Shown here piece after piece: positions 1-64,000 of a DNA stretch of 64,000 nt. Origin of the DNA: Snodgrassella alvi (lineage in GTDB: Bacteria > Pseudomonadota > Gammaproteobacteria > Burkholderiales > Neisseriaceae). Numbering within the stretch: position 1 is the stretch's first letter; each line of letters opens with the position of its first letter. The notes under the pieces are model-generated. The model was not told where the DNA came from. It searched no databases and saw only the letters and a list, made by a program, of their open reading frames with translations. Where the stretch lies: the NCBI RefSeq assembly GCF_002777745.1, contig NZ_MEIO01000026.1:1-64000 (forward strand), read 5' to 3'. The position numbers and the translations under genes were made by a program.

Positions 1-314
1 GGAATTTACCGGAAAAACATTCATCGACTGGGCAAAGTCACATGGTATATCCATAGATTATATTCAAGCGGGCAGCCCATATCAAAACGGATATATTGAA
101 CGATTTAATCGCACCTATCGCACAGAGGTACTAGATTTATATCTATTTAATAATCTGGAACAAGCAAGAAAGGTAACCGAAGAATGGCTAACCATTTATA
201 ACACGGAAAGACCTCATGAAGCATTAAATAATATGACGCCGATTGAATATAAAACCCTAAAACAAGCAGCATAATTTTCTACTTGAATCTTGTACTAAGT
301 TTGGGGTATTTACA
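1..314 (+). mobile_element. Right end of an IS3-family insertion sequence (partial)
   Basis: The window opens inside an insertion sequence. The transposase C-terminus ends at 274. The text TTGGGGTATTTACA at 301-314 reads, on the other strand, as TGTAAATACCCCAA, which has the TG...CA ends expected of an IS3-type terminal repeat. The left end lies outside the window, so the partner repeat and the target-site duplication cannot be checked. The exact right boundary is inferred. Confidence 0.6.
2..274 (+). CDS. IS3-family transposase OrfB, C-terminal part
   Basis: The frame is open from base 2 and encodes the last 90 residues of a DDE integrase-core (rve) transposase. The segment AGSPYQNGYIERFNRTYRTE carries the final catalytic Glu of the DD(35)E triad, and YNTERPHEALNNMTPIEY is the usual IS3-family C-terminal signature. 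The protein catalyses cut-and-copy transposition of its own element. The start and the first two catalytic Asp residues lie before the window, so it cannot be said whether the copy is intact. Family assignment is firm; the subgroup is not determined. Confidence 0.85.
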   Translation, partial: EFTGKTFIDWAKSHGISIDYIQAGSPYQNGYIERFNRTYRTEVLDLYLFNNLEQARKVTEEWLTIYNTERPHEALNNMTPIEYKTLKQAA

Positions 315-450
315 CTAAGACCACATACAGTCATTATGGTAATCAGGACGGAATATCTCCATAGCTTTGTCTTGTTACAAGAATTTCATTGTCAGCACGA
401 AAACAATGGTTTGCTGATCATTCCATTTCTGCTATACCAGTTTTTACAAA

Positions 451-480
451 GAAAAAGCGGATTCTGGTCAAAATCCGCTT
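451..480 (-). terminator. Rho-independent terminator downstream of queH
   Basis: AAGCGGATT and AATCCGCTT form a perfect 9-bp stem (455-463 with 472-480). On the minus strand the stem is followed by a run of T residues (TTTTTC). It lies 70 bp past the queH stop codon. Confidence 0.8.
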
Positions 481-549
481 CAATACTTAATTATATTTAA
501 AGATTTGTTAAAGAAATTAATCGCAAGCTATTAGATTGAGACTGATTGC

Positions 550-1227
550 TTATGCTTCTTCTTCAACTCCATAGTATTTGGTACCGATTTTAATAGGTTC
601 TCTGCCTTGCTCACGTCGCCATGCGTTACTGTCACGTAAAGAGTAGGCACAACCACAATATTCCTGCTGATAAAACTGTTCACGCTTACTGATTTCAATC
701 ATACGCTGGCTGCCACCGCCTTTACGCCAGTTGTAGTCCCAGTAGGTAAGGTTAGGATATTTCTCTGCTGCGCGTTTACCGCAGTCATTAATTTGCTGCA
801 TATTTTTCCAGCGCGAAATTCCTAATGAGCTGGTAATAACCGAAAAACCGTTCTCGTGTGCATATAAAGCAGTGCGTTCGAAGCGCATATCAAAGCACAT
901 AGTGCAGCGGATACCACGCTCAGGTTCAAATTCCATGCCTTTAGCACGTTCAAACCAATTGTCCATATCATAGTCAGCATCCACAAAAGGAATATTGAAT
1001 TTATCAGCAAAAGCCTTGTTTTCATCTTTGCGAATTTCGTATTCTTTTTTGGGATGAATATTAGGATTATAAAAATAAATGGTGTAATCGATACCTGAGG
1101 CCAGCATTGCTTCCATTACTTCACCGGAGCAGGGGGCGCAGCATGAGTGTAGCAATACTTTATTTGCGCCATTAGGGAGAGTTAATTTAGGGCGCTGTAC
1201 CGCTGTGGTAACTGGTTGTGGATTCAT
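550..1227 (-). CDS. queH: Epoxyqueuosine reductase QueH
   Basis: QueH (DUF208) performs the last step of queuosine synthesis, reducing epoxyqueuosine to queuosine in tRNA; it is the non-orthologous replacement for QueG. The protein shows the family cysteines: [10 protein letters not shown] near residues 28-35 (C29, C30, C33), CTMC in the middle and CGC near the C-terminus, which together bind the Fe-S cluster and metal. I place the start at the ATG at 1227 (225 residues, MNPQPVTT...), because AGGA lies about 10 bases upstream. An in-frame ATG at 1287 adds 20 residues but has no ribosome-binding site. It is transcribed alone, with a terminator at 451-480. Confidence 0.9.
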
Positions 1228-1302
1228 TGATGTGATTTCCTGATATTTGCTATTTTTCTGAAGAGATTTTAACAAAGCTGCCAGCACAACAACATAGTCG
1301 GA

Positions 1303-1334
1303 AAGAAAAAAAGCGTTCAGATATCTGAACGCTT
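1303..1334 (-). terminator. Rho-independent terminator of tpx
   Basis: AAGCGTTCAG and CTGAACGCTT form a perfect 10-bp stem around ATAT (1311-1334). On the minus strand it is followed by TTTTTTCTTTC. It begins 17 bp after the tpx stop codon. Confidence 0.88.
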
Positions 1335-1350
1335 GTATGAGAAGGCTGTT

Positions 1351-1848
1351 TTACAGCACCGCTAATGCCTGCTCGTAATCCGGTTCAGTTGTGATTTCAG
1401 CCACTAGCTGGCTATGTAATACCTGATTGTTTTCATCCAGCACAATTACAGCGCGGGCACATAAGCCAGCCAAAGGGCCATTGCTCAGCTTAACACCGTA
1501 TTGATCCTGAAATTCAGGATGACGGAATGTTGATAAAGTTTTTACCTGATCCAGCCCTTCAGCACCACAAAAACGTGCCTGAGCAAAAGGTAAATCAGCA
1601 GAAATACACAATACAACGGTATTGGACAGCTTGGCTGCGGCTGCATTGAAATGGCGTACTGACGCAGCACAAACACCTGTATCTACGCTGGGAAAAATAT
1701 TCAGTACTTTACGTTTGCCGGCGAAGTCTGCAAGTGATATTTCATTCAGGCTGGCATCGGTAAGGCTGAATGCCGGTGCCGTGCTGCCTGCTTGTGGAAA
1801 CTGGCCGCCTACTTCTACGGGTGTACCTTGCAGGGTAACTGTACTCAT
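1351..1848 (-). CDS. tpx: Thiol peroxidase Tpx
   Basis: Atypical 2-Cys peroxiredoxin of 165 residues that reduces hydrogen and alkyl peroxides using thioredoxin. The peroxidatic cysteine is C60 in [12 protein letters not shown] and the resolving cysteine is C94 in ARFCGAEG, matching C61/C95 of the E. coli protein. The N-terminal [20 protein letters not shown] is characteristic of Tpx. A clear ribosome-binding site, AAAGGA, stands 6 bases before the ATG. It is a single-gene unit with its own terminator, divergent from nothing and separated from folA by 223 bp in which I see no feature. Confidence 0.95.
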
Positions 1849-2071
1849 GATTGTATCCTTTGATGTTTAATCTGGTTAATAAGGTGTAGGCTTATTGTGG
1901 GGGATTGGTGGGTAACTGTCAAAGTTTATCTATGCTGATTACAGTTGTTAAAACATCAGCGCATAAGCAGAGTCAATTAATACAACTAGCCAGCAAGCAT
2001 TGCTGTTACAGGTATTGCTGTATTCAGGCTGAATGCAAACTGGCTAGCAGAAAAAATCTTTAGATAGAAGC

Positions 2072-2569
2072 TCAGCGCCGTACAAAATGCAGCAAATCAT
2101 AAGCAATATCGTTTTTACTGCTGATATGACTGCTGCTTTCTATTCGCAGCCATTCAGTGGTGTCAATTGCTGGAAAAAAAGTGTCACCCATTACGCTCAT
2201 ATGAATTCTGGTTAAGCGTAAATCTGTGGCCAGCGGCATCGCCTGAGCGTAAATTTGCGCTCCGCCCATGATGATGATTTCCGGGCAATCCGCCAGTTCC
2301 TGAATCGCCTCTTCGATACTGTGACACAAAATAGCTCCGCTGAATTGCTGCTCTTGCTGCCGGCTAATAACGTAGTTTGGCCGCCCCGGCAGCGGTTTCT
2401 TCGGTAGTGATTCCCAGGTTTTGCGTCCCATCACCACAGGCTTTCCCATGGTGTAATTTTTAAAAAATTCAAAATCTTCAGGTACGTGCCAAGGAATACA
2501 GTTGTTTTCACCGATACAGTTATTGTCAGACAGTGCGGCAACTAAGGTAATTTTATTGTGTTTATTCAT
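2072..2569 (-). CDS. folA: Dihydrofolate reductase
   Basis: NADPH-dependent reduction of dihydrofolate to tetrahydrofolate; 165 residues, normal for a chromosomal FolA. Visible motifs are [18 protein letters not shown] (substrate loop with the catalytic acid D32), GRKTWESLP at 48-56 (NADPH binding) and [10 protein letters not shown] near residue 100. The gene overlaps the end of thyA by 4 bp (ATGA), so the two are translationally coupled. The pairing is functional: thymidylate synthase makes the dihydrofolate that this enzyme recycles. Confidence 0.95.
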
Positions 2570-3360
2570 ACTGCTACAGGGGCTTTAATATGAGCATCCG
2601 GATGATAATCAGAAAGCGTGAAATCTTCAAACTGGAAAGAAAACAAGTCATTAATCTCGGGATTAAGGTGCATTTGCGGCAGCTTTTTCGGGCTGCGGCT
2701 TAATTGCAGCTTCGCCTGTTCAAAGTGATTGCTGTACAGATGAGCATCACCCAGTGTATGAATAAATTCACCTGCTTTTAAATCACATACCTGAGCAATC
2801 ATCATTGTCAGCAAAGCATAGCTGGCAATATTAAACGGTACGCCCAGAAAAATATCCGCACTACGCTGATAAAGCTGGCACGACAGTTTGCCTTCGGCAA
2901 CGTAAAACTGAAACAATGCATGACAGGGAGGCAAGGCCATTTCGTCTACTAAAGCCGGATTCCATGCAGAAACAATCAGGCGGCGACTGTCCGGATTGGT
3001 TTTAATCTGTTGCAGCAGATTACTTATCTGATCGATATGACGGCCATCCGGAGCTGGCCAGCTACGCCACTGATAACCATATACTGGTCCCAGATTGCCA
3101 TCGGCATCAGCCCACTCATCCCAGATAGAAACATTATGCTCGTGCAAGTAGCGGATATTGGTATCACCACGTAAAAACCACAATAATTCGTAAATAATAG
3201 AGCGTAAGTGCAGCTTTTTAGTAGTGAGCACAGGAAAGCCGTTAGCCAGATTAAAGCGCATCTGATAACCAAATACTGAGCGGGTACCAGTGCCGGTACG
3301 GTCTGCCTTATCTACACCGTGGTCGAGCACGTGTTGCATTAAATCAAGATACTGTTGCAT
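2566..3360 (-). CDS. thyA: Thymidylate synthase
   Basis: Converts dUMP to dTMP with methylenetetrahydrofolate as methyl donor and reductant. I choose the ATG at 3360, giving 264 residues beginning [15 protein letters not shown], exactly the length and start of E. coli ThyA; an upstream in-frame extension of 28 residues would be abnormal and runs into the dusA 3' region. The nucleophile is C146 in [23 protein letters not shown] (21-31) and the phosphate-binding [12 protein letters not shown] are also present. First gene of a thyA-folA operon; dusA ends 35 bp upstream on the same strand. Confidence 0.96.
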
Positions 3361-3395
3361 GCGGATTATCCAATACAAAATAGGGCAATTGTAGC

Positions 3396-4469
3396 TTAAA
3401 TTGATACAGACTGGCTGATACTGCTGTTTGTCACTGCCTGCCATGCAGCGGCAATCAGGCCGGCATCATTATTTTTTAATAATGCAGCATCTGATAACAT
3501 GCGCCGCCACTGGCGTGCACCATGCAGGCCGTGCATCAGCCCCAGATAATGCCGTGCCATATGGCGTAAAGAATTATCTGGCTCAGCCAGTTGCTGCTGC
3601 GTATAGTCGATTAACTGCTCAACCAGCGCATCGTATTCAACGGCAGGCTGCCTGCTGCCATAAAATTCAGCATCCCAACTGCGCATCAGCATCGGATTAT
3701 GATAAGCCTCGCGCCCAACCATCACACCATCAACATATTGCAGATGCTGGCTGATTTGCTCATTAGTAGTGACACCACCATTAAGAATAATTTCCAGATC
3801 AGGAAATTCCTGTTTCAGACGATAAACATAATCATAACGTAGTGGCGGAATATCACGATTATCTTTGGGAGATAAACCCTCGAGCCACGCATTGCGCGCA
3901 TGCACAATAAAAATGCGGCAGGCTGTTTGCTCGCGTAATGTACCCACAAAATCGGCCAGCGGCTGGTAGGCGGTTTCTTTATCCAGACCAATGCGGTGCT
4001 TGATAGTTACCGGAATGGATACAGCTTCCTGCATCGCATTCAGACATTGCGCTACCAGCGCAACTTCACGCATCAGACAGGCACCAAAGGCACCTTGCTG
4101 TACCCGCGGGCTAGGGCAGCCACAGTTCAGATTGATTTCATTGTATGCATAACCGGCAGCAATTTTTGCTGCCTGCGCCAAAGCAGCGGGGTCACTGCCG
4201 CCTAGCTGCAAGGCAATTGGCTGCTCCTGTGGGTGATAAGCCAGTAATTTATCGCTATTACCATGAATGATTGCATTGGCATTAATCATTTCCGTATACA
4301 GCCATGCGTTTCTGGAAATCAGTCTGGCCATATAGCGGTAGTGCCTGTCTGTTAAGTCCAGCATGGGTGCCACAGACAAGGTTCTTTTCGGCTGAGGGCT
4401 GTTATCAGGCTGACAACCACCACCTTGCACAGAAACATCTGTACTGCTTAACTGTTTACTTTCTTGCAT
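3396..4469 (-). CDS. dusA: tRNA-dihydrouridine(20/20a) synthase DusA
   Basis: FMN enzyme that reduces uridine 20/20a in the D-loop of tRNA. The TIM-barrel starts with [20 protein letters not shown] near residue 32. The active-site loop [19 protein letters not shown] carries the catalytic Cys in GAC, and [14 protein letters not shown] is the FMN phosphate site. The YHNP and HRIGLD motifs are DusA-type. At 357 residues it has a roughly 30-residue polar N-terminal extension, so a later start cannot be excluded; the ribosome-binding site of the ATG used is weak. Same strand as thyA-folA and possibly co-transcribed. A second family member, DusC, is at 44735. Confidence 0.93.
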
Positions 4470-4640
4470 AATCCAGCATTCTTAAAACATCAGTGAAATC
4501 AAGCTGATCCAGAAACTCAGCTCAGCCTTCACCCTAATCATTTTCTCATAAAGCTAGATTATACATGGCTAAATAAGCAGCTTACCTTAACTGCATGCTA
4601 AAAATGAATCTTTGCATCAATCTCTAATTATTTATGTAGT

Positions 4641-6188
4641 TTAACGCAGTGGCACTTCAGACTTAATCAACCTGATTTGTTTCCTACCCTGTTTTTTCTT
4701 GATATGGTTTTGCAGCCATAATTCATGTTGTGCTTTGCAATTCGGACCTAAATAAATATTATCAATATAATCTTCTACATTAGTATATTCAACGTATAGA
4801 CTAGTAGTGGACTGGTAGTCTTGAGGTTCTACAATCTTATCATCTGCAATATGAGTGATATAAATCATACGGCATTCATCTTCGTCTTCGAAAGCGGCAT
4901 GTTTTATCAGACAGGAAATGGGTAAGACGGCCAAACTAAGTAATTGCTCCAAATTGGGTATCTTTTGCAATTCTTTGTTATTTAAAAGTTTACTCATTAA
5001 TTTTCTTATTATTTTTAAATATGTGCGAATAAATTTAATTTGTTTTTCTTCTTTTAATAGATTAACATATTTTTGCCGTTTATTGTCTATGTAAGAATGT
5101 TTGTTTTTTTTAATTAATTTATAAATTTTGCTTTCCGTTTTATTGTCTATGTAAGAATGTTTGTTTTTTTTAATTAATTTATAAATTTTGCTTTCCGTTT
5201 TATCGTCTATGTAGTTTTTTTCATCATACATCTCCAGAGAAAACGATTGTTCATTGCGTTTGGCTAGAGACATATATCCAGTTTTGGGGTCAAAATACAG
5301 GCAACGATATAAAGGCAGAGGATGAAGTGTATCGTTACTTTTATTTTCTGCTTGTATAGTTTCAAGTTTTATTTGTTTATTACCGACGGATATAATAGAC
5401 TCAATGCCCGCTAGTGCTATTTTATTCCTGGTACTGCGCTTTGTATCCAGATCAAAAAAATTTCGACTCAAAGCAATGCTTACGCCGGAGCCTGGGATAT
5501 TCTCTTCATTACCATATAAACGAAACTGATTTAAAGAATTATGATTGAAAGTAAAACTGGCTAAAAAGCTTTTAATTTCATTATTCGGATTATTGGTAAT
5601 ATTCAGCCAGTTGGTTAATACCTTATTTTCACTGGGATCATTCATAAAATCGACGATATTCAGCCGGAATTTACTGGGATTGCTTCCTTTAAGCAGATTA
5701 AACAAGACTGCCGGCTTGGTATAATGGGCAACGCGCCGTTCTGGCTCTTTTGCTTTTGTGTTATCATTATGTGAGTTTTTTAGCTTGAAAGAAACTAATA
5801 ATTTATCTTTTATATCATCAACTAACGTACTAATCTTCTCAATTTTATTAATTGATTTTTGTAATTTACTTTTCTTTGAACCAAGGCTAGGTTTGTTAGC
5901 AATTAGTTCTGATATTACTCTGGCGGAAACATAAGTATCAGGCTCAGAACTATAATATTTGACTTCATTATAATAATTTCGTGCCTTCTTGTTAATCTTC
6001 TTGTTAATCTTCTTGTTAATCTTCTTGTTAATCTTCTTGTTAATCTTCTTGTTAATCTTCTTGTTAATCTTCTTGTTAATCTTCTTGTTAATCTTCTTGT
6101 TAATCTTCTTGTTAATCTTCTTGTTCATCTTCTTGTTCATCTTCTTGTTCATCTTCTTGTTCATCTTCTTGTTCATCTTCTTGTTCAT
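4641..6188 (-). CDS. DUF2971-domain protein with lysine-rich tetrapeptide array (3' half of a split gene)
   Basis: A 515-residue frame. Residues 1-68 are 17 perfect tetrapeptides (six MNKK, then eleven INKK) encoded by 12-bp repeats. Next comes ARNYYNEVKYYSSEPDTYVS, which reads like the second helix of a TPR, then a DUF2971 domain from about residue 150: HYTKP at 155, NDPSE at 183-187, FEDEDECRMIYI and IYLGPN near the C-terminus. DUF2971 is widespread and of unknown function. Residues about 330-369 are a 20-residue tandem duplication. The ATG overlaps the stop of the upstream TPR frame (ATGA), but no ribosome-binding site is obvious inside the repeat. I infer that this is the C-terminal part of one protein whose N-terminus is at 6185-6466. 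The gene is more AT-rich than its neighbours. Confidence 0.7.
   Translation of the reverse strand: MNKKMNKKMNKKMNKKMNKKMNKKINKKINKKINKKINKKINKKINKKINKKINKKINKKINKKINKKARNYYNEVKYYSSEPDTYVSARVISELIANKPSLGSKKSKLQKSINKIEKISTLVDDIKDKLLVSFKLKNSHNDNTKAKEPERRVAHYTKPAVLFNLLKGSNPSKFRLNIVDFMNDPSENKVLTNWLNITNNPNNEIKSFLASFTFNHNSLNQFRLYGNEENIPGSGVSIALSRNFFDLDTKRSTRNKIALAGIESIISVGNKQIKLETIQAENKSNDTLHPLPLYRCLYFDPKTGYMSLAKRNEQSFSLEMYDEKNYIDDKTESKIYKLIKKNKHSYIDNKTESKIYKLIKKNKHSYIDNKRQKYVNLLKEEKQIKFIRTYLKIIRKLMSKLLNNKELQKIPNLEQLLSLAVLPISCLIKHAAFEDEDECRMIYITHIADDKIVEPQDYQSTTSLYVEYTNVEDYIDNIYLGPNCKAQHELWLQNHIKKKQGRKQIRLIKSEVPLR
5081..5213 (-). repeat. 60-bp tandem duplication within the DUF2971 gene
   Basis: 5081-5140 and 5141-5200 are identical over 60 bp, followed by a 13-bp partial third copy with one difference (5201-5213). 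It is in frame and duplicates the 20-residue peptide YIDNKTESKIYKLIKKNKHS. Confidence 0.95.
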
Positions 6189-6247
6189 CTTCTCTTCATC
6201 TTCTCTTTCATCCTCTCTTTCATCTTCTCTTTCATCTTCTTTTTTTT
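5985..6247 (-). repeat. 12-bp tandem repeat array (VNTR) encoding K-rich tetrapeptides
   Basis: On the plus strand there are eleven copies of CTTCTTGTTAAT (5985-6116), six of CTTCTTGTTCAT (6117-6188), one 11-bp unit CTTCTCTTCAT (6189-6199), then CTTCTCTTTCAT-type units at 6200-6211, 6212-6223 (one change) and 6224-6235, and a decayed unit after that. The 12-bp period preserves frame (NKKI, NKKM, KEKM in the minus-strand protein). The single 11-bp unit lacks one T of TTT and shifts the frame, creating a stop at 6185-6187. This is not a CRISPR: there are no spacers. Confidence 0.95.
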
Positions 6248-6466
6248 ATGAAAAAAATAAATATTAGCTAGATGGTACTGAGCTTTAGAGTAGACTAGCT
6301 GAGAATCACTTTCTAAAATATTTGAAAAAGACTTAATTGCTTTATTCAAATTTTTTTTACATTCATAAATTTGACCCAAATTAAATTGAGCCTTTGCATA
6401 TATCTCATTCCCATTATCACGTGTAATTTGCTTGAGTTTTTTAATCAACGCCTTAATCTTCTTCAT
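6185..6466 (-). CDS. TPR protein, 5' half of the split TPR-DUF2971 gene
   Basis: 93 residues with a good start (AGGGA seven bases before the ATG at 6466). Residues about 22-72 contain TPR-like helices: YAKAQFNLGQIYECKKNLNKAIKSFSNIL and then YSKAQYHLANIYFF, the first helix of a second repeat. The frame then enters the KEKM repeats and stops after MKRR at 6185. The matching second helix (KARNYYNEVKYY) lies in the next frame at the far end of the repeat array. The simplest reading is one gene broken by a one-base loss in the 11-bp unit. Phase variation, ribosomal slippage or a sequencing error remain possible. Confidence 0.65.
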   Translation of the reverse strand: MKKIKALIKKLKQITRDNGNEIYAKAQFNLGQIYECKKNLNKAIKSFSNILESDSQLVYSKAQYHLANIYFFHKKKKMKEKMKERMKEKMKRR

Positions 6467-6869
6467 TACTATCCCTGTTTTAGCTGGTTTCAGATTTTTG
6501 TTATCATACTTTATGTTGTTGACTAAAATAAATTTTTCTTGTTTAAGTTTAACGAAGAATTCTATTTAAAAACCATCTTCAAAACTGCATATGACTATTG
6601 TTGATATAGCAGGTTTTATCTTGCCTGAAATAAAGCACTGTAGCGTGGCAATTATTAATGTGTAGTTATATGTATAACTATATGTTTAGGTTAATTAATT
6701 GTGTGATTTGCTTATTTTGTAATGATATTTGTAATTAGCTGCAAATGTTGGTTTTAGCCATTGCAGGCGAATGATTGTCTCTCTAAGATAAGTTTTTGAA
6801 GGATAAAAATTTACCGGTAGTTTAATTTATTACTGTTGTAAACTGTAAACAAACAGAATGGAGATGGTT
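6467..6869. promoter_or_regulatory. AT-rich divergent intergenic region with a palindrome
   Basis: Region between the divergent TPR gene and the CsbD-like gene. It holds no gene that I can see. AGTTATATGTATAACT at 6664-6679 is an inverted repeat of two 7-base arms and could be an operator. No confident -35/-10 pair was picked. Confidence 0.3.
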
Positions 6870-7064
6870 ATGAGTGATAATGGATTCGTTGATAAAGCTA
6901 AAGGCGAAGTAAAAGAAAATGTTGGTAAGGTAGTTGGTGATACTAAAACCCAGTCTGAAGGTATGGTGGACAAGGCTGTTGGTGGTGTCAAAGACGCTGT
7001 TCATGATGTGTCTAATGCTATAGATAGTGCCGTGGATTCGATTAAGAAAAAATTTCAGGATTGA
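6870..7064 (+). CDS. CsbD-family stress-response protein
   Basis: Small hydrophilic protein of 64 residues beginning MSDNGFVDKAKGEVKENVGK. The repeated KGEVKENVGKVVGDTKTQSEGMVDKAVGGVKDAV pattern is typical of the CsbD/YjbJ family, abundant general-stress proteins of unknown biochemical role. Upstream ATGs at 6858 and 6864 are in frame, but GGAG at 6861-6864 sits correctly for the ATG at 6870. It is monocistronic and ends in a strong terminator at 7078-7103. Predicted cytoplasmic and largely helical. Confidence 0.8.
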   Translation: MSDNGFVDKAKGEVKENVGKVVGDTKTQSEGMVDKAVGGVKDAVHDVSNAIDSAVDSIKKKFQD

Positions 7065-7077
7065 CGCAGAATAAATG

Positions 7078-7103
7078 AAACCGCTCTATATGAGCGGTTT
7101 TTT
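7078..7103 (+). terminator. Rho-independent terminator of the CsbD-like gene
   Basis: AAACCGCTC and GAGCGGTTT form a stem around TATAT, followed by a T run. It starts 14 bp after the stop codon. Confidence 0.9.
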
Positions 7104-7166
7104 GCTGCATTCAATATAAGACGATGAATAATTCATCACTCAAACAAAAACTTAATATTATAAAAG

Positions 7167-7817
7167 TTAATTGTTTTTTAAATCATATTCATATCCTTGA
7201 ATTAGCTCTGGATATTTGTTAATGATTCTTTCAGTTGCCTCTGACACAATAAGATCACGATAATTAGAAAACAAAATCAAGCCTAACAATATTGTTGTCA
7301 TTATCAGAGCTATAATTTCGATAATTAAAGGGAATTTATGGATTAACATCAATATTAGTGAAATACTGAAAATAGTAATCGTCCATGTCGTGATTTTATT
7401 TTTAACCAATTTTATCGCTGTGCCACTACTGGTGCAGGTTTTTGGTTGCGTAAATTGATTGATATAATGGTAGCTAGCGCTATTTTCATCCCATATAATT
7501 CTTTTTAACCCCTTGTGCATGACCCCTTGTGCGACATAAAGATCAAGCAGCAATTCAGGATCATCACTAAAATTTTTTTCCCAATGATCAATCTGACTCA
7601 AGTCAAGATATTTTAAATAAGGTACTTGTAGTAAAGTTAATTTTTGTTCCAAAATGCTGGCGTTTCTTTCTTTTAGTTCTTTTCTGTTATGTAGTAAGTA
7701 ATCTGAAATTTGTTTCGTTTTTTCTTCCGATGGGATGAATCTATGTATAAAAATTTCTCTTAATAAGCTTGAAGATGAAAATATCGAAACAGATTTAATC
7801 AGAGAAAGGATACTCAT
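7167..7817 (-). CDS. Hypothetical two-helix membrane protein
   Basis: 216 residues that I do not recognise. The first 130 residues are polar and helical (EEKTKQISDYLLHNRKELKE, then DLSQIDHWEKNFSDDPELLL). They are followed by two hydrophobic stretches, ITIFSISLILMLIHKFPLII and IIALIMTTILLGLILFSNYR, separated by almost no loop, and a 30-residue tail. This suggests an inner-membrane hairpin with both ends in the cytoplasm. No signal peptide and no catalytic motif can be seen. The start at 7817 lacks a clear ribosome-binding site. It is AT-rich like the adjacent split TPR gene and lies next to a decayed insertion sequence, which suggests acquired DNA. Confidence 0.55.
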   Translation of the reverse strand: MSILSLIKSVSIFSSSSLLREIFIHRFIPSEEKTKQISDYLLHNRKELKERNASILEQKLTLLQVPYLKYLDLSQIDHWEKNFSDDPELLLDLYVAQGVMHKGLKRIIWDENSASYHYINQFTQPKTCTSSGTAIKLVKNKITTWTITIFSISLILMLIHKFPLIIEIIALIMTTILLGLILFSNYRDLIVSEATERIINKYPELIQGYEYDLKNN

Positions 7818-8093
7818 AGGCTGATAATCAAATATAGTATGAATTCAAAATTTACTTATTATAATCTTTAAAATACTGTTAACCATTAAATTCTGACCAC
7901 TATTGATTTCTATTGCAATAATATACTAAGCAAATTGCAGTTTTGCAGTTGACTATCTCGCTATTAAAAATAAAATTTATACTTTGGTCGCCTACAGATA
8001 GTTCAGATGTATTAATGCTATAAGAAGATAATACCTAGTGCTCATAGTTGAGGATATTACAATCGAATATTGCAACCGTAATCATCCTTAATG

Positions 8094-8515
8094 TCAGGCA
8101 GTGATCGCATTGAATATCGACATCATCAAAGAATCTGCTGACTTAGGTTGATCATGGTCAGCATAGTGGCTTAAGCCAACAATAGTGTACATTATGACAA
8201 TGTCAATATAATGACTTTCTTGTAGTAGCACCCTTCAAACTTTACATGACGTTATAAGTACTTGAGATTTTAGTTATTTTCAGCTGAGCTGATTTTTTAA
8301 ACTCAATTCAGCAAACATCAGCTTAAGCGTATGGTTTTCAGCTTCCAGTTGTTTAAGCGTTTGCTATATTAGGTTTCCATACTACCGTATTTATTGCGCT
8401 GTTTATAAAAAGTTGACTTCCCCATACTATATTTACGGCAAAGTTCTTTAACAGGAATAGCGGCTTGAGCATCTCATAAAATAAATACGAATTGATATAG
8501 TATTATTTATTTCAT
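8094..8515 (-). pseudogene. Decayed IS3-family element (OrfA and OrfB fragments)
   Basis: Reading the minus strand from an ATG at 8515, the frames give FVFIL then a stop, DAQAAIPVKELCRKYSMGKS and TFYKQRNKYGSMET, then after a frameshift LKQLEAENHTLKLMFAELSL. This is the helix-turn-helix and leucine-zipper part of IS3-family OrfA, broken by stops and shifts. Downstream, 8211-8094 encodes YIDIVIMYTIVGLSHYADHD and SLMMSIFNAIT, resembling part of an OrfB rve domain. The flanks 7818-8093 and 8516-8847 show nothing recognisable. It is not clearly the same element as the IS at the window start. Confidence 0.65.
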
Positions 8516-8847
8516 GTTTAAATCCTCTGTGACTTAATAAAAAGAATTTTTTACGTTTATGCAGTATTATTTTATGAAATATTTTCAGTTTAAACAATTA
8601 CCTAAACTAGTTTTAGATGCTTAAGACGAATAACTGTTACAACGGCTTTTTTAATCAGGTAGTGCCGGATAGTGATGGCAAGAGCTAGGATAGTCGGGTT
8701 TGATTTTAAGCTGATGTGGTTGCAATAATATTTTGTGGCAGTCTGATTTTATAGATAGGATTGATGGCCAGTTAAATGGTGGTTTAAAGGAAATAAATAT
8801 TCTGCTAAGAGGGTATATTTGGTCATGGAGTTAGGAGGGGTGAACTG

Positions 8848-9729
8848 GTGGATATTAAGATTTTACGTTATTTTCTGGCGCTGGCTAAACAGGAAAGTGT
8901 GACTGCTGCGGCCGATTATTTGCATATTACCCAGCCAACGCTGTCGCGCCAGCTTATGGAGCTGGAAGATGAGCTGGGGCGTAAGCTGTTTATCCGTGGC
9001 AGCCGGAAAATTATGCTGACTGAAGACGGCATGCATTTGCGCCAGCGTGCTGAGGAAATTCTTGAGCTGGTGCACAAAACTGAAGCTGAATTTCATAAGT
9101 CTGATAAAACGCTTAGTGGTGATATTTATATTGGCTGTGGTGAAACAGATGCTTTACGACCGGTAGTAATGGTGATTAAGGCGATGCAGTTGGATTATCC
9201 GCATGTTCGTATTCATATTTATAGTGGTAATGCGAATGATGTGACGGAACGGATTGATAAGGGCTTACTGGATTTCGGGGTATTGATTGATCCTGCTTAT
9301 CTGAAGAATTATGAATCTTTGTGTCTGCCGCAGAAGGATAGATGGGGGGTATTGATGAGAAAAGATGATGCGTTAGCTGAGCGTGATTTTATCCGGCCGG
9401 AAGATTTATGGAACCTGCCGCTGATTATGTCGAGACAGAAGTATGTGAGTGACAGTATCGCCAGATGGATAAAAAGGGATTATGACAAGCTTGATGTGGT
9501 TGCTACGTATAATCTGATTTTTAATGCGGCGTTGCTGGTGGAACAGAATGTGGGCTATGCGCTGTGTCTGGACAAGCTTATTAATACGACCGGGGAAAGT
9601 ATGTTCTGTTTCAGGCCACTGGAGCCGCTGCTGGAAGTTGATGTGAATGTTGTCTGGAAAAGATATCAGTTATTTTCACGGGTTTCTGCTCTGTTTTTGC
9701 AACGCTTGAAGGCAAGTTTTTGTGTTTAG
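8848..9729 (+). CDS. LysR-family transcriptional regulator
   Basis: 293 residues. The N-terminal winged helix-turn-helix (MDIKILRYFLALAKQESVTA, then ADYLHITQPTLSRQLMELED) is classic LysR, followed by an effector-binding periplasmic-protein-like domain beginning around residue 92 (GDIYIGCGETDALRPVVMVI). The start is GTG, supported by AGGAGGGG at 8833-8840, seven bases upstream. It is convergent with a hydrolase and an exporter gene on the other strand. These are its likely targets by proximity only, because the usual divergent LysR arrangement is absent. The ligand cannot be told from sequence. Confidence 0.9.
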   Translation: MDIKILRYFLALAKQESVTAAADYLHITQPTLSRQLMELEDELGRKLFIRGSRKIMLTEDGMHLRQRAEEILELVHKTEAEFHKSDKTLSGDIYIGCGETDALRPVVMVIKAMQLDYPHVRIHIYSGNANDVTERIDKGLLDFGVLIDPAYLKNYESLCLPQKDRWGVLMRKDDALAERDFIRPEDLWNLPLIMSRQKYVSDSIARWIKRDYDKLDVVATYNLIFNAALLVEQNVGYALCLDKLINTTGESMFCFRPLEPLLEVDVNVVWKRYQLFSRVSALFLQRLKASFCV

Positions 9730-9763
9730 TGGTGGAATCTGCGCTTAGTTTTATGTAAGGCTA

Positions 9764-9799
9764 TACCTGCACGCATAAGCTAAGCTTATGGTGCAGGTA
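9764..9799. terminator. Long hairpin between convergent genes, probable bidirectional terminator
   Basis: TACCTGCAC-G-CATAAGC pairs with GCTTATG-GTGCAGGTA around TAA, a 16-bp stem with one bulged base. It lies between the stop codons of the LysR gene and the hydrolase. The T tract is poor (ATATTTTTAA on the plus side), so termination is inferred from position. Confidence 0.6.
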
Positions 9800-9851
9800 G
9801 GAAGAGATATTTTTAAACATTGATGTTATGTTTTTTTGTCATGCTGTGGTG

Positions 9852-10919
9852 TTAATGCAGATTTGCCTTAAAGAATGAAACCAGTTTGTCAAATGGAATC
9901 AGGTTGACGCGGTCGTACAGATCAACGTGTCCCGCATTTTTGACATAGTAAAGCTCTTTAGGTTCGGCAGCGCGGCGGTAAGCATCTTCGCTGAATTCTT
10001 TGGAATGGGCTTTATCACCGGTGATAAATAATAATGGTCGCGGAGATATGGTTTCTATGTCGTTGAAGGGGTAGAAGTTCATGAATTTGGGGTTGCTGGT
10101 CAGGGTGGGATGGGTGGTTAATTCAGGTTGAGAGCCAGCCGGGGTAAATTCGCCACGCGCGGTGCGGTAAAAATCATAAAATTCATGTGCAATTGGGCTG
10201 TCTTTGGCGGTAATTTGCCCTTTATTGATGGTGCCACCGGTATATAAAGTTTTACCGCCGGTAAATTCTATGTAACGCTGTTCTGCTGCTTGCTGAAGAA
10301 TTTGTTTTCTCTGTTGCAGGGTGAGTGAATGATTGAGGCCATTGCGAGTTGCGGCACCCATGTCGTACATGCTGACTGTGGCGATGGCTTTGAAACGCGG
10401 GTCGATTTTGGCGGCGCTGATGGCAAAACTGCCACTGCCACAAATGCCGATTACGCCTATGTTGTTGCGGTCTACAAAAGGCTGGGTACCTAAAAAATCT
10501 ACAGCGGCACTGAAATCCTCGCTATATACGTCGGGCAATACGGCATTGCGTGGTTGTCCTTCGCTTTCACCCCAGTATGATAAGTCGATTGCCAGTGTGA
10601 CAAAGCCCTGTTCGGCCATTTTGGTGGCGTATAAATTGGCGCTTTGTTCTTTTACTGCGCCCATGGGATGGCCGACAATGATGGTCGGGTATTTTGTGTT
10701 TGCTGCTAATGTTTTCGGTGTAAACAGATTACCAGCCACTTTCATTTTATACTGATTGAGAAAGCTGACTTTCTGCATGGTTACTTGTTTACTTTGATAA
10801 AAATTATCTGCGTTGTTTGACATATTGGCTCCGATTGATAGTGGGGGAAACAGTCCGAAAAAACTGAGACATATGGTTATAAAAATTTTCTTTTTGAGAT
10901 AAAGACTGATGTTTTGCAT
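9852..10919 (-). CDS. Secreted alpha/beta hydrolase with cysteine nucleophile
   Basis: 355 residues of the dienelactone-hydrolase/YcjY-like group. Residues 1-30 form a signal peptide (KKKIFITICLSFFGLFPPLS), so the enzyme should act in the periplasm. The nucleophile elbow is GICGSG at 158-163, with C160 where most hydrolases have Ser. The catalytic His is in NAGHVDLYD near residue 333, and the acid is probably D303 in FITGDKAHS. The oxyanion region is VGHPMGAVKEQSA. Substrate unknown. The 39-bp gap to the transporter gene upstream on the same strand suggests an operon, so the two may process and move one compound. Confidence 0.8.
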   Translation of the reverse strand: MQNISLYLKKKIFITICLSFFGLFPPLSIGANMSNNADNFYQSKQVTMQKVSFLNQYKMKVAGNLFTPKTLAANTKYPTIIVGHPMGAVKEQSANLYATKMAEQGFVTLAIDLSYWGESEGQPRNAVLPDVYSEDFSAAVDFLGTQPFVDRNNIGVIGICGSGSFAISAAKIDPRFKAIATVSMYDMGAATRNGLNHSLTLQQRKQILQQAAEQRYIEFTGGKTLYTGGTINKGQITAKDSPIAHEFYDFYRTARGEFTPAGSQPELTTHPTLTSNPKFMNFYPFNDIETISPRPLLFITGDKAHSKEFSEDAYRRAAEPKELYYVKNAGHVDLYDRVNLIPFDKLVSFFKANLH

Positions 10920-10958
10920 GATTGGGAAGTCTCTTTGTTGAATCTGGTGAAGAATAAT

Positions 10959-12155
10959 TTATGAAAAGGGTTTAGCTGTTGCGCGGGTATATAGTGCAAA
11001 GCTGGTTTTCATGAGTAGTAGTGCTGCGATAAAAATTAATGCGGAACTTAAGAAAATTCCCGCTATGCCCTGATGGTCATAGATGATGCCGCCTATGGCC
11101 GCAGCTAAGCCGATGGCAAATTGTATGGCTGCCACAGACAGGCCGCCCATCATTTCGGCTTTGTTGGCCAATGTAATGGCTATCCATGTTGACCAGCCGA
11201 CAGGCAGAAAACCAAACATGAAACCCCATGCAACAATAAGTGCTGAATCGGTGGCCGGATTGTTGTGGCTGAACAGTAATGTGACAGCCAGAATAAATAA
11301 AATGATGTGGCTGATTATCATGCTTGGTTTAAAGTGTTTATGCATTATCCATCCGGCGATAATGGTGCCGGCAAAATTGCCGATGCCGAAAATCAGTAAC
11401 AGTATGGATAAGGTATTAGCTGGCAGGGAAAGTGTATGTTGCAGAAAAGGTCTTAAGTAGGTGAAGAAAATATGATATCCGCCATAGCTGAATATGGTGG
11501 CCAGTATTCCGGTGGCTACCCATGGCTGCTTTAAGAGTAAGAGCATCTGTTTAAAGTTGCTATCAGCTTGCGCTGGCAGGTCGGGTAAGGAGAAGAATTG
11601 CCAGATAAATGCGGCAACGCCTAAAAGTGCGGTGAGCAGGAAGATGCTTCTCCAGCCGATGATGTTGCCCAGATAACTGGCCAATGGCAGGGAAATGATG
11701 GTGGCCACGGATACGCCGGCGTAGACAATGCTGAGCGCACGCGAAACCTCTTTTTCCGGTACCAGTTGTATGGTTACGGCGGATGCTAGTGACCAGAAGC
11801 TGCCGACACACAGTCCTAATAGGCAACGTCCGCTAAGCAGTAGAATATAGTTTGGGGCAAAGGCAATTAATGTATTTGCTGCTATTAACATGGCAGACAT
11901 GATTAATAAGACTGTGCGCCTGTTGGTGGTTTTGGCTACTGATGACAGGAAGAGGCTGGCTATTACAGCAAAAATACCTACAGCGGTAACAGTTTGCCCT
12001 GCCATGCCTTCAGTGATGTTCAGGGATTTGGCTATTGGCGTTAGCAGGCTAATCGGGACAAATTCGGCGCTGATGAGGCTGGTAACGCCCATAAATAATG
12101 AGAAAACGGCAGACCAGTGTGCTGTTGCTGGTGGCTGATGGGTTTGCTGCTGCAT
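10959..12155 (-). CDS. MFS exporter, NepI-like (DHA1 family)
   Basis: 12-helix major facilitator of 398 residues from the ATG at 12155 (GGAG upstream); a TTG at 12188 would add 11 residues and is less likely. HWSAVFSLFMGVTSLISAEF, VPISLLTPIAKSLNI, LLGLCVGSFWSLASAVTIQL and FGFLPVGWSTWIAITLANKA match the pattern of the purine ribonucleoside exporter NepI and related sugar or drug exporters. Function is therefore proton-driven efflux of a small polar compound; the substrate is a guess. It is first in a two-gene operon with the alpha/beta hydrolase. Confidence 0.8.
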   Translation of the reverse strand: MQQQTHQPPATAHWSAVFSLFMGVTSLISAEFVPISLLTPIAKSLNITEGMAGQTVTAVGIFAVIASLFLSSVAKTTNRRTVLLIMSAMLIAANTLIAFAPNYILLLSGRCLLGLCVGSFWSLASAVTIQLVPEKEVSRALSIVYAGVSVATIISLPLASYLGNIIGWRSIFLLTALLGVAAFIWQFFSLPDLPAQADSNFKQMLLLLKQPWVATGILATIFSYGGYHIFFTYLRPFLQHTLSLPANTLSILLLIFGIGNFAGTIIAGWIMHKHFKPSMIISHIILFILAVTLLFSHNNPATDSALIVAWGFMFGFLPVGWSTWIAITLANKAEMMGGLSVAAIQFAIGLAAAIGGIIYDHQGIAGIFLSSALIFIAALLLMKTSFALYTRATAKPFS

Positions 12156-12282
12156 TGTTGCTGAGTCTCCGTTATCTGGTTTGCGCAATTGATGTGGTAT
12201 TCATTTTTTAGAGTTGTGTAGGCATTTACTATGTTTTTTGTGGATGTTTTATTGGCTGATTGATACTTTCATGCTGTTTTGA

Positions 12283-12326
12283 AAAGTATAAGTAGCTAAA
12301 ATTTCTATGTAAAATACTTATACTTT
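12283..12326. promoter_or_regulatory. Perfect inverted repeat upstream of the NepI-like gene
   Basis: AAAGTATAAGTA (12283-12294) and TACTTATACTTT (12315-12326) are perfect 12-bp arms with a 20-bp spacer. A further ATACTTT lies at 12263-12269. The site is about 130-170 bp before the transporter ATG and may bind a regulator such as the nearby LysR protein. The rest of 12189-12580 shows no gene. Confidence 0.5.
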
Positions 12327-12580
12327 ATGGTAATTAATGCCTGAAAAGCATGGCTTGGTGACTTTTTAAGGATGATATGTACTGAAATTTGCTTGGGGGA
12401 GTGAAGTAAATGCTGGCTTTAGATGACGAAGATAAGTTAGTGAAAAATTGATAGATGATGCAATTTGCTTGTAGTTGGAAATCAGATTTGGTATGAAAGC
12501 ATTGCTGTTGTTTTTCTGAAAAATGTGTTTTTTATTGCTGGTGGCAAGAATAAGCAGGGTTTTGAGGCCAGAGGATGCTG

Positions 12581-12615
12581 AAAAAGAAAAAGCCCTGTGG
12601 TAAACAAGGCTTTTT
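12581..12615 (-). terminator. Rho-independent terminator of guaA
   Basis: AAAGCC and GGCTTT pair (with an inner TGT/ACA) around GGTAA; on the minus strand TTTTTCTTTTT follows. It lies about 30 bp past the guaA stop. Confidence 0.85.
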
Positions 12616-12643
12616 GATTTGCGTTAATATGGTGAGTGCGCTG

Positions 12644-14209
12644 TTATTCCCACTCAATGGTAGCAGGTGGTTTGCCGCTGACATCGTAAACCACGCGGTT
12701 GATGCCGCGGACTTCGTTGATGATGCGGTTGGAAACGCGGCCAAGTAAATCGTACGGCAGGTGTGCCCAGTGGGCGGTCATGAAGTCGCTGGTAATAACT
12801 GCACGCAAGGCTACTACGTATTCGTAGGTGCGGCCGTCTCCCATGACGCCTACGGATTTTACCGGCAGGAAAACGGCAAATGCCTGACTGGTCTTGTCGT
12901 ACCAGGATAAGCCGTCTTCATCGCAGGTGTTACGTAATTCTTCGATAAAGATATGGTCGGCACGGCGCAGTAAGTCGGCATACTCGCGTTTAACTTCGCC
13001 CAGAATACGCACGCCCAGACCGGGACCAGGGAAGGGATGGCGATATACCATGTCGCGTGGTAGTCCCAGAGCTACGCCTAGTTCGCGCACTTCGTCTTTG
13101 AAGAGGTCGCGCAGTGGTTCCAGCAGTTGCAGGTTGAGTGTTTCCGGCAGGCCGCCTACGTTGTGATGGCTTTTGATGGCATGCGCTTTTTTGGTTTTGG
13201 CGCCGGCGCTTTCAATTACATCGGGATAGATGGTGCCTTGTGCCAGCCATTTGGCGTTTTGGCGTTTGCCAGCTTCGCGCTGGAAGACTTCGACAAACTC
13301 GGCACCGATGATTTTGCGTTTGCGTTCCGGGTCGGTTTCGCCTGCGAGTTTTTCGAGGAAATCGGCAGAAGCATCGACGTGAATTACGTTTACGCCAAGG
13401 TTTTTGCCGAACATGTCCATAACCATTTGCGCTTCCTGATAGCGCAACAGGCCATGATCAACGAACACGCAGGTAAGCTGATCGCCGATAGCTCGGTGAA
13501 TCAGGGCAGCAGCTACGGATGAATCCACGCCACCGGAAAGACCCAGAATAACTTCATCGGTACCTACCTGCTCGCGAATTTTGGTAATGGCTTCTTCGAT
13601 GTAGTTTGGCATTGTCCAGCTTGGTTTGGCCTGACAGATGTCCAGTACAAAACGGTTAATTAATTCACGCCCTTGTTTGGTATGGGTAACTTCGGGGTGA
13701 AACTGGACGCCATAGAAGTGTTTTTGCGGGTTTTCGATGATGGCATAAGGGCAGCTAGGGGTATGACCAATGCTTTTAAAGCCGTCTGGCAGTTTGCTTA
13801 CTTTGTCGCCATGGCTCATCCATACATCCAGTGTGTTAGGCTGGTTGTCGAAAATGCCATTGGTAAACTGGCTGTCTTCTGTATGCACTTGAGCATAACC
13901 GAATTCGCGCTGGTCACCACCGCTGACTTCACCACCCATGGTATGTGCCAGCCATTGCATGCCATAGCAGATGCCAAGAATAGGGATACCCAGATTAAGG
14001 ATTTCTGGATCGGCCTGATAGTCTGATTCGTATACTGAATTGGGGCCGCCAGACAGGATAATGCCTTTGGGGGCGAATGCCTTGATGTCGGCAATGGGCA
14101 TGTCGAATGAATGTAATTCACAATAAACATGAGCTTCACGTACGCGCCGGGCGATGAGCTGGGTTACTTGTGAACCAAAATCGAGAATTAAGATTTTATC
14201 CTGATTCAT
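12644..14209 (-). CDS. guaA: GMP synthase (glutamine-hydrolysing)
   Basis: Amination of XMP to GMP with glutamine and ATP; 521 residues, full length. The N-terminal class I amidotransferase has its nucleophile at C81 ([10 protein letters not shown]) and the His/Glu pair in [11 protein letters not shown]. The ATP-pyrophosphatase P-loop is [15 protein letters not shown] around residue 222. The C-terminal dimerisation domain ends PPATIEWE, the conserved terminus. The ribosome-binding site is weak (GAGCC). Single-gene unit with its own terminator. The sequence 14210-14482 upstream holds nothing that I recognise. Confidence 0.96.
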
Positions 14210-14482
14210 GCTAGGCTCTTGACAGGTGTTTGAGTATGAAGCGAGTTATTTTAACACTTTTCTGCTTTTATTTCTGCAAGTGCTCTGTATGCGGAAAACT
14301 AATATTGTGAAAAATAGGCTATCTATCTGGATAAGATGATTAATGTATTTGTTTTGTGGCTGCTGTTATTTGGCTTTGCTGGTTGAATATGATTATGGTT
14401 TTTACGAGTTTATGGATATTGGTTGGTAATCAAGCCTGATTGAATTATGTTGTTGTATGGTTTTTTTATTCTGCTTTTCTCT

Positions 14483-14842
14483 TCAATCTTGTGCCAGAAA
14501 TTTTAGGATTTTGATAAACGGGTTCTGATAGCAGTAATTTAAGCTTTTATCTAAAATGGTTTTATTAAACTTTATATAGAAATGAGCTTTTTTGTTAATG
14601 ATGGGATTAGATGTAAATGTTATGTAGAATTCAATGACGTTAATATCTCTGCGGCTTTCATTTGTAGTTTTGATAAAGTTGGCTGGTTTTAGATAGTAGA
14701 TATCTATTTTTAGTGCTTCTGTGTAAATAGCGTTGGGTGTGAAATAAACTTGTTTGATGCTAGGTTTGTTTTTGTATGGCTAGAAGCAATGACGGTGTTT
14801 ATTGCAGATAATAAAATATTACTGCATTAGAATTTTCATCAT
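14483..14842 (-). pseudogene. Decayed gene for a small exported protein
   Basis: The minus-strand frame 14779-14483 is open for 98 codons but has no ATG, GTG or TTG start. It encodes VYFTPNAIYTEALKIDIYYL, FIKTTNESRRDINVIEFYIT and NPFIKILKFLAQD at its end. Just upstream, another frame gives NILLSAINTVIASSHTKTN, which looks like a signal peptide, and a third frame offers MMKIL at 14842. The frames can be joined by one shift at the AAAAA run near 14770 and one near 14826. I infer a frameshifted secreted protein gene of about 119 codons. The family is unknown. Confidence 0.45.
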
Positions 14843-15026
14843 TTGTTGAGATTGTTCGTCCAAAAAGCAGGGATGTTCAAACACTCACTGTGACTGAAAG
14901 CAGATAAATGTTTGTGTACAGGTTTTTAAATTGTAGTGCCAATCTCGTATATTTTTAAATCTTTGGGTTGGTAGTTCATATTGTTCCTGTATGTTATTTA
15001 TTCTTCTGATGAGAATGGAGCTGAAT

Positions 15027-15281
15027 TTATCGGCATTTACGCGGGCTTTCTCCTTTTAATTCTTCGTTGGTGTGGAGATCATAAATACGAATGGTAGCTT
15101 TGGGAAAGGCTGTACATAGTGAATTTTTGAAGGTGTAAATACCTGTTCCATGTGCTAGCAATTTCGCTTTTGGTAATAAATCCTGCCCGTTTTCATCCTG
15201 TACGATAATGCGATAATCTCCGTTGACAGTTATACATCCGCTCAACAATAACAGTCCTAAAAGAAAACCAGTTTTTTTCAT
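15027..15281 (-). CDS. Small lipoprotein of unknown function
   Basis: 84 residues from the ATG at 15281, which has GGAG eight bases upstream; an in-frame ATG at 15296 is less likely. MKKTGFLLGLLLLSGCITVN is a lipoprotein signal with the lipobox LLSGC and the lipidated C16. The mature 69 residues include two further cysteines (SLCTAF and PRKCR), which may form a disulfide. No domain is recognised; the pattern DYRIIVQDENGQDL could be a small beta domain. It is flanked by a decayed gene and by smpB. Expected location is the inner leaflet of the outer membrane. Confidence 0.7.
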   Translation of the reverse strand: MKKTGFLLGLLLLSGCITVNGDYRIIVQDENGQDLLPKAKLLAHGTGIYTFKNSLCTAFPKATIRIYDLHTNEELKGESPRKCR

Positions 15282-15520
15282 GACACAATTCTCCAAATTA
15301 TTTTAAAAACAATATTGTAGTTGTTGATGCTTATTTTAATATGTTTTATTGATTTCTAGAAAGTGATGTATACAGAAATATAGGATTGGATGAATTAGTG
15401 AGAATGGGAGCGGACGCAGGGAAACTGATTTAATTAAAATGAATTCTATGTGCTTATAGATTTGATTTTATGGGTGAAAGGGTTGAGATTGAAATTATTT
15501 TTGTGTTTAAGTTTTTATTT

Positions 15521-15556
15521 AAATAGGGGAATTGATGTTTTTCAATTTCCCTATTT
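15521..15556 (-). terminator. Hairpin downstream of smpB, possible terminator
   Basis: AAATAGGGGAATTG and CAATTTCCCTATTT form a 14-bp stem with a single G-T pair. The T tail on the minus strand is weak, so the role is inferred from its position 24 bp after smpB. Confidence 0.5.
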
Positions 15557-15579
15557 GCGATTTTATGGTCAGACATGAT

Positions 15580-16026
15580 TTAACGCGCCTGTTTCATTAG
15601 CCGTTGTTTTTCACGGTTCCAGTCTTTTTCTTTACTGCTTTGGCGCTTGTCGTGCTGTTTTTTACCTTTGGCTAAGCCCATGTCGATTTTTACATAGCCA
15701 TGGCTGTAATGCATGTTGACGGGTACGAGGGTATAGCCACTGCGTTCTACTTTGCCAATCAGTTTGTTGATCTCAGACTGATTCAGTAGAAGTTTCCGCT
15801 GGCGTACCGGATCGGGTTTGACGTGATCAGAGGCGGTAGGTAATGCAGTGATGTGGCTGCCGACTAAGTAGAAGGCACCTTTTTTCCACTGGATATAGCT
15901 TTCCTTGATTTGCACGCGGCCGGCGCGAATGGCTTTGACCTCCCAGCCTTCAAGAACGATGCCGGCTTCTATCTGTTCTTCAATAAAGTAATCGTGAAAG
16001 GCTTTTTTATTGTTGATAATGCTCAT
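15580..16026 (-). CDS. smpB: SsrA-binding protein SmpB
   Basis: 148-residue partner of tmRNA in trans-translation, the rescue of stalled ribosomes. [36 protein letters not shown] and the basic C-terminal tail [20 protein letters not shown] are diagnostic. No tmRNA gene is seen in this window. The upstream transporter is on the same strand but separated by a terminator at 16129-16157, so smpB is probably expressed on its own. Confidence 0.95.
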
Positions 16027-16128
16027 ATTGGTTTTCTGTTACGCTGTATTTTGTGTCTATTTTAGCAGAAAGAATGGGTAATGGAGACAGATTACTAATA
16101 AAGCTGATGGGAATAGATGGAATAAATA

Positions 16129-16157
16129 AAAAACCGATTGGGTTAATCGGTTTTTTA
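16129..16157 (-). terminator. Rho-independent terminator of the MHS transporter gene
   Basis: AAAAAACCGATT and a matching AATCGGTTTTTT form a stem around GGGTT with A/T runs on both sides, so it may work in both directions. It lies just after the stop codon at 16164. Confidence 0.88.
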
Positions 16158-16163
16158 TCTGTT

Positions 16164-17504
16164 TTAGTTTTCAATTTCCTGTTGATGTGTTTCTGGTAGC
16201 AGCAGGACGGCGAGCATGCTAAGCACGCAGGAGACGATCAGAAACCAGCCAACGTATACGGTACCCTGTAAGCTGTATTCTTTAACTAACCATGCGGCGG
16301 TAAAGGGTGTGAGTGAGCCGCCCAGGATGCCGCCGAAGCTGAAAGATATGGCTGCGCCGGTATAACGTACGTTGGTAGGAAATATTTCCGGTAAAAAGGC
16401 AGCCAGTGGTGTCCATAGAATGCCCATAACAAATAAGGAAAAGGACAGAAATATGGCGGCAACAGCAGTACTGTCACAATTGATTAAATTACCGTAGAAG
16501 CAACCGATTATTACGGTTAGGATGCCACCAGTTAAAAATATCGGACGGCGGCCGATTTTATCGGAAAGCCATGCTGAGACGGGCGAACCTAAAGCCATAA
16601 ATACTATGGCACCCATCAGGATGAATAGGTAATCAATTTTGTTAAACAATGGTGCGCTTTGCCATGGATGTTGTGTGGTGGCATATTGCAGGGAAAATAC
16701 AGTAGACAGAAAAAACAGGGTAAAGCATGACATGGCCGCCAGTGAACCAAGGATAAGCTGTTTGTAATGTTTACGGACGGTATCAGCCAGTGGCACTTTT
16801 ACTGCATTCTGCTTGGCAACCATGCTGCGAAAGGCATTGCTTTCAATAATGGACATGCGGACATACATGCCAAGGCCAACTAGTACTATGCTCAGTAGAA
16901 AGGGAATACGCCAGCCCCAAGCCATCATTTGTTCGTTGCTCAGGCTTTTGGACAGAATAATAAATATCAGGCTGGCGGTGATGAAGCCGATAGGAGGCCC
17001 GATTTGTGGAAACATGGCGAAGAGGGCGCGTTTTCCTCTTGGGGCATTTTCGGTAGCCAGTAAGGCGGCACCGCCCCATTCGCCACCCAGCCCAAGCCCC
17101 TGACAGAAGCGCAGGATGCATAAACAAATTGGTGCAAAGATGCCAGCTTGTTGGTAGGTTGGCAGAAAGCCAATCAGGGTGGTGCTGATGCCCATTATCA
17201 GTAAGGATGCAATCAGGGTGGTTTTGCGGCCGATTTTATCGCCGAAATGGCCGAATAGTGCTGCACCAATGGGGCGGGCGATAAAGGCGATGCCAAAGGT
17301 GAGAAATGAGTGCATGACGGCAAGTGCCGGATCCTTGTTTGCAAAAAACAGGGTGTCCAGTACCAGTGCGGCGGCCAGACCGTATATGTAGAAGTCGTAA
17401 AATTCTACGGCTGTACCTACCAGGCTGGCAACGGCAACTTTAGTAGGGGAATTTTGGGTGATTTGAGGTGCAGGCTTGGGCTGCGATGCAGGCGTGTTAG
17501 TCAT
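16164..17504 (-). CDS. MFS transporter, metabolite:H+ symporter (MHS) family
   Basis: 446 residues and 12 predicted helices. VASLVGTAVEFYDFYIYGLA, GHFGDKIGRKTTLI and RFCQGLGLGGEWGGAALLATENAP are signatures of the ShiA/ProP/KgtP (MHS) group of proton symporters for organic acids or osmolytes. The substrate cannot be told from these motifs. It lies immediately downstream of ilvC on the same strand, but the hairpin at 17526-17565 separates them, so co-transcription is uncertain. AAGAAAAATT precedes the ATG. Confidence 0.88.
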   Translation of the reverse strand: MTNTPASQPKPAPQITQNSPTKVAVASLVGTAVEFYDFYIYGLAAALVLDTLFFANKDPALAVMHSFLTFGIAFIARPIGAALFGHFGDKIGRKTTLIASLLIMGISTTLIGFLPTYQQAGIFAPICLCILRFCQGLGLGGEWGGAALLATENAPRGKRALFAMFPQIGPPIGFITASLIFIILSKSLSNEQMMAWGWRIPFLLSIVLVGLGMYVRMSIIESNAFRSMVAKQNAVKVPLADTVRKHYKQLILGSLAAMSCFTLFFLSTVFSLQYATTQHPWQSAPLFNKIDYLFILMGAIVFMALGSPVSAWLSDKIGRRPIFLTGGILTVIIGCFYGNLINCDSTAVAAIFLSFSLFVMGILWTPLAAFLPEIFPTNVRYTGAAISFSFGGILGGSLTPFTAAWLVKEYSLQGTVYVGWFLIVSCVLSMLAVLLLPETHQQEIEN

Positions 17505-17525
17505 AATTTTTCTTGGATTCAGGGT

Positions 17526-17565
17526 TAAAAAAAGCTTGTATATGAAAATGCATACACAAGCTTTT
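17526..17565 (-). terminator. Rho-independent terminator of the ilvIHC operon
   Basis: AAAAGCTTGT (17530-17539) pairs with ACAAGCTTTT (17556-17565); the minus strand continues into a T run. It is about 30 bp past the ilvC stop. Confidence 0.85.
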
Positions 17566-17596
17566 GTTTTGGAATAAGCTGACTTAAGCAGCTAAA

Positions 17597-18628
<1,032 letters not shown>

Positions 18629-18697
18629 TTAATGCTTTGATTCTATAATTGATGTTTGGGTATGGCTTTAAGCCGGTAATTTTGTCAGCGTGCCTGA

Positions 18698-19189
18698 TTA
18701 AATACGTAACATACGTTCGCCACGGCCTATGCCGGCTGCACCTGTGCGAACTGTTTCCAGAATCAGTGGTTTGCCCACGGTATCCAGAAAGGCATCAAGT
18801 TTGTTGCTGGTGCCGGTGATTTCTACGGTATAGGTTTTATCGGTAACATCAATAATTTGTCCGCGGAAGATATCCGCCAGACGCAGTATTTCATCTCTGT
18901 CTTTACCAGTAGCGCGCAGTTTGACCAGCATTAGTTCGCGTTCGACATATTGACTGTCATTGAGGTCGATTACTTTGATAACTTCAATCAGTTTGTTTAG
19001 CTGTTTAGTTATCTGTTCCATTACCATGTCATTACCGCTGGTGACTATTGTCATGCGTGACAGGGTATTGTCTTCTGTGGGAGACACGGAAAGAGAGTCT
19101 ATGTTGTAGGCACGGGCTGAAAACAAGCCAACGATGCGGCTCATGGCTCCAGACTGATTTTCCATCAGAATAGATAAAATGTGTCTCAT
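18698..19189 (-). CDS. ilvH: Acetolactate synthase small (regulatory) subunit
   Basis: 163 residues, the length of E. coli IlvH rather than the short IlvN. The N-terminal ACT domain (MRHILSILMENQSGAMSRIV, GLFSARAYNIDSLSV) binds valine for feedback control. A second ferredoxin-like half follows (ELMLVKLRATGKDRDEILRL). It activates the catalytic subunit and gives valine sensitivity. The start overlaps the ilvI stop by 4 bp (ATGA), consistent with coupled 1:1 production. Confidence 0.95.
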   Translation of the reverse strand: MRHILSILMENQSGAMSRIVGLFSARAYNIDSLSVSPTEDNTLSRMTIVTSGNDMVMEQITKQLNKLIEVIKVIDLNDSQYVERELMLVKLRATGKDRDEILRLADIFRGQIIDVTDKTYTVEITGTSNKLDAFLDTVGKPLILETVRTGAAGIGRGERMLRI

Positions 19190-20958
19190 GATGCACTCCG
19201 GCTATTCTGTTCGCGGTCATTGGTTGCAGTAATCTGGGTTTCATTCATATGTGGTGGCAACACCATTTCGTCCAGTCCTTTGCCATTGCCTACCATCGGG
19301 TAGACATTCTGGCTACGGTCGGTAATGAAATCCATGAATACCAGTCGGTCTTTCAAGGCAATGGCTTCTTTTAGGGCACCTTCTATGTCGGCCGCCTTCT
19401 CGACGCGGATACCGATATGGCCGTAAGCTTCGGCTAGTTTGACGAAGTCAGGCAATGATTCCATATAGGTTTCTGAGTAGCGATTTTCGTAATATAACTC
19501 TTGCCACTGGCGAACCATGCCGAGAAAGCCATTATTCAGGTTGATTACTTTGATGGGCAGACGGTACTGGTAACAGGTGGATAGTTCCTGTATGTTCATT
19601 TGAATGGAACCTTCACCGGTGATACAGAATACGTCTTCCTCTGGTCTGGCCAGTTTGGCGCCCATGGCATAAGGTAAGCCTACGCCCATTGTGCCCAGAC
19701 CGCCGGAATTAAGCCATTGGCGCGGTCGTTGAAATGGGTAGTATTGGGCTGTGAACATCTGGTGCTGGCCGACATCAGAGGTAATGAGTGCATTATTGCT
19801 GGTAAGTTTGGCCAGTGTCTGGATTACTTGTTGCGGTTTAATGGATTCGTTTGTGTTTTCAAACCATAAACTGTTATGGCTGCGCCAGTTTTCAATGGTT
19901 TTCCACCATCTTTCCAGTGCATTGCTGTTAAATGCCATATTCTGTTTCTGCCATAGGGCAAGTAAATCAGCAAGGACGTTTTTAACATCACCAACAATTG
20001 GTACATCTACTTTTACGCGTTTGGCAATACTGGACGGGTCAATATCTATATGGATGATTTTTTTGCCATCATCGGTAAATTTGTCTGGTACTGAGATAAC
20101 ACGGTCATCAAAACGTGCACCTACCGCGAGTACGACATCCGCGTTTTGCAAGGCCTGATTACCTTCGTAGCAGCCGTGCATGCCTACCATACCCAGAAAT
20201 TGGCGATTGGTGCCGGGGAATGCGCCTAATCCCATCAGGGTGGATACACAAGGTATGCCGGTAGATTGGATTAAATCGGTGAGGACATTGCTGGCATTGC
20301 CCAGTATTACACCGCCGCCAAACAGGATAATCGGACGTTTGGCCGCAGCCAATACCTGTGTAGCTTTTTTTATCTGACCGGTGTGCCCGTGGATAACGGG
20401 TTGATAGGAGCGGATATTGATGTCTTCTTGCGGGTAGCTGAATTTTGCCATTGCCTGAGTAACATCTTTGGGTACATCGATAACCACTACTCCCGGCCGG
20501 CCGGTACGGGCAAGCTGGAATGCTTTTTTTATGGTTTCGGCTAGTTCGCTGACGTGTGTTACCAGAAAATTATGTTTGACACAGGGTCGGGAAATACCAA
20601 CGGTGTCTACTTCCTGAAATGCATCGGAACCAATGGCTGGTGTGCCAACCTGACCTGAAATGACTACAAGGGGTACTGAGTCGGAATTGGCTGTGGCAAT
20701 GCCGGTGATAGCATTAGTGGCACCGGGGCCGGAAGTAACCAGTGCTACGCCGATTTTTTCACCATTACTGGCACGTGAATAGGCATCGGCAGCGTGAACT
20801 GCGGCCTGCTCATGCCTGACAAGTATGTGGCGAAATTTTTTTAACTGAAAGATGGCGTCGTAAATTTCGAGAACTGCTCCGCCGGGATAACCGAAAACAT
20901 ATTCTACATTTTCAGCTTTGAGACTCTGCACGAGTATTTGTGCACCTGAAAGTTGCAT
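19186..20958 (-). CDS. ilvI: Acetolactate synthase large (catalytic) subunit
   Basis: ThDP- and FAD-dependent condensation of pyruvate with pyruvate or 2-oxobutyrate; 590 residues. GYPGGAVLEIYDAI contains the glutamate that activates ThDP. RHEQAAVHAADAYSRASN and GPGATNAITGIATANSDSVP are acetohydroxyacid synthase motifs, and the ThDP/Mg site is GEGSIQMNIQELSTCYQYRL with NLNNGFLGM. AGAGG lies upstream of the ATG. First gene of ilvIHC. The 400 bp upstream contain two palindromic sites (21251-21296). I saw no branched-chain leader peptide. Confidence 0.95.
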   Translation of the reverse strand: MQLSGAQILVQSLKAENVEYVFGYPGGAVLEIYDAIFQLKKFRHILVRHEQAAVHAADAYSRASNGEKIGVALVTSGPGATNAITGIATANSDSVPLVVISGQVGTPAIGSDAFQEVDTVGISRPCVKHNFLVTHVSELAETIKKAFQLARTGRPGVVVIDVPKDVTQAMAKFSYPQEDINIRSYQPVIHGHTGQIKKATQVLAAAKRPIILFGGGVILGNASNVLTDLIQSTGIPCVSTLMGLGAFPGTNRQFLGMVGMHGCYEGNQALQNADVVLAVGARFDDRVISVPDKFTDDGKKIIHIDIDPSSIAKRVKVDVPIVGDVKNVLADLLALWQKQNMAFNSNALERWWKTIENWRSHNSLWFENTNESIKPQQVIQTLAKLTSNNALITSDVGQHQMFTAQYYPFQRPRQWLNSGGLGTMGVGLPYAMGAKLARPEEDVFCITGEGSIQMNIQELSTCYQYRLPIKVINLNNGFLGMVRQWQELYYENRYSETYMESLPDFVKLAEAYGHIGIRVEKAADIEGALKEAIALKDRLVFMDFITDRSQNVYPMVGNGKGLDEMVLPPHMNETQITATNDREQNSRSAS

Positions 20959-21250
20959 ATCAACCTCTTATGTTCTAGCCATCCGACTGATACGTTGCCA
21001 ATGCATCTTCATCCGGTAAGATTTAATAGATGTAAACAGCGATTTAGGGTACGCGAACACACCTATTGTGATGAACTGTTGGCGCTGCATCCGGTAGTCG
21101 GATTAGCAGGTTTGGGTTAGTTAAATGAGTGTTTACGATAAGACAGGTATTGGTGTTAAGCAAGTGCTAATTTTATGAAAAATACTGCTTTTATGGTTTT
21201 TTTGATTTATTTTATGCTTATTTTTATTATTATTGAGCAATATAATGCTT
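20959..21250 (-). promoter_or_regulatory. ilvI leader region
   Basis: The upstream region of ilvI. ATCCGACT (20981-20988) and AGTCGGAT (21096-21103) can pair at long range, and CATCCGGTA occurs twice (near 21010 and 21088), so an RNA structure is possible. A 14-codon reading frame here lacks runs of Ile, Val or Leu codons and is not a convincing attenuator. Confidence 0.25.
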
Positions 21251-21296
21251 AATTTGGACAAATTTAACTGTTTATTTTGATTAATTTGTCCAAATT
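21251..21296. promoter_or_regulatory. Two matched 14-bp palindromes, putative tandem operator
   Basis: AATTTGGACAAATT (21251-21264) and AATTTGTCCAAATT (21283-21296). Each is a palindrome with AATTTG/CAAATT arms around two bases, and each is the exact reverse complement of the other. Their centres are 32 bp apart, about three helical turns, which suits two dimers on one DNA face. They lie 293-338 bp before ilvI and 65-110 bp after the DAHP-synthase-like gene. The regulator is unknown. Confidence 0.6.
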
Positions 21297-21360
21297 TGAA
21301 GATATTATAGGTTTTTATAAATTTTTAAATTTTAGACTTATTGTCTATTTGTCAAATCAT

Positions 21361-22218
21361 TTAATAGATAATGATATGGGCACCTGCTGCCTGTGCCAGT
21401 TGTATGAGTGTTGAGCTATTCATGTAGGCATGGGCAAGGTGGGAAATATTGGCAACAATGGGTAAATGGGTAATTTGTCTAGCTTTAACTATTGCTTCTA
21501 CATCTAATCGATATGGGGCATTGCGTTCCAAACTTAGTGTTCCTGCTTCACCCAGCATCAGGTGATGATTGCCTTTAAGGGCGATGTGTTCGGCAGCAAT
21601 TAGCCAGTCATCAACTTGATGATGTTTGTCTTTGCATAATACCACCGGAATGTTTAAACAACCTACTTCATTAAGCAGAGTACGATTTGACATCAGTTCT
21701 CCTCCGAGATAAATAATATCTGCTTCTGCCTGCAAGGCTGGTTCGAGCTGGCGCACATCTCTGATACGTAACCAGACTGATTTACCGGCCTGATGCGCCT
21801 GTTTAATCTGTTGCTGCATGTTTGTACCGGTTTGCAGTGGCGGTGTATAGGGTGAAGCAGTCTGGTAGAAGGGGTCGATAAATATATTGGTGTTTTGGGG
21901 AAATTGTGAGCCTGTCATGCTGGCTACCTGATGACATTTCTGTCCGCCAAACTGTTGTCCGCGTACGGTGATGATTGTGTCTTGAGGCTGGGTTTCGCGG
22001 CTGATAATGCGCCAGTCCTGTAGTATACGCAATGCTTTTTCAACGCCGGGGAGTGCCTCCAGCTCGCGTGGTTCAAATACTCTTTCGTCGCCAACTGCAC
22101 CGATAATGGTACGTTCTTCGCCGTGAGATATGTGCTCGTGCAGTCCGCGTTGGCGGATAAAGGTAATGACGTTGCTGATCTGGGGTTCGGTTGCCTGACG
22201 CTGCATTACGATAATCAT
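21361..22218 (-). CDS. Degenerate type I-beta DAHP synthase-like protein
   Basis: 285 residues; genuine family members are about 340. The N-terminal ferredoxin-like regulatory domain is intact (MIIVMQRQATEPQISNVI, GEERTIIGAVGDERVFEPRE, LPGVEKALRI). The barrel is eroded: the AGPCAVES segment with the metal-binding Cys is missing, KPRTSPYS is YQTASPYT, DPSHATG is NISHLAHA, and the chain stops at GAHIIIY before the EVHPDP metal site. Recognisable barrel pieces remain (LLNEVG, DDWLIAAEHIALKGNHHLML). It should therefore not make DAHP. It could be a regulatory or ligand-binding protein, or a gene in decay. AAGGA eight bases before the ATG and an intact frame suggest it is expressed. Same strand as ilvI, 402 bp upstream. 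Confidence 0.7.
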   Translation of the reverse strand: MIIVMQRQATEPQISNVITFIRQRGLHEHISHGEERTIIGAVGDERVFEPRELEALPGVEKALRILQDWRIISRETQPQDTIITVRGQQFGGQKCHQVASMTGSQFPQNTNIFIDPFYQTASPYTPPLQTGTNMQQQIKQAHQAGKSVWLRIRDVRQLEPALQAEADIIYLGGELMSNRTLLNEVGCLNIPVVLCKDKHHQVDDWLIAAEHIALKGNHHLMLGEAGTLSLERNAPYRLDVEAIVKARQITHLPIVANISHLAHAYMNSSTLIQLAQAAGAHIIIY

Positions 22219-22280
22219 GTCGGAATTCCTTGAGAGATGTGTTCTGATTGTCAGAAAAAATCAGGATGCTGACAAGTGGC

Positions 22281-22362
22281 GATTACTAGTAATCAGAATG
22301 AGACTTTTAAGTTTAGAATCTTTGCGATTATGGTAATAGTGCAACAGTAATAGTAAACTATT
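22281..22362. promoter_or_regulatory. Divergent promoter region with two palindromes
   Basis: GATTACTAGTAATC (22281-22294) is a perfect 14-bp palindrome. AATAGTAAACTATT (22349-22362) has 6-bp arms around AA. Both lie between the divergent DAHP-synthase-like gene and the efflux operon and are candidate operators for either. No regulator gene is adjacent. Confidence 0.4.
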
Positions 22363-22469
22363 GTTATAGATAAGATGTATTTATGTTTTATGTGTTAACT
22401 TGCGTGAGGAAATTTCAGCGAGTTTCGTAATGCGAAACCAGTAAAAACAGTTCAATCAGGGATGAATAA

Positions 22470-23471
22470 ATGAAAACAAGAAGACTGTTGTTTATATTAT
22501 TGGTAGTACTGGTGTTGGTGGGGCTGGCAGTGTGGATTAATATGCGGAGCAATACTGCATTACCGGATGGTTTTACTGGTGGTAATGGCCGCATGGAGTT
22601 AAAAAGGTTGGATGTGGCTACTTTGTATTCTGGCAGAGTAGTGGAAATTAAGGTGGATGAAGGGGATATGGTGGTCAAAAATCAGGTTTTGGCTGAATTG
22701 TCATCTGATCAGACCACTAGCAAACTGGCTGCTGCACGTGCGGATAAGCAGCGCGCTCAGGAAAGTGTATCTAGGGCTGAGGCGGAAATTGCAGCCCAGC
22801 AACAGTCATATAAAATTGCGCAGATGGATCTGGATAATGCGCGCCAGCTTAAATCAGATGATTTGGTATCTTCGCCGGAATTGCGCCGGCGTCTGGCTAA
22901 TAGAGATGCTGCTCTTGCCAGAGTTAAATCGGCACAGGCAGCACGTGCTGAAGCACAGGCTGCGGTGAAGCAGGCACAGGCACAAATTGATGCTACTTTT
23001 TCAGCCAATAATGACATGCTGATTCGGGCACCTAAAGCCGGCAGAATTGAGTATCGAATTGCCGAAGCTGGTAATGTGCTGGGCGAAGGCAATAAGGTTG
23101 TATCGCTTCTGGATCCAACTGATGTGACGTTGTCGGTCTATTTGCCAACAGATACTATTGGTAAGCTGAGGCTTGGGGATGAGGCAAGGATTGTACTGGA
23201 CGGGATGAATGCAGTATGGCCGGCAAAAGTGGATTTTATTGATTCTAATGCGCAATTTACGCCCAAATTTGTGGAGACGTTAAACGAGCGGCAAAAGCTG
23301 ATGTATAAGGTTAAGCTAAAAATTCCGCCGCAGATTGCGTTGCAATACAGTGGTTTGCTCAAGGGTGGCTTAACAGGTAACGGCTATATCCGTTTTGATA
23401 ATAGTAAGGCGTGGCCACAGCAATGGCAAGTTAATTTACCTAGTGTGAAACAACCAGCCAAGGGTGCCTGA
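22470..23471 (+). CDS. HlyD-family periplasmic adaptor (YhiI-like)
   Basis: 333-residue membrane fusion protein linking an inner-membrane ABC pump to an outer-membrane channel. One N-terminal transmembrane anchor (residues 5-22, LLFILLVVLVLVGLAVWI) precedes the lipoyl half-motif GRVVEIKVDEGDMVVKNQVL, a long coiled-coil hairpin rich in Ala/Gln (about 75-165), the second lipoyl half APKAGRIEYRIAEAGNVLGE and a beta-barrel. First gene of a four-gene operon. With the RbbA-like ABC protein and YhhJ-like permease it matches the gene set yhiI-rbbA-yhhJ of E. coli. AGGGATG lies upstream of the ATG. Confidence 0.9.
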   Translation: MKTRRLLFILLVVLVLVGLAVWINMRSNTALPDGFTGGNGRMELKRLDVATLYSGRVVEIKVDEGDMVVKNQVLAELSSDQTTSKLAAARADKQRAQESVSRAEAEIAAQQQSYKIAQMDLDNARQLKSDDLVSSPELRRRLANRDAALARVKSAQAARAEAQAAVKQAQAQIDATFSANNDMLIRAPKAGRIEYRIAEAGNVLGEGNKVVSLLDPTDVTLSVYLPTDTIGKLRLGDEARIVLDGMNAVWPAKVDFIDSNAQFTPKFVETLNERQKLMYKVKLKIPPQIALQYSGLLKGGLTGNGYIRFDNSKAWPQQWQVNLPSVKQPAKGA

Positions 23472-23472
23472 G

Positions 23473-26262
23473 ATGGATAGTACTGCTAAAGGGCAGGCTG
23501 TAGCAGGAGGAAAGTGGGCTGTTGATTTACGCCATGTGTCTCATCAGTACCGGCAAACAGTAGCGTTGCGCGATGTGTCGCTGCAAATCCGGCGCTGTGC
23601 AACGGTAGGCTTGATTGGACCAGACGGGGTAGGTAAGTCGACGTTATTGTCGCTGATTGCTGGTGTGAAAATTATTCAGCAGGGTGAAGTGTTGGTATTT
23701 GGTGATAGCATGGCGGATAAGCATAGCCGCCAGCAGTTAAGTCACCGTATTGCTTTTATGCCACAAGGTCTTGGCCAGAATCTTTATCCGACTTTGTCTG
23801 TTAATGAAAATGTTGATTTCCATGCCCGCTTATTTGGTTTGCGCGGAGCAATGCGGCATGAGCGTATTAAGCGTTTATTGCAAGCTACAGGGTTGTCACC
23901 TTTTGCCGATCGGCCAGCGGGTAAATTGTCAGGTGGAATGAAACAGAAGTTAAGTCTGTGTTGTGCGCTGGTTCACAATCCTGAGCTGCTGATTCTGGAT
24001 GAGCCAACAACGGGAGTTGACCCGCTATCCCGACGCCAGTTCTGGGAGCTCATTGATGATTTGCGGGTAGAAAACCCAGATATGACGGTTATTGTGGCCA
24101 CTGCCTATTTTGATGAAGCCAAACGTTTTGAATATCTGCTGGCAATGGATGATGGTCATCTGATTGTTAATGCACCCACGCAGCAGGTTCTGGAAAAAAC
24201 ACATACGGATACGCTGGAGCAGGCTTATGTGAAAATGTTGCCTGAGTCGAAACAGAATAAAGCCGGCAGTTTAAAGCTGACGCCATTTGTTCCTGATAAA
24301 TATTTACCGCCGGCAATTCAGGCAAAAGATTTAACCAAGCGTTTCGGGGATTTTGTTGCAGTAAATAATGTTAGCTTTACAATTGAGCGTGGTGAAATTT
24401 TCGGCTTTCTGGGGTCGAATGGTTGCGGTAAATCGACAACAATGAAAATGCTTACTGGTTTGCTGGATGCCAGTTCTGGGACTGCTCAATTGCTTGGGCA
24501 TACGGTTGATGCCGATGATATGACGACGCGAATGAAGATTGGATACATGTCGCAGTCGTTTTCTTTATATGAGGAATTAACGGTACAGCAGAATCTGGTT
24601 TTGTCTGCGCGACTATATCGTATGGATATGGCGCAGATAGATTCTTCGGTTCAGCAGTCCTTACAGCAGTTTGATCTGGTTGAATTTGCAGATATTCAGC
24701 CTAGTCAATTGCCTCTGGGCATCCGGCAGCGTTTACAATTGGCTGCGGCTTGCCTGCATCATCCGCAAGTATTGATTCTGGACGAACCAACATCTGGGGT
24801 TGATCCGGTGGCCAGAGATATGTTCTGGCATCATCTACTTGATTTATCCAGAAAGAATCGCACAACTATTTTTGTGTCCACACATTTTATGAATGAAGCG
24901 GAACGATGCGACAGGATATCGTTTATGCATCAGGGACGGGTGTTGGCTATTGGTACGCCAGCAGAGCTGTGCGCTAATAAGAATACAGATGATCTGGAAA
25001 CGGCGTTTATTGATTATTTGCAGGAAGCAGTAGACAAAAATAAGGCTAGTCAGCCGGCAGCGGTTGAACAGAATCCGCTACAAGAAACCAGACTGGCGCA
25101 ATCTGCGGGTAAGGCAATGAACACTGATAGTCTGAGCTACTGGCTAAAGACTGTGTGGACGTTTGCTGTACGTGAAGGTAAGGAATTGCTGCGCGATAAA
25201 ATTCGCCTTTTTTTTGCTTTGTTCGGGCCAGTTGTCTTAATGATGATGGCTGCGTGGTCGGTATCTTTTGATGTAGAGCATGTCAAGTTTGCGGTAATCG
25301 ACCGTGACCAGACGGTGGAGAGTCGGGCCTTAATCGAACATTTTCGCGGTTCAAGCTATTTTACCTTTACTGGTAATCTGCATAGTGCCAGTGAGATTGA
25401 CCAAACGCTGAAAATTTCACAGGCAAGGCTCGTTATTGACATACCACCAAATTTTGGTCGCGATTTGTTGCGTGATGATAAGCCGGAAGTGGGGTTTTAT
25501 GTAGATGGTACGATGCCGTTTATGGCTGAAAATATTAAAAGTTTTATTCTGGTGGTATTGAACCGCTATGCTACGGTTCAGTGGGCGCAGAAAGGTTTAC
25601 CGATTTCGCTCAAATCTAGTGCGCAGATTGCGCCGCGCTATGTTTACAATCAGGATTTCAAGAGTATTTTTGCGATAACACCCGGCATGATTATGATGGC
25701 GATGATGTTGATACCTGTAATGATGACAGCGCTGGGCGTGGTGCGGGAGCGAGAAATTGGCTCGATTACTAATCTGTATACTTCACCGGCATCGGTAAGG
25801 CAGTTTTTGATTGGTAAGCAGATACCTTATGTTTTTGTTTCCTTTATCAGCTATCTGATACTGGTATGGCTGGCAGTAGTGGTATTGGAGGTACCAGTAC
25901 GTGGTAGTTTCTTTGCCATGAGTCTGGGGGCGCTAGCGCTGATTTGTGCGGCCACAGCTTTCGGTTTACTGATTTCCAGTTTTGTAAAATCGCAAGTAGC
26001 AGCAATTTTTGGTTCTGCAATTTTATCACTGATTCCGGCGCTGAATTTTTCTGGTCTGCTTTATCCCTTATCCACGCTGACTGGTGTGAATTACTGGTTT
26101 GGCTGGAGTTTTCCAACCGCATGGTATCAGTTAATCAGTATGGGTGGTTTTACCAAAGGTTTGGGCTTTCTGGATTTTGTTAACTATTATTTGGTACTGC
26201 TGGCATTTTGTCTGGTGTATGTATTTCTGGCCGGCCGCTTGTTGAAAAAGCAGGAGGTGTAG
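23473..26262 (+). CDS. RbbA-like double ABC ATPase fused to ABC-2 permease
   Basis: About 929 residues. NBD1 has Walker A GPDGVGKST (49-57), signature KLSGGMKQK and Walker B LLILDEPTTGVDP. NBD2 has Walker A GSNGCGKST (314-322), a degenerate signature QLPLGIRQR instead of LSGGQ, and Walker B VLILDEPTSGVDP. From about residue 570 there is an ABC-2 permease with one helix, a large extracytoplasmic loop and a C-terminal cluster of helices. This layout matches E. coli RbbA (YhiH), which was described as ribosome-associated; the operon context here argues for efflux. A GTG at 23464 overlapping the previous gene is an alternative start; I prefer the ATG at 23473 with AAGGG nine bases upstream. Confidence 0.88.
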   Translation: MDSTAKGQAVAGGKWAVDLRHVSHQYRQTVALRDVSLQIRRCATVGLIGPDGVGKSTLLSLIAGVKIIQQGEVLVFGDSMADKHSRQQLSHRIAFMPQGLGQNLYPTLSVNENVDFHARLFGLRGAMRHERIKRLLQATGLSPFADRPAGKLSGGMKQKLSLCCALVHNPELLILDEPTTGVDPLSRRQFWELIDDLRVENPDMTVIVATAYFDEAKRFEYLLAMDDGHLIVNAPTQQVLEKTHTDTLEQAYVKMLPESKQNKAGSLKLTPFVPDKYLPPAIQAKDLTKRFGDFVAVNNVSFTIERGEIFGFLGSNGCGKSTTMKMLTGLLDASSGTAQLLGHTVDADDMTTRMKIGYMSQSFSLYEELTVQQNLVLSARLYRMDMAQIDSSVQQSLQQFDLVEFADIQPSQLPLGIRQRLQLAAACLHHPQVLILDEPTSGVDPVARDMFWHHLLDLSRKNRTTIFVSTHFMNEAERCDRISFMHQGRVLAIGTPAELCANKNTDDLETAFIDYLQEAVDKNKASQPAAVEQNPLQETRLAQSAGKAMNTDSLSYWLKTVWTFAVREGKELLRDKIRLFFALFGPVVLMMMAAWSVSFDVEHVKFAVIDRDQTVESRALIEHFRGSSYFTFTGNLHSASEIDQTLKISQARLVIDIPPNFGRDLLRDDKPEVGFYVDGTMPFMAENIKSFILVVLNRYATVQWAQKGLPISLKSSAQIAPRYVYNQDFKSIFAITPGMIMMAMMLIPVMMTALGVVREREIGSITNLYTSPASVRQFLIGKQIPYVFVSFISYLILVWLAVVVLEVPVRGSFFAMSLGALALICAATAFGLLISSFVKSQVAAIFGSAILSLIPALNFSGLLYPLSTLTGVNYWFGWSFPTAWYQLISMGGFTKGLGFLDFVNYYLVLLAFCLVYVFLAGRLLKKQEV

Positions 26263-27390
26263 ATGCTGCAATGGTTTAAAAATGTGTGGGTATTAAGTAT
26301 TAAAGAACTAAAAAGCCTGTTAAGCGATGTGGTTATGATTGCTCTGATGGTAGTAGTACTGTCTTTAGCCATATATTCAGTGGCCACCAGTATTTCTACG
26401 GAAGTGCGCCATGCTTCTGTAGCGATAATGGATGCTGATCACAGTGTTCTGTCCTACCGGATTCGTGATTCTCTGCTGGAACCCTATTTCAAGCAGCCGG
26501 TGGAGGTGAGACGTGAGGACGTTGAAGCAGCTATGGACAAGGGCGATTATGTGTTTGTTCTGGATATTCCGGTTAATTTTGAACGTGATGTGATAGCAGG
26601 GCGTTCTCCTACCATTCAGGTACTGGCTGATGCTACTTCGGTTACTCAGGCAGGTATCGGTTTTAATTATTTAAGCCAGATAATTGACACTCAGACGCGC
26701 TCTTTTTTGCGTCAGCCGGTGGCAACTGAATATTCTCCGGTTACTCCGGTGTTGAATACTCAGTTTAATCCCAATGGTGAATCTTCATGGTTTATTGCTA
26801 CGATGAATGTGGTTTCAAATCTGACTTTACTGGCGATTATTTTAGTTGGTGCGGCGGTAATTCGTGAACGTGAGCATGGGACGATTGAGCAGCTGCTGGT
26901 AATGCCGGTACATCCTAGTGAAATTGTGATGGCCAAAATTTTTGCTAATGGTGCGGTAATTTCAGTGGCTTCGCTGCTGTCGCTGTGGCTGGTGATTGAG
27001 GGTTGGCTAAATATTCCGATTAATGGTTCGGTGTCTTTGTTTAGTCTGGGGATGATTATTTATCTGTTTTCTGTGGCTTCACTGGGTATCTGGTTTGCGA
27101 CGCTGGCACCAACCATGCCGCAATTCGGTTTGCTGTGTTTGCCGATATATGTGGTAATGCGCTTGCTTTCAGGATCGGAATCTCCGCTGGAAAGCATGCC
27201 GGTTTTTTTTCAGTATATAACTTGGTTTTCTCCAGAAACCCAGTTTACTCAGTTTAGTCAGGATGTGCTGTTTCGCGATGCCGGACTGGATATTGTCTGG
27301 CCGAAAATTATTATGATGACAATCATGGGTGCGCTGTTTCTGGCTTTGGCGCTGTCACGCTTTCGTGGCATGCTGGCGCAGCATTCATAA
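26263..27390 (+). CDS. ABC-2 type permease (YhhJ-like)
   Basis: 375 residues. One N-terminal helix (VVMIALMVVVLSLAIYSVAT), an extracytoplasmic domain of about 130 residues and five C-terminal helices with the ABC-2 motif GAAVIREREHGTIEQLLVMP. It starts directly after the stop of the RbbA-like gene, with GGAGG in the end of that gene, so translation is coupled. It is presumably the second membrane half of the pump whose other permease domain is fused to the ATPases. The substrate is unknown. Confidence 0.9.
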   Translation: MLQWFKNVWVLSIKELKSLLSDVVMIALMVVVLSLAIYSVATSISTEVRHASVAIMDADHSVLSYRIRDSLLEPYFKQPVEVRREDVEAAMDKGDYVFVLDIPVNFERDVIAGRSPTIQVLADATSVTQAGIGFNYLSQIIDTQTRSFLRQPVATEYSPVTPVLNTQFNPNGESSWFIATMNVVSNLTLLAIILVGAAVIREREHGTIEQLLVMPVHPSEIVMAKIFANGAVISVASLLSLWLVIEGWLNIPINGSVSLFSLGMIIYLFSVASLGIWFATLAPTMPQFGLLCLPIYVVMRLLSGSESPLESMPVFFQYITWFSPETQFTQFSQDVLFRDAGLDIVWPKIIMMTIMGALFLALALSRFRGMLAQHS

Positions 27391-27421
27391 TGGTTGTACC
27401 GAATTTTGGGGAAGTAAGTTA

Positions 27422-28900
27422 ATGAATAAAATATGGTTGCCAGTATTATTGGCTATGGGATTAATGGCAGGCTGTAGCAGAACCGATATTCAGGTAAAAT
27501 CTACAGTAGGTGTACCACAACAATTTGACCAGAATGTTAATGCCCGAGGGGAGGCGGATATCAGTCGCTGGTGGCAGGTTTGGCCAGACCCGGTATTGAA
27601 TGACTTGATTAGCACTGGCTTAAAAAATAACCGTAATCTGGCCAAAATGAAGGCCAACATGCTTTCTGCACGTGCCAGTGCGGCCATGACCAAATCTGAT
27701 TTGGGACCTTTAGCCGGAGTGGGAAGCAGTGGCAGCTTCCACCGTTACAATGGTGCCAATGGGCTTAAAGACCTGTATCTGCCGGGAATAGGCAATACTA
27801 AAGATTATTTACAGGCAACCGGCTCACCACTGGGTGATAATCGTACTCGCATGCATGGCAATACTGTGCATGCAGGTTTTACTGCGAGCTGGGAACCAGA
27901 TGTATTTGGCCAGAAGCGTAGTGATGCTGATGAAATGCATTATCTGAGTCTGAGCGAAACAGAACGCTGGCATGGTGCCCAGATGATGCTCAGTAGTGAG
28001 ATTGCAGATAATTATCTGAATATGCGTGCCATGCAGCAGCGGGCGAAAGTAGGTGAACATAGTGTTGCTACGTTAAAACAGTTGCAGCGCTATACGGTTG
28101 GGCGTTTTCGGGCTGGTGAGGCAACAGCTTATGATGTCAGAGAGGTTGATGCCAAATTGTCTGCTATGCAGGCACAGATAGCCACTTATTTGGCTCAGGC
28201 TGATGTTTACCAGCGCAATATTGCAGTATTAACTGGCCAGCTACCACAAGGTTTTACTGTTGCTCCTGAGTCTCTGGATATCTTGCAGCATTTGCCTTCT
28301 GCACCGGCCGGACAGTTGCCTCTAGACATGATCACCCGACGGCCGGATATCCGTACTCAAGAAAATGTGGTAAAAGCGATGGGAGCAGGTCTGGCTAGTG
28401 CTAAAGCAGATCGCCTACCACGTTTTTCACTAAATTTTCTATGGCAAACTGGCCAGATACATTTAAATCACAATACATCATATTTAAAAAATGTTAGTGG
28501 CCTGCTGGATGCAGGTATGACTATACCGGTATTTACTGCTGGCCGGATTAAACACAATATTGAAAGAGCAGATGCACAACTACAGGCAGCAATTGCTGAG
28601 TATGATAGTATGATTTTACAGGCTCTGGCTGAAGTCGATAATGCCTATCAGATGCAGTTCAGTCTGTTTCAGCAAACTAATTTAATGCATCAGGCGCAAA
28701 CACAAGCGGCCAGTCAGGCTAGTGCGGCTGAGAAGCTGTTTCGCTTTGGTGACATGACTCTGGATCGTAGTTTACGCGCACGTTTAAATGCAGAGGATTT
28801 GGCTGACAAACAGATTCAAAGCCGGTTGGAAGAGGCGCGTAATCTTGTGAGTCTGTATAAAGCGCTCGGGGGTGGCTGGCAGATGGATGTGAATGAGTAA
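27422..28900 (+). CDS. Outer-membrane efflux lipoprotein (TolC/NodT family)
   Basis: 492 residues from the ATG at 27422 with GGGGAAG upstream; a longer frame starting inside the permease gene is not credible. The lipobox is LMAGC with C18, as in OprM/NodT outer-membrane factors. The body shows the two-fold coiled-coil pattern (LISTGLKNNRNLAKMKANML; ITRRPDIRTQENVVKAMGAG; FTAGRIKHNIERADAQLQAA). It completes a tripartite pump with the three genes before it, giving a self-contained export system from cytoplasm to exterior. Confidence 0.93.
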   Translation: MNKIWLPVLLAMGLMAGCSRTDIQVKSTVGVPQQFDQNVNARGEADISRWWQVWPDPVLNDLISTGLKNNRNLAKMKANMLSARASAAMTKSDLGPLAGVGSSGSFHRYNGANGLKDLYLPGIGNTKDYLQATGSPLGDNRTRMHGNTVHAGFTASWEPDVFGQKRSDADEMHYLSLSETERWHGAQMMLSSEIADNYLNMRAMQQRAKVGEHSVATLKQLQRYTVGRFRAGEATAYDVREVDAKLSAMQAQIATYLAQADVYQRNIAVLTGQLPQGFTVAPESLDILQHLPSAPAGQLPLDMITRRPDIRTQENVVKAMGAGLASAKADRLPRFSLNFLWQTGQIHLNHNTSYLKNVSGLLDAGMTIPVFTAGRIKHNIERADAQLQAAIAEYDSMILQALAEVDNAYQMQFSLFQQTNLMHQAQTQAASQASAAEKLFRFGDMTLDRSLRARLNAEDLADKQIQSRLEEARNLVSLYKALGGGWQMDVNE

Positions 28901-29318
28901 TTCTGGTCTGGCTTTATAATATGGATCAATGAATAAATATGGTAAATATATAAGGGTGTTGAAAAAACTTTTTGGCAAATTTTATTTCATGTGATAGGTT
29001 ATAGTATTAAGTTGCAGAGGGATTCAAGTAAATTACTGGTTTATTCATGTAGTTAATTTTTGTGATGCTTGAGTAATTCAGTTTATTGAATATTTTGCTT
29101 TAATCTATATTATCTTTATTAAAATCAACATTATCATTGTTAATAGTTGATGATATGATTAAATTTTGCATGCACATGCATAAGTGTTACGGTACCTGAG
29201 ATTTCATTTGTTGAACTGAATTGAAACGATAATGAATTTGTGATTATTGTTTTTTGTATACAGGATTATATTTTTCATTAGAAATTATAATTCTGATATT
29301 TTTTGCTGTAGGGCCAGT
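28901..29318. other. AT-rich intergenic region, no gene seen
   Basis: Nothing recognisable except the palindrome TGCATGCACATGCA at 29167-29180. It presumably contains the promoter of the patatin gene. Confidence 0.3.
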
Positions 29319-30878
29319 ATGCGTTTTCACTTTTCATTTGTTATTTTTCTTCGTGCATTATTAGTGCTGGTTCTGCTTGAACTCGGAGCTTGTGCCTCTT
29401 TTCAATATCAACCTGTCGCAACGATTGATCATGTTGATGAGGATAAGGGATATCGCCTTAAACATGCATTATTAAACAATGATCCTAAAAATCAGGATGA
29501 TGTAATCGGTATTGTTATGTTTTCTGGTGGTGGTACGCGAGCAGCAGCATTCGGGTATGGTGTATTGGAAACCTTGAAAAAACAGCAGGTGAAAATTAAT
29601 GGTAAGCAAACTAATCTGCTGAATACAATTGATGTTGCTTATGGAATTTCTGGTGGTTCGGTTCTAGCTGCTTATTTTGGTTTACATGGTTCTGAAACGA
29701 TTCCTTCATTTGAACATAATTTCTTAAACCTGAATCTGCAAAAAATGATGATAGGGCAGGTATTTTCAATGGCTAACTGGTCTCGTTTGGCTTCCCCCCA
29801 GTTTGGCCGTGGTGATTTATTACAGGAACAATTAGATTTACATTTATACCATGGTGCAACTTATGCTGACTTAAACTATAAGCGTAAGGGACCGTTTACG
29901 ATTATTAGTGCTACAGATATGAGCCTTGGTAGCAGATTGGACTTTACTCAGGAATATTTTGATTTGTTGTGTCTAGATCTCAATCAGATGCCGATTTCTC
30001 GTGTAGTTGCTGCTTCTAGTGCGGTTCCACTGGTGTTTTCACCGGTGACATTAAATAATAATGGTGGTAACTGTCATTATCGTTTGCCAGATAATGATCC
30101 GTTTGATAATGCTAATGGTATGAATGGAAGGGCCGAATTCAGAGAGAAAACACGTGCAATATACCGTGCTAATTTGAAACAATATCAGGATAGCCAGAAG
30201 CGACCTTACATACATTTTTTAGATGGTGGATTAACTGATAATCTGGGTTTACGTAGTTTGCTGGATACAACTGAGTTATATAGCAACAAGGCATTGTATG
30301 ACCAGTTGGAAAGTGCTCGAATAAAAAAAGTTATTATTATTAATGTTAATGCACAAACACAAAGGCGTAATGTAATTGACAATAGCGCTAATATTCCTAG
30401 TACTGGGGAAGTTGCAAAGGCGATTACTATACCTATTGAAAAGTACTCAGAGGATACACAGCGCCAGTTTCAGAAGTATGTTGATTGGTGGAATGAGAAT
30501 CGCTCAGGTGATACACCCCGGGTCTATTACATCAGTGTAAATTTGCTGGATATACCGCCTTCACCATTAAGAGAGAAAGTAATTTATATTCCGACTACAT
30601 TTTATTTATCTCATAGTGAAGTCAATAATCTGCGCAAGGCTGCTAATCAGTTACTGACACAATCTCAGGAATATCAACGACTGATTAAAGATATTGGTAT
30701 CCCATCAGTAGCTACAGAGAAGGAACCATCATTTACTTTGTATGATGATGAGGCGTCTGATACAGACACAAATGCAGATACAGATACAGAAGATTCTGAT
30801 ACAGCAAATAATCTACAAAATAATTTGAATAATGTAGTAAATTTTATCAATACTGAATCTTTACCATTATGGCGCTGA
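29319..30878 (+). CDS. Patatin-like phospholipase lipoprotein
   Basis: 519 residues from the ATG at 29319, with TAGGG just upstream; a TTG at 29247 is unlikely. The signal peptide ends in the lipobox LGAC (C25). The patatin catalytic elements are all present: oxyanion hole GGGTRA (70-75), nucleophile GISGGS with S111 and the dyad Asp in FLDGGLTDNLGLRSL. It should hydrolyse acyl esters of lipids at the cell envelope. The C-terminus carries an unusual acidic Asp/Thr stretch (SDTDTNADTDTEDSDT). It is monocistronic with a terminator at 30987-31016. Confidence 0.88.
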   Translation: MRFHFSFVIFLRALLVLVLLELGACASFQYQPVATIDHVDEDKGYRLKHALLNNDPKNQDDVIGIVMFSGGGTRAAAFGYGVLETLKKQQVKINGKQTNLLNTIDVAYGISGGSVLAAYFGLHGSETIPSFEHNFLNLNLQKMMIGQVFSMANWSRLASPQFGRGDLLQEQLDLHLYHGATYADLNYKRKGPFTIISATDMSLGSRLDFTQEYFDLLCLDLNQMPISRVVAASSAVPLVFSPVTLNNNGGNCHYRLPDNDPFDNANGMNGRAEFREKTRAIYRANLKQYQDSQKRPYIHFLDGGLTDNLGLRSLLDTTELYSNKALYDQLESARIKKVIIINVNAQTQRRNVIDNSANIPSTGEVAKAITIPIEKYSEDTQRQFQKYVDWWNENRSGDTPRVYYISVNLLDIPPSPLREKVIYIPTTFYLSHSEVNNLRKAANQLLTQSQEYQRLIKDIGIPSVATEKEPSFTLYDDEASDTDTNADTDTEDSDTANNLQNNLNNVVNFINTESLPLWR

Positions 30879-30986
30879 TTCTTTGGTTTGGGTAATGAGT
30901 AAGAAGTTATCGGGTACCTGTACATTAGTTCCAATTGTCTTTTGTCATTACTCATTTATTTTCTGTATAAGAATACTATTTTTGAT

Positions 30987-31016
30987 AAAGCCTAAAAGTT
31001 ATTTTTAGGCTTTTTT
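30987..31016 (+). terminator. Rho-independent terminator of the patatin gene
   Basis: AAAGCCTAAAA pairs with TTTTTAGGCTTT, followed by a T run; about 110 bp after the stop codon. Confidence 0.88.
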
Positions 31017-31730
31017 GATTTTTCTTGCTGCTATACGTCAGTTATCGCTGTATGGTAATTATGTATGAACAGCAAATAAATCGATATCTTGCAATAAATA
31101 TTTATTATTAAGTCAATTGGATATCTTATTTATGATTGCAGCTATTGATAATAGGTGCTGACAGGTAACAGCCGCCAAGCCTAAAATTACTTTTATGTGA
31201 ACTTGATATAGCTAAATGGGTTTAATAGGATATATATATGAGTTAATTTTTTTTAATTTGTAATTGATGTTAATTTTATTATCATTTTTTAGTAATGAAA
31301 TAGGTTTTGTTGTGTTATAGCCACAGAATCAAGCAAAAATAACCGACTTTTTAATTTGTATTCTTATTATTATTTCAATATGTTATAGGTTTTTAATTGT
31401 CTTGCAAAGACATTGATATGACTTAATAATAATATATGCAAACTATATAAATATATTTAAAATTGAATGAATTATTTTATTTGTATGCATAATCTATGGT
31501 TTATAGAGTTACCTCCTTATTATTCTAATAGCATAATTTATATTTCAATCTTGTTTCTATGTTAATGATTTTTGCTGAATAAAATCTTAATTTTTTTCTT
31601 TTAAATCAATGAAAAAACACTCTATCTATCTTTTGAGGAAAATGTGAAATTCTTCTTACATATTAGCTATATGTGATTATTTAATTTAATTATATGCTTT
31701 TGGTGTTTACAAAATACTAAAGTTATCATT
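31017..31730. other. Long AT-rich intergenic region upstream of aspT
   Basis: About 700 bp without a gene, very rich in A/T. No tRNA, repeat or decayed gene is visible. It may hold the aspT promoter and upstream regulatory sites, but none can be picked apart from the palindrome that follows. Confidence 0.3.
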
Positions 31731-31752
31731 TATTTTCATACCTATGAAAATA
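31731..31752. promoter_or_regulatory. Palindromic operator candidate upstream of aspT
   Basis: TATTTTCATA (31731-31740), then CC, then TATGAAAATA (31743-31752): perfect 10-bp arms. It ends 64 bp before the aspT ATG. TTTACA at 31706-31711 could be a -35 element, which would put the palindrome over the -10 region. The regulator is unknown. Confidence 0.5.
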
Positions 31753-31816
31753 AAGACAAAAATTAAAATCGTACAAGCGCACACTAGTCTTGGTTCATTC
31801 AGGAGAAGGTAGATAT

Positions 31817-33517
31817 ATGTTGAATTGGGTTTTGACTAATATTCAGGAGTCACCAGTTATTCTGCTGTTTTTGTCGTTAAGTCTAGGCTATTTACTGGGC
31901 AGTATCCGCTTCGGTAAATTCCAGCTTGGCGGAGTCGCTGGCTCTCTGTTGGTGGCCGTGATTTTGAGCCTGCTCAATGTTCACATTGATTCAGGTCTTA
32001 AAGCATTGCTGTTTACTTTATTTATTTATGCTGTTGGTTACGAAAGTGGCCCTCAGTTTTTCCGTTCACTGGGTGTCAAAACTCTGCGTGAAATCTTTCT
32101 GGCGCTGTTTATTGCCATTACCGGCTTTATTACGGTGATGATTATGGCACGTCTGTTCCATCTGGATAAAGGTTTAGCTGCTGGTTTAGCTGCCGGTGGC
32201 CTAACCCAGTCAGCCATTCTAGGTACTGCTGCTGATGCTTTGACGCACATGGGTTTGCCTGCAAATGAGTTACAACAATTGCAGGCTAATGTAGCCATTG
32301 GTTATGCAGTGACTTATATCTTTGGTTCGCTCGGTGCAATTATTATCTGTATGAATGTGCTGCCGAAGATTATGGGACGTGATATTCGTGATGATGCGGT
32401 AGCTGCTGAAGCTGAGCAACTGAAAGGTGCGATGGCACTTGAAGGTAATCAGGGGATGGCTATTACACAGATGGTTGGCCGTATTTATGTGGTTGAACGT
32501 GATATTCATAAGACCATCAAAGATATCGAGCTAGAAAATCTGGGTGTTACTATCGAACGGATTAAACGTCATGGCAATTTGATTGATTGTACGCCATCTA
32601 CAGTGTTAAAACATGACGATATTATTCTGATTGTTGGTCGTCGTGAAGCTGTTACTTCTGTCAGCTCTCTGTTTGGCCGTGAGCTCGATTCAGAACCAGG
32701 CCTAGAAGTTATTGTAGATACCAGAAATGTGGTATTCCGCAATCCGGAATATGCCAATAAAACAATGACTGAAATCCGTTCAAAAGTACACACGAGTGAC
32801 AATGAGTTTGAAATTCAGCATGGTATCTATCTGATTGCGTTGCATCGTAATGGTGAAAAGCTGGATATCACTCCTGATACGGAATTTAAGCTGGGCGATG
32901 TAATGACCATTTATGGTTCTACCAGTGATATTAATCGTGTTGTTCATATTATTGGTGCGCCGATTACGGTCAACAGTAAAACGGACTGGGCTTATCACGG
33001 TCTGGGTGTGGTACTTGGCCTGATTATCGGCTGGGTGGTAGTTCGTATCGGCAATATCCCGATTACTCTGGGTGCTGGTGGTGGCGCGCTGTTGTCCGGC
33101 TTGTTCTTTGGGTGGCTACGTGCTCGCAAACAGACTTTTGGCAATATGCCGGCTGCTGCTTCCCAGTTCATGAAAGATTTTGGTCTGGCCGGTTTTGTAT
33201 CTGTAGTAGGTTTACAGTCAGGTTTACAGGCAATTACGACTATTAAAGAACATGGTTTGACTTTGTTTTTAATTGGTGTCGTGGTTACTTTGGTTCCGAT
33301 GATTCTGGCTATCTTCTTTGGTCGCTATGTGCTCCGTTATGACAATGCAGCAGTTTTTGCTGGTGCTTTGTCTGGTTCACGTAGTGCCAATCCTGCATTT
33401 GGTGAAGTTCTGGATAAAGCAGGTAATGCAATTCCGACTACGCCATTTGCCGTTACATATGCATTAGCCAATGTGTTCCTAACATTGTTAGGCCCATTGA
33501 TTGTGGCTCTTGTTTGA
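31817..33517 (+). CDS. aspT: Aspartate:alanine antiporter AspT
   Basis: 566 residues of the AspT/YidE/YbjL family, which has two membrane halves flanking a large cytoplasmic loop with two RCK_C (TrkA_C) domains (about 205-370: VGRIYVVERDIHKTIKDIEL and DTRNVVFRNPEYANKTMTEI). Membrane motifs such as GLAAGGLTQSAILGTAADAL and GALSGSRSANPAFGEVLDKA occur in both halves. The start is the ATG at 31817, with AGGAGAAGG seven bases upstream. Followed after 31 bp by aspD. Family knowledge: electrogenic exchange of aspartate for alanine generates a proton motive force when coupled to intracellular decarboxylation. Confidence 0.92.
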   Translation: MLNWVLTNIQESPVILLFLSLSLGYLLGSIRFGKFQLGGVAGSLLVAVILSLLNVHIDSGLKALLFTLFIYAVGYESGPQFFRSLGVKTLREIFLALFIAITGFITVMIMARLFHLDKGLAAGLAAGGLTQSAILGTAADALTHMGLPANELQQLQANVAIGYAVTYIFGSLGAIIICMNVLPKIMGRDIRDDAVAAEAEQLKGAMALEGNQGMAITQMVGRIYVVERDIHKTIKDIELENLGVTIERIKRHGNLIDCTPSTVLKHDDIILIVGRREAVTSVSSLFGRELDSEPGLEVIVDTRNVVFRNPEYANKTMTEIRSKVHTSDNEFEIQHGIYLIALHRNGEKLDITPDTEFKLGDVMTIYGSTSDINRVVHIIGAPITVNSKTDWAYHGLGVVLGLIIGWVVVRIGNIPITLGAGGGALLSGLFFGWLRARKQTFGNMPAAASQFMKDFGLAGFVSVVGLQSGLQAITTIKEHGLTLFLIGVVVTLVPMILAIFFGRYVLRYDNAAVFAGALSGSRSANPAFGEVLDKAGNAIPTTPFAVTYALANVFLTLLGPLIVALV

Positions 33518-33530
33518 TATGTGCTTTTAA

Positions 33531-35141
<1,611 letters not shown>

Positions 35142-35166
35142 TTAATTTTACTGTAGCTTAAATATC

Positions 35167-35194
35167 AGCACCGTACTTTTCAAAGTACGGTGCT
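35167..35194 (+). terminator. Hairpin downstream of aspD
   Basis: AGCACCGTACTT and AAGTACGGTGCT form a perfect 12-bp stem around TTCA, 25 bp after the stop codon. There is no strong T tract, so termination efficiency is uncertain. Confidence 0.65.
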
Positions 35195-35313
35195 ATTGCG
35201 TTTGCCAGTTCTTATGTGCGAATAAAAATCCTGCTTAGGTTCGATATCTGGTTGTTAAAACGGTATAGTTTTGCCTTGTCAAAGCTGATTCGAATCCATG
35301 GAGGAGAGTAGGA

Positions 35314-36036
35314 ATGCACGTACATTTTATTATTCACGAAGATTTTGAAGGTCCGGCAGCTTGCGAAGAGTGGGCGAAAAGCAGAAGGCATCACATTTCG
35401 TATTCACGTCTGTATCTTGGCGAAAAGCTGCCAGATTCTGCCGTGAATCTGGATATGCTGATTATTATGGGTGGTCCGCAATCACCTTTAACTTCAACTA
35501 AGGAATGCTGCTATTTTGATAGTAACGCAGAACAAAAACTGATTACTGATGCTGTTGACAAAGGTAAAGCTGTATTGGGTATCTGTCTGGGCGCGCAGTT
35601 AATAGGGCAGGCGTTGGGTGGAATGGTGGAAACCAGTCCCAATAAGGAAATAGGCTATTTCCCGATATATCTGACCTCAGCAGGTTTAACTGATGAGCTT
35701 ATTGCGCATTTTGGTAAGGAGTTAGTTGTAGGGCACTGGCATGGAGATATGCCGGGCTTAACAGCACAGGCACAAATTCTGGCTTACAGTACCGGTTGTC
35801 CGCGGCAGATTGTGCGTTATGCACCTTTGGTATATGGGTTTCAATGTCATTTGGAGCTGAATACAGCAGCAATCAATGCACTGATTACGCATTCCAGAGC
35901 TGATTTACATCATGCAGGTAAATACTCTTTTATACAATCTGAACGGGAAATACAATCGTTTGATTACACGGTAATGAATCAGCAGCTATTTGTTTTTCTC
36001 GATAAATTTATGCAGAGATACCAGACGCAGCATTGA
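35314..36036 (+). CDS. Class I glutamine amidotransferase-like protein
   Basis: 240 residues, a stand-alone GATase1 domain related to GMP synthase-type amidotransferases. The nucleophile elbow is GICLGAQLIG with C91; MGGPQSPLTS supplies the oxyanion region and FQCHLEL supplies His and Glu of the triad. No synthase partner is adjacent, so the ammonia acceptor is unknown; similar proteins are annotated as general glutamine amidotransferases or gamma-glutamyl hydrolases. GGAGGAG precedes the ATG. It is a single gene, convergent with a YkvA-like gene. Confidence 0.82.
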   Translation: MHVHFIIHEDFEGPAACEEWAKSRRHHISYSRLYLGEKLPDSAVNLDMLIIMGGPQSPLTSTKECCYFDSNAEQKLITDAVDKGKAVLGICLGAQLIGQALGGMVETSPNKEIGYFPIYLTSAGLTDELIAHFGKELVVGHWHGDMPGLTAQAQILAYSTGCPRQIVRYAPLVYGFQCHLELNTAAINALITHSRADLHHAGKYSFIQSEREIQSFDYTVMNQQLFVFLDKFMQRYQTQH

Positions 36037-36094
36037 ATGCGGCTGAGAATTATCTGGTTTAAAAATAAATTTTGCTTAATATTTTTACTGTGTT

Positions 36095-36451
36095 TTATTT
36101 AGGAAAGAATCGTGCAACAGCCGCCAGAGCCTGCTCTTTCAATGCAGGTGTAATGGCTGCCTGTAGTTGCCTGCACACCATGGTTATTACTGCTATGTCA
36201 TCAGTGAATCCGAATGGCCCAAGAAAATCGGGAATCAGGTCTATCGGGCTTAGAAAATAAACTAAGGCACCAAGAATAAGCATTTTACTTTGTAATGGCG
36301 TTTCGGGTGATTTGAACAGTAGATATAAAGTATATAGCTGTACAGCAACGGGTTTGCCCAGACGCAGGGCGTTTTTGGCAAGTTTGGCTAAAAAGCCCCG
36401 CTCATTAAACCGGGACTGGCGGATATTTACATTTTTGGGTAAAAAATTCAT
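36095..36451 (-). CDS. YkvA family (DUF1232) protein
   Basis: 118 residues. The domain core KMLILGALVYFLSPIDLIPD, followed by FLGPFGFTDDIAVI, is the DUF1232/YkvA signature: a short membrane-associated segment with the SPIDLIPD motif. Function unknown across the family. The N-terminal 50 residues are basic and amphipathic. GAAAG precedes the ATG. The gene is 38 bp downstream of the SixA-like gene on the same strand and may be co-transcribed with it. Confidence 0.85.
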   Translation of the reverse strand: MNFLPKNVNIRQSRFNERGFLAKLAKNALRLGKPVAVQLYTLYLLFKSPETPLQSKMLILGALVYFLSPIDLIPDFLGPFGFTDDIAVITMVCRQLQAAITPALKEQALAAVARFFPK

Positions 36452-36489
36452 TTTTTTACTTTCATATCAATTGATTGATTGCATATGGT

Positions 36490-36954
36490 TTACTTTAAAG
36501 CAGTGGGAGACAAGGCTACTTTTAAGCGAGCTTGATGGCGCTGCTGGTTAAAGCGGATATCAAACCACCAGAAAGCCGATTTTTTTACTGACCAGAATTG
36601 TTGTGGTAACCAGACACCATTCAGCAGATAGGCACAAAACTGGCCAATCCATGGTTGATGACCAACCCATATCTGGGTGGCAGTTGGTTGCTGCTGTTGC
36701 AGGAAGGTAGCTAGATTAAGCGGATGGCTATCTGGATTAAGTGACTTATGAATAGTCAGAGATTGTTTAAGATAATTTGCTGTTTGCTGTGCTCGTACTG
36801 CTTCAGAGCAATAAACCTGATAATTGTTAGGCAAATGTTGTTGCAGCCACAAGGCGCTAAGTTTAGCCTGTTGCTGGCCCTTGCTGGTTAATTTGCGCGC
36901 CATATCATTCCAGTTGTCTTCTGCTTCGGCATGGCGCCATAAAATTAAATCCAT
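36490..36954 (-). CDS. SixA-like phosphohistidine phosphatase
   Basis: 154 residues of the histidine phosphatase (phosphoglycerate-mutase-like) superfamily in its short SixA form. LILWRHAEAEDNW carries the RHG-like motif (R7, H8); CSEAVRAQQTANYLK and WVGHQPWIGQF supply the second arginine and the second histidine. SixA dephosphorylates phosphohistidine, in E. coli that of the nitrogen-related PTS protein NPr. This is of interest because ptsN lies 1.2 kb away, but substrate identity is inferred only. Confidence 0.82.
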   Translation of the reverse strand: MDLILWRHAEAEDNWNDMARKLTSKGQQQAKLSALWLQQHLPNNYQVYCSEAVRAQQTANYLKQSLTIHKSLNPDSHPLNLATFLQQQQPTATQIWVGHQPWIGQFCAYLLNGVWLPQQFWSVKKSAFWWFDIRFNQQRHQARLKVALSPTALK

Positions 36955-37125
36955 ATCTTACTCCTTTGGGTAATGGTATCAGGATGCAGTGAGCTGTTAT
37001 GCTTATGTTACAATTGTTTGGTTTGCAGACTGCAATCGGATAGTAGGGGCATTATGATGGTTCTGGCAATGTTATACAGACTATCTTTGTATTTTTTAAT
37101 CAAGCATTAACATTGAAAGACTGGT

Positions 37126-38040
37126 GTGAATCGATTTTCTGCTGAAGGGGAGCTGAGTCCCAAGAATGGCGGGCAGCTTGCGGATCGCCTTCATGTTTAT
37201 ATGCAACTAATGCGTGTAGACCGGCCAATTGGTACCTTGCTGCTGTTGTGGCCAACATGGTGGGCACTATGGATTGCTGCAGATGGCCATCCAGACGGGC
37301 TTCATATATTGTTGTTTACTATTGGTACATTTTTAATGCGCAGCGCTGGTTGTGTGATTAACGATTATGCAGACCGTAATTTTGATGGTGCCGTTGAACG
37401 CACCAACCAGCGACCATTCGCTTTGAAAAAAGTTAGTAAGAAGGAAGCACTTACATTAACTCTGGTATTGTGTGCTTTGGCAGCGCTGTGTTTACTGCCC
37501 ATGAACTGGCTGACTTGTATTATGAGTATTCCAGCACTGTTTCTTGCTATAACATATCCGTTTACCAAACGTTTTTTTCCTTTACCGCAACTGTATCTTG
37601 GGCTGGCATTTTCGTTTGGAATTCCGATGGCGTTTGCCGCTGTTAGTAATCATGTGCCGCCAATTGCCTGGGTTTTACTGGCAGCCAATACTCTATGGAC
37701 TTTGGCCTATGACACAATTTATGCTATGGCAGACAAAGAGGATGATTTAAAAATCGGTATTCATACTTCTGCGATTACATTTGGTCAACATGATATTACT
37801 GCGGTAATGATGTGCCATGCTGGCTTCGATGTACTGATGATTCTGGCTGGCTGGATGATCCATGCCAGTTTCTGGTACTGGCTGGCTTTACCGCTGGTGC
37901 TCAGTTTGCAGTACTGGCAGTGGCTGAAGATCCGTACCCGTGATCGTAAGGTGTGCTTTACTGTGTTTGTGCGCAATAACCGGATTGGGCTTATCTGGTT
38001 TGTTGGACTGTTACTGCACTACTGGCTGAGTAAGTCATAA
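37126..38040 (+). CDS. ubiA: 4-hydroxybenzoate polyprenyltransferase UbiA
   Basis: Attaches the polyprenyl chain to 4-hydroxybenzoate in ubiquinone synthesis; integral inner-membrane protein of 304 residues with about nine helices. The two Asp-rich motifs are NDYADRNFD (79-87) and [33 protein letters not shown] is the conserved N-terminal signature. The start is GTG, preceded by GAAAG. There is no ubiC gene beside it. The SixA-like gene is divergent. Confidence 0.94.
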
Positions 38041-38185
38041 AGATTAAGAGAAGTAATGAGTAGGCAAGAGATAGAATTTTTTGTAGTTTGATTGTATTTG
38101 AATAAATTGCGCATTAATGGCGAAGTAAATATATCTGTAGCCGGATTGATACAGCCTTAAAGTGTAGTTTTGATAGGAATTGAAT

Positions 38186-38647
38186 ATGAGCATGAGTTTG
38201 ATTGGGGATATTTTACCGGTTTCACATGTGGTTCTGGATTTAAATGTAAGCAGTAAAAAGCGCCTGTTTGAAGAAGCCGGTTATTTATTGTCCCAACAGG
38301 CAGGTCTTGCGCAGGAGGATGTATTTAATTGTCTGTTTGCGCGTGAGAAGTTGGGTTCTACTGCATTAGGCAAGGGCGTAGCTATTCCTCATGGGCGCAT
38401 TAGCGCAGTGAAGGATACCGTAGGTGCCTTTTTTCGCTTACAGACTCCCATTGCATTTGATGCGCCGGATGAACAACCGGTTAACATGATATTTGTGTTG
38501 TTGGTACCGGAAAATGCCTCAACCAAGCATTTAAATGTGCTATCAGAACTGGCTGGAAAGTTTTCACAAAAATCTGTACGTAATGCATTGTTATCTGCAA
38601 CAGATGCCGAAAGTGTGCGCGAAATACTGATAGCAGAACAGGTATAA
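38186..38647 (+). CDS. ptsN: PTS IIA-like nitrogen-regulatory protein PtsN
   Basis: 153 residues. The phosphorylated histidine is H69 in GVAIPHGRI. SVFNCLFAREKLGSTALGKG-like context (FAREKLGSTALGKG) and MIFVLLVPENASTKHLNVLS are EIIA-Ntr signatures. It is a regulatory terminal phosphate acceptor, not a sugar permease. The start is the ATG at 38186 with AGGA eight bases upstream. First gene of ptsN-hprK-rapZ; HprK controls the HPr-type protein that feeds phosphate to PtsN. Confidence 0.94.
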   Translation: MSMSLIGDILPVSHVVLDLNVSSKKRLFEEAGYLLSQQAGLAQEDVFNCLFAREKLGSTALGKGVAIPHGRISAVKDTVGAFFRLQTPIAFDAPDEQPVNMIFVLLVPENASTKHLNVLSELAGKFSQKSVRNALLSATDAESVREILIAEQV

Positions 38648-38659
38648 GGAAGAATTATC

Positions 38660-39622
38660 ATGCCCAGTATATCAGTACGGCGCTTATACCATGATAATCA
38701 GACAAAACTGAAACTCGCTTGGTCTGCTGGCACGGCTGGTGCAGATAATCGTATCAGTATTGATGCCGACAAGCCGGTATTGGCACTAGTTGGTCACCTG
38801 AATTTTATTCACCCCAATCAGGTGCAAGTGATCGGGATAGCTGAAGTAGAATATCTGAATAAAATTGAGGCTGGTGAAATTAAAACCACACTCAATGAGT
38901 TATTCGACCTGACTATGTCGCTGATTATTGTTGCCAATGATTTACCCGTTCCGTATATGCTGCGTGATTATTGTCATACGCATAACGTGCCCCTGCTGAC
39001 ATCCAAAACGGAAAGTCCTTTTCTGATGGATGTATTACGCATCTATTTGCAACGGGTACTGGCTGCATCAACTGTTAAATATGGCGTATTTCTGGATGTT
39101 TTTGAAATCGGAGTATTGATTACCGGCCAGTCTGGGTTGGGAAAAAGCGAGCTGGCGCTGGAATTGATATCGCGCGGACATGGTCTGGTGGCTGATGACG
39201 CGGTGGAATTGTATCGTATTGGACCAGAAACGCTTGAAGGGCGTTGTCCTGCAATGCTTAAAGACTTTCTTGAAGTACGTGGATTGGGTGTACTGAATAT
39301 TCGGGCAATTTTTGGTGAAACGGCTGTGCGACCAAAAAAGCAGTTACAGCTGATAATTAATCTGGTACTGGCAGATGACAGTCATATGCAGCGCATAGAT
39401 CGCCTCAGTATCAAAAGTGAAACTGAAAGCATTCTGAACGTATCCATTCGTAGTGTTACTCTGCCTGTGGCGGTTGGGCGTAACCTGGCAGTGCTGGTAG
39501 AAGCAGCTGTTAGTAATTTCATTTTGCAGATGCGTGGAAAAGACAGTACTAAGCAATTTCTGGATCGTCATAATTCAATGCTGAAAGAGGACGCTGTGAT
39601 TCATGAGGATAATATTGATTAG
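38660..39622 (+). CDS. hprK: HPr kinase/phosphorylase
   Basis: 320 residues. It phosphorylates and dephosphorylates a serine of HPr, linking PTS activity to energy state. The P-loop is GQSGLGKS (156-163), followed by [20 protein letters not shown]. The family signature [17 protein letters not shown] follows, and the N-terminal domain (1-130) is the usual MurF-like regulatory fold. AAGGAAG precedes the ATG; 12 bp after ptsN. Its 3' end overlaps rapZ by 20 bp. Confidence 0.95.
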
Positions 39623-40463
39623 CGGATTATCCGGTTCCGGAAAATCTATTGCTTTGCGTTTATTGGAAGATGTTGGCTTTGTCTGTGTGGATAATCTGCC
39701 GGTAAAACTGTTACCAGGTCTGATTGAGCACTATACTGCTAGTCATGTGGTACAGCTGGGTGTCAGTGTGGATATACGCTCTCGTTTTAATCCGGCTGAA
39801 GTGATAGAGCTGCTAACCAGCTTACGTGCTCAAGGACATCAGGTTGATTTGTTGTTTTTAACTTCTTCTGTGGCCGTATTGTTACGCCGTTTTTCTGAAA
39901 CACGCCGCAGCCATCCGTTGGCACAAGAACACAAAACTTTAAGTGAAAGTGTTACTGCTGAACAGCAATATCTGTCTACTTTACAAAGCTATGCTTATGT
40001 AATAGATACCTCTTTGCTGAATGTTCCGCAATTGCGCCGGCAGATTCAGCAATGGTTACATCTTCCTGTTGCTCCAATGCGTGTAGTGCTGGAATCTTTT
40101 GGGTATAAATATGGAGTGCCCGCAGGACTGGATTTTGTCTTTGATGTTCGCTATCTGCCTAATCCATACTATGATTTTCATCTGCGCCCCTTTAGTGGTC
40201 TGGATGAACCTGTCAGGATATTTTTTTCCCAGCAGCCAGTAATGGCAGAAATGATTGAGGATTTGGCCGGTTTTTTGCTGCGCTGGTTACCGCAGATGGA
40301 AAAGGAAAGCCGCAGCTATGTTAATATTGGTATTGGCTGTACTGGTGGTCAGCATCGTTCAGTTTATATCGTGGAAGCTCTGGCGCATAAAATAAATGCC
40401 TATTCCGTACTGGTGCGGCACCGGCAGTTAGAATTAAGTAATAATTCCGAAAAAACGGTATAA
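39603..40463 (+). CDS. rapZ: RNase adapter protein RapZ
   Basis: 286 residues. N-terminal Walker A GLSGSGKS (8-15), Walker B-like [11 protein letters not shown], and C-terminal domain with the strongly conserved [14 protein letters not shown]. In E. coli RapZ guides RNase E to the GlmZ small RNA and so controls glucosamine-6-phosphate synthase. It overlaps hprK by 20 bp and is the last gene of the cluster; the hairpin at 40483-40506 ends the operon. Confidence 0.94.
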
Positions 40464-40482
40464 TACGAACAGTGAGTTATTC

Positions 40483-40506
40483 AGGCAGCCTGAAATCAGG
40501 CTGCCT
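40483..40506 (+). terminator. Inverted DNA-uptake-sequence pair forming a terminator
   Basis: AGGCAGCCTGAA (40483-40494) is followed after one base by its near inverted copy TCAGGCTGCCT (40496-40506), giving an 11-bp stem with a T-rich tail (GTGTGTTTTTG). AGGCAGCCTGAA is the DUS dialect described for Kingella, and inverted DUS pairs commonly serve as terminators in Neisseriaceae. It ends the ptsN-hprK-rapZ operon. Confidence 0.75.
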
Positions 40507-40552
40507 GTGTGTTTTTGTATCAAGTGTTTTGTGTATCAGACGAGGACAATTT

Positions 40553-41476
40553 ATGGCTATTCAATGGTATCCCGGGCATATGAACAAAGCCAAAAAAGCC
40601 ATTGCCGAGCGAATTAAGAGTGTGGATATGGTCATTGAAGTACTCGATGCCCGTTTACCTGCTTCAAGTGCCAATCCATTACTGGCAAAACTGTCTGGTG
40701 ACAAACCTAAATTGAAAATTCTGAATAAACAGGATTTAGCCGATCCTGAACGTACTGAATTATGGTTGGAAAATTACCGTTCCCAGCCCAACACTAATGT
40801 ACTGGCACTGGATGCATCGGAAAAACAGTCTGCCAGTAAAATTATTGCAGCCAGTCGTACTCTGGTACCAAACCGTCATGGTTTGGATCGTCCATTAAGA
40901 GTCCTGATTTGTGGTATTCCCAATGTCGGTAAATCTACCCTGATTAATGGTATGCTGGGTAAACGTAGTGCCAAAACAGGCAATGAACCAGGTATTACCA
41001 AGGCTGAACAGCGGCTGATACTAGCTGATGATTTCTGGTTATATGACACGCCCGGAATGTTGTGGCCAAAAATTATTGTTGAAGAGGCTGGTTATAATCT
41101 GGCTGCCAGTGGAGCAGTCGGCCGTAATGCGCTGGATGAAGAAATTGTTGCGCTGGAATTACTTGATTATCTGCGCCGGCATTATCTGCCCTTACTTCAG
41201 CAGCGCTATCAGGCTGACCTGAGTGAAAGCCCACACTGGCTTGATGATCATTGGCTAAGCTGGATAGGTCGCAAGCGCGGTGCCTTATTAAGTGGCGGGC
41301 GCATTGATTATCAGAAAGCTGCTGAGCGTCTGCTTACTGATTTCCGTGATGGATTGATTGGCCGTGTTACATTAGAAACACCCAATCAATGGGCAGTGTG
41401 GCTGAAAAAAGGACAGCAGCAGGAAGCACAGCTTAAAGCCGAGCGTGCAGCTAGAAAAGCAGCACGCAACGGGTAG
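40553..41476 (+). CDS. ylqF: Ribosome biogenesis GTPase YlqF/RbgA
   Basis: 307 residues from the ATG at 40553, with GAGGA upstream; a longer frame from 40472 would begin before the rapZ terminator and is rejected. MAIQWYPGHMNKAKKAIAER is the family start. The GTPase is circularly permuted: G4 LNKQDL comes before G1 GIPNVGKSTLI and G3 DTPGM. Family members help assemble the large ribosomal subunit. Monocistronic or with scpB 53 bp downstream. Confidence 0.93.
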   Translation: MAIQWYPGHMNKAKKAIAERIKSVDMVIEVLDARLPASSANPLLAKLSGDKPKLKILNKQDLADPERTELWLENYRSQPNTNVLALDASEKQSASKIIAASRTLVPNRHGLDRPLRVLICGIPNVGKSTLINGMLGKRSAKTGNEPGITKAEQRLILADDFWLYDTPGMLWPKIIVEEAGYNLAASGAVGRNALDEEIVALELLDYLRRHYLPLLQQRYQADLSESPHWLDDHWLSWIGRKRGALLSGGRIDYQKAAERLLTDFRDGLIGRVTLETPNQWAVWLKKGQQQEAQLKAERAARKAARNG

Positions 41477-41529
41477 ATTAATCTTTTATAGTTCATTTTG
41501 ACAGCATTTAAAGCCTTGAAACACATACC

Positions 41530-42129
41530 ATGAATCATTCTGTTTCCATCGAAGCACTGATTGAAGCCGCATTACTAACCCAAAGTGAGGCGTTAAGCGA
41601 GCAGGTATTATCAGCCTTGAGGGAGCCGCCATTATCCGCAGAAGAATTAAGCGGCATACTGGCAGCCTTGTGTGAGCGCTGGCAGGAACGGGCGTTGAAT
41701 CTTGTACATAGTGCAGAAGGATGGCGTTTTCAGGTAATTAGTACAGCTTATCCGCAACTGGCCAGTCTGGATGTACAGCGCACACCACGTTATTCGCGCG
41801 CAGTTCTAGAAACACTGGCTATAATTGCCTATCAGCAGCCAGTAACCCGCAGCGATATAGAAGCGATTCGCGGAGTTGCGGTTTCCAGCAATGTTTTACA
41901 AACCCTGCAAGATCGAGGCTGGATAGAAATTATCGGACAGCGAGATAGTGTAGGGAGGCCAAATTTGTGGGCCACTACAGCTGGTTTTTTAAGTGATTTG
42001 CAGTTGGAAAATTTAAGTCAGTTACCGCCTTTAACAGAATTGGGTGAACTGGTTTTACCCGATTTAAATGAACCTGCCGTGGTTCAATCTACCGCAGAAG
42101 AACCGTCAGATGACGGATTAGGAGTATAA
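41530..42129 (+). CDS. scpB: Segregation and condensation protein ScpB
   Basis: 199 residues. Kleisin-associated subunit of the SMC-ScpAB complex, which compacts and segregates chromosomes. Two winged-helix domains; the conserved core is RYSRAVLETLAIIAYQQPVT, then RSDIEAIRGVAVSSNVLQTL and GRPNLWATT. The acidic C-terminus (EEPSDDGLGV) is variable in the family. It is followed after 2 bp by rluB, a common pairing in bacteria. No scpA or smc gene is in this window. Confidence 0.93.
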   Translation: MNHSVSIEALIEAALLTQSEALSEQVLSALREPPLSAEELSGILAALCERWQERALNLVHSAEGWRFQVISTAYPQLASLDVQRTPRYSRAVLETLAIIAYQQPVTRSDIEAIRGVAVSSNVLQTLQDRGWIEIIGQRDSVGRPNLWATTAGFLSDLQLENLSQLPPLTELGELVLPDLNEPAVVQSTAEEPSDDGLGV

Positions 42130-42131
42130 AA

Positions 42132-43175
42132 ATGAGTCAAGCCAACAAAAAATTAACTAAGCGCCAGATACGCGATGGTGTAACCAGTAAAAGCAGTAAG
42201 CCTACCGCAAGCAAATATACTGTTGGTAAAGCGAAATCTGTCGTTAAACGGCAAAACGAGACTGCTACGCGGTCTGCGTTTTCTCAGCCTGAAACAGCAC
42301 GCGGTGCTAAAGTAAAAGTTCAGCGAGCCAGAAAATTAGTTCAGCGTACCCCAAATCAGGAAATTTTACAGCGTGCTCGGATGCTGAAAGAACAGCGTAT
42401 CAATCTGGAAAAGATGGAACCTGTACGCTTGCAAAAAGCGCTTGCTGCTTCTGGTGTGGGTTCACGGCGTGAAATGGAGCAGTGGATTAGTCAGGGAATG
42501 GTACGGGTAAACGGCAAAGTAGCCCAATTAGGAGACAGAATTACTCCAGAAGATGAGGTTAGCGTACGCGGTTCAGCTATTAATATCAAATGGCCAGATC
42601 GCTTACCGCGTATTATGGTGTATTACAAACAGGAAGGTGAAATTGTCAGCCGCGATGACCCACAGGGGCGCATTAGTATTTTTGACCGATTGCCGCAAAC
42701 TGCCAGCAGTCGCTGGGTGGCCATTGGTCGTCTGGATATCAATACGTGTGGTTTGTTGATACTTACCACCTCTGGTGAACTGGTAAACCGCTTTGCGCAT
42801 CCCAGTTTTGAGGTAGAGCGTGAGTATGCAGTACGTGTGTTGGGTGAGTTGAGTGATGAGCAGAAACAAAGTCTGCTCAACGGGGTTGAGCTAGAGGATG
42901 GCATCGCCAAAGCGCAGTATTTATGGGAGCAGGGGGGTGAAGGTGCTAACAGATGGTATAACATTATCATTAAAGAGGGCCGTAACCGTGAAGTAAGACG
43001 TCTGTTTGAAAGCCAAGGGCTTACTGTTAGCCGTCTGGTTAGGGTGCGCTTTGGACCTATTGCATTACCTAAACGGCTTAAACGTGGTCAATATTATGAA
43101 TTTAATGAGTTTGAGGTGGCCAATATCATGAAATGGGCTGGTCTGTATCAATCCGACTCTGCAAGGAAAAGGTAG
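42132..43175 (+). CDS. rluB: 23S rRNA pseudouridine synthase RluB-type
   Basis: 347 residues. The first 95 residues are a basic, low-complexity extension (KLTKRQIRDGVTSKSSKPTA), which is longer than in E. coli RluB. The S4 RNA-binding domain follows (RLQKALAASGVGSRREMEQW). The RsuA/RluB catalytic domain has D202 in GRLDINTCGLLI and the arginine-rich KEGRNREVRRLFESQGL. RluB modifies U2605 of 23S rRNA in E. coli. Coupled to scpB by a 2-bp gap. Confidence 0.9.
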   Translation: MSQANKKLTKRQIRDGVTSKSSKPTASKYTVGKAKSVVKRQNETATRSAFSQPETARGAKVKVQRARKLVQRTPNQEILQRARMLKEQRINLEKMEPVRLQKALAASGVGSRREMEQWISQGMVRVNGKVAQLGDRITPEDEVSVRGSAINIKWPDRLPRIMVYYKQEGEIVSRDDPQGRISIFDRLPQTASSRWVAIGRLDINTCGLLILTTSGELVNRFAHPSFEVEREYAVRVLGELSDEQKQSLLNGVELEDGIAKAQYLWEQGGEGANRWYNIIIKEGRNREVRRLFESQGLTVSRLVRVRFGPIALPKRLKRGQYYEFNEFEVANIMKWAGLYQSDSARKR

Positions 43176-43269
43176 TAATTTAGCCTATAATTCTTTTATA
43201 AAATATCCCAGTTTATGTTATATCTGATTAAGGGTTGTAGTAAATTTTTTACATTAAATTCTGGTTTTA

Positions 43270-43283
43270 TTGATATAAATCAA
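43270..43283. promoter_or_regulatory. Perfect FNR/ANR-type box
   Basis: TTGATATAAATCAA matches the FNR consensus TTGAT-N4-ATCAA exactly. Its centre is 136 bp before the PAS gene ATG. TTTAAT at 43308-43313 is placed as a -10 element would be in a class II FNR-activated promoter (box centred about 41 bp before transcription start). Anaerobic or microaerobic activation is inferred. Confidence 0.7.
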
Positions 43284-43412
43284 TAAAAAGTGTAGTTTTA
43301 TACACAATTTAATTAAATACTTTGTATTCTTTTGCTAATCGGCGCAATATATATACTAGAGCGACTTTTGTAGTGTTTGTCTGGTTTCCACATTCAAGAA
43401 AATGGAGTCATA

Positions 43413-43904
43413 ATGATTTCACCGATGCAGGTGCCTGAAATTGAGCACCGTACATTTGAATTGACACATTACGATGGGGTAACACGCACCGTATATTGTA
43501 CTGATGTAGAAACAGAGTTTCCTGATGGCTGTTTAATTACTTCAACGACAGATCTTAAGGGAATTATCACGCATGCGAATGAAGTATTTGTGCATATGAG
43601 CGGATGGGCTCGTGATGAGTTAATGGGTGCTGAGCATTATATTCTGCGTCATCCAGATATGCCTAAAGTGGCCTATAAGGATTTATGGGATACCGTGCAA
43701 CTGGGAAAAAAATGGCACGGCTACGTGAAAAATTTACGCAAGGATGGTGGCTTCTACTGGGTATATGCCACCATTGTTCCCAATATTCGCGATGGTGTCA
43801 TTCAGGGGTATACTTCAGTGCGGCGTAAGCCATCACGTAGCAAAGTATTAGAAATGCAGAGTCTCTACGAGGGGCTAATGAAAGAGGAGCGGGGTAATTC
43901 ATGA
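43413..43904 (+). CDS. Stand-alone Aer-type PAS domain protein
   Basis: 163 residues from the ATG at 43413, with GGAG seven bases upstream; an in-frame start at 43377 is weaker. The whole protein is one PAS domain: STTDLKGIITHANEVFVHMS, the FAD-contact segment ILRHPDMPKVAYKDLW, KNLRKDGGFYWVYATIVPNI and GYTSVRRK. These closely follow the FAD-binding PAS of the aerotaxis receptor Aer. No HAMP, kinase, chemoreceptor or DNA-binding part follows, so the output must be a partner protein. The last 4 bp overlap the next gene (ATGA). A perfect FNR box lies upstream. It probably senses redox state or oxygen through FAD, by family inference. Confidence 0.85.
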   Translation: MISPMQVPEIEHRTFELTHYDGVTRTVYCTDVETEFPDGCLITSTTDLKGIITHANEVFVHMSGWARDELMGAEHYILRHPDMPKVAYKDLWDTVQLGKKWHGYVKNLRKDGGFYWVYATIVPNIRDGVIQGYTSVRRKPSRSKVLEMQSLYEGLMKEERGNS

Positions 43905-44650
43905 CTATTAATTTTCTGATTGCACCTGATTTTCCTCCAGAATACTATGCAGGCTGGCACTTTCTCAATACCCGCCTGCAAAGATTGATAGATGTACCTG
44001 TACATTTGTGCATGGCCAGTAATGCTGAAGAAGAGCAGCGGGAAATTGACAATGATAATGTTGATATCATTTATGCCAATCCATTCAATGCTTCTAAGCT
44101 AATACGCAAATTAGGCTATTTACCCATAGTACGCCCAATAAATCGTTTCGATGAAATGATAATTGCCAGTGCAGCAGAAAGTGAAATTAAATCATTAGAT
44201 GACATCAAACCCGGTACTTCTATTCTGTGTACGGAAAATTATGATGTTAAACTGATTGCCTTGCGCTTATTGGAAGCAGTCGATATAGAAGAAAAAGACC
44301 TTACATGGATTAAAAGTGAATCATTTTCAGCAGTAGCTCGCGGACTGATCCAGCATGAGGGTGATATTGGTTTTTTTATGTCATCTGCTTATCATAAATT
44401 AACCTCAATTACTCGTAGTCGTTTAAATCTGCTGATTGAAAGTAAAATCAAAGATTTATATCATGTTGTTTTGTTGCATCCTCGTAATGCCGATATGCTT
44501 GAAACATTACAGAATGCATTCAGCTCTATGCATGAAACGCCTGCCGGTGAAATGCTGCTTGAAGACTTAGGCTTGAATGATGGGTTTGCTGTATTAAAGC
44601 AAGAAGAAGTTGAATTACTGATTGATCTGATTGAAACGTTACGCGATTAA
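43901..44650 (+). CDS. PhnD-like substrate-binding protein without signal peptide
   Basis: 249 residues with the type 2 periplasmic-binding-protein fold of the PhnD/phosphonate group: VDIIYANPFNASKLIRKLGY, VRPINRFDEMIIASAAESEI, LDDIKPGTSILCTENY and GDIGFFMSSAYHKL. The protein starts directly with the first beta strand (MTINFLIAPDFPPEYYAGWH) and has no export signal or lipobox, so it should stay in the cytoplasm. No ABC permease or ATPase is nearby. Translational coupling to the PAS gene suggests that the two proteins interact. The ligand is unknown. A C-terminal helix (EEVELLIDLIETLRD) could mediate contacts. Followed by a terminator. Confidence 0.75.
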   Translation: MTINFLIAPDFPPEYYAGWHFLNTRLQRLIDVPVHLCMASNAEEEQREIDNDNVDIIYANPFNASKLIRKLGYLPIVRPINRFDEMIIASAAESEIKSLDDIKPGTSILCTENYDVKLIALRLLEAVDIEEKDLTWIKSESFSAVARGLIQHEGDIGFFMSSAYHKLTSITRSRLNLLIESKIKDLYHVVLLHPRNADMLETLQNAFSSMHETPAGEMLLEDLGLNDGFAVLKQEEVELLIDLIETLRD

Positions 44651-44683
44651 ACCTGTCGCAACCATTTTTATTTTATAATTGAT

Positions 44684-44723
44684 AACGCAACTTGTTGACG
44701 AAAACAGGTTGCGTTGTTTTTTA
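44684..44723 (+). terminator. Rho-independent terminator of the PAS/PhnD-like operon
   Basis: AACGCAAC (44684-44691) and GTTGCGTT (44708-44715), extended by inner pairs, with a following T run. Confidence 0.88.
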
Positions 44724-44734
44724 ATAATTAAGCA

Positions 44735-45745
44735 ATGGTAATTCGTGTGAGTCACGCTAGTTTGCAAACAAAAATAAATTCTCCTAGATTACTTCTGGCA
44801 CCTATGCAGGGACTGATTGATGCACCCATGCGTGATTTGTTAACCCGTATCGGCGGCTTTGATGCTTGTGTCACTGAATTTGTACGTATTACTCATACAG
44901 TACATGGACGATCCATATGGCTAAAATATATGCCAGAACTGGCACATGCTAATCAGACTCATGCTGGTACTGCTGTAGTAGTACAAATATTGGGCAGCCA
45001 TGCTGAAAACATGGCTCAGAACGCTCAAAAAGTGGTTGAACTGGGTGCTACACATGTTGATTTAAACTTTGGCTGTCCGGCGCCTACCGTCAATCAGCAT
45101 CAGGGAGGAGCAATCCTTTTGCAATATCCTGAGAAAATTGAACAGATAGTGGCTACTGTGCGCCGGAGTCTGCCTGCTGAAATCATGCTCAGTGCGAAAA
45201 TGCGTCTGGGTTATGAGAATAAAGATTTGGCACTGGCCTGTGCACAAGCCATAGAACAGGGTGGGGCAGGAGAGCTTACCGTACATGCGCGTACTAAAAC
45301 CGAAGGATACCGGCCGCCTGCACATTGGGAATGGATTGCCCGTATCAGACAGGCTGTTAAAATTCCAGTTATTGCAAATGGCGATGTATTCACGCTTGCC
45401 GATTATCAGCAAATCCGTTCTGTCAGCGGTTGTACAGATGTGATGCTGGGGCGTGGTGCCGTTCAGCGGCCTGATTTAGCCCGGCAAATTGCCGCTTATA
45501 ATCAGGGAGAAATAATTCCCTCTTTGCCATGGCCAGAAATTCTGCCGTGGATTAATGATTTTTTTGACTGCTGTTGCAGTAAAGCTGCCGCCAATGCTAA
45601 TTATCCTGTAGCAAGGTTAAAGCAGTGGCTGGCAATGCTAAAATTAACTTATCCAGAAGCCGGGCAATTATTTTCGCAGCTACGTACTCTTACCCAGATT
45701 GTTGATATCCGCCATGTTCTTAATTCTTGCACAATTAACACATAA
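44735..45745 (+). CDS. dusC: tRNA-dihydrouridine(16) synthase DusC
   Basis: 336 residues. FMN-dependent reduction of U16 in tRNA. RLLLAPMQGLIDAPMRDLLT begins the barrel; HVDLNFGCPAPTVNQHQGGA, VHARTKTEGYRPPAHWEWIA and VMLGRGAVQRPDL follow, and the helical C-terminal domain contains VARLKQWLAMLKLTYPEA. The TKTEGY segment and length fit DusC rather than DusA or DusB. It directly follows the terminator of the PAS/PhnD-like operon. Confidence 0.9.
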   Translation: MVIRVSHASLQTKINSPRLLLAPMQGLIDAPMRDLLTRIGGFDACVTEFVRITHTVHGRSIWLKYMPELAHANQTHAGTAVVVQILGSHAENMAQNAQKVVELGATHVDLNFGCPAPTVNQHQGGAILLQYPEKIEQIVATVRRSLPAEIMLSAKMRLGYENKDLALACAQAIEQGGAGELTVHARTKTEGYRPPAHWEWIARIRQAVKIPVIANGDVFTLADYQQIRSVSGCTDVMLGRGAVQRPDLARQIAAYNQGEIIPSLPWPEILPWINDFFDCCCSKAAANANYPVARLKQWLAMLKLTYPEAGQLFSQLRTLTQIVDIRHVLNSCTINT

Positions 45746-45821
45746 CGATATTAATAATAATATTATGTGTTCCAAAGTTGATAATGCTGTATAAATTGAA
45801 AAGGACAATAAAAGAAATAGT

Positions 45822-46080
45822 ATGAATGTGATTTATAGAATAATACTAATCAATATATTATTTTTGGCTTCTTTTGTAAGTGCAAAAACTAAAAATGTGC
45901 TCCTTTTTAAGGCAGGAACCAGATCGTATAAAATATCATGACAATCCTGTTGTTGAGGCTGTCAGATATAACAACAAGATTATTGCAAAATTATTATTAA
46001 AATATAACATCGGTATCAATGTAAGAGATGAAAATAATCATGATGTAGAAATAGAATTTTTATTAAACTATCATCGATAA
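45822..46080 (+). pseudogene. Ankyrin-repeat secreted protein, frameshifted remnant
   Basis: An ATG at 45822 opens a 39-codon frame with a clear signal peptide (NVIYRIILINILFLASFVSA) that stops at 45941. Overlapping it in another frame, 45904-46080 encodes QEPDRIKYHDNPVVEAVRYN, NKIIAKLLLKYNIGINVRDE and a short end. NPVVEAVRYNNKIIAKLLL followed by INVRDENN is an ankyrin repeat. The two pieces fit one secreted ankyrin protein broken by a shift near the TTTTTAAGG at 45904. At about 85 codons it is also truncated relative to usual ankyrin proteins. Confidence 0.6.
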
Positions 46081-46118
46081 GCATATCGTCAGCAGTTAAC
46101 AGAAAGCCAGATAACTGA

Positions 46119-46916
46119 ATGAATCATAAAATTATTCAATCTGCCAGCAATAATGAGCTAAAACATTTAGCCCGTTTAATTGCACAATCTCATTATCGCC
46201 GTCAGCATCAGCTTGCTGTTCTGGAAGGGGTGCACCTTATTCAGACATTTATGCAGGCAGGGCATTTAATTCAAACATTGTATGTGCCGCAACTACGCGA
46301 ACATAATGACGAAATAGCTTCCTTAATAGCTAAATTACCAGTACAGAAAGTAGTTTTAGTTGCTGAGAATCTATTGGGTAAAATCAGTGATTTAGCGAAT
46401 TCGAGAGAACCTGTTGCAGTAATAGCATTACCACAAAATTCCGATGCTGCAAATGCAAAAGATGTTGTTTTGTTAGAACGGGTGCAGGATCCCGGCAATG
46501 TTGGGACTATTTTACGTAGTGCACTGGCTGCTGGTGTTGAAAATATTGTGCTGAGTAAAGACAGTGTTGATGTCTGGTCGCCCAAAGTATTACGTGCGGC
46601 AATGGGGGCGCATGCTTATCTAAGTATGCACATTGTTGCAGATTTGGCTGCATGGTGTGTAAATTATTCTTACCCACTATATGCTACTGCATTAAGTACT
46701 TCAGCAACAAGTCTCTATACATTGAATCTGACTCAACCTGCCGGCTGGCTATTTGGAAATGAAGGCAGTGGTTTGAGTGCAAAAATACTACAAACTGTAT
46801 CCAGACATGTGATTATTCCGATGAGTGGACACACAGAGTCGCTCAATGTAGCCATGGCTGCAACTGTTTGTTTATTTGAACAACAGCGACAGCGGTTACA
46901 AGCAGATAATAAGTAA
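46119..46916 (+). CDS. TrmH/SpoU-family RNA 2'-O-methyltransferase
   Basis: 265 residues. N-terminal substrate-binding domain (NNELKHLARLIAQSHYRRQH, LEGVHLIQTF) followed by a SPOUT trefoil-knot domain with the three SAM motifs: RVQDPGNVGTILRSALAAGV, WLFGNEGSGLS and IPMSGHTESLNVAMAATVCL. It resembles RlmB and YsgA; the target nucleotide is not evident. It starts 38 bp after the ankyrin remnant, with AACAGAAAG upstream. Confidence 0.88.
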   Translation: MNHKIIQSASNNELKHLARLIAQSHYRRQHQLAVLEGVHLIQTFMQAGHLIQTLYVPQLREHNDEIASLIAKLPVQKVVLVAENLLGKISDLANSREPVAVIALPQNSDAANAKDVVLLERVQDPGNVGTILRSALAAGVENIVLSKDSVDVWSPKVLRAAMGAHAYLSMHIVADLAAWCVNYSYPLYATALSTSATSLYTLNLTQPAGWLFGNEGSGLSAKILQTVSRHVIIPMSGHTESLNVAMAATVCLFEQQRQRLQADNK

Positions 46917-47060
46917 TTAATATTTTTATCAAATTGGCTGTGTTGATTGGTTTAGATTCTGAAATAAAGGTGTTATCACCGGCAAACACGGCGGACAAAC
47001 GGTCAGTTTGATGTTATCCTGCAAATCTTCCAGAATGTGGATATATAAGACATTTCGAGC

Positions 47061-48638
47061 ATGAATAAACGAATTGTAACGATCATCGCCCCTATTGCGG
47101 CAGTCATATTGCTTATTGCTCTGGCTTTGCCTTTTTATTTAGGCATCAAAGCCCAGCAGAGTCTGGACGAACAACGTGCTTTACTGGCTAAAAGTCCTTT
47201 TCTTGTTATTGATAAACACAGTTATGAGCGTGGCTGGTTTACATCTACAGAAACGATGCAGATTCGCTTTAAGCCAAGTTTCTTTGCTGGAGTACAGCAA
47301 CAATTACCTGATAATGTGCGTACGGTGTTGCAACAGCCGATTACTTTGGTTAATCATGTTCAACATGGTTTATTTGCTGGCAGTATCCGTCCGGTACGGG
47401 CTCGTGTGGAAACAGAATTGCGCTTCACGCCGCAGGCTCAGCAAATTCTGGCACGTTTTTTCGGACAGGAAGCACCCGTTAAACTGGAAAATACAATTAA
47501 CCTGAGTGGTAGCGGGCAGATGCTGGTAGTGATACCAAAATTCAATTATGAAGAATTGTCTGGTATCAAGATTAACTGGCAGGGGCTGGAATCAACGATT
47601 GACTATGCTGAAGATTTTAGCAGTTATGATAGCCATACTGTTAGCCCGGGGCTGGATATGATCCTTGCCAGTAAAGGACGTGCTTCCTATCAGGATTTGC
47701 AGCTTAACAGCCATACTGAACATGGTAAAACATCACTGGCTTTAGGTAACAGCGATCTGAATATTAAAGCTATTACCTTTACCTGGAACGATACTACAGA
47801 CAATACTATCCGTCTGGATCAGCTGGTTAATCTAGTTACCAATTTGCAGATTGGTGCCTTCATCAGCCCAGCCGGTAACAGCATACCTACTAAAATCATT
47901 ATTCAGGATTTGAAACTGGCAACTTCTACTCAGGAAAAAGATCAGTGGATTAATAGTAATGGTAAATTCGGCTTTGCCAAATTACAGTATGGCAACGATG
48001 TTTATGGTCCATTAAATATTGATGCCTCAGCTGAGCATTTGGATGCAGCCAGTTTAGTGGCAATTAACAACAAAATTATCCAGCTGTCGTCCCAGAATTT
48101 GAATAATGAACAACTTCGTGTTGCGATAGTTGACGCAGTACGCAATGAGGGACAGGGTTTGTTTACCCATGATCCGCTGCTTAAACTCAATAGTTTTAAA
48201 CTGCAAATGCCGCAAGGGTTGATTGATATACATGGTAATCTGGGTTTTAAAAATCTGCTTGCTTCCGATATGCAGCAACTGGGGTTAATGCTGAATAAGA
48301 CCAACGCGGAAATGGATTTTGCTATTCCTCAGGCTATTATGGAGAATTTCGCCATAAGTCAGGCACGGACATTGTTTACAGTAGATGCCAGTGCTGGTGG
48401 TGCTGAAGCTCTGGAAGATATTGATCATACAATTCGTTTGATGATTGATAGTGCGATTAAATCCATGCAGGCACGCGGTTACGTACAGGTAGCTAATGGT
48501 ATTGTTAAAACTCGTCTTAAATTAATTAATGGTAAAGTTTATTTGAATGGCAAAATATGGAATATAGAGCCAGAACCAGAGAATGAACCTGACTATGCTG
48601 AATTGCCGGCAGCATCGGAGTCTACCAATATGCACTAA
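47061..48638 (+). CDS. YdgA-like (DUF945) protein
   Basis: 525 residues. One N-terminal transmembrane helix (residues 5-27, IVTIIAPIAAVILLIALALP) followed by a large periplasmic domain. IDKHSYERGWFTSTETMQIR is the DUF945 hallmark; the rest (VNHVQHGLFAGSIRPVRARV, LEDIDHTIRLMIDSAIKSMQ) matches the AsmA-like beta-rich architecture of that family. Function unknown; E. coli YdgA is a dimeric inner-membrane protein. Monocistronic, ending in a strong terminator. Confidence 0.82.
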   Translation: MNKRIVTIIAPIAAVILLIALALPFYLGIKAQQSLDEQRALLAKSPFLVIDKHSYERGWFTSTETMQIRFKPSFFAGVQQQLPDNVRTVLQQPITLVNHVQHGLFAGSIRPVRARVETELRFTPQAQQILARFFGQEAPVKLENTINLSGSGQMLVVIPKFNYEELSGIKINWQGLESTIDYAEDFSSYDSHTVSPGLDMILASKGRASYQDLQLNSHTEHGKTSLALGNSDLNIKAITFTWNDTTDNTIRLDQLVNLVTNLQIGAFISPAGNSIPTKIIIQDLKLATSTQEKDQWINSNGKFGFAKLQYGNDVYGPLNIDASAEHLDAASLVAINNKIIQLSSQNLNNEQLRVAIVDAVRNEGQGLFTHDPLLKLNSFKLQMPQGLIDIHGNLGFKNLLASDMQQLGLMLNKTNAEMDFAIPQAIMENFAISQARTLFTVDASAGGAEALEDIDHTIRLMIDSAIKSMQARGYVQVANGIVKTRLKLINGKVYLNGKIWNIEPEPENEPDYAELPAASESTNMH

Positions 48639-48655
48639 TCTGTAATGAAATTATT

Positions 48656-48690
48656 AAAACCCTCTTAATTATTTTGATTAAGAGGGTTTT
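48656..48690 (+). terminator. Rho-independent terminator of the YdgA-like gene
   Basis: AAAACCCTCTTAAT pairs with ATTAAGAGGGTTTT around TATTTTG; it may act in both directions between convergent genes. Confidence 0.9.
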
Positions 48691-48753
48691 AATAATAAAA
48701 TCATGTCAGCAAAAGTTGCCAGTCAATCCAGCATCGCTAAACAGCGGGAAATT

Positions 48754-50682
48754 TTATTGTCCTCGTAAAAATAAGGCATCCAAATCCTGCAAACGTAATT
48801 TTACCCAAGTAGGGCGGCCATGATTACATTGATTTGCCCGTTCTGTCTGTTCCATATCACGTAGCAGAGCATTCATTTCCGGCAAGGTTAATTTCCGGCC
48901 GGCGCGCACTGAACCATGGCAGGCTAAAGTAGACAAAATACGGTTTTCACGTTCTCTGATTACATCACTACTGCCAATAGACATGAAATCAGCCAGTACC
49001 TGCTGTACCAGTAGCTGAATATCACTTTTTACCAGCATCGCGGGTACAGTGTGAACCACTAGTTGCTGATTATTTTCAATAGTAATCTCCAGACCATAAT
49101 CACTCAGAGTAGCTATATATTCGCTTGCTGAAGCAATTTCTTCATGGCTGGCAGTAAAGCGAACAGGTATTAGTAATTTCTGGCTGTTTACTTTTCCGCT
49201 AGCATCGCGTTGCTGCTTCATCTTTTCATAATTTACCCGTTCGGCAGTGGCATGCATGTCTACCAGAATTAATGCTTCTTCAGCCTGTGCCAGAATATAA
49301 ATATCCAGTAACTGAGCAATAGCATAGCCTAGGGGTGGAGCATTTGATTCATTTACTGCTACCTGTATTGGAGATTGTGTAGCCAGAATACCTTGCGCTT
49401 GCTCCCAGCCAGCCAATTCACTATCAATTTCTGCACTATCAGAAGTAGCAACAATGTCTGTAGCTGATGGTGTTTCTGGTTTATACAGTTCGGCATAAGT
49501 ATTCAGGGCAGCCTGAGATTCTTTTAAGCTCAAGCTGCGTTGTACTGGTGCAGGGCTGCGGTGATAGGGAGCCGGTGCCCGCTTTGAGTCAGTTGTTTCC
49601 TGCGCAGAAAACAGTTGCTGTACACTAGCCGGCTGTTTGTGCATGATGTCTGCCAGTACCGTGGCTGGCTGCGAAATGGATTCAGTTTGAGTAGCATTGG
49701 TGGCAGCTAGACATTTATTTAAAGCATGAAAAACCAGCTGATGTACAGCTTGACTCTGCCGGAAACGTACTTCGGTTTTGGTGGGGTGTACATTCGCATC
49801 TACATCCGTTGGCGGCAGCGTAAGAAAAAGCACAAATGCAGGTGTTAGCGCCTGATGCAAAACATCGTTATAAGCTTGTTTTACTGCGTGTAAAATAATT
49901 TTGTCACGTACAAAGCGCTGATTGACAAAAATGTATTGTTGACTGGTTTTTCCTTGGGCAAAAGTTGGTTTGCTAATGAGCCCATGTAAACGCATTCCAT
50001 TTATTGTTTCATCTACACTCAGACTGGCTGCCGTAAAATCTGCTCCCATAATCTCAGTGCAGCGCTCCGAGAGTGATTGTGCAGGTAACGTGAATATATT
50101 CTTGTTGTTGTGCTGTAAGTCAAAAGCTACGTCAGGATGCGCCAGTGCCAAACGCTCAACCATAGTACGGCAGTGAGCAAACTCTGTACCTGATGATTTA
50201 AGAAACTGGCGTCTGGCCGGCGTGTTGAAAAAAAGTTCAACAACTTCTACCGTTGTACCTAATCCGTGTGCTGCCGGTTTAACAGGACTCAGCTTGCCAT
50301 CTTCTGCATAAATCTGGGTAGCATGTGCTGCATTAGTGGTGCGACTGGTTAAAGTTAGACGGCTTACTGAAGCAATACTAGCCAGCCCTTCACCACGAAA
50401 TCCCATGCTTACTACCTTTTCCAGATCCGCCAATGTACTTATTTTGCTGGTGGCATGGCGTTGCAGCGCAAGAGGTACGTCTGTCTCATTCATGCCTTGT
50501 CCGTTATCAGTCACAGACAAGCGTTTGATACCACCGGCTTCCAGCTGAATATCAATCTGGCTGGCTTTAGCATCAAGGCTATTTTCAATAATTTCTTTAA
50601 GAGCATTGGCCGGACGTTCAATCACTTCTCCGGCTGCAATTTGGTTAACTAAATGATCGGGTAATAGATGTATCTGGCTCAT
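48754..50682 (-). CDS. mutL: DNA mismatch repair protein MutL
   Basis: 642 residues. N-terminal GHKL ATPase: ENSLDAKASQIDI, VTDNGQGM and SMGFRGEGLASIASVSRLTL. The C-terminal domain has DMHATAERVNYE at 475-486, matching the metal-binding endonuclease motif DQHA(X)2E(X)4E with Met in place of Gln. This is the type of MutL found where no MutH exists. It therefore probably nicks DNA itself. AGGCAAG precedes the ATG. It lies 47 bp downstream of dedA on the same strand. Confidence 0.95.
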   Translation of the reverse strand: MSQIHLLPDHLVNQIAAGEVIERPANALKEIIENSLDAKASQIDIQLEAGGIKRLSVTDNGQGMNETDVPLALQRHATSKISTLADLEKVVSMGFRGEGLASIASVSRLTLTSRTTNAAHATQIYAEDGKLSPVKPAAHGLGTTVEVVELFFNTPARRQFLKSSGTEFAHCRTMVERLALAHPDVAFDLQHNNKNIFTLPAQSLSERCTEIMGADFTAASLSVDETINGMRLHGLISKPTFAQGKTSQQYIFVNQRFVRDKIILHAVKQAYNDVLHQALTPAFVLFLTLPPTDVDANVHPTKTEVRFRQSQAVHQLVFHALNKCLAATNATQTESISQPATVLADIMHKQPASVQQLFSAQETTDSKRAPAPYHRSPAPVQRSLSLKESQAALNTYAELYKPETPSATDIVATSDSAEIDSELAGWEQAQGILATQSPIQVAVNESNAPPLGYAIAQLLDIYILAQAEEALILVDMHATAERVNYEKMKQQRDASGKVNSQKLLIPVRFTASHEEIASASEYIATLSDYGLEITIENNQQLVVHTVPAMLVKSDIQLLVQQVLADFMSIGSSDVIRERENRILSTLACHGSVRAGRKLTLPEMNALLRDMEQTERANQCNHGRPTWVKLRLQDLDALFLRGQ

Positions 50683-50729
50683 ATCTTGCCTGTAAGTTTC
50701 GAAATCAGCAGCAGAATAAAATTAAATAT

Positions 50730-51380
50730 TTAATTGCCCCTATGTGCTGCCAGCTTGTGACGCAGCATTTCAATGATGGCCGGTAATAACGAGATGGCAA
50801 TAATAATAATCAATATTAAAGAAAGGTTCTGCTTAATAAATGGAAGATTACCAAAAAAATAACCGGCATAAGAAAACAGCACTACCCAGAGAATAGCGCC
50901 AATACAGTTATAACGCAAAAATTGACCATAATGCATATGACCCATACCGGCCACAAAAGGAGCAAAAGTACGCACAATTGGTACAAAACGCGCAATAATA
51001 ATGGTTTTTCCACCATGTTTTGCATAAAATTCTTGCGTTTTTTGTAAGTAAATCTGCCTAAATATCCGAGATTGTGGATTAGCAAACAAGTGAGTGCCGA
51101 ATTTCTTCCCGATTGAGAAATTTATCGCATCACCAATAATTGCTGCCGCCAGCAACAGGACGACCATTAAATGTATATTCATCTCGCCAACTGCGGCTAT
51201 TCCTCCCGCTGCAAACAATAAAGAATCACCCGGCAGAAAAGGGGTAACCACCAATCCAGTTTCGCAAAAAATCAAAACAAACAGAATAACATAAATCCAT
51301 ATACCATATTGAGTGACAATAAATTGCAAGTGCTGGTCAATATGTAAAATGAAATCTATCAGGGTGGTGATGATACTCAT
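50730..51380 (-). CDS. DedA-family membrane protein
   Basis: 216 residues from the ATG at 51380 ([18 protein letters not shown]); a longer frame from 51482 would add 34 atypical residues. Motifs of the DedA/SNARE-associated family: [33 protein letters not shown] and [30 protein letters not shown]. The Arg and acidic residues in these re-entrant segments are essential in E. coli YqjA/YghB. Members are implicated in undecaprenyl-phosphate or lipid flipping and proton-dependent envelope maintenance. Divergent from ettA, upstream of mutL. Confidence 0.88.
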
Positions 51381-51522
51381 GAGGTATAACGCAAGAGATA
51401 AAAGGAAGCATTTTAACGCAAAGCATTCCGTGACAGCAGTTATATGCATGTTAAAATCAAATCTATAACTTTCAGTCTGCAATTAAGGCTGATATAGACT
51501 AATTTAATCTACTGAAAATGCT

Positions 51523-53190
51523 ATGAGCCAATATGTATATTCAATGCTGCGCGTAAGTAAAACCGTGCCGCCTCAAAAACAAATCATCAAAGATATTTCC
51601 TTATCTTTTTTTCCGGGTGCCAAAATTGGTCTGTTAGGACTTAATGGTGCCGGTAAATCTACTGTGCTGAAGATCATGGCCGGAGTGGATACCGAGTTTG
51701 AAGGTGAAGCCATTCCAATGAGTGGAATCAAAATTGGCTATCTGCCACAGGAACCGCAATTAGATGCTGATAAAACTGTACGGGAAGAAGTGGAATCCGG
51801 ACTGGGTGATGTAGCTGGTGCGCAGAAAAAACTCGAGGAAGTTTATGCTGCTTATGCCGAACCAGATGCTGATTTTGACGCACTGGCCGAAGAGCAGGCA
51901 CGTTTAGAAGCCATTATTACTGCTGGTGCCGGAGATAATATAGAACATCAGCTTGAAATTGCTGCCGATGCCTTACGTTTGCCCGACTGGGAGGCACGGA
52001 TTGGTAATTTGTCTGGTGGTGAGAAACGTCGTGTAGCTTTATGCAAGCTATTATTAAGCAAACCAGATATGCTATTGCTGGACGAGCCAACCAACCATCT
52101 GGATGCCGAATCTGTAGAATGGCTGGAGCAGTTTCTGGTTCGTTTCCCAGGTACAGTAGTTGCTGTAACACATGACCGCTATTTTCTGGATAATGCCGCT
52201 GAATGGATTCTTGAATTAGACCGTGGCCATGGTATTCCGTGGAAAGGCAACTATAGCTCTTGGCTGGAACAGAAAGAAGCACGACTGGAGCATGAAGCAA
52301 AAGCAGAAGCTGCACGTATTAAAGCTATGAAACAAGAGCTTGAGTGGGTACGCCAGAATGCACGCGGACGTCAGGCAAAATCAAAAGCCCGTCTGGCTCG
52401 CTTTGAGGAAATGAGTAATTATGAATACCAGAAACGCAACGAAACACAGGAAATTTTCATACCGGTGGCTGAGCGTCTGGGAAATGAGGTTATCGAATTT
52501 GAGAATGTCAGCAAAAGTTTTGGTGACAAATTGCTGATTGATGATTTGAGTTTCAAAATTCCGCCGGGTGCTATTGTCGGTATTATTGGCCCCAATGGTG
52601 CTGGTAAATCCACGTTATTTAAGCTCATTACAGGGCAGGAACAGCCAGATCAAGGACAGGTGAAGATTGGACAGACTGTTAAATTGTCCATAGTGGATCA
52701 AAGTCGTCACGGGTTGCATGAAGATAAAAATGTGTTTGATGAAATTTCTGAAGGCCGTGATATTTTGCAGGTAGGACAATTTGAAATTCCGGCGCGGGCT
52801 TATCTGGGAAGATTCAATTTCAAAGGCAGTGACCAGAGCAAAATTGTCGGTAAACTCTCTGGTGGTGAACGTGGCCGACTGCATCTGGCTAAAACACTAA
52901 TTTCAGGTGGCAATGTTTTATTGCTGGATGAACCTTCTAATGATCTGGATGTAGAAACCTTGCGAGCACTGGAAGACGCATTACTGGAATTTGCCGGTAG
53001 TGTACTGGTAGTATCGCACGACCGGTGGTTTCTGGATCGGATTGCCACACACATTCTGGCTGCGGAAGGTGAATCCAGATGGGTATTTTTTGATGGCAAT
53101 TATCAGGAATACGAAGCAGATAAAAAACGCCGTCTGGGAGAGGAGGGCGCCAAACCCAAACGTATTCGTTATAAACCGGTTACCCGCTGA
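51523..53190 (+). CDS. ettA: Energy-dependent translational throttle protein EttA
   Basis: 555-residue ABC-F protein that binds the ribosomal E site and gates early elongation by ADP/ATP ratio. Two ABC domains: Walker A GLNGAGKST and GPNGAGKST; signatures LSGGEKRRVALCKLLL and LSGGERGRLHLAKTLI; Walker B LLLDEPTNHLD and LLLDEPSNDLD. Between them lie the arm and linker (ARGRQAKSKARLARFEEM). The start MSQYVYSMLRVSKTVPPQKQ is EttA-specific. A weak hairpin at 53198-53240 may terminate it. Confidence 0.95.
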   Translation: MSQYVYSMLRVSKTVPPQKQIIKDISLSFFPGAKIGLLGLNGAGKSTVLKIMAGVDTEFEGEAIPMSGIKIGYLPQEPQLDADKTVREEVESGLGDVAGAQKKLEEVYAAYAEPDADFDALAEEQARLEAIITAGAGDNIEHQLEIAADALRLPDWEARIGNLSGGEKRRVALCKLLLSKPDMLLLDEPTNHLDAESVEWLEQFLVRFPGTVVAVTHDRYFLDNAAEWILELDRGHGIPWKGNYSSWLEQKEARLEHEAKAEAARIKAMKQELEWVRQNARGRQAKSKARLARFEEMSNYEYQKRNETQEIFIPVAERLGNEVIEFENVSKSFGDKLLIDDLSFKIPPGAIVGIIGPNGAGKSTLFKLITGQEQPDQGQVKIGQTVKLSIVDQSRHGLHEDKNVFDEISEGRDILQVGQFEIPARAYLGRFNFKGSDQSKIVGKLSGGERGRLHLAKTLISGGNVLLLDEPSNDLDVETLRALEDALLEFAGSVLVVSHDRWFLDRIATHILAAEGESRWVFFDGNYQEYEADKKRRLGEEGAKPKRIRYKPVTR

Positions 53191-53317
53191 TGCATTAAGG
53201 CCGGAAAGTTTGATATCGGATAATCAGATTTTTCCGGCTTATCCCTATATTTAATATTCATAATAATTAATGTACTAAATATTGAACTACTTCAATGGGA
53301 ACTGCGCCACAAAAGTA

Positions 53318-53345
53318 CTTGAAAAATACTGGTTCAGCACCATTT
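53318..53345 (+). promoter_or_regulatory. Putative sigma-32 (heat-shock) promoter of lon
   Basis: CTTGAA (53318-53323), a 14-bp spacer, then CACCATTT (53338-53345), against the RpoH consensus CTTGAA-N11-15-CCCCATNT: 6/6 and 7/8 matches. It ends 47 bp before the lon ATG. Heat-shock control of lon is established in enteric bacteria. Confidence 0.65.
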
Positions 53346-53392
53346 TTACATTCAATTTTATTGCATATTTTCAGGAAAGATTGAGGCATTAC

Positions 53393-55843
53393 ATGGCTGA
53401 AGTTTATGATGTTCCTCCGGTGCAGCCAACCGCAATGGCAATGTTACCTCTGCGTGACGTTGTCGTTTACCCGCATATGGTATTGCCCTTATTTGTAGGT
53501 CGGGAAAAATCCATAGCGGCTCTGGATGCAGCAATGGAGCATGACGAGCCGGTATTCTTACTGGCACAGAAAAATGCTGATACTGATGAGCCACATGCAG
53601 AAGATATGTATGCTATGGGTACAGTAGCCAGTATTTTACAAGTGCTCAAATTACCTGATGGTACCGTTAAAGTGCTGGTAGAAGGCTTGTATCGGGCTCA
53701 AGTACAGTATATTGACGAAAGTGGTCCATACGCCGAAGCACATATCGAAAAATGTGAAGATACCAATGTTGATACACATAATGATGAAGCGTTGCGACGT
53801 ACATTACTATCCCAGTTTGAGCAACTGGCAAAACTAAACAAAAAAATTCCGGCAGAAGTCGTCACTACTATCCACGGAATTGAAGAATTAAGCAGACTAG
53901 CAGATACTATCGCCGCCCATTTGCAGCTAAAGCTGGATCAACGCCAGCAGATTCTGGCCATGATAAATGTCACCGCACGTCTGGAGCATTTGCTGCACTT
54001 GCTTGAGTCCGAACTGGATATTCTACAGGTAGAAAAACGTATCCGTGGCCGAGTAAAGCGGCAGATGGAAAAATCACAGCGTGAATACTATCTGAATGAG
54101 CAAGTAAAAGCGATTCAGAAAGAGCTTGGCGAAGAAGATGATGATCTGGCTAATCTTGAAACACAGATTCGCCAGGCTGGTATGAGCAAAGAAGCTGAAG
54201 AAAAATGTTTGTCTGAGTTCAGAAAACTACGCATGATGCCACCCATGTCTGCGGAATCAACTGTCGTGCGTAACTACATTGATACTTTGCTTGAATTACC
54301 GTGGAAAAAGAAATCTAAAGTTAGCAAGGATATTGCTAAAGCCGATGTAATTCTGAATGCTGACCATTATGGTCTGGAAAAGGTTAAAGAGCGCATTCTT
54401 GAATATCTGGCCGTGCAGAAGCGAATGAATCAGCTCAAAGGTCCTATTTTGTGTCTGGTCGGGCCACCTGGGGTAGGTAAAACCTCACTGGGTCAATCTA
54501 TTGCCAAAGCTACTGGCCGTAAATATGTTCGCATGGCATTGGGTGGTGTACACGATGAAAGTGAAATCCGTGGCCATCGTCGTACCTATATTGGTTCTAT
54601 GCCCGGTAAAATTCTGCAAAACATGGCCAAAGCTGGTGTAAAAAACCCACTTTTTTTGCTTGATGAAATCGATAAATTAGGTAATGATTTTCGCGGTGAT
54701 CCTGCCAGTGCTTTGCTTGAAGTGCTTGATCCTGAACAAAATAATTCATTTTCCGATCACTATGCTGAGGTAGAGTTTGATTTGTCGGATGTTATGTTTA
54801 TTGCTACATCCAACAGTTTGAATATTCCTACGCCACTGCTTGACCGTATGGAGATTATCCGCCTTTCCGGTTATACCGAAGACGAGAAAATCAACATAGC
54901 CGTAAAATATCTGGTAGCTAAGCAAATCAAGCAAAACGGTGTGCGTGAAGGTGAAATCTGCATCGAAGAATCTGCTGTACGCGATATTATCCGCTATTAC
55001 ACCCGTGAAGCTGGTGTACGTTCACTTGATCGTGAGATTGCCAAGATTTGCCGTAAAGTAGTTATGAAGCAGGCTGTTGCAGAAGAGCATGCTAATGCTG
55101 CTGGTAGAGGCAAAAAAGCTAAATCTAAACCCGAGATGATTGTTATTAATGCTGACAATTTACATGATTATCTTGGTGTGCGCCGGTTTGATTATGGAGT
55201 GGCAGAAAATGAGAACCGAGTTGGTCAGGTTACCGGTCTTGCGTGGACTGAAGTAGGTGGTGAACTCTTAACTATTGAAGCCAGTAAATTCCGTGGAAAA
55301 GGTAATATTCTTCGCACCGGCAAACTAGGTGATGTTATGCAGGAATCTGTGAGTGCTGCGTGGAGCGTAGTACGCTCCCGGGCTGAAAGTCTGGGTATAG
55401 AGCCAGATTTTTATGAGAAGAATGATATTCATGTTCATGTTCCTGAAGGTGCCACACCTAAAGATGGTCCCAGTGCAGGTAGTGCTATTACCCTGGCTCT
55501 GGTTTCAGCTTTTACCGGTATTCCAGTACGTGCAGATGTAGCCATGACGGGAGAAATTACCCTGCGTGGTGAAATTCTGCCGATTGGTGGACTGAAAGAA
55601 AAACTATTGGCGGCTTTGCGTGGTGGTATTAAGCATGTACTAATCCCAAAAGACAATGTTAAAGATCTGGAAGAAATTCCGGCTAACATTTGTGAAAAGC
55701 TTACTATTCATCCTGTACAATGGATTGATGAGGTGCTCAATCTGGGGCTGGCATATCCACCTAGTCCCTGGCAAAGCGTTGCAGAAGAGGCGGTATTAGC
55801 TAAATCTGCGACTAAGTCAACTACAAAAACCGTAAAACATTAA
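53393..55843 (+). CDS. lon: ATP-dependent protease Lon
   Basis: 816 residues from the ATG at 53393 (GAGG upstream); an upstream in-frame extension covers the heat-shock promoter and is rejected. Substrate-binding N-domain ([20 protein letters not shown]), AAA+ module with Walker A GPPGVGKT (357-364) and [10 protein letters not shown], and a C-terminal protease domain with catalytic S694 (KDGPSAGSA) and K737 ([12 protein letters not shown]). It degrades misfolded and regulatory proteins in the cytoplasm. Followed by hupB and ppiD, the same order as in enterobacteria. Confidence 0.97.
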
Positions 55844-55848
55844 TATGC

Positions 55849-55888
55849 AGCCATTCACCAACACTAATTGGTGAATGGCTTTATTTTT
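55849..55888 (+). terminator. Rho-independent terminator of lon
   Basis: AGCCATTCACC pairs with GGTGAATGGCT, followed by TTATTTTT; 6 bp after the stop codon. Confidence 0.92.
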
Positions 55889-55922
55889 GGTATGATTTAA
55901 CTCACTGCTGCCGTATCGATGC

Positions 55923-55952
55923 TTGACATAAAGAATTTGAGCTTGTTATAAA
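55923..55952 (+). promoter_or_regulatory. Sigma-70 promoter of hupB
   Basis: TTGACA (55923-55928) and TATAAA (55947-55952) with an 18-bp spacer; 85 bp upstream of the hupB start. Confidence 0.7.
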
Positions 55953-56036
55953 GTAATCGTAATGTATTGTTCAGGTTCCACCAGACATGTGGTGCCTGAA
56001 AATTATATGAACATAACAACAGAAAGGGACTTTATT

Positions 56037-56306
56037 GTGAATAAGTCTGAATTGATTGAAGCCATTGCCCAAGAAGCCGATTTATCTAAAGCTTCTGCCG
56101 CTAAGGCTCTGGATGGAATGATCAGCGCTGTTACCAATGCACTGAAGGGTGGTGATACGGTAACACTGGTAGGTTTCGGTACATTTTATGTTGGTGAGCG
56201 TGCTGCTCGTGCTGGACGTAATCCCAAAACAGGTGAACCGTTGGAAATCAAAGCAGCCAAAACGCCTAAGTTCCGTGCCGGTAAAGCACTGAAAGATGCT
56301 CTTTAA
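56037..56306 (+). CDS. hupB: DNA-binding protein HU-beta
   Basis: 89 residues from a GTG at 56037 ([20 protein letters not shown]), preceded by GAAAGGGA. An upstream ATG in the same frame would add 25 residues not found in HU proteins. The DNA-binding arm is [20 protein letters not shown], followed by [20 protein letters not shown]. Histone-like dimer that bends and compacts DNA. It has its own promoter and terminator between lon and ppiD. Confidence 0.95.
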
Positions 56307-56327
56307 TTTAAATTTATGTAACAAATC

Positions 56328-56351
56328 AAGGCGGGCTATCCCGCCTTTTTT
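56328..56351 (+). terminator. Rho-independent terminator of hupB
   Basis: AAGGCGGG pairs with CCCGCCTT around CTAT, followed by a T run. Confidence 0.93.
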
Positions 56352-56456
56352 GTTGTCTGTCGTTTTTGTGCATTAGCGCTGCAAACAGATTGGTTTAGGT
56401 TAATAAAAAACGTTACAATAGGACATTATCTGCTTTAGAAAAGTTAACTGAATCTC

Positions 56457-57992
56457 ATGTTCCACATTGTAGAAAAATATAGAACACCGGCTCAGATTAT
56501 TCTGGGTGTAATTTGCCTAAGTTTTGTGTTTGCAGGTGGTTATTCACTAGCCGTTCCCGGCGCTGATTACATTAGCCAAATTGGTGATACTAAAATCAGA
56601 ATTAATGATGTTAATGATTTTCAGCGGCAAGTACAGAATGCCTCTGGCAACTCAGTGAGCAAACAGTGGGTTTATGATAACTTGGTTGAAAAGGCTTATA
56701 TCCAGCAAGGTGCCTATGATATGGGAATTAGTGCACCAATCGATCAGATAAAGCAGGTTATTGCATCTGATCCGAGTTTTCAGGAAAACGGTAAATTTGT
56801 TGAAGCTAAATACCGTGCTTTTTTGCAACAGGCTGGCATGTCTGAAGCAAATCTGGTGGACGGCATGCGTAAACAGTATGCCGTGCAGACCATGCTCAAT
56901 CTGATGAAAGCCGGTAATCTAGTAAGCGATGTACAAGCAAAGCAGATGGTTAATCTGCTGCAAGCTAAACGGCAATTACAGACAGTAACTTTTCCCGCAG
57001 CAAATTTTGCTAAACAAGTAACCATAGACGACAATAAACTTAAAGCTTATTACGAAGCAAATAAAAAACAGTATTACCTGCCGCAGGCTGTGAAATATGA
57101 ATTTGTACAATTGTCTGCTACTGAACTGGGTGCCAAGGAAAGTGTCAGTGAAGCCGAATTAAAGGAAGCCTATGACCAGATTCCATCTTCTGCCTCTGCA
57201 CCAAAACCAGATTTAGAGAATGTAAAGGCACAATTAACTCAGGAAATTCAGGCTCGCAAAGGTACAGCACTAGTTGCTAAAATGAAAGAAAATGTAAGCG
57301 ATTTAGCTTTTAATAATCCTAAGACATTGCAACCGATTAAAGACAAACTTGGCTTACAGATTCACAAGGTTGATCAGGGCTGGATTACCAGAGATATGGC
57401 CAACGCTGGTGGTATGCCAAAAGCCTTGCAAGATGTTTTGTTCAGCAATGATGTACTGGTTAAACGCTACAACTCCGAACCGGTTGATATTGGTAATGGA
57501 ACGTACTGGGTGGTGCGTGCTCTTGATGTACGCAAAGAACATCAGGCATCCTTTGCAGAAGTGAAAGCACAGGTACAGCAGCATTATATTGCTGCGGAAA
57601 CCAAAAAGCTTGCAACCGAAGCAGCGAAACAGACTTTGGATGCTATAAATAAAGGTACTAATCCTGCCCTGTCATGGTCACCCAGTACTGATATAACGCC
57701 ACAGCAGGCAGCAGCCATTATGTCCAAGGACGATTTTCAATCCTGGATTAAAGCCAAACCAGCAAATAGTAAACCTGCATATATTCTACTCAATGATCAG
57801 CAAGATCCTGTGCTAGTAAAAATTGCTGCAATCACACCACCACAGAATATGGATAATGTTCTGCCACAAGCTAAACAGGTGATCAGCGAGAATCTGGCAC
57901 AAAATCTGGCTACCAGTAATATGCAATGGTTGAAGAGTCGCTATAAAATCAAGCACGGTGCCCAGAAGCTGGAAACTGGAGACGAGCAATAA
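56457..57992 (+). CDS. ppiD: PpiD/SurA-N domain periplasmic chaperone
   Basis: 511 residues (E. coli PpiD has 623). N-terminal helix (IILGVICLSFVFAGGYSLAV) anchors it in the inner membrane facing the periplasm. The SurA-like chaperone domain (VNDFQRQVQNASGNSVSKQW, YDNLVEKAYIQQGA) is clear. In the middle, the parvulin domain is hard to find: only GWITRDMANAGGMPKALQDV and YWVVRALDVRKEHQASFAEV recall its ends, and the usual rotamase core is short or missing. I infer a holdase chaperone for outer-membrane proteins with little or no isomerase activity. Third gene in lon-hupB-ppiD order. Confidence 0.85.
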   Translation: MFHIVEKYRTPAQIILGVICLSFVFAGGYSLAVPGADYISQIGDTKIRINDVNDFQRQVQNASGNSVSKQWVYDNLVEKAYIQQGAYDMGISAPIDQIKQVIASDPSFQENGKFVEAKYRAFLQQAGMSEANLVDGMRKQYAVQTMLNLMKAGNLVSDVQAKQMVNLLQAKRQLQTVTFPAANFAKQVTIDDNKLKAYYEANKKQYYLPQAVKYEFVQLSATELGAKESVSEAELKEAYDQIPSSASAPKPDLENVKAQLTQEIQARKGTALVAKMKENVSDLAFNNPKTLQPIKDKLGLQIHKVDQGWITRDMANAGGMPKALQDVLFSNDVLVKRYNSEPVDIGNGTYWVVRALDVRKEHQASFAEVKAQVQQHYIAAETKKLATEAAKQTLDAINKGTNPALSWSPSTDITPQQAAAIMSKDDFQSWIKAKPANSKPAYILLNDQQDPVLVKIAAITPPQNMDNVLPQAKQVISENLAQNLATSNMQWLKSRYKIKHGAQKLETGDEQ

Positions 57993-58000
57993 TTTTTATC

Positions 58001-58029
58001 ATTGACCTTATAAGTTTTATAAGGTCAAT
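58001..58029 (+). terminator. Hairpin downstream of ppiD
   Basis: ATTGACCTTAT and ATAAGGTCAAT form a perfect 11-bp stem. The tail ATTATTTG is not a strong T tract. Confidence 0.6.
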
Positions 58030-58102
58030 ATTATTTGATGGCTTGTACTGTACAGTATTGCATACTGTCCGATTTACAACATTTCGCAGTTGAAGGATTG
58101 TC

Positions 58103-59452
58103 GTGTTATATAACAGTTATCATGCCATTACAGGTGAAGTTCTGTTCAGCCGTAAAAGTCTGACTAAAGCTGAATTTGGACTACAGTATCAACAACTGGC
58201 TCGGCAGCAGCAGTCTTTTGCCAATGAAAATGTACAGACACGTACCCACTATTTACTTGCCTTAGCACAACGTCTGGAACAGGCTAAAGCTGAACTGGCC
58301 TATCAGATTTGTATTGAAGTAGGACGCTGTTTGCGCGAGTGTGAAGCAGAAATCAGTAAATCAATTGCATTAATTCGTTATTATGCACATCTTGCACCTG
58401 AACTGCTGGCACATAAAACTATTGCCACTCAGGCGAGCCTGAGTCAGGTGCGTTTTGAACCACTGGGTACTATACTGGCTGTTATGCCTTGGAATTATCC
58501 AGTATGGCAGATTCTACGTTTTGCTATTCCGGCCTTATGTGCGGGCAATGCCTGTCTGGTAAAGCCTGCTCCTTCAGTTGGCCTCATCAGCCAGATGTTG
58601 TTTGAACTGGTGGGTAATGATTTACCTTTACAACTAGCTTGGCTGGATAATGATGACATCGAATATGCAATTGCACAAACGCAGGCACTGGCTTTTACCG
58701 GTTCTACTCAGACTGGGCGTTATCTTGCCGCACTGGCCGGCCGGCATTTGCGTAAATGTGTTATGGAGTTAGGTGGCAGCAATGCATTTATTGTATTAAA
58801 TGATGCAGATGTGGAACAGGCAGCTTCTGAGGCGTGTTATTCACGTTTTCGTGATGCCGGACAATCATGTAATGCAGCTAAGCGGCTTATTGTTCATACG
58901 GATATTGCAGAAGAATTTCTTGCAGCTTTGCAACACTATTGTCAAAAATTGCAGATGGGTGAACCATGGCTGCCATCGACCACTTTAGCACCATTGCACC
59001 GGCAGGACTTGCGTACAGCAGTTCACGCCCAAGTTCAAGATGCGCTGGCTCATGGTGCTCAATGTCTGCTGGGTGGTGAAATTCCAAGTGATATGCCGGG
59101 CTGGTTTTATCCTGCAACAATTCTGGATAAAGTGAATACGGATTGTCGCGTGTATCATGAAGAGGTGTTCGGGCCAGTGGCTATTATTCTGCATGCTCAA
59201 GACAATATTCATGCTTTGAATCTGGCTAATGACAATCCTTTTGGTTTGGGTGCCAGTATTTATACTAAAGATGTTAATTTAGCGTGGCAGTTTGCAGAAC
59301 AATTAAATGTGGGTAGTGTGTTTGTTAATCGTCATACCAGTAGTGATTTACGTTTACCATTTGGAGGCGTTAAAGATTCCGGATTTGGGCGTGAGCTTTC
59401 TGAATTTGGCATTTATGAATTTGTTAATGTTAAATCTTACTGGCAAAAGTAG
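58103..59452 (+). CDS. NAD(P)-dependent aldehyde dehydrogenase (succinate-semialdehyde type)
   Basis: 449 residues. The catalytic set is present: N131 (MPWNYPVWQ), E222 (ELGGSN) and nucleophile C256 (DAGQSCNAAKR). The cofactor loop is AFTGSTQTGR, and EEVFGPVAII and PFGGVKDSGFGRELS are typical of the GabD/Sad branch. Likely oxidises succinate semialdehyde or a similar short aldehyde to the acid; the exact substrate is not determined. The start is GTG, with AAGGA six bases upstream. Single gene; no GABA transaminase is adjacent. Confidence 0.88.
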   Translation: MLYNSYHAITGEVLFSRKSLTKAEFGLQYQQLARQQQSFANENVQTRTHYLLALAQRLEQAKAELAYQICIEVGRCLRECEAEISKSIALIRYYAHLAPELLAHKTIATQASLSQVRFEPLGTILAVMPWNYPVWQILRFAIPALCAGNACLVKPAPSVGLISQMLFELVGNDLPLQLAWLDNDDIEYAIAQTQALAFTGSTQTGRYLAALAGRHLRKCVMELGGSNAFIVLNDADVEQAASEACYSRFRDAGQSCNAAKRLIVHTDIAEEFLAALQHYCQKLQMGEPWLPSTTLAPLHRQDLRTAVHAQVQDALAHGAQCLLGGEIPSDMPGWFYPATILDKVNTDCRVYHEEVFGPVAIILHAQDNIHALNLANDNPFGLGASIYTKDVNLAWQFAEQLNVGSVFVNRHTSSDLRLPFGGVKDSGFGRELSEFGIYEFVNVKSYWQK

Positions 59453-59563
59453 GCAGTTAAAACTGGCAGTGATTGCCATTTTTGAAAAAAAATGTAATAA
59501 CGATAGAAATAATTTTTATTGCATAAAATAATGACTCTGCTTAGTAAAAAAGGGATAAAAGTC

Positions 59564-60328
59564 ATGTATGTAGCCAGACGTTTTTACTGGTTCGTACTCG
59601 CAATAATACTCATTCTGATAGCGATTGTGTGGCAGGTTAAGTTACACCAGCATAAGACTGCGTATTTTGATGCAAATGTTCAGATTGTTCAAAAACAGTC
59701 TGAAGTACAGCATGTGCAACAGTTTCATGCCGAGCAAAATCATATTGGTGTACCGGATTCATATCATCCGTCTAAAATCAAATACAATGACAGCTATGCC
59801 TTACCCATAGATAAACTGCAACAGTTTATTCCGGCAATGAAAGAGGGCGAATTACAGCTATCGTATCCAGATGGCAAAAAAAAATTACAAGGTGAATATA
59901 AAAACAGCAAGCCTGTTGGAAAATGGCATACTTGGTACCCCAATGGTCAGATGGCTATTGAAATGAACTGGCAAAAAGGTATGCCGAGTGGTCGTACTTT
60001 AAGCTGGTATGAAAACGGGCAGAAACGTGGGGAGCTGTATTTTATCAATGGAAAAGTAGAAGGCCGCTGGCAGCGCTGGTATTCCAATGGCCAGATAAAA
60101 CAGGATATGAACGTACATCATGGGGAAGTCCAAACCATGACAACATGGGATGATAAAGGACGTTTGCTTGCTGATGTGGCCATACATAACAATAAGATAA
60201 GTGGTGTCGTACTGAGCTGGTACGAATCTGGTGCCAAAAAAAGTGAATCGGTATTTGAAAAGAATGAACTGGTACGTAAAACAGAATGGGATGAAGACGG
60301 TCTGGTTGTTGATTTGAATGATAATTAA
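59564..60328 (+). CDS. Membrane-anchored MORN-variant repeat protein
   Basis: 254 residues from the ATG at 59564, with AGGGATAAAAG upstream; in-frame starts at 59519 (TTG) and 59531 (ATG) are weaker. A transmembrane segment at residues 7-24 (FYWFVLAIILILIAIVWQVK) is followed by a polar linker and, from about residue 100, at least five MORN_2-type repeats: LSYPDGKKKLQGEYKNSKPV, WYPNGQMAIEMNWQKGMPSG, WYENGQKRGELYFINGKVEG, WYSNGQIKQDMNVHHGE and WYESGAKKSES. Such repeats occur in YwqK-like proteins, some labelled antitoxins. No toxin gene is adjacent, so I do not adopt that role. The repeats should face the periplasm. Confidence 0.75.
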   Translation: MYVARRFYWFVLAIILILIAIVWQVKLHQHKTAYFDANVQIVQKQSEVQHVQQFHAEQNHIGVPDSYHPSKIKYNDSYALPIDKLQQFIPAMKEGELQLSYPDGKKKLQGEYKNSKPVGKWHTWYPNGQMAIEMNWQKGMPSGRTLSWYENGQKRGELYFINGKVEGRWQRWYSNGQIKQDMNVHHGEVQTMTTWDDKGRLLADVAIHNNKISGVVLSWYESGAKKSESVFEKNELVRKTEWDEDGLVVDLNDN

Positions 60329-60346
60329 AGAATATTCGTTAACCAA

Positions 60347-60643
60347 TTAATTAAAATAAATATTTTTGTGTTTTGCACAGCGCGGATTGAATGATGCCCG
60401 ACAGAATGGGCAGGTATATTGCTGATATTGTTTATAAGTCAAAAGATTTTTGCACTTTCCGCACATAACCGGCTTACTGTTTTCAGTTGTCATGGGCGTG
60501 AACAGATGGTCGCATATATGGTTATGGCATTTAAAACAGGCATAATATTGCTTACATTGGTCACATTGGAGTGCAGCGATATCTTTTTCATCATGATAAT
60601 GTACACAGCGGCCGCATGAGTCAGTTTCAATTCCTAAAATCAC
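60347..60643 (-). CDS. CHY zinc-finger protein
   Basis: 98 residues. Cys/His pairs in order: CGRCVHYH, CDQC, CFKCHNHICDH, CGKC, CPFC and CAKH. This is the zf-CHY arrangement that binds about three zinc ions. The bacterial members are small, cytoplasmic and of unknown function. The gene is convergent with the MORN-type gene (18-bp gap). Confidence 0.85.
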   Translation of the reverse strand: MILGIETDSCGRCVHYHDEKDIAALQCDQCKQYYACFKCHNHICDHLFTPMTTENSKPVMCGKCKNLLTYKQYQQYTCPFCRASFNPRCAKHKNIYFN

Positions 60644-60774
60644 GTTTTCACTCTTTAATCGTGTTTAATTGAAATGTATTATAGGTTAAATTATTAGTTC
60701 TTATTACTGTCCGATATCAACTAAATCTACATAATTATTATACGAAGATACTCATATCTTTAAGACTAAGTATT

Positions 60775-60812
60775 ATAAAAAACCGAATCTATTTTGTAGA
60801 TTCGGTTTTTTA
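60775..60812. terminator. Bidirectional terminator downstream of icd
   Basis: AAAAAACCGAATCTA and TAGATTCGGTTTTTT form a perfect long stem around TTTTG with A and T runs on both sides; 23 bp past the icd stop. Confidence 0.92.
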
Positions 60813-60834
60813 TAGCTAAATAAACGAATTGAGA

Positions 60835-62073
60835 TTACATGCGCTCAATTAAAGCTTTGCCAAAAGCAGAGCAGGAAACTTCTTTTGCACCTTCCATCAT
60901 GCGGGCAAAATCATAAGTAACGATTTTATCCGCAATAGCTTTTTCAATAGCAGCATTTACTAGTTCTGCAGCTTCTTTCCAGCCCAAATGGCGCAACATC
61001 ATTTCAGCAGAAAGAATGATGGAACCTGGATTAACTTTATCCTGACCAGCATATTTAGGCGCTGTACCATGAGTGGCTTCAAATACGGCATATTCATCAG
61101 AAATATTGGCACCTGGAGCAATACCAATACCACCTACTTGCGCAGCCAAAGCGTCTGAAATGTAATCACCATTCAGATTCAAGGTAGCGATCACATCATA
61201 TTCGGCCGGACGCAATAAAATCTGCTGCAAGAAAGCATCGGCAATACAATCTTTGATAACGATATTTTTGCCAGTTTTCGGATTCTTGAATTCACACCAT
61301 GGGCCTTCACCAATTAATGTAGCACCGAATTCATTTTTAGCCACTTCATAAGACCAGTCACGGAAGCCACCTTCGGTGAATTTCATGATGTTACCTTTAT
61401 GAACAATAGTAACACTATCACGATCGTTATCAATAGCATAACGAATGGCTGCACGAGTCAGGCGTTGTGTGCCTTCTTTGGATACGGGTTTGATACCAAT
61501 ACTGGAAGTTTGCGGGAAGCGGATTTTGGTAACACCCATTTCGCTTTGCAGGAAGTTAATAATTTTTTTTGCATCTTCTGTTTCAGACAACCATTCAATA
61601 CCGGCATAAATATCTTCGGTATTTTCACGGAAAATCACCATGTTAACCTTGCTTGGGTCTTTTAATGGAGAAGGTACACCGGTAAAATACTGTACAGGAC
61701 GAACACACTGATATAAATCCAGCTGCTGACGAATGGCAACGTTCAGTGAACGGATACCACCCCCAACAGGTGTAGTCATTGGACCTTTGATGGCTACTTT
61801 ATATTCTTTGATGGCTTCCAGCGTTTCTTCCGGTAACCACACATTTTCGCCATAAATTTTAGTGGCTTTTTCGCCAGCATAGACTTCCATCCAGACGATT
61901 TTCTTAGCACCGTTATATGCTTTAGCTACGGCAGCATCAATAACGTCTTTCATCACTGGTGTAATATCAACGCCGATACCATCACCCTCAATAAATGGAA
62001 TAATAGGATCATTCGGAATGGCTTGACCGGAAACGATTTTATGACCTTCTGTCGGCACTTTAATGTGACTCAT
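60835..62073 (-). CDS. icd: Isocitrate dehydrogenase (NADP+)
   Basis: TCA-cycle enzyme converting isocitrate to 2-oxoglutarate, CO2 and NADPH; 412 residues. The substrate loop is [15 protein letters not shown] with S109, equivalent to S113 of E. coli, the residue controlled by phosphorylation there. [23 protein letters not shown] and the cofactor region [20 protein letters not shown] are standard for the dimeric bacterial type. AGGAGTTACC precedes the ATG. Monocistronic. Confidence 0.96.
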
Positions 62074-62250
62074 GGTAACTCCTGTGATGTTACTTTTTCT
62101 GATAGATGACTACATACGTCCACTTGCAGTCTGTCAAGTTGATTATCCTTTATTTTGTTAACTTAGGCTAGAGAAATGTAGTGCGATGTAGTCGGTAACC
62201 TATTGTACGGCAGAACAGTGCAGATACAGCCAGCATTTGGCCAGAACTTA

Positions 62251-63321
62251 TCAGTAAGTGCTTTCTGATGCCCATAAATCGGATTGATATTCGTGCTGAT
62301 GAAAGTGGCTTATACCCAACCCAATCAGTCGAAACTGGGCACTATCGTCGGGCATGCGTTTGAGCAAATTCTTGCCGGCTGCAACCAGTGCCTGAGCATC
62401 TGGTATGGGCGAAGAATAGGTTTGGGAGCGTGTATAAATCTGGAAATGAGTATTTTTTAATTTTAAAGTGACACAATTGCCTTGAAGCTGCTTATGCTGC
62501 ATGTTCTCTACCAGCGTCTGTGCCAGTTCAGGCAGATGATGGGCTATTTCACTCAGGCTTTCGTTATCATTTAATGTAATTTCAGTAGAAATCTGCTGAC
62601 GATTACGTTCTGTTGTAACCTCACGATTATCACGACCTTGTGCCAAATCAAATAGGCGGTACCCCCAGCGGCCGAAATGGTGTACTAAAACAGATAGGCT
62701 TACCTGTCTCAAATCACCAACTGTAGCCCAGCCCAAGGCATGCATTTTTTGTTCGGTAACTTTACCGACACCAGGAATTCTACCTAATGGCAATTTGTGC
62801 AAAAAGGCCATAACTTGTGATGGTGCAATAACAAACTGGCCATTAGGTTTGCGCCAGTCGGAAGCAATTTTAGCCAGAAATTTATTGGGAGCAATTCCTG
62901 CTGAAGCTGTCAAGCCAGTTTCATTCAGTATGGCAACACGTATTTCGCGCGCTATATCGCGTGCATAGGGTAATGCTCCCCGATAATTGGTTACATCCAA
63001 ATAAGCTTCGTCCAGAGAAACAGGTTCAATCTGAAGAGTATAGCGGCTGAAAATACTATGTATTTGTTGTGATACTGCGCGATATTTACCGAAGTCTGGT
63101 GAAATGTAGATTGCCTGGGGACACAAGCGTTTAGCCGTGCTTACGGCCATGGCTGAATGCAAACCATATTGGCGTGCCACATACGAAGCGGCACAAATAA
63201 CCGATCTGGGACCATCCCAGGCAACCACAACAGGTTTATTTTGCAATTCAGGCCGGTCGCGCAATTCTACTGAAGCGTAAAAAGCATCCATATCAATATG
63301 GATTATTTTTCGTTCGGGCAT
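62251..63321 (-). CDS. dinB: DNA polymerase IV
   Basis: 356-residue Y-family translesion polymerase. Metal-binding carboxylates are D10 (IIHIDMDAFYASVELRD) and D104/E105 (VSLDEAYLDVT). GRIPGVGKVTEQKMHALGW is the helix-hairpin-helix thumb, and the little-finger domain follows. I see no C-terminal clamp-binding motif with certainty. No LexA-type box was found upstream. A 43-codon frame ends one base before the ATG. Confidence 0.95.
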   Translation of the reverse strand: MPERKIIHIDMDAFYASVELRDRPELQNKPVVVAWDGPRSVICAASYVARQYGLHSAMAVSTAKRLCPQAIYISPDFGKYRAVSQQIHSIFSRYTLQIEPVSLDEAYLDVTNYRGALPYARDIAREIRVAILNETGLTASAGIAPNKFLAKIASDWRKPNGQFVIAPSQVMAFLHKLPLGRIPGVGKVTEQKMHALGWATVGDLRQVSLSVLVHHFGRWGYRLFDLAQGRDNREVTTERNRQQISTEITLNDNESLSEIAHHLPELAQTLVENMQHKQLQGNCVTLKLKNTHFQIYTRSQTYSSPIPDAQALVAAGKNLLKRMPDDSAQFRLIGLGISHFHQHEYQSDLWASESTY

Positions 63322-63322
63322 A

Positions 63323-63454
63323 TTATTCTACGTGATATACAATGATTGTTTTTAAATTATCCTGTTCTGTTTTTGATGAAATTAATAAACCCATCGCTTC
63401 CGTACTATTTTTAATGGCTTTCATTTCATTAAATAAAACATGATCCAATAACAT
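63323..63454 (-). CDS. Possible small ORF just upstream of dinB
   Basis: 43 codons from an ATG at 63454 (MLLDHVLFNEMKAIKNSTEA, MGLLISSKTEQDNLKTIIVY). It stops one base before the dinB start, so the two could be coupled. There is no clear ribosome-binding site and I know no family. A second open stretch in another frame just upstream (NLLKNVTTLPAIETGKKTDN, VKMNMNAGNK) suggests that this may be the end of a frameshifted gene instead. Confidence 0.3.
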   Translation of the reverse strand: MLLDHVLFNEMKAIKNSTEAMGLLISSKTEQDNLKTIIVYHVE

Positions 63455-63927
63455 TTATATTGTACTATTTTTGCTCGCATATAAACCAATATGTAAATAT
63501 AAGCTACTTTATTTCCAGCATTCATGTTCATCTTAACATTATCAGTTTTTTTGCCTGTTTCAATAGCTGGTAATGTAGTAACATTTTTTAACAGATTATA
63601 TTGATATTGCAGTTAGCCACTGAGACATTATCTACTTTAATATATTCTTATTCGTTTACTTAATATTTTTTGGATTCTAAATGCTCTTAGACACAGTAGT
63701 GCCATTAATCAGGATATATCACTAATACTTCATCCTGATGACGCATATATTAAAAGTTAGGTAATAATTCAAAGACATCAGTAGAGTAATTGCTTATGTT
63801 ATAAAATCATTTGGTTCATATTTAAAGAAGAATGTAAGTTTAAACTTTCAGCTTGCTACATTATTCAATGTGTATTTATTATAGAATTTTGTTTTTACAA
63901 TAAATCGTCAATGACTGATTAAATTCA
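63455..63927. other. AT-rich end region, no gene seen
   Basis: Apart from a short open stretch next to the small ORF, nothing is recognisable on either strand. Confidence 0.3.
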
Positions 63928-63958
63928 GGCACCAGTAATAAACAGGAGTACTGGTGCC
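63928..63958 (-). terminator. Hairpin at the window end, probable terminator
   Basis: GGCACCAGTA (63928-63937) and TACTGGTGCC (63949-63958), a perfect 10-bp stem. A minus-strand reading ending LSGYALH with a stop at 63976-63978 could be the 3' end of a gene beyond the window, which would make this its terminator. Seven codons are too few to call that gene. Confidence 0.5.
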
Positions 63959-64000
63959 CAGATTAAGCTTATAAATTAGTGTAATGCATAACCGCTAAGA

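Follow-up and report, generated by a model that had tools for sequence, protein, structure and literature searches.

A gene of Snodgrassella alvi that joins tetratricopeptide repeats (TPRs) to a DUF2971-like domain is split into two reading frames inside an array of 12-bp repeat units, and the gene is probably a recent pseudogene, or nearly one, with possible leakage. Snodgrassella is a bee gut symbiont. The gene lies in a stretch of 64,000 nucleotides at the start of contig NZ_MEIO01000026.1, here called the window, and its features are collected in Table 1.

The two reading frames and the repeat array

In the ORF list, both reading frames are found on the minus strand, with the lengths given for them in the original prediction. 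The frames of ORF1 and ORF2 join inside a 257-bp array of 12-bp units. Within ORF2 the match to the DUF2971-like profile spans positions 4644-5741.

Table 1. Features of the split gene and its surroundings in the window.
Feature	Positions	Strand	Description
ORF1	6185..6466	-	93 aa; gene start and two TPR helix-A motifs; terminates within the array
ORF2	4641..6188	-	515 aa; DUF2971-like domain preceded by a lysine-rich (NKKM/NKKI) tail and the last TPR's helix B
12-bp array	5985..6241	-	Tandem Repeats Finder: period 12, 21.5 copies, 96% matches; loop joining helices A and B in the last TPR
Frame break	6186..6196	-	sole 11-bp unit
ATGA	6185..6188	-	ORF1 stop (TGA) overlapping the first ATG of ORF2
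A8 run	6240..6247	-	with the next base gives A_AAA_AAG (6245-6239) in the ORF1 frame
AGGGA	6472..6476	-	likely ribosome-binding site of ORF1
60-bp tandem duplication	5079..5213	-	2.2 copies at 98%, in frame; variable loop of the DUF2971-like domain
dusA-like neighbor	3396..4469	-	marker of the orthologous site in congeners

Read in coding order, the A8 run (6247-6240) is followed by three diverged 12-mers (6232-6197), one 11-mer (6196-6186) and then blocks of perfect units. These blocks consist of five copies of AACAAGAAGATG, eleven copies of AACAAGAAGATT and then AACAAGAAG, which leads into unique sequence. The seventeen perfect units reported in the original prediction are recovered when the array is counted in the ATG/ATT-AACAAGAAG register, and the 11-bp unit that it placed at 6189-6199 is the same 11-mer in a different register. 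Besides this unit, no further frame break was seen in the gene. The homogeneity of the blocks, five ATG units and then eleven ATT units, suggests successive and recent expansions. In 101 genomes, a 30-bp pattern of two units, allowing up to two mismatches, found 16 matches, all of them in this array, and the backward-pattern control gave no matches. The array is therefore not a chance product. A plus-strand ORF that crosses the array (5989-6267) was judged to be a mechanical by-product.

The likely ribosome-binding site and the start of ORF1 fall within 6476-6464 on the minus strand. In the Snodgrassella orthologs L033, L034 and L036, the counterpart of the AGGGA upstream of ORF1 is ACAGGATTAGTAATG. 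The start and upstream sequence common to these three orthologs and the window fall on the ORF1 side.

The GC content of the gene (4641-6466) is 0.31, compared with 0.42 for the window, suggesting either a foreign origin or a strong AT drift.

Orthologs in other Snodgrassella genomes

The TPR and DUF2971 frames had been predicted to derive from one ancestral gene, and the congeners agree with this. A single open frame of 758-1015 aa is encoded in six of the 13 congeners (G003, G006, G008, G009, G010 and G013), and in all six a dusA-like gene adjoins it. The two parts are thus not always separate genes in the genus, and the arrangement with an ORF1 stop and an ORF2 start is absent from all six intact orthologs. 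Because six congeners keep a single frame beside dusA without the array, we conclude that the window gene is one broken gene. Its frame is disrupted relative to intact orthologs, as in a pseudogene.

Single-frame TPR-DUF2971-like genes are found both in Snodgrassella (L033-L036) and in other genomes of the same bacterial family (L011, L018, L020-L027). They are whole, with the exception of L026 from G044, which is broken. L033-L036 have in common with the window the dusA-adjacent site, the domain order and, in the three compared, the start region. The intact Snodgrassella genes differ from the window gene in two ways: their TPR units are more numerous, and their TPR loops lack a 12-bp array.

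In the remaining congeners little or nothing of the gene was found. G002 retains only a 45-aa C-terminal remnant next to dusA, and six further congeners gave no match to the DUF2971-like profile, with two of these genomes, G007 and G004, being 60% and 86% complete, respectively. The dusA neighborhood was inspected in five of the six, and short TPR-like matches are present in two of them. These matches, of 58 aa in G007 (L045) and 44 aa in G001 (L046), may be remnants of a lost gene. The genome of the window itself has no second copy at E <= 0.001.

The array pattern is absent from the six intact orthologs, and Tandem Repeats Finder detected no array with a period of up to 24 in L002-L007 at a score of 50. 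With a lower threshold, 2.6 degenerate copies of a different 12-bp unit were found in L035, in another loop. L033 and L036 both read AQYQLANIYFFHKNDSNKARDYYNKIKY without the array; at its place they have FFHKNDSNK, and L034 has FFQKNDNNK. As L033, L036 and L034 run through this region without the array, the array is an insertion that separates helix A from helix B in the last TPR. Its placement in the TPR inter-helix loop, already proposed in the original prediction, is borne out by the array-free close orthologs L033 and L036, as judged from sequence motifs and the ortholog alignment. The remaining three orthologs diverge more in this loop than L033, L034 and L036.

Number of TPR units

The original prediction missed a second change in the gene. 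Using a simple pattern, we counted 9, 9, 9, 12, at least 13 and 15 TPR helix-A motifs in the six orthologs, where the 13 is a lower bound from the incomplete L006 locus and the 9 of L034 include three of variant form. The window gene has two. In the orthologs the TPRs form arrays of 111-bp units. When aligned to L033, L034 and L036 as a chimera of the first and the last TPR, with a two-codon offset at the start, ORF1 matches at 166-170 of 213 bases; against one ortholog end alone it matches at 107-123. Without the two-codon offset the chimera matches at 131-135 of 216 bases, versus at most 123. Since the best match is to a first-TPR/last-TPR chimera, the TPR array has collapsed in frame. By these alignments, the TPR domain has fallen from the 9-15 units of the orthologs to two. 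ORF1 still exceeds the Pfam cut-offs of TPR_1 (30.2 bits, cut-off 27.8, E 3.6e-7) and TPR_2 (27.4 bits, cut-off 27), and TPR models are over the cut-off in all four orthologs tested.

Identity and constraint of the DUF2971-like part

The label DUF2971 given in the original prediction holds as a distant likeness and not as a direct Pfam match. ORF2 scores 16.8 bits against PF11185 (DUF2971), below the 22-bit cut-off. PF11185 has no match in the same genome at E <= 0.001 and none in four orthologs at E <= 0.1. A short match was obtained by profile-profile comparison of the 14-row family profile with four Pfam-positive DUF2971 members (E 1.6e-4, probability 50%, 89 columns). In this comparison an NDP motif and a CFS...Y..G block are aligned. 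The gene family differs from PF11185 in its sub-cut-off score, its long variable loops and its fused TPRs. The family profile (A2) consists of 14 chosen sequences; L010, L012 and L013 did not pass the motif filter, and L023, L025 and L026 are likewise absent from it. In the window row of this profile, about 20 residues are missing at the N-terminus. The DUF2971 profile (A3) consists of four of the 10 DUF2971 loci fetched, as the filter overlooked or misframed the others.

Only matches far below the cut-off were obtained with NCBIfam, and a search of solved structures by sequence gave five weak matches, to nucleoside diphosphate kinases, with a best E of 0.018. No relative was found among viral contigs (alignment A1), and the domain of ortholog L036 has no match in the plasmid and phage collections. 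An anti-phage system was considered and rejected, as the single PADLOC match on parts of the window was weak (E 0.017) and belonged to an unrelated model. The description of the protein as an effector is left unsupported by these searches.

The near-invariant motifs of the family, HYT, NDP.E, LNQFRLYG and E.E.R, are intact in ORF2. The remainder of ORF2 forms a single open frame and can be aligned with L033 as far as its end, interrupted by gaps of 1, 1 and 37 codons. The 37-codon gap covers the 60-bp duplication, and the extra codons of this duplication are absent from all six orthologs. Pairwise dN/dS between the window gene and L033, L036 and L034 is 0.64, 0.55 and 0.37, respectively, and the values among L033, L036 and L034 are 0.24, 0.35 and 0.40. 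With three more distant genes the ratio is 0.21 for the window gene and 0.12-0.24 for its near relatives, at high dS. The window gene has 15 changes at 198 positions that are invariant in the other six genes. The same count gives 3-6 changes at 186-189 positions in five other genes and 12 at 195 in L007. A hand calculation of the synonymous branch gave about 0.17 for the window gene and 0.06 for L033, an approximately three-fold ratio, with 15 and 4 changes of their own. The changes in the window gene are thus roughly in line with its branch length and do not establish relaxed selection. The intact motifs, the open frame and dN/dS values below 1 together argue that the break is recent or partly tolerated. 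If the gene is indeed dead, its death is recent.

Repeats and damaged copies across the family

Damage to this gene is not confined to the window, a point also absent from the original prediction. The 14-row profile has a match in 31 of the 83 genomes surveyed, representing 5 of the 12 genera of the bacterial family. A split, stop-containing or remnant copy is present in six of the 31 matching genomes (G000, G002, G029, G044, G376 and G394), with the copy in the window among the six; the partial matches at contig ends in G026:C15 and G040:C295 were left out of this count. In G044 the C-terminal frame is lost via a 23-bp tandem duplication (L026, 2223-2269; L095, near 2358), and in G029 the frame is lost in an A-rich variable loop (L017 and L100). 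G376 and G394 have short matches containing stops. Four genomes of one genus (G026, G032, G035 and G040) each have more than one TPR-DUF2971-like profile match.

Repeats are likewise found in other members. Among the 26 loci analyzed with Tandem Repeats Finder, two others carry in-frame 12-bp arrays, L019 (KNEM, 2182-2220) and L027 (DQTN-like, 1426-1479), both in loops of the DUF2971-like domain. L014 has a short in-frame 24-bp array in a loop (1250-1299), and 12 of the 26 loci contain tandem modules of 105-111 bp. Given the repeats, damaged copies and absences across the family, the gene is repeat-rich, unstable and often damaged or absent.

Alternatives to a pseudogene

The broken gene might still be expressed in two parts, a reading that we consider unlikely though the strongest of the alternatives, with the DUF2971-like part made either by reinitiation at the ATGA or by slippage at the A8 run. 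The ATGA brings the ORF2 start next to the ORF1 stop, as in translational coupling, and reinitiation may also use further in-frame ATGs in the following units. At the A8 run, -1 ribosomal slippage or base-adding transcriptional slippage would join the frames through a short acidic stretch. The run terminates in A_AAA_AAG in the ORF1 frame, placing a slippery site in the right frame ahead of the break as in programmed frameshifting, and within the run the ORF2 frame has already opened. A_AAA_AAG is among the A-rich heptamers at predicted frameshift sites in PMC3711429, which also describes transcriptional realignment sites as often being homopolymers of eight or more. In other papers, indels in an 8A repeat of M.HaeIII are bypassed at basal expression (PMC3812077), tssM of Citrobacter rodentium is rescued by an A11 run (PMC4256274), and in two insect endosymbiont cases the share of transcripts corrected at long poly(A) runs is 12-50% (PMC5009743); transcription errors restored no frame in PMC5574713. 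As in the poly-A rescue of tssM and of the insect endosymbionts, the A run here is upstream of the break and the shifted frame is open. However, the run is A8 here compared with A11 or longer in those cases (PMC4256274, PMC5009743), and it is not conserved. In the three orthologs compared base by base, its counterpart is A5 (L033 and L036) or A7 (L034), each then followed by C. Both A8 and ATGA are absent at this place from L033, L034 and L036, leaving no conserved recoding signal. Table 1 of PMC3711429 looks for a conserved site in a cluster of at least five frameshifted genes, but the six orthologs are unbroken. The sequence of the units itself accounts for the open overlap frame, and runs of eight or more number four in the gene where composition predicts 1.69 (P 0.09), which is no clear excess; we rejected both as evidence of recoding. 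In a further and quite improbable reading the repeat linker would be self-rescuing, and a growing array would tune the basic spacer that separates the TPR part from the DUF2971-like part. Each ATG-type unit provides a stop in one shifted frame, overlapped by an in-frame ATG (ATGA). Such a loss of frame within the ATG-type block would be met by an immediate restart, and the gene would alternate between one fused protein and two separate ones rather than between on and off.

Less probable than two-part expression is a sequencing or assembly error, in which case the unit would truly measure 12 bp and the gene would be a single frame that contains an array. The genome is a draft of 67 contigs, a near-perfect array of 257 bp is difficult to assemble, and the rest of ORF2 aligns in frame, all as such an error would have it. 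Yet the 11-mer is in the diverged part of the array, at a distance of 44-54 bases from the flank (6240) that should let short reads anchor it, and the count of perfect units is less certain than the 11-mer itself. The reading we consider least likely is a phase-variable switch, in which the population would change state at the 11/12-bp unit or at the A8 run and the unit number would tune a basic linker. The homogeneous blocks suggest recent expansion, and the in-frame loop arrays of L019 and L027 also count in favor of this reading. In the original prediction the 11-bp unit acts as an on/off break, but steps of 12 bp preserve the frame and the break is a single-base indel; we therefore rejected the array alone as a switch. 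The indel is in the short A stretch of one unit rather than in a long tract, and reversal of the 11-bp unit would require a rare precise event. Our comparison covers one genome per species. The array resembles the intragenic in-frame variable tandem repeats of bacteria in its unit, a multiple of three, its homogeneous blocks and its location in a loop, and differs from that class in having one unit minus a base. Neisseria and Snodgrassella belong to the same bacterial family. The simple-sequence-repeat phase variation of Neisseria, the topic of PMC5084427, likewise involves a repeat in a coding region. Slipped-strand phase variation requires a repeat unit that changes the frame; the 12-bp unit here is divisible by three, and slippage leaves the frame unswitched.

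A possible history of the locus

A recent pseudogene, or nearly one, is therefore our favored reading, ahead of two-part expression, an error and a switch in that order. Its starting point is the dusA-linked TPR-DUF2971-like gene of Snodgrassella, which consists of tandem modules and readily changes its repeats. The TPR array fell in frame to two units, and in the last TPR a 12-bp microsatellite expanded in frame inside the helix loop. The loss of a single base from one unit, for which replication slippage in a short A run is the probable cause, split the frame. The comparisons show the single ancestral frame, the site of the array, the TPR collapse, the break, and damage to the gene or its absence in other genomes, whereas we infer in which order the steps came and that function was lost. 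The conserved start would now yield a TPR stub of 93 residues, and the DUF2971-like part would require either a restart at the overlapping ATG or a slip at the A8 run. Given this requirement, probably little or none of the DUF2971-like part is made.

In the literature searched on DUF2971 and on Snodgrassella TPR or phase variation, which is not a full test of absence, we found no description of this gene. The locus illustrates how a gene of modular repeats changes and breaks, through loss of modules, growth of a microsatellite in a loop and a single-base break, with the order of these steps inferred, and the intact orthologs at the same site allow comparison. If the broken gene is still expressed, the repeat linker could buffer the loss of frame.
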